Part shown: one piece after another, positions 1 through 26,528 of the stretch
Numbering within the stretch: the stretch's first letter is position 1
Layout of the letters: each line of letters starts with the position of its first letter
Translations under genes and position numbers: made by a program
Notes under the pieces: generated by a model
Told to the model about the DNA's origin: nothing
Seen by the model: the letters and a program-made list of their open reading frames with translations, nothing else
The model's database searches: none
Origin: a virus
Direction: 5' to 3' (one strand)
Length of the DNA stretch: 26,528 bases
Virus record (IMG/VR): IMGVR_UViG_3300042328_002244
Location: 1-26,528 of that record

Positions 1-67
1 CTTGCAAAACATCCTGCTCTACCAACGGAGCAATCAATTCTCTTTTTACTAAAACTGTATCGAACAT
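1..67 (-). CDS. 5' end of a phage protein of unknown function (partial, runs off the window)
   Basis: The minus-strand reading frame opens at the ATG at 67-65 and stays open to the window edge. The first 22 residues start MFDTVLVKREL and continue IAPLVEQDVLQ. Short hypothetical proteins beginning MFDT are common in aquatic phages, so this is plausible coding sequence, but nothing identifies a function. A purine-rich AAAGGTAGGA sits about 13-16 nt upstream and overlaps the last codons of the homing endonuclease gene, so the two genes are almost contiguous. The same frame continues upstream for five codons (D-S-P-L-G) before a TAG, so a few extra residues are possible only if another start codon is used. 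The product cannot be judged from this fragment. Confidence 0.5.
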   Translation of the reverse strand, partial: MFDTVLVKRELIAPLVEQDVLQ

Positions 68-77
68 GCCCAGGGGA

Positions 78-743
78 CTATCCTACCTTTCTAAATAAAA
101 AGTTCTCAAATTTTTCTTTTTTTCGATTTAAAAAATAAATCGAGTCATCATATATATAATCGTACATTTTAATATTTCTTTCTATTCCATGAAAATATAT
201 TTCATAGAAATTGCTAATTTTTTTTGATTTATAAATTTTGGGATTTAATCCTAAATTCGTAAAAATATCATTTAAATTAAGTATAAAATCTTCTGTTGAA
301 CTGATTGAGGATTTTATTTTGTTTTGTTTTGAAATTGAAATACATCCATCTCCATCAAAATAACCTCTAATGAAAGCTTTTAATAAAGAATCATTATTTT
401 TTATAAATTGTGGAAATTTTAAGATTTTTGTTTTTCGTGGCACACATCCTAAGCTTACTAAATCTGAGCAAATTTTTCTATTTACAATACTTAATCCGCA
501 TCTTTCTTTAATTTTAAAGCCATTTTTATCTATTTTTGATTTTCTAAATTTTAAAGGTCTATTTGTTTTTAGGCAAATTTTAAATAAATCTATTATTTTT
601 AAATCTTCAAGTAGAAGTTCAATTGATAAATGATTTATTGAATTTTTAATATAAACATTTCCGTCTGCATACAATAGGCCTAAAAAATATGCTTTATCTA
701 TAGAGTCTATTTTTGAAAAATAATTTTCATCTATTTCGTACAT
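78..743 (-). CDS. LAGLIDADG homing endonuclease
   Basis: The 221-residue protein has two LAGLIDADG-type helices. The first is FLGLLYADG at about residues 20-28 and the second is FIRGYFDGDG at about residues 124-133. The acidic residue ending each motif would coordinate the catalytic metal ions. Two motifs in one chain mean a monomeric, pseudo-symmetric enzyme that cuts a long asymmetric site and spreads its own gene by break repair. The gene has its own ATG with AAGGTG about 13 nt upstream, and it lies between two apparently complete gene boundaries. I therefore read it as free-standing rather than as an intein or obvious intron ORF. It is richer in A+T than most of its neighbours, which suits a mobile gene. 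The family is clear; the target site is unknown, although the adjacent partial gene is a candidate. Confidence 0.9.
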   Translation of the reverse strand: MYEIDENYFSKIDSIDKAYFLGLLYADGNVYIKNSINHLSIELLLEDLKIIDLFKICLKTNRPLKFRKSKIDKNGFKIKERCGLSIVNRKICSDLVSLGCVPRKTKILKFPQFIKNNDSLLKAFIRGYFDGDGCISISKQNKIKSSISSTEDFILNLNDIFTNLGLNPKIYKSKKISNFYEIYFHGIERNIKMYDYIYDDSIYFLNRKKEKFENFLFRKVG

Positions 744-771
744 ACCAATAATTACACCTTAAAATGGGTAA

Positions 772-963
772 TTACGATTCTTTTTTTAGTTTTTCTAAGA
801 TATTTGAAATTAATGACGCTTTATCTTTAAAGTTTTTATCAGAATTTTCTAAATATCTAAAATGAAATCTTGCGGAAGATTTATTAACTTCGAATTTGTA
901 ATTCCAAAGAGCTTCTCTAATAAGATCTATTTCTTCTTGACTTAAACTAAGCTGTCTGTCCAT
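772..963 (-). CDS. small hypothetical protein, 63 aa
   Basis: The frame can be extended to an ATG at 1008, but I place the start at the ATG at 963-961 (MDRQLSLSQEE). The longer form would overlap the upstream glycosyltransferase-like gene by more than 60 nt, whereas this start leaves a 17-nt overlap typical of translational coupling here. The protein is charged and predicted mostly helical, with an acidic N-terminal helix and a lysine-rich C-terminus ending LEKLKKES. It has no membrane segment and no metal-binding motif. I do not recognise the family. It lies between the glycosyltransferase-like gene and the homing endonuclease. Confidence 0.6.
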   Translation of the reverse strand: MDRQLSLSQEEIDLIREALWNYKFEVNKSSARFHFRYLENSDKNFKDKASLISNILEKLKKES

Positions 964-1879
964 AAATAATTTGTTTAAATTTATGAAGAGTTTCAGCTTT
1001 TTCAGCATGAGCCATTGATTTGCAACTATTTAATAATTGCATTGAATGATTTTGATTATCTTTTACCATTTCGTAGACCTTTTTCATTTGTTCTGGATTT
1101 GAAAAAATAAAATCAGTTGTGATCGGATATTTTGAAAGTTCAATAGTATTCAAGCACTCTTCGGAAAATATTGGCACTACATTATAACTCAAAGACTCAT
1201 AAAATCTATTTGCGAGGTGGTTGTAATAGGTATGCGTCTTTTCATCTTCAATATAAAGTGAACAAAGATATGGAGCTAAACCTTCTTTATCCCACTTAAT
1301 GCGGTCAATAAATTTTTCTGTTTTTACTCCCGCATTTAAAAATTTTTCACGATTTTTCTGGTGAGTGCTAACAACAACATCATTGTTAAGATATTTAGCA
1401 AAGTACTTTGACCTGTCGGCTCTAAATGAGCCATAATATATGATATCATTTTTACTGGAAAGTGGAATGTTTACTGGCGCGTAAATTAACGTATTTAAAT
1501 TAAGAATGTTCCAATTGTTTACATATTTCATTACAACTTTGCTCGGCTCATGAGAATGGTTTGCAATTACGTCATATTTGCGCCCCCGTTTTACAGCCAT
1601 CCAAAGTGCGCGAGGTTCTCCTAAATTATACTCATTAGTAATATAAAATAATTTCGCTTCGGGATTGGCTTCCAACCAAGCGTAATCTACAAAAGAATAG
1701 TGAGATGCATGATTAAAAATAATTGCATCGTAGCCCGATTTAATATTATCATTTACGTTTGGATAGGACCAAATTAAATCTGCGTTTAAATAATCGGCAA
1801 TTGTTTTGGCGTTTAAAAGATGTAAATTATTTGAAAGCTTTGGGCCTCCCTTGTGAGAATCAATGATCAAGGTTTTCAT
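947..1879 (-). CDS. glycosyltransferase-like protein (GT-B type), phage family
   Basis: The 310-residue protein starts MKTLIIDSHKGGPK, a first beta strand followed by a Gly-rich loop as in GT-B glycosyltransferases. The middle holds a second Rossmann-like unit, with IIYYGSFRADRSKYF at about residues 145-160. Near the C-terminus is THTYYNHLANRFYESLSYN (about 218-236), which resembles the donor-binding helix region of GT-B enzymes, where a Glu contacts the nucleotide sugar. There is no signal peptide, so it should act in the cytoplasm. Related sequences in aquatic phages are usually annotated only as hypothetical or glycosyltransferase. The gene diverges from the plus-strand small protein gene across a gap of about 30-50 nt that must hold promoters for both. 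A sugar-transfer role is inferred from fold-like patterns, not from a diagnostic catalytic motif. Confidence 0.55.
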   Translation of the reverse strand: MKTLIIDSHKGGPKLSNNLHLLNAKTIADYLNADLIWSYPNVNDNIKSGYDAIIFNHASHYSFVDYAWLEANPEAKLFYITNEYNLGEPRALWMAVKRGRKYDVIANHSHEPSKVVMKYVNNWNILNLNTLIYAPVNIPLSSKNDIIYYGSFRADRSKYFAKYLNNDVVVSTHQKNREKFLNAGVKTEKFIDRIKWDKEGLAPYLCSLYIEDEKTHTYYNHLANRFYESLSYNVVPIFSEECLNTIELSKYPITTDFIFSNPEQMKKVYEMVKDNQNHSMQLLNSCKSMAHAEKAETLHKFKQIIYGQTA

Positions 1880-1932
1880 AAAAATAATATATACACTACT
1901 TTTTGGGCATGGTCAAGTGTAAATATGAAAGT

Positions 1933-2148
1933 ATGCCTATTCCAACCCCCCAAAAAAATCAAGAGGAGGAATCATTCATGCAAGATTGCATGGGCGATCC
2001 TACCATGAACAAAGATTTTAAAGATCAAAAACAAAGAGCTGCAGTTTGTTACCGACAATTCAGAACCAGAAAAGACAAAAAGTCCGATGCTTCTGAAGAA
2101 GTTAAATGGTCAGATGTTAGCAAAAATGGAGCTATAGGATTAGTTTAA
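1933..2148 (+). CDS. small phage protein with conserved Cys/Met/Gln-Arg motif, about 71 aa
   Basis: I favour the ATG at 1933 (MPIPTPQKNQEEE), because members of this family commonly begin MPIPxP. The frame also opens at an ATG at 1909 and a TTG at 1903. The core, residues about 15-40, contains FMQDCMGDPTMNKDF and QKQRAAVCYRQF. This C-M-x-D ... M ... QR-x-AVC pattern recurs in small phage proteins and in segments attached to phage capsid or portal-region proteins; its function is not known. A near-perfect AGGAGG at 1966-1971 sits upstream of an internal ATG at 1978 (Met16), which could make a shorter product. The stop codon is followed after one nucleotide by the ATG of DUF1501 protein A, so the two are probably co-translated. 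Confidence 0.7.
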   Translation: MPIPTPQKNQEEESFMQDCMGDPTMNKDFKDQKQRAAVCYRQFRTRKDKKSDASEEVKWSDVSKNGAIGLV

Positions 2149-2149
2149 T

Positions 2150-3427
2150 ATGAATAGGCGAGATTTTTTATATTCTGGTTTTGTAGGTGGATTGGGACTT
2201 TCAATGGGGGATATTTTAAAATTACAAGCTCAATCTTCTGTTTCTGCTAAAGCTCAATCGATTATTCACATTTATTTGCCAGGGGGCTTTGCCGCACAAG
2301 AAACTTTTGATCCGCATCCAAATGCACCTTCTGAATACAGAGGTTCATTAAAATCAATTAAAACATCAATTCCTGGCGTTCATTTTTCTGAACACTTGAC
2401 TAAGACAGCTAAAATTGCAGACAAACTTACCGTAGTTCGCTCAATGACGCACGGAGAGGCTGCGCACGAAAGAGGCACAACCAGTATGTTTACTGGCTAC
2501 CGTCCATCTCCAGCCTTACAATATCCTTCTTTTGGCTCTATTGTTTCTCACGAATTAAAAGATAGGAACAATTTGCCTGCTTATGTTTTTATTCCTACAA
2601 AAATAGCAAACAATGGAAATGATCCTGCTGGAACAGGTTATTTATCTCAATCATTTGGTCCTTTCAGTTTAGGTTCGGACCCCGCAGAAGAAAAATTTAA
2701 AGTTAGAGATTTAAGTTTGCCAGACAATGTTTCCGCAGAAAGATTTGCCAAAAGGAGAAGCATATTAGAAACAGTAGATAGTCATTTTAAATACATTGAA
2801 ACTAGCGACGATGTTGCTGCAATGGATGAATTTTACCAAAAAGCTTACGCAATGATTTCGTCTCCAGAAGCTCGCGAATCTTTTAATTTGCAAAAAGAAA
2901 CTACAAAAACAAGAGAGTTTTATGGAATGAATCAAGCGGGACAAAGGCTTCTCATGGCCCGTCGTTTAGTAGAAGCGGGAGTTCGTTTTGTCTCTGTGAC
3001 ATATGGAGGCTGGGATATGCACACCAATATCGCAGGAGGAATCGCTAAACAACTTCCTCCATTCGATCAAGCTTACGCAGCTTTAATTCAAGACTTGGAG
3101 CAAAGAGGAATGCTGGATTCAACAATTGTTTTAATTAGTTCTGAATTTGGTCGCACTCCCAAAATCAATAAAGATTCTGGCAGGGATCATTGGCCAAGAG
3201 TATTTTCTGTTGTTTTCGCTGGCGGAGGATTTAAACAAGGAATGGTTTATGGATCGTCCGACGCTACTGGATCGGACGTAGAGGACAATCCATTCACTGT
3301 AGAAAATTTAGCCGCAACGATGTTGAGTCAAGTTGGAATTGATCCAGAAAAGCATTTAATTGCACCTGGAGGTCGTCCAGCTTCAATCGTCTACAATGGC
3401 CAAATAGTTAAAGATATTTTAATGTAA
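2150..3427 (+). CDS. DUF1501 family protein A, Tat-exported (sulfatase/phosphatase-like fold)
   Basis: The 425-residue protein begins with a twin-arginine signal (RRDFL at residues 3-7, then a Gly-rich hydrophobic stretch to about residue 25). It should be exported folded by the host Tat system. It carries the DUF1501 landmarks in order: IIHIYLPGGFAAQETFDP near 38-55, KIADKLTVVRSMTHGEAAHE near 87-106, YGGWDMHTN near 285-293, SSEFGRTP near 328-335 and GRDHWP near 342-347. The family belongs to the alkaline phosphatase/sulfatase-like group and is abundant in Planctomycetota and Verrucomicrobiota; its biochemical role is not established. The length is normal and the frame intact. It follows the small Cys-motif gene by one nucleotide and converges on the 52-aa membrane protein gene with stop codons touching. 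Such a gene is unexpected in a phage. Family call is firm, function open. Confidence 0.93.
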   Translation: MNRRDFLYSGFVGGLGLSMGDILKLQAQSSVSAKAQSIIHIYLPGGFAAQETFDPHPNAPSEYRGSLKSIKTSIPGVHFSEHLTKTAKIADKLTVVRSMTHGEAAHERGTTSMFTGYRPSPALQYPSFGSIVSHELKDRNNLPAYVFIPTKIANNGNDPAGTGYLSQSFGPFSLGSDPAEEKFKVRDLSLPDNVSAERFAKRRSILETVDSHFKYIETSDDVAAMDEFYQKAYAMISSPEARESFNLQKETTKTREFYGMNQAGQRLLMARRLVEAGVRFVSVTYGGWDMHTNIAGGIAKQLPPFDQAYAALIQDLEQRGMLDSTIVLISSEFGRTPKINKDSGRDHWPRVFSVVFAGGGFKQGMVYGSSDATGSDVEDNPFTVENLAATMLSQVGIDPEKHLIAPGGRPASIVYNGQIVKDILM

Positions 3428-3586
3428 TTACCAATGGCGTATAACGCCAGCGATAATAAAAGCATTTGTTATTAAGTAAGACAAAAAGATTATTGTTCTT
3501 ACTATTGCAACTTTATCTGCCGTATGTCTGTTTTCGTGAGCCTTTTCTCCCAAGGCTTTTGACCATATGTACCAGAAATTTTTCAT
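3428..3586 (-). CDS. small membrane protein, 52 aa
   Basis: This short frame starts at the ATG at 3586-3584 with MKNFWYIWSKALGEKA, followed by HENRHTADKVAIVRT and a hydrophobic segment (IIFLSYLITNAFIIAGVI, about residues 32-49) ending RHW. The start overlaps the stop of the dCMP deaminase gene by one nucleotide (TAATG), the same junction used by the gene before it, which supports it being real. One transmembrane helix is predicted, with the charged N-terminal part on one side. Very similar short proteins occur in aquatic phages, notably cyanophages, as far as I recall, without an assigned function. It is the last gene of the minus-strand unit; its stop codon abuts that of DUF1501 protein A. 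Confidence 0.8.
   Translation of the reverse strand: MKNFWYIWSKALGEKAHENRHTADKVAIVRTIIFLSYLITNAFIIAGVIRHW
3435..3449. other. hairpin at the convergent gene junction
   Basis: TGGCGT (3435-3440) and ACGCCA (3444-3449) form a perfect 6-bp stem with a 3-nt loop, starting 8 nt after the DUF1501 A stop on the plus strand. No T-run follows on either strand, so it does not look like a standard intrinsic terminator. It also lies inside the coding sequence for the C-terminus of the 52-aa protein. Confidence 0.3.
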
Positions 3587-3993
3587 TAAGCGCAGTGGTA
3601 TAATTCTATTTTATAAATATGAGCCATTTTTGCTAAAATAGCTTTGTCGCATTTATCATAATAATTAATAAAATATATTCTCTTGACCCCATATGAAGCT
3701 AAATTCTTTAAGCAATCATAACAAGGGGCAAGTGTCATTGCTATATCAGGGCATTCATGAGGTTTAATATATCTTAGTAAATTTGTTTCAGCGTGAATAA
3801 CAAATTGCCTCCGCTTATCTCGATCCGACCAATCAATCTCTATTTTGGGTGGTGCTCCGTTATAACTAACGGCAGCAATTGATCCATCTTCTCTAATTGC
3901 GACCGCTCCAACTTTGCAATATGGATCTTCACTTCTTTTGGCTGCGACTTCAGCAAGTTGCAACCACCATTCAAGTTTATCAACTCTAGTCAT
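3586..3993 (-). CDS. dCMP/cytidine deaminase-family zinc enzyme
   Basis: The 135-residue protein has the zinc deaminase signature: HAE at residues 67-69 (His ligand and catalytic proton-shuttle Glu) and PCYDC at 90-94 (two Cys ligands). The N-terminal part (DPYCKVGAVAI, then SYNGAPP) matches the dCMP deaminase branch, which converts dCMP to dUMP, feeding dTTP synthesis during phage replication. The length is slightly short for phage dCMP deaminases, and some allosteric-site residues may be missing. Its ATG overlaps the stop of DUF1501 protein B by one nucleotide (TAATG), and its own stop overlaps the next start the same way. This makes a three-gene coupled cassette. Deamination of a free nucleotide is the likely activity; the exact substrate is inferred. 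Confidence 0.85.
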   Translation of the reverse strand: MTRVDKLEWWLQLAEVAAKRSEDPYCKVGAVAIREDGSIAAVSYNGAPPKIEIDWSDRDKRRQFVIHAETNLLRYIKPHECPDIAMTLAPCYDCLKNLASYGVKRIYFINYYDKCDKAILAKMAHIYKIELYHCA

Positions 3994-5348
3994 TAAAATA
4001 ATTCTTTAATTACGTTTCCGTATACGTCAGTTAGACGGAAAGGTCTTCCATTGTATGTGTAAGTTAACTTTGTGTGATCTAATCCCATTGCATGTAAAAT
4101 AGTTGCGTGCAAATCGTGGACATGGACTTTATCTTTTTCTGCTCTACCTCCAGTTTCGTCAGTTTCTCCATAACGCTGACCACCTTTAATTCCTCCACCA
4201 GCTAACCAAGTGGAAAAAGCTTTGCCGTTGTGATCGCGGCCTGGAGCGCCAGCAGAACCGCCTGCTGTTACAGTGCGACCAAATTCTCCTCCCCATATGA
4301 TCAGAGTGGAATCAAACAATCCTCTTTGTTTAAGGTCTGCGATAAGTGCCGCAATAGCTTGATCATGAGTCTTAGTGGTGCGAGGCATGGCTTCTTTAAT
4401 GTTTTCATGGTGATCATAGCCACCAATACTAACTTGAACAAATCTGACTCCTCTTTCTACTAACCTTCTAGCAATTAAAAGTTTAGATCCATTAGGATTT
4501 GCTCCATACATTTCTTTAATGTTTTCTGGTTCTTTGCTGATGTCGAAAACGTCAGTAGCTTCCATTTGCATTGAGAATGCAGTTTCAAAAGTTTCCATAC
4601 GAGCTTCAAATTGAGCATCGTATTGAACTGTATTTATATGATTTAAATTTAAAGCTTTTGTAAAATCTAATTGTCTTCTTTGTCTATCTAAAGACGAAAA
4701 TTGACTTCTAATATTATTAATTAATTGATCTGCCGTAGCTCCAGGCCTGTAGTCTATGTTACTGCCTTGGTACATTCCAGGGAGAAACGCACTTTGTCTA
4801 GATACGGAAGATCCGTTTAGACTAATAAAGCCTGGCATATTTTGATTTGTAGTGCCTAAACCATAAACAACCCAACTGCCCAAACTGGGTTTTGGAAGCT
4901 GTGGGCTTCCTGTGTGAAGAACTTTAGCTGCGATTCCATGATCTGGAATTTCAGCAAACATAGAATTAATTATTGCTATGTTGTCTGCGTGTTTGCTTAA
5001 TTCGGGCCATACTTCTGAAATTTCAATTCCCGATTTCCCAGACTTGTGAAACTCAAATGGCGAAGCTAATAATTCTCCATGATCCATTTTTAATCCATTA
5101 TTTTTCTGGAGAAATGGCTTGTAGTCAAAAGTGTCAACGCTAGATGGAGCGCCTCCAGCAAACAAATGAATGATTGCTTTCGCTTTAGTAGGAAAATGCG
5201 ATTGTTTTGGAAGTGTCGGAGAAACCGCCTCTGCAACGTATGGATTTAAACCAAACATTGAATAAAGAGAAAGCCCTCCGAATCCCAATCCAAAATTGGT
5301 CAAAAATTCTCTTCTGTTAAAAAATTTAGGATGATTGTTGCAGTTCAT
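3993..5348 (-). CDS. DUF1501 family protein B, Tat-exported (sulfatase/phosphatase-like fold)
   Basis: The 451-residue protein starts with a twin-arginine signal (NRREFLTNFG at residues 11-20, then a hydrophobic stretch to about 35, AEA near 39-41). DUF1501 landmarks follow: AIIHLFAGGAPSSVDTFDYKP near 59-79, NIAIINSMFAEIPDHG near 123-138, VSIGGYDHHEN near 307-317, IIWGGEFGRTV near 348-358, GRDHNGKAFSTWLAGGGIKGG near 369-389, and the typical ending VHDLHATILHAMGLDH ... YNGRPFRLTDVYGNVIKELF. This is the subfamily common in Planctomycetota and Verrucomicrobiota, where the gene often sits beside DUF1549/DUF1553 genes; no such partner is visible here. It is clearly different from protein A, so the two are not a recent duplication. 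It overlaps the preceding small Cys/His gene by 23 nt and is coupled to the deaminase gene. Confidence 0.94.
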   Translation of the reverse strand: MNCNNHPKFFNRREFLTNFGLGFGGLSLYSMFGLNPYVAEAVSPTLPKQSHFPTKAKAIIHLFAGGAPSSVDTFDYKPFLQKNNGLKMDHGELLASPFEFHKSGKSGIEISEVWPELSKHADNIAIINSMFAEIPDHGIAAKVLHTGSPQLPKPSLGSWVVYGLGTTNQNMPGFISLNGSSVSRQSAFLPGMYQGSNIDYRPGATADQLINNIRSQFSSLDRQRRQLDFTKALNLNHINTVQYDAQFEARMETFETAFSMQMEATDVFDISKEPENIKEMYGANPNGSKLLIARRLVERGVRFVQVSIGGYDHHENIKEAMPRTTKTHDQAIAALIADLKQRGLFDSTLIIWGGEFGRTVTAGGSAGAPGRDHNGKAFSTWLAGGGIKGGQRYGETDETGGRAEKDKVHVHDLHATILHAMGLDHTKLTYTYNGRPFRLTDVYGNVIKELF

Positions 5349-5526
5349 TTTTATATTCTTTTAAATCTTGTATAGAAAACGCTTGGCGCTTCTTATGAAA
5401 GAAGGTTCTATTGTCATAGCACCATCCACATGATCCATGATTTCGGCAACTACGATCAAAGGATTTTGAGCCTTTATATGGTTTCCTATGTTCTTTTTTA
5501 TGGAGGATTCCTTTTTCTAAAGACAT
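5326..5526 (-). CDS. small Cys/His-rich phage protein, about 66 aa
   Basis: The ATG at 5526 (MSLEKGILHKKEHRKPYKG) is preferred over the in-frame ATG six codons upstream (5544), which would come within about 5 nt of tRNA-Cys. The core CRNHGSCGWCYDNRTF contains three Cys and one His arranged as C-x2-H-x2-C-x2-C, a possible zinc-binding knuckle. It is surrounded by Lys and Arg. Similar short proteins (HRKPY ... CRNHGxCxWC) occur in many phages without known function; nucleic-acid binding is a plausible guess only. It follows the tRNA cluster directly and overlaps DUF1501 protein B by 23 nt. Confidence 0.75.
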   Translation of the reverse strand: MSLEKGILHKKEHRKPYKGSKSFDRSCRNHGSCGWCYDNRTFFHKKRQAFSIQDLKEYKNELQQSS

Positions 5527-5548
5527 ACAATTATATTTACACAAAAAG

Positions 5549-5620
5549 ACCTCCGTGTTGGAATCGAACCAACATTCGCAGTTTTGCAGACTGCTCCCTT
5601 AGCCATTTGGGTAACGGAGG
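5549..5620 (-). tRNA. tRNA-Cys (GCA)
   Basis: The minus-strand RNA folds as a full cloverleaf. The acceptor is CCTCCGT/ACGGAGG, the D-stem CCC/GGG, the anticodon stem GCAGT/ACTGC with loop CTGCAAA (anticodon GCA), and the T-arm GTTGG-TTCGATT-CCAAC. The 3' CCA is not encoded. It is the last RNA gene of the cluster and is followed within about 25 nt by a protein gene. Confidence 0.95.
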
Positions 5621-5625
5621 AGGGA

Positions 5626-5697
5626 GCTACAGGTGAGAATTGAACTCACGAAAACCCGATTACAAATCGGGGCCATTACCACTCTGGTCACTGTAGC
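5626..5697 (-). tRNA. tRNA-Thr (TGT)
   Basis: The acceptor is GCTACAG/CTGTAGC, the anticodon stem CCCGA/TCGGG with loop TTTGTAA (anticodon TGT), and the T-arm GTGAG-TTCAATT-CTCAC. The D-arm is present but short, with imperfect pairing. The 3' CCA is not encoded. Only 5 nt separate it from tRNA-Cys. Confidence 0.93.
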
Positions 5698-5730
5698 AAT
5701 ACATAATCTTACACAAGATAGTGGAAATGT

Positions 5731-5811
5731 GGGTAGTGTTGGACTCGAACCAACGATGCCCGAAGGCGGAAGATTTACAGTCTTCTGCAATAGCCGCTAT
5801 GCGAACTACCC
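5731..5811 (-). tRNA. tRNA-Tyr (GTA), class II with long variable arm
   Basis: The acceptor is GGGTAGT/ACTACCC, the D-arm GCA...TGC, the anticodon stem GAAGA/TCTTC with loop CTGTAAA (anticodon GTA), and the T-arm GTTGG-TTCGAGT-CCAAC. The variable arm of about 14 nt (CGCCTTCGGGCATC) is the normal bacterial tRNA-Tyr form. The 3' CCA is not encoded. Confidence 0.95.
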
Positions 5812-5816
5812 CAAAG

Positions 5817-5891
5817 TGGCTCCAAGACCTGGACTCGAACCAGGAACAATACCGTTAACAGCGGTAGGCTCTACCATTGAGCTATCTTGGA
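5817..5891 (-). tRNA. tRNA-Asn (GTT) with encoded CCA
   Basis: The cloverleaf is perfect: acceptor TCCAAGA/TCTTGGA, D-stem GCTC/GAGC, anticodon stem TACCG/CGGTA with loop CTGTTAA (anticodon GTT), and T-arm CCTGG-TTCGAGT-CCAGG. The discriminator G is followed by an encoded CCA (5819-5817). Its 5' end marks the 3' limit of the structured RNA upstream. Confidence 0.96.
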
Positions 5892-5899
5892 ATAAATTT

Positions 5900-6210
5900 T
5901 CCAGTCTCTCCTAGAGTCACACCACTAATTTGAAGAGCTTTCGCCAATCAAACCTAGCGGCATGGAGCCACTAGCAGGTGTCGCAGGCTGAAATCACCCA
6001 AAGGCGATCTCGTTACTCCTTCCACACATGGTGGACGAGCTAATTAAAATCGTCTCTCCGATTAGTCACACAACTCTGATCGACCGTTTCCAGTCCTACT
6101 CCTCCGAGATTCCCAGAAGAGGCATGTGTCGCGTCTTAGCAGGATTTTACAGACCGCTACGTTCCAATTACGGTCTTACCTATTACCAGTGGGTTTGTGG
6201 TTACTAAGAG
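5900..6210 (-). ncRNA. candidate structured non-coding RNA between tRNA-Met and tRNA-Asn, about 305 nt, family not recognised
   Basis: No frame of useful length is open here and the base composition is clearly richer in G+C than the surrounding genes. On the minus strand the two ends pair in register. CTCT (6210-6207) pairs with AGAG (5909-5906), TAG (6206-6204) with CTA (5914-5912), CACA (6199-6196) with TGTG (5921-5918), CCACT (6192-6188) with AGTGG (5926-5922), and AAT (6184-6182) with ATT (5929-5927). Inner hairpins are AGACCG/CGGTCT (6176-6151), a GACTG-GAAA-CGGTC GNRA hairpin (6095-6082), TCCAC/GTGGA (6035-6021) and CTAGTGG/CCGCTAG (5974-5954). ACACATG (near 6129-6123) can also pair with CATGTGT (6030-6024), a possible pseudoknot. 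The 5' end lies directly at the tRNA-Met CCA, so tRNA processing enzymes could release it. I see no tmRNA tag frame or T-arm, no RNase P core motif and no clear group I intron core. Confidence 0.7.
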
Positions 6211-6286
6211 TGGTTGCAGGTACGGGATTTGCACCCATGATCTTCTGGTTATGAGCCAGACGACTTAACTACTTGTCCAACCTGCG
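6211..6286 (-). tRNA. tRNA-Met (CAT), initiator-type, with encoded CCA
   Basis: The anticodon arm is TCTGG-CTCATAA-CCAGA (anticodon CAT). The first acceptor pair is an unpaired C1xA72, and the D-stem has A11:U24; both are hallmarks of bacterial initiator tRNA and differ from elongator tRNA-Met. The end ...ACCTGCA-ACCA encodes CCA, as in E. coli initiator tRNA. Departures: the three G:C pairs normally closing the initiator anticodon stem are U29:A41, G30:C40, G31:C39, and the T-loop is TGCAAAT, with G where U55 is almost universal. The gene starts one nucleotide after the stop codon of the upstream 74-aa protein gene. Confidence 0.9.
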
Positions 6287-6287
6287 G

Positions 6288-6512
6288 TTAAAAATTAATT
6301 ACTTGTCGATAACCATTTTCGTAAACTTCTACGATTCTAAACTCAGGTCTACAGCGGACTGCATCTTTAGCTAACTGCAGTCCATCTAATTTACCATTCG
6401 TATTTAGAAAGAGATGCGCACTGTAAGCAGTAACGTATTCTCCTTTTGAATCGATGATTTCGTAACTTACAATTTTGCGTTGTAAGGGTTCGACAAATTC
6501 TTGCTTTTCCAT
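6288..6512 (-). CDS. hypothetical protein, 74 aa
   Basis: A small protein starting MEKQEFVEPLQRKIVSYEII with mixed strands and helices: a likely beta hairpin (VSYEIIDSKGEYVTAYSAHLF), a helix (LDGLQLAKDAVR) and a final strand pair (FRIVEVYENGYRQVINF). It has no signal peptide, membrane segment or metal motif, and I do not recognise the family. It begins 2 nt after the stop of the 90-aa gene, and its own stop is separated by one nucleotide from the 5' end of tRNA-Met. The mRNA and tRNA cluster are therefore probably one transcript, and RNase P cleavage of the tRNA would trim this mRNA right at its stop codon. Confidence 0.7.
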   Translation of the reverse strand: MEKQEFVEPLQRKIVSYEIIDSKGEYVTAYSAHLFLNTNGKLDGLQLAKDAVRCRPEFRIVEVYENGYRQVINF

Positions 6513-6514
6513 TT

Positions 6515-6787
6515 TTACTTTCTACGAGAACATTCCAAAAGAACGTCGTGAATAAGGTGGCGGGTTCTATAATCTACAATTCGGCCCTTTTCATCTACAG
6601 GGCATTCGCGCAATGCTTGTTCAAGATCAAATTGTGGCCCAAAAACTTCGGCCATGCACTTCACTTTCCTCAAAATACCAATTTCTTTATACTTGAGGAT
6701 GGCCCAAAGACAATCAATTTGAGCCATGTTAGAATTGCGGATTGCTTCTGTAAGCGTAGGAATTTCAGTTTCTGTTTGAGTTTGCAT
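6515..6787 (-). CDS. hypothetical protein, 90 aa
   Basis: Starts MQTQTETEIPTLTEAIRNS and is mostly helical. Conserved-looking features are WAILKYKEIGILRKVKCMAEVFG in the middle and YRTRHLIHDVLLECSRRK at the C-terminus. There are three cysteines but no paired CxxC motif. There is no signal peptide or membrane helix. The family is not recognised. It lies between the chitosanase-like gene (30-nt gap, the widest in this unit) and the 74-aa gene (2-nt gap), so it belongs to the same minus-strand transcript. The plus-strand frame across it is a shadow. Confidence 0.65.
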   Translation of the reverse strand: MQTQTETEIPTLTEAIRNSNMAQIDCLWAILKYKEIGILRKVKCMAEVFGPQFDLEQALRECPVDEKGRIVDYRTRHLIHDVLLECSRRK

Positions 6788-6817
6788 ATGTAAATACTAA
6801 CAAATTTGCGCTCAAAG

Positions 6818-7486
6818 TCAAGCTATTTTAGTTCCGTTTGCCAGAAAAGTTTTAGACAAATCCCAATTGTCTTGGTCAATAGCTGTTAAAAAGTTTTGTG
6901 TTCTATATATTGTTTTTGTGAGAATACTGTTTGAATGCTTTTTAAGCCATTCGTGTCTTGTTTTAACGTAAGCTTTAATCCATTCTTTTTCGTCTCCACC
7001 CGAAGCTGGAACAGTTTCTGAAAATCTATTTCTTAAAAATTTTAAGATAGAACCAGAATGAATAAAAGAATCATAAATAACAAGCATTGACAAATTTAAT
7101 TTAAATCCATTTTTAGTAAACCATGCTTTTGCTGGCTCCCAATAATGAATATCAAAAAATTGGTCTTGCGTTCTTTGCATTATGGGATCTTTACTTGCTT
7201 CTTTTAAAATAGCAATGAGATTTTTGTCAGTAACAAGAGAACGGACTCCGATTTTGTCTTTATAAGGCTCGAACTTTTCCGCAATAGAGCCTTCATTTTT
7301 AATATACAAATTAACAAGCGCATTAAGATTTCCCCACTCGGTTGTTTGGCTTTTACCGTAGGTGATTTGCTTGATTCCGTTTGGTCCGTCTTCATATAAA
7401 GAAATACACCCATAATCTCCTTCGGGCGAACCACTTTCGAAGACGTTTACGATTTTTTGAATTTTATTTTTAATTTCTTCAGACAT
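6818..7486 (-). CDS. chitosanase (GH46)-like glycoside hydrolase, probable cell-wall lytic enzyme
   Basis: The 222-residue protein has the N-terminal pattern of the GH46/lysozyme-like fold found in phage hydrolases: VFESGSPEGDYG (Glu17), ISLYEDGPNG (Asp33), and ITYGKSQTTEWGNLNALVNLY at about 41-61. In GH46 enzymes a Glu in the first motif and an Asp about 16-18 residues later are the catalytic pair; E17 and D33 fit. A helical second half (DPIMQRTQDQFFDIHYW, LSMLVIYDSFIHSG) matches the rest of the fold. There is no signal peptide, so release would need a holin, or the protein could be virion-borne. In phages such proteins are usually annotated as chitosanase or endolysin; peptidoglycan may be the real substrate. 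Its start overlaps the end of the GMP reductase gene by 8 nt. Confidence 0.75.
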   Translation of the reverse strand: MSEEIKNKIQKIVNVFESGSPEGDYGCISLYEDGPNGIKQITYGKSQTTEWGNLNALVNLYIKNEGSIAEKFEPYKDKIGVRSLVTDKNLIAILKEASKDPIMQRTQDQFFDIHYWEPAKAWFTKNGFKLNLSMLVIYDSFIHSGSILKFLRNRFSETVPASGGDEKEWIKAYVKTRHEWLKKHSNSILTKTIYRTQNFLTAIDQDNWDLSKTFLANGTKIA

Positions 7487-8471
7487 ATCTAATCCTTATG
7501 TCCATTTTACACAATTTATATGGATCTGTAGTTCCAGCATAAGACATTGCTGATTTAATCCCTTGCTCGAATCTTTTCATTAAATCAATCATTGAGTCTT
7601 CAAAAACAAATAAAGTGGTTTGTTTCCCTTCCACGTATTTATCTTCGCCTTTATTTTGGGCGGAAGCTGAACCATAAAATAATTTATATTCTTTCTTTTC
7701 GCTTGAGTATGGAGCTGGACTATCAAAACACGAAGCAAAAAGAGAACCAACCATAATTAATGAAGCCCCAGCGTGTAATGCTTTGCAAACATCACCGACT
7801 TCCCTAATTTGACCGTCTGCAATGATTGGAACTTTTCTTGCGATTACTGAATTGTTCATTGCTTCAGAAATCTCTTTGACGAGGGAGTACATTGGAGTTC
7901 CAACTCCAGTTGTATTATAGGTAGTACAAGCGTATCCCATTGAAAGTCCAACCTTGATAATGTCTGCGCCCCAATCAACTAAATCTTTTGCTCCTTCTAC
8001 TGAACCCACATTACCTACAATTAGGATTGGCTTCTTCTTCCAAGGAAGAGAGTGAAAGTATTTGCAGATTTTTTTAACATTTAAATTATGTCCATGAGCG
8101 ACATCAATTGTTACATAGTGAACTGGAGCGCAAGAATCAGCAAGTTCTTCAAGAAATTGATAATCTTTTTCCTTCACCCCGACACTAATACTAACTAAAA
8201 GTTCGCCGTTTTTCTTTACGATCCAGTTCAAAATGTCTTCATAATCATAAAATCTATGAAGAATATAAAAGTATCCAGCCCTAGCTAATTCTTCTGCTTT
8301 CTCAAAAGAAATAGTACAAGCCATGTTTGATGGTAAAACTGGATTATTGAATAACCAATGAGAAGAACTAAACGACGGCAATTTAATCTTTGTAGAGAGT
8401 TCGTCTCTAGATAAGACTTCTGAATAATTTGGAACTAATATTACGTCTCTGTATGACAGTGCTAATTTCAT
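7479..8471 (-). CDS. GMP reductase / IMP dehydrogenase-family enzyme
   Basis: The 330-residue TIM-barrel protein begins LSYRDVILVPNYSEV as in GMP reductase and IMP dehydrogenase. ILIVGNVGS (about 150-157) and ADIIKVGLSMGYACTTYNTTGVG (about 169-191) form the nucleotide-phosphate loop with the catalytic cysteine at 182. VPIIADGQIREVGDVCKALHAGASLIMVGS (about 213-243) completes the phosphate site, and YGSASAQNKG (about 268-277) matches the flap region. The CBS pair typical of IMP dehydrogenase is absent and the length fits GMP reductase, which converts GMP to IMP using NADPH. The reverse assignment, a minimal IMP dehydrogenase, cannot be excluded without an alignment. It is coupled to the 84-aa gene by an ATGA junction. 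A phage copy would reroute purines during infection. Confidence 0.88.
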   Translation of the reverse strand: MKLALSYRDVILVPNYSEVLSRDELSTKIKLPSFSSSHWLFNNPVLPSNMACTISFEKAEELARAGYFYILHRFYDYEDILNWIVKKNGELLVSISVGVKEKDYQFLEELADSCAPVHYVTIDVAHGHNLNVKKICKYFHSLPWKKKPILIVGNVGSVEGAKDLVDWGADIIKVGLSMGYACTTYNTTGVGTPMYSLVKEISEAMNNSVIARKVPIIADGQIREVGDVCKALHAGASLIMVGSLFASCFDSPAPYSSEKKEYKLFYGSASAQNKGEDKYVEGKQTTLFVFEDSMIDLMKRFEQGIKSAMSYAGTTDPYKLCKMDIRIRYV

Positions 8472-8722
8472 GATAATTTACTAATTAAAATACAAAGATT
8501 TCCTAAAGAATCTCCAACTACGCAATAACCCTCCAGTAAGATTCCATCTTTTGATAACGTCACTCTTGGGCCAACATTCATAAAAATTTCTTGATGTTCT
8601 TTTATCTTAAAGACAAAAGCTCCTGCGGCACTTTCCAAGGTAACATTTGAAAATTCTTTATCTAATAAATCTGAAAAAATTTTATTTGCCCCGACGATTT
8701 TTATATCTGCTATTTTGTCCAT
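8468..8722 (-). CDS. hypothetical protein, 84 aa
   Basis: Starts MDKIADIKIVGANKIFSDLLD and appears to be an alpha/beta protein with several short strands (GAFVFKIKEHQEIFMNVGPRV, GILLEGYCVVGDSLGNLCIL). It has no signal peptide, membrane segment or recognisable motif; the family is not known to me. Its start overlaps the end of the nuclease-like gene by 13 nt and its stop overlaps the start of the GMP reductase gene (ATGA), so the three are probably translated together. Confidence 0.7.
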   Translation of the reverse strand: MDKIADIKIVGANKIFSDLLDKEFSNVTLESAAGAFVFKIKEHQEIFMNVGPRVTLSKDGILLEGYCVVGDSLGNLCILISKLS

Positions 8723-9222
8723 ATGTAAGTTTTCATACTATTACAGATGTCTTCCATTTTAATCAATGAAATTTCATCTTTTCTACCATCTCTAGTATAT
8801 TTTGCATACAAGGCTTCTTTGGACGAAGAGACTTTCTTGTTTTGAACTATTCTTTCGCACAAGGTAACAAGATTCTTTCTGTTTATAATAAGAAAATCAG
8901 ACTCTCTTTCAAAAGCAATGTAGTCAGCCGCGCCGTAAAGCCAACCATCTGCCCCAGCCACATTTTTAAATTCGACCCAAATCAGGTCGTCTGCAGTTAG
9001 CGAGTCTGATCTTGAAATTTTCTTTCGAGCTTTAACGTCAAAGGTATAAATTTTTTTGTTTTTATCTTCTACGAAGAAATCAATATGAGAAAGCTGCTGT
9101 CTTTTTGAAGCGTCTTTAACTAAAAATCCTTTTGATAGCGCAATTTTTTTAAATGTATTTTCCGCAAGATCGGAGTCTTTTTGATTTTGCCCAGTGTGAT
9201 CGAAGCGGTTTCTGTACCCCAT
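8710..9222 (-). CDS. PD-(D/E)XK-type nuclease-like protein
   Basis: The 170-residue protein carries a pattern typical of the PD-(D/E)XK nuclease fold: Glu21 in a first helix (DLAENTFKKIALSKGF), then HIDFFVED with Asp48, and YTFDVKAR with Asp62 and Lys64. These residues would bind Mg2+ and activate water. The strand VEFKNV (around residue 83) follows the core. There is no DNA-binding domain that I can name. Such small phage proteins may act as Holliday-junction or repair nucleases, or as restriction-like enzymes; only the fold class is suggested here. It is the first gene of the long minus-strand unit and faces the tail module across a 52-nt divergent gap (9223-9274) that must hold both promoters. 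Confidence 0.6.
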   Translation of the reverse strand: MGYRNRFDHTGQNQKDSDLAENTFKKIALSKGFLVKDASKRQQLSHIDFFVEDKNKKIYTFDVKARKKISRSDSLTADDLIWVEFKNVAGADGWLYGAADYIAFERESDFLIINRKNLVTLCERIVQNKKVSSSKEALYAKYTRDGRKDEISLIKMEDICNSMKTYIWTK

Positions 9223-9274
9223 ATAGTAAGTGTAATCTTTTTTGATTAAAAGTCAAATCCTATTATTATAAATT

Positions 9275-10309
9275 ATGACAATTTCTAGAGATGAACTGAG
9301 TCTTCAAGCAAGAAGGGAGTTGGGAAAATCTTTTATTGAGTTGGAGCCAAGCGCAATTTTAGAATTTTATGAAATGTATTTTGATGTAGATCAAGAGCCC
9401 TTTAGATTCCATTCTGGAACAAATGGTTTAACAAAAGATATTATTTGGTCTGGAAAAAAATACTTCGCTTCAGCAATTGAAGTGGAAGGTTTTGAGGCAA
9501 ACATACTTGGCCGCTTGCCAAGACCCAAGGTGACAGTAGCAAATACGGATTCTATTCTTTCTAACATTCTAAGAGATTATTCTGATTTTAGAAATGGAAA
9601 ATTTGTTAGAATAAGAGTGTTTTTAAAAAATATAGATAACGAAAATTTTGATGAAAATCAAAATCCATTCGGCACTCCAAATCCTTTGAGTTATATTTCA
9701 AAGGAAAAATATATAGTTTCTCAAAAATTAATTGAAAATAAAGTATTGCTTCAGTTTGAATTAATCAGTCCGTTTGATTTGGAAAGTTTAGAAACTGCAA
9801 CTCGCGCAATTTATGGAAGATATTGTTATTGGCAATATAGGGGAACTGGATGTGGTTATCAAGGAGATTTAATTTGTCAGGAAAATGATAAAAATTTTTC
9901 TCAATTACCATTGGGTCGGTTAAAAATAAACTCAAGCAAATTTAAAAATGGAACATTTGAAGAAACAATTAAGCAATATTTATGGCTAGAAGATAAAAAT
10001 TATGTCAAAGGGGATATAGTTTATATAAGTAATATAGATTTTAATGGATTTAAAGATCCACCAAGAACTTGGTTTGTTTGCGTTGGTGATCATACTTCTT
10101 CAAGATTTTTAAGCCCAAATAAGTCGCCCGATCTTTGGCAAAAAGATGGTTGTTCAAAAACTATAAATGCTTGCAAAAAAAGATTTCAATCTGCAGTTGC
10201 TGTATATATTGGGGGTATTGAGTATTTACCAAATAATGATTTTGATACCGTAAATGGAATTTTGCCATTTGGCGGCTTCCCTGGAACCGATAGATTCCAA
10301 TATGAATAA
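9275..10309 (+). CDS. tail tip protein L-like (lambda gpL family, iron-sulfur)
   Basis: The 344-residue protein starts with the gpL-like N-terminal domain: SAILEFYEMYFD, FRFHSGTNGL, IIWSGKKYFASAIEVEGFE, LPRPKVTVANTD. Further on are the cysteines that in lambda gpL bind a [4Fe-4S] cluster. Here they are C184, C193, C201 and the pair C293/C300 in GCSKTINACKKRF, then the conserved ending LPFGGFPG. Between C201 and C293 lies an insertion (about 230-292) with KQYLWLEDKNYVKGDIVYI ... TWFVCVGDHTS ... SPDLWQ, which resembles a CBM5/12-type chitin-binding module. gpL closes the tail tube at the tip. No clear Shine-Dalgarno precedes the ATG. The next gene overlaps by 8 nt. This is the first gene of the tail-tip operon. 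Confidence 0.9.
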   Translation: MTISRDELSLQARRELGKSFIELEPSAILEFYEMYFDVDQEPFRFHSGTNGLTKDIIWSGKKYFASAIEVEGFEANILGRLPRPKVTVANTDSILSNILRDYSDFRNGKFVRIRVFLKNIDNENFDENQNPFGTPNPLSYISKEKYIVSQKLIENKVLLQFELISPFDLESLETATRAIYGRYCYWQYRGTGCGYQGDLICQENDKNFSQLPLGRLKINSSKFKNGTFEETIKQYLWLEDKNYVKGDIVYISNIDFNGFKDPPRTWFVCVGDHTSSRFLSPNKSPDLWQKDGCSKTINACKKRFQSAVAVYIGGIEYLPNNDFDTVNGILPFGGFPGTDRFQYE

Positions 10310-10706
10310 AATATCAATTTTTAAAGAAATTGACGCAATTGTTCCATTTTTAAAAAACGAAGGGGAAAGAAATTTATTTTGCGAAGTTTGCGGATTAATT
10401 GGTTTAACAGAAAATAATAAATTTATCTATCAAAGAATGCAAAACCGCTCAAAGGAGCCAGATAAATATTTTATAATAGATCCTTATGATTATTTGTCTT
10501 TCATAAAAGAAAATAAAATTTTAGGTATTTTTCATAGCCACTTGTCTGGCGATGAATTTGCGTCTTTATTTGACGAAAGAACTTCGGAAAATTGCTGCCT
10601 TCCATTTATTATTTATTCAATAACAACTGAAAAATTTTTTATTTATGAACCTCAATACAAGGATTATGATGTAAATATTATACAAAGGTTAAAGGAGAAA
10701 ATGTGA
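10302..10706 (+). CDS. JAMM/MPN metallopeptidase, tail assembly (lambda gpK N-terminal-like)
   Basis: The true start is the ATG at 10302 (MNKISIFKEIDAIVPFL), overlapping the gpL-like gene by 8 nt; the frame opens further upstream only inside that gene. The 134-residue protein has a complete JAMM motif: Glu28 in CEVCGLIG, HSH at 78-80, then exactly seven residues to Ser88 and two more to Asp91 (HSHLSGDEFASLFD). This binds Zn2+ in MPN+ peptidases. In lambda gpK this domain is fused to an NlpC/P60 peptidase; here only the JAMM domain is present and no NlpC/P60 gene follows in the window. It probably acts in tail-tip maturation or during entry. An AAAGGAG at 10691-10697 near its end serves the next gene. 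Confidence 0.9.
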   Translation: MNKISIFKEIDAIVPFLKNEGERNLFCEVCGLIGLTENNKFIYQRMQNRSKEPDKYFIIDPYDYLSFIKENKILGIFHSHLSGDEFASLFDERTSENCCLPFIIYSITTEKFFIYEPQYKDYDVNIIQRLKEKM

Positions 10707-11368
10707 CGACGGTTAAATTTCATGGTTTTTTAAAAAAGAAATACGGAGATTCAGTTAAACTAAATCTTGGTAGAATTACCGATTTGGTTAGCGCCATTGA
10801 TTCTATAAAAAAAGATTTTAGAAAAACTTTAAATGAACTTTCTCAAAATGGGAAGCATTACTCTGTAATTGCTTCTGAGATGGGAAAGGTATTAGAAGTG
10901 GTTCCAACGGTGATAGGATTTGGAAAATGGGCAATTCTCATAGCAGCAGTAATTTTAATGGTTGTTGGTATTGGGTGGGCAATAATGGCGGGTTTTACAT
11001 TAGCAATGCTTGCTGGTGTGGGCACTGCTGCAACATTGGCATCAATGACTGCTGGTTTTTTAATAATGACTGGAATTAGTTTGGCAGTGACTGCATTAAC
11101 GATGCCCAAACCAAATGCTCCGCCTAAACAAGGTAGGGCCACAGGAGGAGCTACTCAAACTTCATCCGCCAGAGCAAAATCTTATCTTTTTGACACAAGT
11201 CAAAACAGAGCTTTTCAAGGCGGAATAATTCCAATAGGTTATGGAAAATATAAAATTGCAAGCAAAATCATAAATATTTCTATAAAAAATTACGAACAAT
11301 CGATTAATTTTGAAAAAAGCTTGCAAGAAGATTTTTTAGAAACATCTAACTTAGGCATAAATGACTAA
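10703..11368 (+). CDS. tail assembly protein I-like (lambda gpI family), copy 1
   Basis: The gene starts with a GTG at 10703 that overlaps the JAMM gene stop (GTGA) and has a good Shine-Dalgarno (AAAGGAG) 5 nt upstream. The 221-residue protein has the gpI layout. An N-terminal ubiquitin-like domain (VKFHGFLKKKYGDSVKLNL ... DLVSAIDSIKKDF) is followed by VVPTVIGFG, a long hydrophobic Ala/Gly-rich segment (about 73-133) with probable membrane-crossing helices, and then GGATQTSSARAKSYLFDTSQNRAFQGGIIPIGYGKYKIASKII. The last part is the conserved C-terminal core seen in gpI and J-proximal proteins. In lambda, gpI acts with gpL, gpK and gpJ to start tail assembly. A second, related copy follows immediately. 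Confidence 0.87.
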   Translation: MTTVKFHGFLKKKYGDSVKLNLGRITDLVSAIDSIKKDFRKTLNELSQNGKHYSVIASEMGKVLEVVPTVIGFGKWAILIAAVILMVVGIGWAIMAGFTLAMLAGVGTAATLASMTAGFLIMTGISLAVTALTMPKPNAPPKQGRATGGATQTSSARAKSYLFDTSQNRAFQGGIIPIGYGKYKIASKIINISIKNYEQSINFEKSLQEDFLETSNLGIND

Positions 11369-12011
11369 TATAATCATTAAAGGCGCTCTTGGTAAAAAAT
11401 TTGGAGAATTTTTTAAATTTAAAATAAAAAATCCATTGGAAGCTTTTAGAGCTATAGAAGTAAATAGAAGTGGTTTTTTTGTCGAGTTGAAAAAATTAAG
11501 TCAAATGGGCTGCGACTATGCCATTATAGTTGATGGCGAAATTATAAAAGATAAACATGAATTAGAAGAGAATAAAAAAATAAAAACTATTTTTATTATT
11601 CCTACGATAATTGGAACTGGTTTTTTAGCTCCGATGATTGCTGCTGCAATAGGTCTTGCGGGCAGTAAAATTGCTATTTTTGTAATAGGAACAGTTCTAC
11701 AAACAGCTTTTTCGTTAGGTGTTTCGTTTTTAATTTCAAGTTTGCAAAAAACGGCAGCTCCGCCACAACAAAAAATTGCAGTTGGTGGTGCTACTGCTGC
11801 AGTTGAAGCAAGGGGAAAATCTTTTATTTTTTCCAATTCTGAAAATACTGCGAAACAAGGTTCTTCAATTCCAGTTGGTTATGGAAAATTTAAAGTGAAT
11901 AGTAATGTGGTTGCAATAAATATTAAAAATTACAACTCAAATATCACTAATGTAATTGAATTTACGCAGTTGCAACAATCATCTTTTATTTCTGATTTCA
12001 TAGCAAATTAA
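11361..12011 (+). CDS. tail assembly protein I-like, copy 2 (tandem paralogue)
   Basis: The 216-residue protein repeats the layout of its upstream neighbour. An N-terminal ubiquitin-like part (IIIKGALGKKFGEFFKFKI, NPLEAFRAIEVNRSGF) is followed by FIIPTIIGTG, a hydrophobic Ala/Gly/Ile-rich segment (about 85-127), and the C-terminal GGATAAVEARGKSFIFSNSENTAKQGSSIPVGYGKFKVNSNVV. The shared landmarks GGAT, ARxKS, F.....N.A.QG..IP.GYGK.K make a tandem duplication the simplest explanation, though the copies have diverged strongly. The ATG overlaps the first copy by 8 nt and the stop overlaps the next ATG (TAATG). Most lambda-like tails have one gpI; here the two copies may form a heteromer or serve the two halves of the split gpJ-like protein. 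Confidence 0.82.
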   Translation: MTNIIIKGALGKKFGEFFKFKIKNPLEAFRAIEVNRSGFFVELKKLSQMGCDYAIIVDGEIIKDKHELEENKKIKTIFIIPTIIGTGFLAPMIAAAIGLAGSKIAIFVIGTVLQTAFSLGVSFLISSLQKTAAPPQQKIAVGGATAAVEARGKSFIFSNSENTAKQGSSIPVGYGKFKVNSNVVAINIKNYNSNITNVIEFTQLQQSSFISDFIAN

Positions 12012-15000
12012 TGAAACATTTTCTAAATAAATCAAAATTAACGATAATGGGAGCTGGAGGTGGTGGTCCGCCAGCGCCCCCACCTCCTGTTGTAGTTCAA
12101 TTTCCTAGCGTTTTGACGCCTCCTCAAATGGGAGACACAAATGCAATAAGTTCTTTCTCTTATGCCGAAATGATAGACCTTTTGTCTGATGGTCCAATTG
12201 AAGGTTTAATAAATAGAGATGGCAAAAAACTATATGACGAAAATATATACGAAGGCATTTATTTAAATGACACGCCAATAAAAGAAAGTTCCGCTAGAGA
12301 TATTCAGTTTATACCAATGGGTTTTATAAAGGACAAATTAAAATCCTTGTGGAAGATAAACGAACAAGAGTATAGAACTTTAACAAAAGATCAAGAATTA
12401 AATTTACTTATAACCGAGCAAGAAGTTTCTATTTTTGATAAAAATTTTACAGGCCCAATTCAAATTACTAGCTATCATCCAGATAATTCAGTTTTAAAAT
12501 TTATTGAATTAACAACAAAAAATTTTGATTCAATTGAATTATTAAATAGGGCTTTTGAATTAATACCAGTAAAACAGGAAAAATTATTTTTAACAAAGAT
12601 AACTATTCCTAGAATAAGAGCATTTTTAAATTCAAATTTATTTGATTCGACTGAAGGCGGGGTAAATCAGGATTATCCAATAAATTTGGATATTCCAAAT
12701 TTAGGTAATCATTTTTATTTCTCTATAGGTTCAGAAAATTTAAATTCGTTTAATTATTTTGAGATGCCTAGAACTTTTTTGAGAAAAAGTTATCAAACTC
12801 CTAGCGGCAAAAATACAGTAATTAAAAATTTAATTTCTGTAGATTCAAATTTTCTTCAGTATGACTTTCTAAATATAGAAATTTTCATATGGTCGATATA
12901 TGATGAAGAATTGGGAATAAAAAAAATAGAGGACGCTTTAGATAGATATTTTAATTATATATATGTTTATCAAAATAGAGAATCTTTATTTAATTACAAT
13001 TTAGTTCAAGCTGAATTTAAAAATGGCTCTGAAATTCAAGCTCCTCTTAGATATTTTAAGAATGTACAAATTGACACTGAATACAATAAAGAACTAGTTG
13101 GACCATTTAAAATTAAAAACGCACTATCTCCCATAAATAGTGCATTTGCTCCAGGCGGAGTTGCTAGAATTTGCGATTATGCAGGCGGTGGATTTTCAAA
13201 CTTAACTGATAATGATATAAAAAATGAAACTAGTGATGACATAAGATGGGTTAAAAATTGGCCAGTTGAATATAGGAAAAATGGAAACCCATTTATTGCG
13301 AGAAGCGTAAGATTCAATTATGCAATTTATGATAAAACTTCTGCTCAAAAAAGTGAACAAAAAGCGGTCCCAGTTACTCATTATATAAATAATAATAATG
13401 TTGAAGACATTTATGTAACTATTTCAGTAAATGCATTAAATGACATGGCTCATATTGACATGAGTACTTCTACTAGTGCGCATACTACATTAGGCATTAC
13501 AAAATCTGAACAACTTGATGATGTCCCTAAAGGATTTAAAACTTATGGAGACATATTGAATCCAAATAGATATTCTTTTTCTAGCAATAGCAGTAAAGTA
13601 TTGTTAGCTGTTGATGATGGAACATATTTTAATATAATTGGAGGTGGTGACGATATTACAATTGTAAATACTTGCATTAGTGAGGTTATTAATAAATCAA
13701 AAACATATTACGATGCCATATCAGAATTTAGTAAAATTTATACTAAAAATAGTAACGTATCAACAGATAAAACTTTAGAAGAACTTTTTTCTCCAAAGTA
13801 TTCTTTGGCAACAATGTCAAATGGTTTTACGTTAAAAAATTATCTCATACCTACACAATATTGCGCATTACAAGGAGGATTTAGAGTATTAAAAAACCAA
13901 TTAGACCCTTCTTCATTTGATGCGAAATTAAAGACAAAAAACGATGATAATTCTTTATTTTATGAATTTGGACTAAGGGACAGAGATTTAGTTTCCACCG
14001 TTGTCACAAGTGCTTATTCTGCGACTAGTACTACTACAAATTTTGGCATTCTTCCCGCTGGAAATACTCTTGCAACAATTACAGTAAATTATAAAACTGC
14101 AGCCACTTCAAGTACTAGTACTAGATATGTTATATCGACCAAAATAAATTCAATTATTCCTTGGCACGAAATTTTTGCATCTTGGCAATTTTCTACAACA
14201 AATTATAGAATTGGATCTTTGGCCGAAAATTTGACAAGTTATCACGCCTTATTCTCTCCTAATAAATATATAAATATATATAACTATATAGTTTATCCAT
14301 TTTTGAAAATACCAGCAGTAAATGGAGCAAGAAGCAGCACTTCTATTCAAGACATTTTTTTAATTGGTTTAAATAAAGCTTACCTTGAACAACAAACTTC
14401 ATTTTGGAAAAAAGTTTCTCAAGGAAATGCTTACTATTTAAGTTTAGACGCTTTGGAAAATTTGCTTGAAGAATTTTCATTAAAAAATATAAATTTATTT
14501 GATTATTATACATACGGCAGTACAAGCGTTGTAAAAACAACATCAATTACAAATTATTCCTTAACAAAATTATTAGAAAATAATTTAATTAAATTTGAAA
14601 ATGGAAAATTATTGAATGTTTCAAATATTTATAGTGTCACCTTTACTGATGTTTCACAAGATAAAACTGATTCTTTATATGCATCAAATCTAGCTAGTAA
14701 TAAAAATTTTTACAATGATGTAAATATTTATTTATATAATAATTCTTTTTCTTCGATAACTCAAAAAGCTAAAATACTTACGGCTTCAAGTATTTTATTT
14801 TCTAATTTAGATTACGCTTATGGTGAATCAGCGTTTCATGCGGATACAATTATAACTTATACTTTATTTATTGATTCGGCTACTTATTTAGAAAATAAAG
14901 TGACTAATGGGTCAACTTTTTCAGAATTTAAATCTATAGATGGGAGTTGGATTCTTGAACCAAAAGATCCTACATTAAGTCCCTCAATACTAAGAAATGC

Positions 15001-17365
15001 TTGTCAAACAGTAGCAGCGGGAACAAAATTACCAACGACAGTAAAAATACAAATTGAAACTGGTTATGAAACTGAAGAAAATTCTTCTCCTTCTTTAGTT
15101 TTTGGAAATTATTTTTGTTATTGCTTTGATATATATGGTATATCTACAGATCAAGCCAGAATAGATATTGGTAGATCATCTCACCCCAGTGTTAAATCTT
15201 TTCTAGCTAACTTATCAAGATTAGCTGACCGATCTTCTAATTTTTATAAAAATCAAAAAGCTTATACTTTAGAGATAGAACATTTTAGTAATGGTTCTTT
15301 AGTAGATAGAAGTGGTTTTTTGAAAAATACTTTAGTTGGAACTTTTTTTGAAGATTTTTGTTTATCAAATATAAAAACTGGAACTCATTCAAGATTAGAC
15401 GATGAAGTTTTAAATTATTTTGGTTTAGAGAAAGATTTTTGCCCTTTTTCCGCTGGTGGCCCTTCGTACGCTAAATATAATTCAATTTATAATGCTTTTG
15501 AATGTTATACTAAATATTGGGAACCTAATTTGCTTTTAGATCAAAATCATTTATATTGTGACGATCTTTATTACGCTCCTTACACAAAATTTTCTGATCA
15601 AAATTTAACTAAAACTTACTTTACCGCAAATCTCACGGATTGTATAGAAAATCCTTATCGATATAACACTTACAAAATAAAATGCGATACAGATCCAAAT
15701 TGCTTCTTAGTTTTAAAAGTTAAAGAATTCACGATTGAATCTTTTGATAATTTAACTTTAACAGATCCAACCATTAATTACGACGCAAAAGGTTATTATT
15801 CAAACGAATTTATAATTTTTACTCATGGCTTAATAAGTGGAAATGTAACAAATAATCAATTAACTGGATTTAATTATTGCCCGCAATACAGGGCCATTTC
15901 GCATGAAATGGTTAAGGATTATTTCGGTTCAAACGCATATTATTCTGGATTTGATTATTTATATTATAAATCGAATCTTGGCATGACTAAAAAAAGCCTT
16001 CCTAGTAAATTTGGATCTTTTTTATCTGATGTCATATGTGAGAGTAGTACTAGTTGGCCAATCACAACTACTGTTAATGCAAATGGTGGCAATACCATTA
16101 AAGTGGATTTAAAAAATAATGTTTCTCCAAGTCATTTTTCTTCTATTTTGCATTTATCGCATGAATATATTACTGAATCAAATACTTTTGGTTTTTCCTC
16201 TTATGGAGATTTGGCAGACAAAATAGACGCTACTAATAACTGTACCGCTTTAACTTCGAATGCTAAATTATTAACTAGTGCAGGATTTACTGAGATAACC
16301 TCCAACTATTCAAATATTTTTAATGATTCAAATCAACAAAATTTTTGCCTTTTGCTTGAAAAGGAAATAAAAAATGCAAAAACTTATTGTTCAGTCATTG
16401 AATTAAGTAAAACTGATATTAGAAATAAATTATGTAAATATTTTACGCATAATGAATGCGCAATTGATAATTTGTTTTTTGATGGAGCTGATCTTTATTT
16501 AAGATCAACGGCTGCTCAAAAAACTGCATTAAAAAATTTATCTCCAGACGTCAGCACTTTAGCTCAAGGCGTTAATAGAATATTTGATAAAACTTATTAC
16601 GATTACATAAATAAAACTAATGCAGATGGTAGCGCAAATTTTCTGAGAGTTTTTCAAAAACAAATTCCCAATAGTTCTGCATTTGTTAATGCAATTTATA
16701 TAAAAACAATTACAGAATTAAAAGATAAAAGATATGACATTTTACTTGAGAATAGGGTGCCTGGATTGCCAATCGTCCCAATTGTTATTTATCCAAAAAT
16801 TTGGATTATACATGATAAAAAATTAAATGTTATTTTAGTCATAATGAATGATTGGGGCAATGGTTCGATTGCAAATAAATATGTAAATACTCAAACTGGG
16901 CAAGGAATAGAAGATCATATAGATATAATTAGATTAGATTGGTTTAGAGAAGAAAGTCCTGCTACGATTTCACTAGACAATATTGGTAAAACTGCGGTAT
17001 CTGCTACTGTTGGGTCAGCACAAATTGTATATGCAGTGGATGAATATGGAAACCAAATGATCGATCAAGATGGAAATCTTATTCTAACATATTTACTTTC
17101 AAATGAGTATGGAGGAACTATTCTTACCGCTATAGAATTAAACAGATTAGTCGATAATTTTATAACTTCTAAAGTAGAAGTTATTAGCCGAACAGGGCCA
17201 GTTACTATAAATTGGAATGATAAAAATTATTGGCTTTTTAGTGCTGTTACATATATAGGTGATCCACCTGCTACATTCGCAACTGTTAATGATAATAAAG
17301 AACTTTTTGTAAAAGGTTTCGTAGTTCTTTCGTGGATCGTAGATGTGCCAACTTGGGCTCCATAG
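12011..17365 (+). CDS. giant tail tip protein, gpJ-like N-terminal region with a very large insertion (1784 aa)
   Basis: The protein opens with a Gly/Pro-rich linker (GAGGGGPPAPPPP) and then AEMIDLLSDGPIEGL ... YEGIYLNDTPI. This is the classic N-terminus of lambda gpJ-type central tail proteins. An alternative start at the ATG at 12047 (MGAGGGGPP) would resemble other gpJ starts better. The next gpJ region is not found here but in the following gene. In its place are about 1,600 residues that are Ser/Thr/Asn/Tyr rich and beta-prone. They include a PGGVARICDYAGGGFSN segment near 377-393 and a final region with NRVPGLPIVPIVIYP and EYGNQMIDQDGNLILTYL. I recognise no enzymatic domain in the insert. 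It is likely a surface-exposed fibre or receptor-binding elaboration. The frame ends at TAG 17363-17365. Confidence 0.8.
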   Translation: MKHFLNKSKLTIMGAGGGGPPAPPPPVVVQFPSVLTPPQMGDTNAISSFSYAEMIDLLSDGPIEGLINRDGKKLYDENIYEGIYLNDTPIKESSARDIQFIPMGFIKDKLKSLWKINEQEYRTLTKDQELNLLITEQEVSIFDKNFTGPIQITSYHPDNSVLKFIELTTKNFDSIELLNRAFELIPVKQEKLFLTKITIPRIRAFLNSNLFDSTEGGVNQDYPINLDIPNLGNHFYFSIGSENLNSFNYFEMPRTFLRKSYQTPSGKNTVIKNLISVDSNFLQYDFLNIEIFIWSIYDEELGIKKIEDALDRYFNYIYVYQNRESLFNYNLVQAEFKNGSEIQAPLRYFKNVQIDTEYNKELVGPFKIKNALSPINSAFAPGGVARICDYAGGGFSNLTDNDIKNETSDDIRWVKNWPVEYRKNGNPFIARSVRFNYAIYDKTSAQKSEQKAVPVTHYINNNNVEDIYVTISVNALNDMAHIDMSTSTSAHTTLGITKSEQLDDVPKGFKTYGDILNPNRYSFSSNSSKVLLAVDDGTYFNIIGGGDDITIVNTCISEVINKSKTYYDAISEFSKIYTKNSNVSTDKTLEELFSPKYSLATMSNGFTLKNYLIPTQYCALQGGFRVLKNQLDPSSFDAKLKTKNDDNSLFYEFGLRDRDLVSTVVTSAYSATSTTTNFGILPAGNTLATITVNYKTAATSSTSTRYVISTKINSIIPWHEIFASWQFSTTNYRIGSLAENLTSYHALFSPNKYINIYNYIVYPFLKIPAVNGARSSTSIQDIFLIGLNKAYLEQQTSFWKKVSQGNAYYLSLDALENLLEEFSLKNINLFDYYTYGSTSVVKTTSITNYSLTKLLENNLIKFENGKLLNVSNIYSVTFTDVSQDKTDSLYASNLASNKNFYNDVNIYLYNNSFSSITQKAKILTASSILFSNLDYAYGESAFHADTIITYTLFIDSATYLENKVTNGSTFSEFKSIDGSWILEPKDPTLSPSILRNACQTVAAGTKLPTTVKIQIETGYETEENSSPSLVFGNYFCYCFDIYGISTDQARIDIGRSSHPSVKSFLANLSRLADRSSNFYKNQKAYTLEIEHFSNGSLVDRSGFLKNTLVGTFFEDFCLSNIKTGTHSRLDDEVLNYFGLEKDFCPFSAGGPSYAKYNSIYNAFECYTKYWEPNLLLDQNHLYCDDLYYAPYTKFSDQNLTKTYFTANLTDCIENPYRYNTYKIKCDTDPNCFLVLKVKEFTIESFDNLTLTDPTINYDAKGYYSNEFIIFTHGLISGNVTNNQLTGFNYCPQYRAISHEMVKDYFGSNAYYSGFDYLYYKSNLGMTKKSLPSKFGSFLSDVICESSTSWPITTTVNANGGNTIKVDLKNNVSPSHFSSILHLSHEYITESNTFGFSSYGDLADKIDATNNCTALTSNAKLLTSAGFTEITSNYSNIFNDSNQQNFCLLLEKEIKNAKTYCSVIELSKTDIRNKLCKYFTHNECAIDNLFFDGADLYLRSTAAQKTALKNLSPDVSTLAQGVNRIFDKTYYDYINKTNADGSANFLRVFQKQIPNSSAFVNAIYIKTITELKDKRYDILLENRVPGLPIVPIVIYPKIWIIHDKKLNVILVIMNDWGNGSIANKYVNTQTGQGIEDHIDIIRLDWFREESPATISLDNIGKTAVSATVGSAQIVYAVDEYGNQMIDQDGNLILTYLLSNEYGGTILTAIELNRLVDNFITSKVEVISRTGPVTINWNDKNYWLFSAVTYIGDPPATFATVNDNKELFVKGFVVLSWIVDVPTWAP

Positions 17366-17403
17366 GCGAAGCTCTCTCTAGAATTTTTAAATTATTTTTA
17401 CAT

Positions 17404-20259
17404 ATGGCAAATATTTATCCCAACATTGAAATTAATTTCCCTTATCCCGACTTCTACAATGATGCATGGACTAATTCAAAATCATTTATATTAAATGTAA
17501 ATGGTGTTAATAAATCTTATTGTTATATTAAGCAAGATGTTTCACCTTCTATTACTGACTCGCAACTAGCAACAGAAATAACTAAAATTTTGCAATCGAA
17601 GGGAATTGCAAATGACTTAAGTTTTTTAGAAGATTTTTACCCTTTTAAGGGAGCAGCAAATTATAATGGAAGATTAGACATTTATTATTTGGGCCAGAAT
17701 GCTCTTACAAATATTCCAAGAAATGAAACAAATGTCTTTGCAAATGATGCTGGTTTAAAAATAAGAATCCCTCCACCTAAAGTTGATAAAAGTGGAAAAG
17801 TAATAAGAAGGTTTGTTAAAGTTACAAGATTGTCTCACGAAACTCTATCTCCTTTAATTTCTAAAAGTGTCTCTTTGCAAAAAGTCACGGAAATTATACA
17901 ACAAAATTTTTCATATCCATTGTCGTCCATAGTAGGAATGAAATTGGATTCAAGAAGCTTCTCTCAAATTCCCAGTAGAACATTTGAATGTAAATTAAAA
18001 AAAGTATTAGTGCCCTCTAATTATTTTCCTTTAAATGATAAAGATGAAGATCATAGATATTTAATGTCAAGTGTTAACAAAGCTGTAATTTACGCGGGAG
18101 ATTGGGATGGAACATTTAAATTTGCTTGGACCAACAATCCAGCATGGATAATAATGGACATGCTTGTTAATAAAAGATATGGTTTGGGCAACTATATAGA
18201 GTCTGAACAAGTGGATATTTGGGAACTTTATAAAATAGCAAGATGGTGTGATGCAGTTGACGAAAATGGTATTTTTAAAGGCGTGCCTAATGGGTTAGGA
18301 GGTATTGAACCGAGACACGCCTTTAATGCAGTAATACAAGAAAAATTTAATATTTTTGACATGATTAATCAAATTGCTTCTGTTTTCAAAGGAAATGTTT
18401 ATTACATGAATTCCTTAATTACGTTCAGTGCGGAAATGCCAAAACCACCAGTTGGAGAATTTACAAATTCTGACGTAAAAGATGGACTATTTAATTATAC
18501 AAATCTTAAAAAAGATGAAGAATTTACGGCTGTTGATGTAGCTTTTGTTGATGAAAAAAATAATTATAAGCCAGCGATTGAATACGTTGAAGATTCAGAT
18601 GGAATTAGAAAAAGGGGAATATTAAAAAAAGAAGTAAATGCTTTTGGCGTGACCTCTAGGGCTCAAGCCAAAAGAGTTGGTAAGCACTTTTTACATCATA
18701 CCGCAAAAGAAAATTTAAATGTAAATTTTACAACTGATATGAGAGCTTTGCTATACAAACCTGGAGATATTATAAGAATACACGACGAACTTTTAAGTTC
18801 GTATAAAAATTACGGAAAAATACTGAGCATTGAAAATGTAGTTGGTGCTGACGCCTTATTTAAAATAACCATAGATAAGCATATTGAATCGGGAATTTAT
18901 GATACTGGTTCAATAACTTTATATACGCCCTTAGCAAAGCCAAAATATGAAGACATGGCTTCGTATTCAGAATTCGTTCCAACTTCAGTAAATTTGGTGA
19001 CGAATAATTCTCCAATTGGAAATATTTTAACAAAATTTATTACTGACGATGACCCATCTTTAAGTGCTGTAAGCGTACCAAGTTTAACATTAACTCCATA
19101 TAGATCAAATCCAAATAATTGGAGTTTTTCTGGTAAATTTAAACAGCAATTTACTCAACCTCCATCAACTACTCCTATAGATAAATTAATTAATATTTAT
19201 TCTTTTTATAAAGAAGGTGATTTATATGGGATTCCATCTCAACACGGACATTGGGAAATAAAAACTGGCGATTACGAAATTGACTCTCTCTCCACTTATA
19301 GTGGAAGAAGAATTATTTTAGATTCTGTTCTAAATGAAGAAATAAAAATTCAATCTCCACATAAGAAATACTTTTTTGAATATTTTGACAGTGGAAGATT
19401 TGTAAATCTATCTGGAACTGGAATTGGTGGAACTCTAATATATACTGGATATTATTTTAATCCCGAATCTAATGCACAATATATAAAATTTAATACGGTT
19501 GAATATAAAAAACCAGAAATTGCATATTCAAGAATTTTAGAAAATGATAGGCCTTCTATTGAGTCTTTTCTAATTTCTGAATATTTAAACTCTGGACATA
19601 CTGGAGAGAATGGAGTTTTATTGAATAAATATTCAGAAGTTAAAGTTTTTAAAAAACGAGAAGTTCCAAACGTATTAGACTTTTTTGCAACTGGATCGGC
19701 ATACTCAATTAATATTTTAAATAAAAATGTTCCAAATTTCAGAATTCTTTCTATAACTGAAAATTATATAAATGAATATGATATATTTGCGACTCAATTT
19801 GATCAAAATAAATTTGCAGAAATAGAAGAGTCTCAAGTTGACAATTTAGAAGATACGTTTAATGCTTTATATGGTTATACTTCAGCAAAATCTTTAAGTG
19901 TTGACGATTTATTAAAAACTCCAATTTTGCAACCAATTCAAATTTTTGAATTTGAATCAAATAAATATTTAAATATAACTTGGAATTTAGATACAAATGA
20001 CATTTCGTCTTTATCTTATTTAAGATTTAAAATATCAATTCAAACCCCATCCAGACAAACTTCAAATTTTGAAATAGATAATTTAACCTTTGATCAAACC
20101 TATGATAAAAATTCAAATTTATTTGTTTACAATGCGTTTAAAGTAGCAAGAGAAGAAGTAGGAACTTATATTGTGCAAGTTCAAACTTTTTATGATGAAG
20201 CGGGCATGTACAAATTTTCTACACCAGCAAAGAGAAGTTTCTACTATTTGAATTATTAA
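17404..20259 (+). CDS. tail tip / host specificity protein, gpJ-like central and C-terminal region (951 aa)
   Basis: The preferred start is the ATG at 17404 (MANIYPNIEINFPYPDFY), 38 nt after the previous stop. The frame also opens at a GTG at 17332 inside the preceding gene. gpJ hub landmarks appear in the right order: RRFVKVTRLSHETLSPLI, VGMKLDSRSFSQIPSRTFECKL, KKVLVPSNYFP, YAGDWDGTFKFAWTNNPAWIIMDMLVNKRYGLG and ELYKIARWCDA. They are followed by FNIFDMINQIASVFKG, FGVTSRAQAKRVGKHFL and LYKPGDIIRI. This is the part of gpJ that forms the trimeric hub at the tail end. The rest (from about residue 530) is beta-rich, probably fibronectin-like or fibre domains. The stop overlaps the stop of the convergent GNAT gene by 2 nt. 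Confidence 0.88.
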   Translation: MANIYPNIEINFPYPDFYNDAWTNSKSFILNVNGVNKSYCYIKQDVSPSITDSQLATEITKILQSKGIANDLSFLEDFYPFKGAANYNGRLDIYYLGQNALTNIPRNETNVFANDAGLKIRIPPPKVDKSGKVIRRFVKVTRLSHETLSPLISKSVSLQKVTEIIQQNFSYPLSSIVGMKLDSRSFSQIPSRTFECKLKKVLVPSNYFPLNDKDEDHRYLMSSVNKAVIYAGDWDGTFKFAWTNNPAWIIMDMLVNKRYGLGNYIESEQVDIWELYKIARWCDAVDENGIFKGVPNGLGGIEPRHAFNAVIQEKFNIFDMINQIASVFKGNVYYMNSLITFSAEMPKPPVGEFTNSDVKDGLFNYTNLKKDEEFTAVDVAFVDEKNNYKPAIEYVEDSDGIRKRGILKKEVNAFGVTSRAQAKRVGKHFLHHTAKENLNVNFTTDMRALLYKPGDIIRIHDELLSSYKNYGKILSIENVVGADALFKITIDKHIESGIYDTGSITLYTPLAKPKYEDMASYSEFVPTSVNLVTNNSPIGNILTKFITDDDPSLSAVSVPSLTLTPYRSNPNNWSFSGKFKQQFTQPPSTTPIDKLINIYSFYKEGDLYGIPSQHGHWEIKTGDYEIDSLSTYSGRRIILDSVLNEEIKIQSPHKKYFFEYFDSGRFVNLSGTGIGGTLIYTGYYFNPESNAQYIKFNTVEYKKPEIAYSRILENDRPSIESFLISEYLNSGHTGENGVLLNKYSEVKVFKKREVPNVLDFFATGSAYSINILNKNVPNFRILSITENYINEYDIFATQFDQNKFAEIEESQVDNLEDTFNALYGYTSAKSLSVDDLLKTPILQPIQIFEFESNKYLNITWNLDTNDISSLSYLRFKISIQTPSRQTSNFEIDNLTFDQTYDKNSNLFVYNAFKVAREEVGTYIVQVQTFYDEAGMYKFSTPAKRSFYYLNY

Positions 20260-20726
20260 AGTTTTTTTACAAAAACCTCAGAATCTTTTTCGAAGCCAAT
20301 TGCTTTATAAAACTTCTTTATCTTTTCTGAAAGAGGATGTCTCTCAACGGCATTCATAAAAATATATTCGCATTTTTGAGATTTGGCAAAATTGACCGCT
20401 TCTTTGTACAAGAGTAATCCCACGGAAGAATTTTTAGAAAGCCAAAGATATTCATCCATTATTTTCTTGCCAAATTTTTCAGATTTTCTAGTTATGCCAA
20501 TAAATATTGAGTCCCACTTTTCGCCATTAAAGTAGGCCCAAACATGTATGTTCCAAATTAAAAGAGATTCATGCGATATAGATTCAGCTATTAAATCTAC
20601 ATCGTGTTTTAAATTTAAAGCGTGTCCATAAATTTCGTTATCGTTAACGTGAAAAGAATGAACGTCTTCAAAAACTTTTTTTAATTCTTCGGTATTGATT
20701 ATTTTTTTGACAAAGGATTTTGACAT
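20256..20726 (-). CDS. GNAT-family N-acetyltransferase
   Basis: The 156-residue protein has the GNAT order of elements. The central strands WNIHVWAYFNGEKWDSIFIG are followed by a helix with SSVGLLLYKEAVNFAKSQKCEYIFMNAV (about 100-127) and a C-terminal SEKIKKFYKAIGFEKDSEVFVKKL, where FYKAIGF is the usual FYxxxGF signature. The acetyl-CoA loop (Q/RxxGxG/A) is weak (SEKFGKKIMDEY), so an acyl-donor change or degenerate site is possible. There is no signal peptide. It follows the possible annealing protein gene with one intervening nucleotide (TAG-T-ATG), so it is the last gene of the minus-strand unit that also carries glycosyltransferases. An acetyl group on a sugar or protein is the likely product; the substrate is unknown. 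Confidence 0.75.
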   Translation of the reverse strand: MSKSFVKKIINTEELKKVFEDVHSFHVNDNEIYGHALNLKHDVDLIAESISHESLLIWNIHVWAYFNGEKWDSIFIGITRKSEKFGKKIMDEYLWLSKNSSVGLLLYKEAVNFAKSQKCEYIFMNAVERHPLSEKIKKFYKAIGFEKDSEVFVKKL

Positions 20727-20727
20727 A

Positions 20728-21429
20728 CTATTTAATAAGAGATATTAATTTCCTACATTCTTTAGCTGGAATATCTTTAAATGAAGCCCAAGATTTTGCA
20801 TCTTCATTCTGATAAACTTCTTCCGTCCAAAGTTTTCTTAGAAGATTTTTAAACTCATCAAAGTCTTGGCATCTAGCTTTTTCTTTTGCTATTCTTTTTA
20901 AGATCCCGTGCGGAGTGATGTCAGATACTACTTGTTCAGTATTTTCATACTGAGAGACTTTATTTCGAGACTTGTCAATCTCCTCGTCTCCAACAATGTG
21001 AATATTTAAAAAGTTTCTAACGCATCGAACAAAAGCTCGATTCGTGGCAATTGTTTCTAAAAATTTAGCACAAAAATCATCAGTGTTTTGCAAAGTTGCA
21101 TTTGCAATATCCTCAAAATAAATCTCACTTTCAAAAGATGATTCTCTCCACTGAATTCCACACTTAACGACTACATAATCTTTTTCAGACTTTACTACTT
21201 CGTATCTTACTGATTTATATCCACGAAGCTTTGCGAGTTCTTTGATGCCTCCTAATTTAATTAAGAGTTGGTTATCTGCCAAACCTTCAATGGAATCTGG
21301 AATAGTTTGATTTCTTCTTTCAAACCAATCTTTATTGGGATAAAGATGTTCCGATTTGATCATTGCTCTCCAATTGATCGTTCCGTCCTCGTTCAACTTG
21401 AATTTCGTTTGCTCTTCCTGTTTGTTCAT
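20728..21429 (-). CDS. phage DNA metabolism protein of unclear family (possible Rad52/Erf-like annealing protein), 233 aa
   Basis: The start at the ATG 21429-21427 (MNKQEEQTKFKLNEDG) is preferred. The frame extends upstream to 21534, but the extension has low-complexity Met runs and lies wholly within the glycosyltransferase gene. Core segments are INWRAMIKSEHLYPNKDWFE, GLADNQLLIKLGGIKELAKLRGY, YVVVKCGIQW, FLETIATNRAFVRCVRNFLNIHIVGDEEID (about 123-152) and a C-terminal helical tail. The alternating strand pattern and the RAFVRCVRNFL helix are reminiscent of Rad52-like single-strand annealing proteins, but I see no decisive motif. A neighbouring ssDNA-binding-like gene in the same unit is compatible with recombination. 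The first 98 nt overlap the glycosyltransferase gene in another frame, unusually long for this genome. Confidence 0.5.
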   Translation of the reverse strand: MNKQEEQTKFKLNEDGTINWRAMIKSEHLYPNKDWFERRNQTIPDSIEGLADNQLLIKLGGIKELAKLRGYKSVRYEVVKSEKDYVVVKCGIQWRESSFESEIYFEDIANATLQNTDDFCAKFLETIATNRAFVRCVRNFLNIHIVGDEEIDKSRNKVSQYENTEQVVSDITPHGILKRIAKEKARCQDFDEFKNLLRKLWTEEVYQNEDAKSWASFKDIPAKECRKLISLIK

Positions 21430-22570
21430 AGAAATAAAAATGTTCTGCATCTTTCCAGAATGCATCATCATCATAGATGACTTCATTATTAGTGTCAAGC
21501 TGTTTGTTCGATTTAACGTGAGCTTCGCTAGCAAAAATTTTACCTTCTGAAATAAGAAACTTATTGGTCAAAAATTTTGAATTTATTTTTTCCGTTCTCG
21601 AAATTCTTTCCTGCAGGTCATCATGTTCAACTTTAAAATCAAAATATTTATTTCTTAATTCTGAAAGCTTTTCTTTGTTTTGAGTGCATAAAACAAAATT
21701 AATTTTAAATTTCTTAAGCTCTTCGAAATATTCGTTTTCAATTTCTATGTCATCAATCTTAAAGAAAACTTGTTCTATATTTTTTTGAAATTGTCCAAGC
21801 AGAGCAATTGGTAGTTTTTGATTTACAATGATTTTTACTTTATAGTTGTGACACCAAAAAGCAATAATTTGATCATCATAATGTAAGTCGCCTCTGATAT
21901 ACAATGTTTTATTTTTTTGATCTTCAAGATTTGCTCTAAAGTTTGGAATCACTTCGAAAATAGGAACATGATAATGGCTTCCTATTTTTAAAGTTTTAAA
22001 ATTAACAGTCTCATCGATCTTGAGTAATTTTAGAGCCGAATTTACTATATCTTCTGGCTTAATTGTTCTTATTGTTTTAGGGCTTTCTTGATACGAAAAA
22101 GACGGCTTATTTCCTTTTTTATCTGACTCTAATAAAATCGTATTCTCTGAGGACGACCAGTACGGATACGCATTAGATGGGTAAATATGGGAGTATAAGG
22201 CCACAATAGGAGTATTGTAATTGCTAGCCATGTGAATCGGCAAGCTATCTATTCCTATGTGTAAACTAGATTTCTTTAATAAATAAGCTGACTGCTTATA
22301 TGTTAAATTCAAAAATCTTCCATCTGTATTTTCTAATACTGGGTCTTGAGGTCCGCCAATTTGATATATTTCATATCCATGTTTTTGCAAAATTGGCTTC
22401 AACAGATTTACTACCTGTGGAAAATATTCATAAGCTTTTGAATCAATTTTATTATCAGAATGAATTGTCACGTATTTTTCCGCTAAAACTGGATAAAAAT
22501 GATCTACAATAACTGGCTTGCCGATTTTTACGCCCAAAGATTTTGCGTATTCCTCTATAAGATGTCCCAT
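21332..22570 (-). CDS. GT9 glycosyltransferase, C-terminal half, with extra C-terminal domain (412 aa)
   Basis: The N-terminal 170 residues match the second half of ADP-heptose-type GT9 enzymes. YFPQVVNLLKPILQKHGYEIYQIGGPQDP resembles the nucleotide-sugar site (GGPxE/D). SSLHIGIDSLPIHMASNYNTPIVALYSHIYPSNAYPYW (about 100-137) matches the D-S/G-x3-H-x-A ... P-x-V-x-L-(F/Y) region. The first GT9 half is absent here but is present at the C-terminus of the preceding gene, 1 nt away. A second region (about 190-345) with ENKTLYIRGDLHYDDQ-like strands looks like a second small domain of unknown type, and the end is charged. Either two chains assemble into one enzyme, or a frameshift joins them. Confidence 0.75.
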   Translation of the reverse strand: MGHLIEEYAKSLGVKIGKPVIVDHFYPVLAEKYVTIHSDNKIDSKAYEYFPQVVNLLKPILQKHGYEIYQIGGPQDPVLENTDGRFLNLTYKQSAYLLKKSSLHIGIDSLPIHMASNYNTPIVALYSHIYPSNAYPYWSSSENTILLESDKKGNKPSFSYQESPKTIRTIKPEDIVNSALKLLKIDETVNFKTLKIGSHYHVPIFEVIPNFRANLEDQKNKTLYIRGDLHYDDQIIAFWCHNYKVKIIVNQKLPIALLGQFQKNIEQVFFKIDDIEIENEYFEELKKFKINFVLCTQNKEKLSELRNKYFDFKVEHDDLQERISRTEKINSKFLTNKFLISEGKIFASEAHVKSNKQLDTNNEVIYDDDAFWKDAEHFYFYEQTGRANEIQVERGRNDQLESNDQIGTSLSQ

Positions 22571-22571
22571 A

Positions 22572-24476
22572 TTATTTTAATGAAAATTGAAGTTTGTCTT
22601 TTCCGTTATGTTGATAACCAAATAGTTTTTGGGTAGTGATGTGCGGCAAGAATGCAACTTCAAAAAATCCCTTATGTGCTGACTGACCCTCTAAAAATAA
22701 TAAATTGTCGCACATTGGACTATACTGCACACATTTATGAACCGCTGGATTGTCTCTAATTAGATCAAAGAATTTAGGATCTGTAAAAATGTACAGATTG
22801 TATTCTGGATATAATTGTTTTAAATTCTCAAGAAGAGCATTGACTAAAAAGACATCTCCGCCAGATTGAGGAATGACTACTGCCATTCTCTTGCCCGCGT
22901 CGTCTTTATCCAAAAGATCTTCAAAGTCAATTGTTTTTGGTTTATTTAATTTTTGTTTGGCTTGTTCGATTATGTGATTAAAAACCTGTTCTTTTGAAAT
23001 TCCAAATTTTAATTGATTGCATAAGTCAATGCAACTGGCGTGATTTTTATCAATCTTTTCATTTAAAATATTTTCGTAAAGATCAATAATAAACTCTTCA
23101 TTGTCTTGAATTTGTGGAAACTTATAATTTGGATTAACTTGTTTTTCCTCAAAAGTTAAATTGGAATAATCAATTTCTGGCATTTCGTCAAAAATTTTCT
23201 CAAGCTTTGAACCGATTGATTCTACTGAAAAGTTTTCTATTGTCCAATCTCTTGCGAGTTTGCCAAGTTTTGCTCTTTTATCTGGATGTAGGAAAAATAC
23301 GTCAGTTAATTTTTCACAAATGCTCTTGGGCAAAGTGGACGCTTTAATAAATTGGGTTCCAGGTTCTCTGTACTCAACCCACTCTAATGGCATTCCACCG
23401 CTTTCTAAAGTACAAGTATCTTCGCCACAAGAGTAATTTGTAACCAATGTAATTAGCTCTGCTAATTTAGCTTCTTGAATTGGAATCTCTTGTCCTCCAC
23501 TAGTGAAGGGATGGCAATAAACATCCATTAAATTATAAATTTCATTTAACTGCTTGTCTGAGACTCCAGCTCCAACATTTGTTGTTATTTGGCTATTTGA
23601 AGTTCCACAGAACTTACAAGGAATATTTTGCTTTGTAAAGGGCTTGACTTCATATTCAGAACAAGCGTGGCAAAAATAAGTGGTATATACTAATTCATTT
23701 GGTATGCCCTTTTCTCTCAAAAGTCTTGGAATGTCCCAACCTTCGGACCAATGCGTGTGAAGCAATAATTTTGCATTAGCTTGTGGAGTTTGAATTCTAA
23801 ACTCATTAAATCCATCCAATAGATTTGGAACAGATTTTCTTAATTGATTTCTAAAAACGAAACCAGTCACAAATGAATCTGTCAAATTAAATTTTTCTTT
23901 TAATTTTTGTTTCTCTGAAGCTTCTAGCTTAAAAAATTTAGAAGTATCCAAGCATCCACGCAAAGTCTTAACGTGATCATAGCCTAGCTGCTTCATTGCT
24001 TTTTCAGCAAAAGAAGCCCATACATAATAATTTTTAATTTTGGGCGCGGCATTAATTGCATCTGGTAAGATGGGCAAACTGTCAAGAGTTGTCCAAATCA
24101 TCGAATTAATTTTGTCCCACCAAGGCTTGTCCCAATATCCTAAAAAGCCCCAAATATCTTCTGTTCCAACATAAATATCTGGTTTTTCCAAATTAATGAG
24201 TTCGTCAATCATTCCAGCTCCATAACCAAGAGATCTTTCAATGTTTGGGTCTTGAGCTTTAAGCCTTTCAGCTTTTTCGTGCGGGGGAAAAGTACCATAA
24301 CTTTTCCAAGGCTGTCTTTTTGTTTCTTCTGACTGAAAGGGAATTCCATTCGCAGCTTCAACAATGTCGTACTTGCCAGTCTGAAATAGATATCTTAGAA
24401 TATTTTTTGTATTCTTTCCAAATCCAGTAAAAGCTCTGGAATAATTTGAATGAAATAAAATTTTCTTTTTCTTCAT
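22572..24476 (-). CDS. glycosyltransferase: GT4-like domain with zinc ribbon, fused to N-terminal half of a GT9 domain (634 aa)
   Basis: Residues 1-430 form a GT-B fold of the GT4 type: FHSNYSRAFTGFGKNTKNI (acceptor loop), LLLHTHWSEGWDIP, and CHPFTSGGQEIPIQEAKLAEL (about 321-341), which corresponds to the E-x-x-x-x-x-x-E donor site. Inserted between the second-domain strands is a four-cysteine knuckle (C269-x2-C272, C287-x2-C290), a likely zinc ribbon that is unusual in GT4 enzymes. A helical linker (about 430-525) leads to MAVVIPQSGGDVFLVNALLENL and LYPEYNLYIFTDPKFFDLIRDNP (about 532-590), the first half of a GT9 domain. The chain ends at TAA 22574-22572, and the matching second half starts 1 nt later. 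Surface-glycan or virion glycosylation is likely. Confidence 0.82.
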   Translation of the reverse strand: MKKKKILFHSNYSRAFTGFGKNTKNILRYLFQTGKYDIVEAANGIPFQSEETKRQPWKSYGTFPPHEKAERLKAQDPNIERSLGYGAGMIDELINLEKPDIYVGTEDIWGFLGYWDKPWWDKINSMIWTTLDSLPILPDAINAAPKIKNYYVWASFAEKAMKQLGYDHVKTLRGCLDTSKFFKLEASEKQKLKEKFNLTDSFVTGFVFRNQLRKSVPNLLDGFNEFRIQTPQANAKLLLHTHWSEGWDIPRLLREKGIPNELVYTTYFCHACSEYEVKPFTKQNIPCKFCGTSNSQITTNVGAGVSDKQLNEIYNLMDVYCHPFTSGGQEIPIQEAKLAELITLVTNYSCGEDTCTLESGGMPLEWVEYREPGTQFIKASTLPKSICEKLTDVFFLHPDKRAKLGKLARDWTIENFSVESIGSKLEKIFDEMPEIDYSNLTFEEKQVNPNYKFPQIQDNEEFIIDLYENILNEKIDKNHASCIDLCNQLKFGISKEQVFNHIIEQAKQKLNKPKTIDFEDLLDKDDAGKRMAVVIPQSGGDVFLVNALLENLKQLYPEYNLYIFTDPKFFDLIRDNPAVHKCVQYSPMCDNLLFLEGQSAHKGFFEVAFLPHITTQKLFGYQHNGKDKLQFSLK

Positions 24477-24477
24477 T

Positions 24478-24939
24478 TTAGTTTGTAGATTTTTCTACAG
24501 AGAAAATTTGAGATAAGCAAAATTTAATAAATTCAGATAAAGCTTCAGCTTCGGCTAGTTCAATTCCAATGCCAAATTTTTGATTTCCATTTCTTGAGAT
24601 TGAAAAGGAGAATGCCTCAGATCCATCTTTCTTGCTGTATGGTTTAAAAGAAATTTGTGTTTTATTTTCTTCGAAAGAGTGAAAAGCGGAAAATTCTGTA
24701 TAAACTCTGATTGCTCGCAGCAAACCTCCTAATTCATTTACGTTTAGTTTAATGTTAGCCGTCTTTTCTGGATTTTTTGCATTTTCGGAGAAAGATCCAG
24801 TTTTTGTATTTTCGTTCCAAGAGCCCTGCTGGATTGCGCTAACGTATACGGCCTTTTCCCCGTTTTTACCTTGTCCCAATTTGAATTGAAAAGCGCATCC
24901 AGTTACCTTTGGATTAGGTTTATATAGACTAAAATTCAT
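24478..24939 (-). CDS. possible ssDNA-binding protein (Whirly/PC4-like), 153 aa
   Basis: The protein starts MNFSLYKPNPKVTGCAFQFKLG and is made of repeated beta strands: AVYVSAIQQGSWN, ANIKLNVNELGGLLRAIRVY, TQISFKPYSKKDGSEAFSFSISRNGNQKFGIGI. It ends in a helix (LAEAEALSEFIKFCLSQIF). The two beta-sheet-plus-helix units resemble PC4/Whirly-type single-strand binding proteins described from phages, with the basic and aromatic residues expected on the sheet. This is pattern-based and not certain. It is the first gene of the minus-strand unit and its stop is 1 nt from the next ATG. The divergent gap to 24993 is 53 nt and must contain both promoters. Confidence 0.5.
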   Translation of the reverse strand: MNFSLYKPNPKVTGCAFQFKLGQGKNGEKAVYVSAIQQGSWNENTKTGSFSENAKNPEKTANIKLNVNELGGLLRAIRVYTEFSAFHSFEENKTQISFKPYSKKDGSEAFSFSISRNGNQKFGIGIELAEAEALSEFIKFCLSQIFSVEKSTN

Positions 24940-24992
24940 ACTAGATTATAATTAAATACTACTGTCTTTCTAAAAGTGTAAGAAATAAATAT

Positions 24993-25238
24993 ATGGCGGA
25001 AAATTATATAAATTCAGTAAAAATTTTTGGATATACTGGAAATTTAACGGGAACCGTGCAATGCATACCAGGTGCCTCATTTTTACATGGCGTTTACAAT
25101 GCAGCGAATAACGCTGCCGCAAGCGTTAAAGTAGATTCGTACAGTATATATATAAGTGCAGGAAGAGTCGAATTTCCAGTGCCAGTGTCGTTCCAATGTT
25201 TTTCTGGCGGTTTACCATATACATTAATTTATAGTTAA
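24993..25238 (+). CDS. small structural-like protein, copy 1 (81 aa)
   Basis: A beta-rich, Gly/Ser/Ala-rich protein starting MAENYINSVKIFGYTGNLTG. It contains ASFLHGVYNAANN, VKVDSYSIYIS, VEFPVPVSFQCFSGG and the end YTLIYS. The same skeleton (SFLHxVY ... D...I ... F.VPVPVS ... T.IY) recurs in the next gene, so they are tandem paralogues. The composition resembles phage capsid-decoration or fibre-associated proteins, but I do not recognise the family. There is no Shine-Dalgarno; the ATG follows an A/T-rich leader. It opens a plus-strand unit whose genes are separated by 1-2 nt. Confidence 0.7.
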   Translation: MAENYINSVKIFGYTGNLTGTVQCIPGASFLHGVYNAANNAAASVKVDSYSIYISAGRVEFPVPVSFQCFSGGLPYTLIYS

Positions 25239-25239
25239 A

Positions 25240-25479
25240 ATGCATAAAACTTATTTAAAAACATCAAAAAGTTTATCTTTGGTTGGCGGAGCGGCTTCAG
25301 TTACTTTGCCAAATGGTAGTTTTTTGCACGCTGTTTACGCCTCTGGAAATACAAATAGTTTAGTTACGTTGGATGATAAATTTATCTTTTTTGGGAGTGC
25401 CCAGCCAATTCAATTCACAGTCCCTGTTCCAGTTTCATTGATAAAATCAAGTTCGAATGTAACTATTATTTATACTTAA
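25240..25479 (+). CDS. small structural-like protein, copy 2 (79 aa)
   Basis: Starts MHKTYLKTSKSLSLVGGAAS, one nucleotide after the previous stop. It shares with copy 1 the landmarks NGSFLHAVYASGN, LVTLDDKFIFF, IQFTVPVPVS and a C-terminal VTIIYT, so it arose by duplication and has diverged. It is beta-rich, without a signal peptide or catalytic motif. By context it is probably a minor virion protein in the same assembly as its neighbours. Confidence 0.7.
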   Translation: MHKTYLKTSKSLSLVGGAASVTLPNGSFLHAVYASGNTNSLVTLDDKFIFFGSAQPIQFTVPVPVSLIKSSSNVTIIYT

Positions 25480-25480
25480 G

Positions 25481-25960
25481 ATGCCAAATCCCGTTTACAA
25501 ATCATCAGACGTTTATCACGGAAAAGCTAATCCGCAGTTCTCCTATATTTACGATGGAGATACGGCGGAATGGCGACCAATGACGCCTGCCGATTTGGCT
25601 GGGCTAGGCGACAGTTCATTATTAAAACCTCCAACCAGTTCTGGTTATAGAAACATTAACTTATCTGGAGATCCTCAAGTCGTAAGTCAAACAGCTACGA
25701 AATTAGTGGGTTTCTTTTTTGATAATAGTTTTAATGATGAACCATTATTTATTCAATTTTATAGTTACCCTTATAATCCAGCTAGTCCGATTTTGACATA
25801 TCCAATATATGCCAACTCTGCTCTTGATCAAATGTTTCCATATTCAATTCAACAATTTGAAGGAATTGTTGTAAAGGTATCAGAAGATAGAGAGGGAATT
25901 TATCCTTGGGGCGGCAACGGCGGAACTGGCTTAATGACCAATGTTTATTATCGAGCGTAA
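25481..25960 (+). CDS. hypothetical phage structural protein (159 aa)
   Basis: Starts MPNPVYKSSDVYHGKANPQF with SYIYDGDTAEWRPMTPADLAGLG, a short motif seen in phage virion and fibre-associated proteins. The rest is beta-rich and aromatic: VVSQTATKLVGFFFDNSFNDEPLFIQFYSYPYNPASPI in the middle and IYPWGGNGGTGLMTNVYYRA at the end. There is no catalytic motif or membrane segment. It lies 1 nt after the preceding gene and 2 nt before the next, so it belongs to the same structural unit. The exact role is unknown. Confidence 0.65.
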   Translation: MPNPVYKSSDVYHGKANPQFSYIYDGDTAEWRPMTPADLAGLGDSSLLKPPTSSGYRNINLSGDPQVVSQTATKLVGFFFDNSFNDEPLFIQFYSYPYNPASPILTYPIYANSALDQMFPYSIQQFEGIVVKVSEDREGIYPWGGNGGTGLMTNVYYRA

Positions 25961-25962
25961 AT

Positions 25963-26528
25963 ATGGGTCTATACAAAAGAATATCTAGAGTAAACTTAAC
26001 AGGATTCCCTGTTTTTGGCATAAATCCACATGCACAAAACAGCGGAGAAATGATTTTATCAAATAGTTATTACCCTTCTGGGGCGACACAATTTTCTTAT
26101 TTTGTTTGTTCTAGAGATACTGAGGGGGTTGATTTTAACGGAAATCAAGGGTGCTGTATTGGATGCTTTGACATTAAATTGCGAAAAAATTATACAAATC
26201 AAGCTTGGTTAATTAAAAGCTCTTTAATTGGAATAGGCCAACATTGGAATGGAAATACAGATCAACATTACTCGGTAGATTCTTCCATGTTCGTTTATTC
26301 AGATTTTGAAAATACTTATAACGTAAGCGGTCCATTTACCACTACTTACAGCAAAAGCCAACTTTCTTTTTCTGTTGACGCTCAAACGGGAGTTAGTGGA
26401 GTAATATTTAGAGTTCATGATTCTCCCGTGACTAAAATGAAATGGACAAATAAAATTGAAGTTGTTCAATCAATATATGAAGAAGAAATTAATTTATTGA
26501 CTACACAACAGCAAATAGAAAATTTTCT
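25963..26528 (+). CDS. hypothetical phage protein, 5' part (188 codons seen, open at the window end)
   Basis: The frame starts at ATG 25963 (MGLYKRISRVNLTGFPVFG), 2 nt after the previous stop, and stays open to the last base. The sequence includes FSYFVCSRDTEGVDFNG, QGCCIGCFDIKLRKNY, a stretch with HWNGNTDQHYSVDSSMFVYS, and SVDAQTGVSGVIFRVHDSP. The CC-x2-C cysteine cluster may bind a metal or form disulfides. It is probably a virion or fibre protein by context; the family is not recognised. The C-terminus is missing because of the window edge. Confidence 0.7.
   Translation, partial: MGLYKRISRVNLTGFPVFGINPHAQNSGEMILSNSYYPSGATQFSYFVCSRDTEGVDFNGNQGCCIGCFDIKLRKNYTNQAWLIKSSLIGIGQHWNGNTDQHYSVDSSMFVYSDFENTYNVSGPFTTTYSKSQLSFSVDAQTGVSGVIFRVHDSPVTKMKWTNKIEVVQSIYEEEINLLTTQQQIENF

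Follow-up and report, generated by a model that had tools for sequence, protein, structure and literature searches.

Two covarying RNA modules in phage tRNA clusters and beyond, with a possible role in transcription processivity

We describe two small RNA modules, A and B, from the gap between the tRNA-Met and tRNA-Asn genes of the window, i.e., the whole 26.5-kb virus record analyzed here, which carries genes for lambda-J-like and other long-tailed-phage tail proteins. The structured RNA in this gap is real, yet it is a string of independent modules and not one closed molecule of ~305 nt. Comparison of homologous sequences indicates that A and B are a real, new and comparatively supported phage RNA motif pair, which is more widespread and more modular than first thought. 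We tentatively suggest that both may be cis-acting processivity (antitermination-like) elements on the nascent phage transcript, a reading that we consider quite possible but short of probable.

Structured RNA between tRNA-Met and tRNA-Asn

The gap (5892-6210) is bounded exactly by tRNA-Met(CAT) at 6211..6286, the first RNA gene of the cluster, and tRNA-Asn(GTT) at 5817..5891, both on the minus strand (ARAGORN), and contains no usable minus-strand frame, as the preliminary description had stated. The remainder of the stable-RNA cluster (5548..5811, minus strand) consists of tRNA-Tyr (5729-5811), tRNA-Thr (5623-5697) and tRNA-Cys (5548-5620), all detected by ARAGORN and as Rfam tRNA matches. 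The elevated G+C content noted earlier was reproduced: 0.476 in the gap vs 0.327 in the whole window, with equally high values in 17 of 1311 same-size windows. The gap also folded better than its shuffles (-110.4 kcal/mol, z = -3.8), none of 100 being as low.

No relatives of the window were found by blastn among 50,697 cultured phage records. Its tRNA-Met (6211-6286, minus strand) has an initiator-tRNA-like C1-A72 mismatch. Elsewhere, two DUF1501 proteins (2150-3427, plus strand, and 3993-5348, minus strand) lie on either side of a deaminase gene, an unusual cargo, and a GH46 (chitosanase-type) protein and an IMPDH/GMP-reductase-like gene at 6818-8471 (minus strand) are probably auxiliary phage genes.

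Read along the minus strand, positions 5901-6211 contain one module A followed by two copies of module B, with a two-hairpin linker between the B copies. Module A (~79 nt, 6132..6211) abuts the encoded CCA of tRNA-Met and was detected by covariance model R1 with 92.5 bits (E 1.3e-22); its structure is supported by covariation in 23 homologues. It is closed by P1 (6203-6209 with 6134-6140), within which lie P2 (ACCA/UGGU), then an inner AGG/CCU helix, and P3 (6171-6175 with 6152-6156), which is capped by a conserved GUAAUUGGAANGUAGC. The first B copy, B1 (6049..6136), scored 51.8 bits with model R2 (E 4.6e-11) and was also supported by pair counts. Its P1 (ACACA/UGUGU) surrounds two covarying hairpins, one of them GNRA-capped, and a P2 hairpin, AUCG-GAGAGA-CGAU, follows 3' of P1. 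The linker (5989..6048) contains two strong predicted hairpins and reached a z of -3.84 alone. In the second copy, B2 (5901..5988; R2 52.3 bits, E 3.3e-11; pair counts), P1 (ACACC/GGUGU) surrounds a GUGGCUCCAUGCCGC-type hairpin and a second hairpin, with the P2 hairpin CUAG-GAGAGA-CUGG again 3' of P1; tRNA-Asn starts 9 nt past its end. Beyond these two copies, model R2 detected no further module B in the 26.5 kb of the window.

Several of the internal hairpins that had been predicted earlier, including a GAAA-capped one in B1, thus proved real and covarying. The proposal that the segment is a single RNA closed by its own ends did not hold. Pairing between the two ends is present in the minimum-energy fold of the window sequence alone, but it showed no covariation: end complementarity was 6.56 of 7, compared with 6.59 for ends shuffled among loci in a small, de-duplicated set. 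It also competes for its bases with two local, covarying helices, namely P1 in A and P2 in the final B copy; the local comparison rests on the covariation of module A, the end-pairing script having mis-located the local 3' strand in three loci. Because end-to-end pairing was not accompanied by covariation and because A and B occur independently of each other, one closed ~305-nt RNA was rejected.

The independence of the modules was evident among relatives fetched via the neighboring DUF1501 gene, in which blocks were present or missing from one to the next. One relative (L011) retained only the first ~80 nt, with a long closing stem that differed in sequence while pairing was maintained, and in two others (L008 and L003) the later block was repeated. 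Scanning IMG/VR with conserved strings of each block yielded 55 and 75 stretches; both blocks were no more than 1.5 kb apart in 23 stretches, and many of the remaining were chance in-gene matches.

The earlier suggestion of a new phage RNA class was borne out insofar as the segment is structured, lies outside every Rfam family and has covarying helices in homologues, both in A and in B; what had been taken for one RNA is, however, a set of modules. Neither of the outcomes that had been named as refuting it, a match to a known family or an absence of covariation pointing to tRNA remnants, was observed. With Rfam 15, the whole window gave no family for the segment, only tRNAs and chance matches, and the same was true of positions 5860-6260 at E <= 10, where nothing was found besides the flanking tRNAs and chance matches. 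Rfam 15 also gave no match at eight bacterial B loci (E <= 1) or at ten phage loci (gathering score). As had been reported, there was no match to tmRNA, RNase P RNA or a group I intron (ARAGORN for tmRNA; Rfam covariance models). Searches of the open-access literature, by sequence and for put-like RNAs, revealed no prior description, although motifs published elsewhere without an Rfam entry are possible.

Module A

Across 23 distinct homologues aligned over 82 columns, the structure of module A was paired in 97.6% of cells, and nine pairs were altered on both sides. The covariation score was 0.369, compared with 0.130 for shuffled alignments and no more than 0.092 for slid controls. Unaided, RNAalifold recovered P1, P2 and P3 and missed the AGG/CCU helix. 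P2 and the AGG/CCU helix are invariant in the homologues and, since they never vary, are neither supported nor refuted by covariation.

According to model R1, 16 of 18 phage records (28-227 kb) contained exactly one A. The RNA gene directly upstream was tRNA-Met in 16 of 28 loci, and nine of the 28 had none; these counts were corrected by hand for the window and L045, where a tRNA-Met abutting A had been missed by the script. Within tRNA/tmRNA clusters, A lies toward the 5' side (mean relative rank 0.23; P = 0.0035 when the window is scored as lacking an upstream RNA gene). The view that the segment belongs to gaps between tRNAs was not supported. A stands alone before tmRNA in L025, L060 and L063, and B occurs in one to four copies in many phages and prophages with no tRNA nearby. 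In the three tmRNA loci, a conserved extended -10 promoter-like site, TGGTATAAT, is present ~40 nt upstream of A, and the order is TGGTATAAT, a hairpin with a T-run, A and tmRNA (the tmRNA of L060 was read from the sequence). Judged by this order, A is in a leader position there. In a further record (G014), A and B are 45 kb apart.

The surroundings of A contained additional elements. In some phages, a further conserved and structured block, GGGAAAAAGCUGGAGYRAGCCG...CAAGUCGCGGGUAAACUUGUUAG, is situated between tRNA-Met and A (~700-900 in L034, ~5270-5450 in L037 and 5586-5700 in L015) and is apparently a third module. A different hairpin, GCCUUGAGAUCCCUUCC...GAGGCCUCAAGG, fills the same space on the reverse strands of L032 (~9490-9540) and L087 (~1650-1700). 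In addition, positions 247-886 of L025 contain a phage tmRNA followed directly by a group I intron (RF00028) that appears to interrupt a tRNA-like gene.

Module B and its distribution

The core of module B can be written as GCGACACC-(interior)-GGUGUGAC-NNNN-GAGAGA-NNNN, in which P1 (ACACC/GGUGU) is accompanied by a short hairpin, P2, whose GAGAGA loop hardly varies. The interior is variable, with two covarying hairpins in one subtype, and the minimal form is 43 nt long. In 28 full-length sequences, 99.6% of cells were paired, and the covariation score was 0.464 vs 0.117. When 128 model hits were aligned by fitting to the structure, the 120 distinct sequences among them remained 97.8% paired (covariation 0.414 vs 0.129 shuffled); across the 128 hits, P1 changes from A-U to G-C and from C-G to A-U, and P2 varies freely. 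A second variant with P1 ACGCC/GGCGU was observed 3' of the first in L071, L073, L077 and L079 (23-29 bits), which suggests that the family extends beyond the reach of model R2.

Module B is found mostly between genes in many unrelated phages, prophages and plasmids. Clusters of tRNA genes contain one to four copies, and in 18 phage records examined B hits were concentrated either around the tRNA/tmRNA genes or immediately 3' of a head gene. Two unrelated families of major head protein genes (phrog_1328 and phrog_371) have B directly 3' of them, in some cases as two to four tandem copies, and B also occurs upstream of replication-initiation or primase genes. Among bacterial contigs with the B pattern outside tRNA clusters, a clear B was present in approximately 13 of 17, and a second IMG/VR scan for B returned 92 stretches. 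By a crude open-frame analysis, a gene lay downstream of B on the same strand in 52 of 62 cases; by the same analysis, 38 of 65 B sites fell inside some frame of at least 40 codons, and the intergenic assignment of B therefore rests mainly on annotated records.

Several individual occurrences were informative with regard to position. A B of 26.4 bits is present at L247 5965-6020, within the left-operon leader (895 nt) of a Rac-like prophage of E. coli UPEC85, which was the only B-bearing genome in a blastn search of 5,426 E. coli genomes. In the HK97-like Morganella phage IME1369_02 and Providencia phage PSTRCR_117lys, B lies between lysis and HNH/terminase genes, and a terminator-like hairpin occurs just 3' of it. 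In Pseudomonas phage Itty13, it precedes the terminase genes, and the gene on its upstream side is divergent. B is also carried by plasmids, which are probably phage-plasmids. Neither the full segment nor A or B queries of the tRNA type had a convincing blastn match among cultured phages; a prophage-type minimal B query gave partial matches.

Two other assignments of B were considered. A class-wide search of bacterial genomes, of limited sensitivity, detected B in two of 369 genomes, one being the query genome, and at that sensitivity B was rejected as a common bacterial-genome RNA. In L135, B follows a Mu-type head gene, and the Mu-gpT-DE motif was therefore suspected; there was no Rfam match at this locus.

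Discussion

The observations from which this proposal starts are that the segment is modular, that its secondary structures covary and that B recurs in many unrelated elements; the polymerase target of A and B and their effect on it are inferred. In the proposed mechanism, A and B would fold co-transcriptionally, and their target would be the host RNA polymerase during elongation or a host factor associated with it. Transcription might thereby be kept processive across untranslated or terminator-containing stretches such as tRNA/tmRNA clusters, long leaders and the gaps after capsid genes. The presence of B, in sense orientation, across phages that share little else suggests a cis element read by something common to all hosts, and the variety of unrelated phages points to a target in the host and not to a phage-encoded partner. 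Leaders, post-capsid gaps and tRNA clusters are all exposed to termination, which favors a role in processivity, and the leader positions of A (tmRNA) and of B (Rac-like, HK97-like and Itty13) were counted for it. Counted against it was the place of A after tRNA-Met, which is not at a promoter and not where a leader element must lie. So was the lack of an R2 match to HK022 put, the only RNA-only antiterminator that was compared. Downstream of B, terminator-like hairpins showed no significant enrichment (they were present at 9 of 63 sites, vs 8 of 63 upstream and 7% of random windows). A more specific form of this proposal is more doubtful: A and B may found new phage RNA classes whose direct target is the host RNA polymerase, with no phage protein required and with modular strings carrying transcription through tRNA/tmRNA operons and polar stretches, as a widespread RNA-only antitermination unrelated in sequence to put.

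A different explanation, which we regard as unlikely, though the strongest of the alternatives, is that A-B-B is a stable, trans-acting, discrete RNA that RNase P and tRNA 3'-end maturation free from its tRNA precursor, with a mode of action like that proposed for GOLLD or ROOL. Such release of A-B-B is possible: in many loci A begins 0-3 nt past the encoded CCA and the last B stops a few nt short of the next tRNA. The extensive structure of A-B-B is consistent with this explanation, and GOLLD and ROOL are likewise found near phage tRNA islands (PMC12286853). However, A and B are found separately, their copy number and spacing vary, the closing helix of the whole unit lacks covariation, and B is present in mRNA intergenic regions with no tRNA for its release.

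Somewhat less likely still, A and B could be stability or processing elements of mRNAs or precursors (an exonuclease barrier, or a site recognized by an RNase or an RNA-binding protein of the host) and would then adjust transcript abundance near strongly expressed units, e.g., capsid genes and tRNAs. The position of B after capsid genes suits mRNA stabilization as well as it suits processivity: B stands directly 3' of head genes of two unrelated families, sometimes in tandems of two to four, and its invariant GAGAGA loop sits on a covarying stem. On the other hand, positions before the first gene of an operon (Rac-like E. coli, Itty13 and A near the tmRNA promoter) need no 3' protection, and the stems are short for RNase III.

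We consider it improbable that B is the binding site of a phage-encoded protein, i.e., a boxB-like hairpin recognized by an N-like antiterminator or by a regulator. Such a site would fit the tandem copies and the small hairpin, whose 6-nt purine loop is invariant and whose stem covaries, but a shared protein would be required across tRNA-rich long-tailed, Mu-like, HK97-like, SU10-type and Rac-like phages and plasmids, and we know of no protein common to all of these. Finally, the modules can hardly be decayed tRNAs or divergent members of a known family (tmRNA, RNase P RNA, group I intron, T4 rnaC/rnaD or HK022 put). Location in a tRNA cluster is the sole point in favor; against it, covariation is strong and supports a fold unlike that of tRNA, Rfam gave no match at E <= 10, and models R1 and R2 had no match in T4 rnaC/rnaD or HK022.

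Module B thus appears as a compact, strongly covarying motif, absent from Rfam 15, that is common to many unrelated phages, prophages (one of them in E. coli) and plasmids. If B is indeed a cis-acting transcription element, RNA-only control of polymerase would be common in phages and not a peculiarity of HK022, and this would suggest how transcription of long, untranslated phage tRNA/tmRNA clusters proceeds despite Rho. If B instead acts in trans or stabilizes RNA, it is still a phage RNA class that is new, whose structure is defined and which can be annotated with covariance models.

Comparison with known systems

GOLLD and ROOL, two large and structured RNAs without an assigned function, are likewise located near the tRNA islands of phages (PMC12286853). 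GOLLD env-38 lies downstream of a Met-tRNA, much as A follows tRNA-Met. However, GOLLD exceeds 800 nt in many members, whereas A and B are small, repeated units, B having no fixed association with tRNAs; both GOLLD and ROOL are in Rfam, and their models gave no match in the window or at the ten phage loci. The T4 rnaC and rnaD RNAs (species 1 and 2) are similar in being stable RNAs of unknown function within a phage tRNA cluster. Models R1 and R2 had no match in the T4 tRNA region (L120), and homology to rnaC/rnaD was rejected.

The boxA element is a short linear element bound by NusB/NusE in rRNA operon leaders. The role proposed here for A and B, polymerase processivity on untranslated stable-RNA operons, resembles that of boxA-type leaders; boxA is linear, whereas A and B are structured.

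HK022 put RNAs bring about factor-independent antitermination via the beta' zinc-binding domain (PMC9378689). The two-hairpin layout and leader positions led us to suspect B of being a put homologue, which was rejected since model R2 had no match in the HK022 genome (L138); a pattern search of the HK022 leaders likewise revealed no B-like site. B also differs in its stems of 5 and 4-5 bp, its GAGAGA loop, its tandem copies and its additional occurrence after capsid genes. Nevertheless, put is a two-stem-loop phage RNA of operon leaders, and the B of the Rac-like prophage lies in the left-operon leader, as putL lies near PL. With regard to function, put may be considered the closest model for B.
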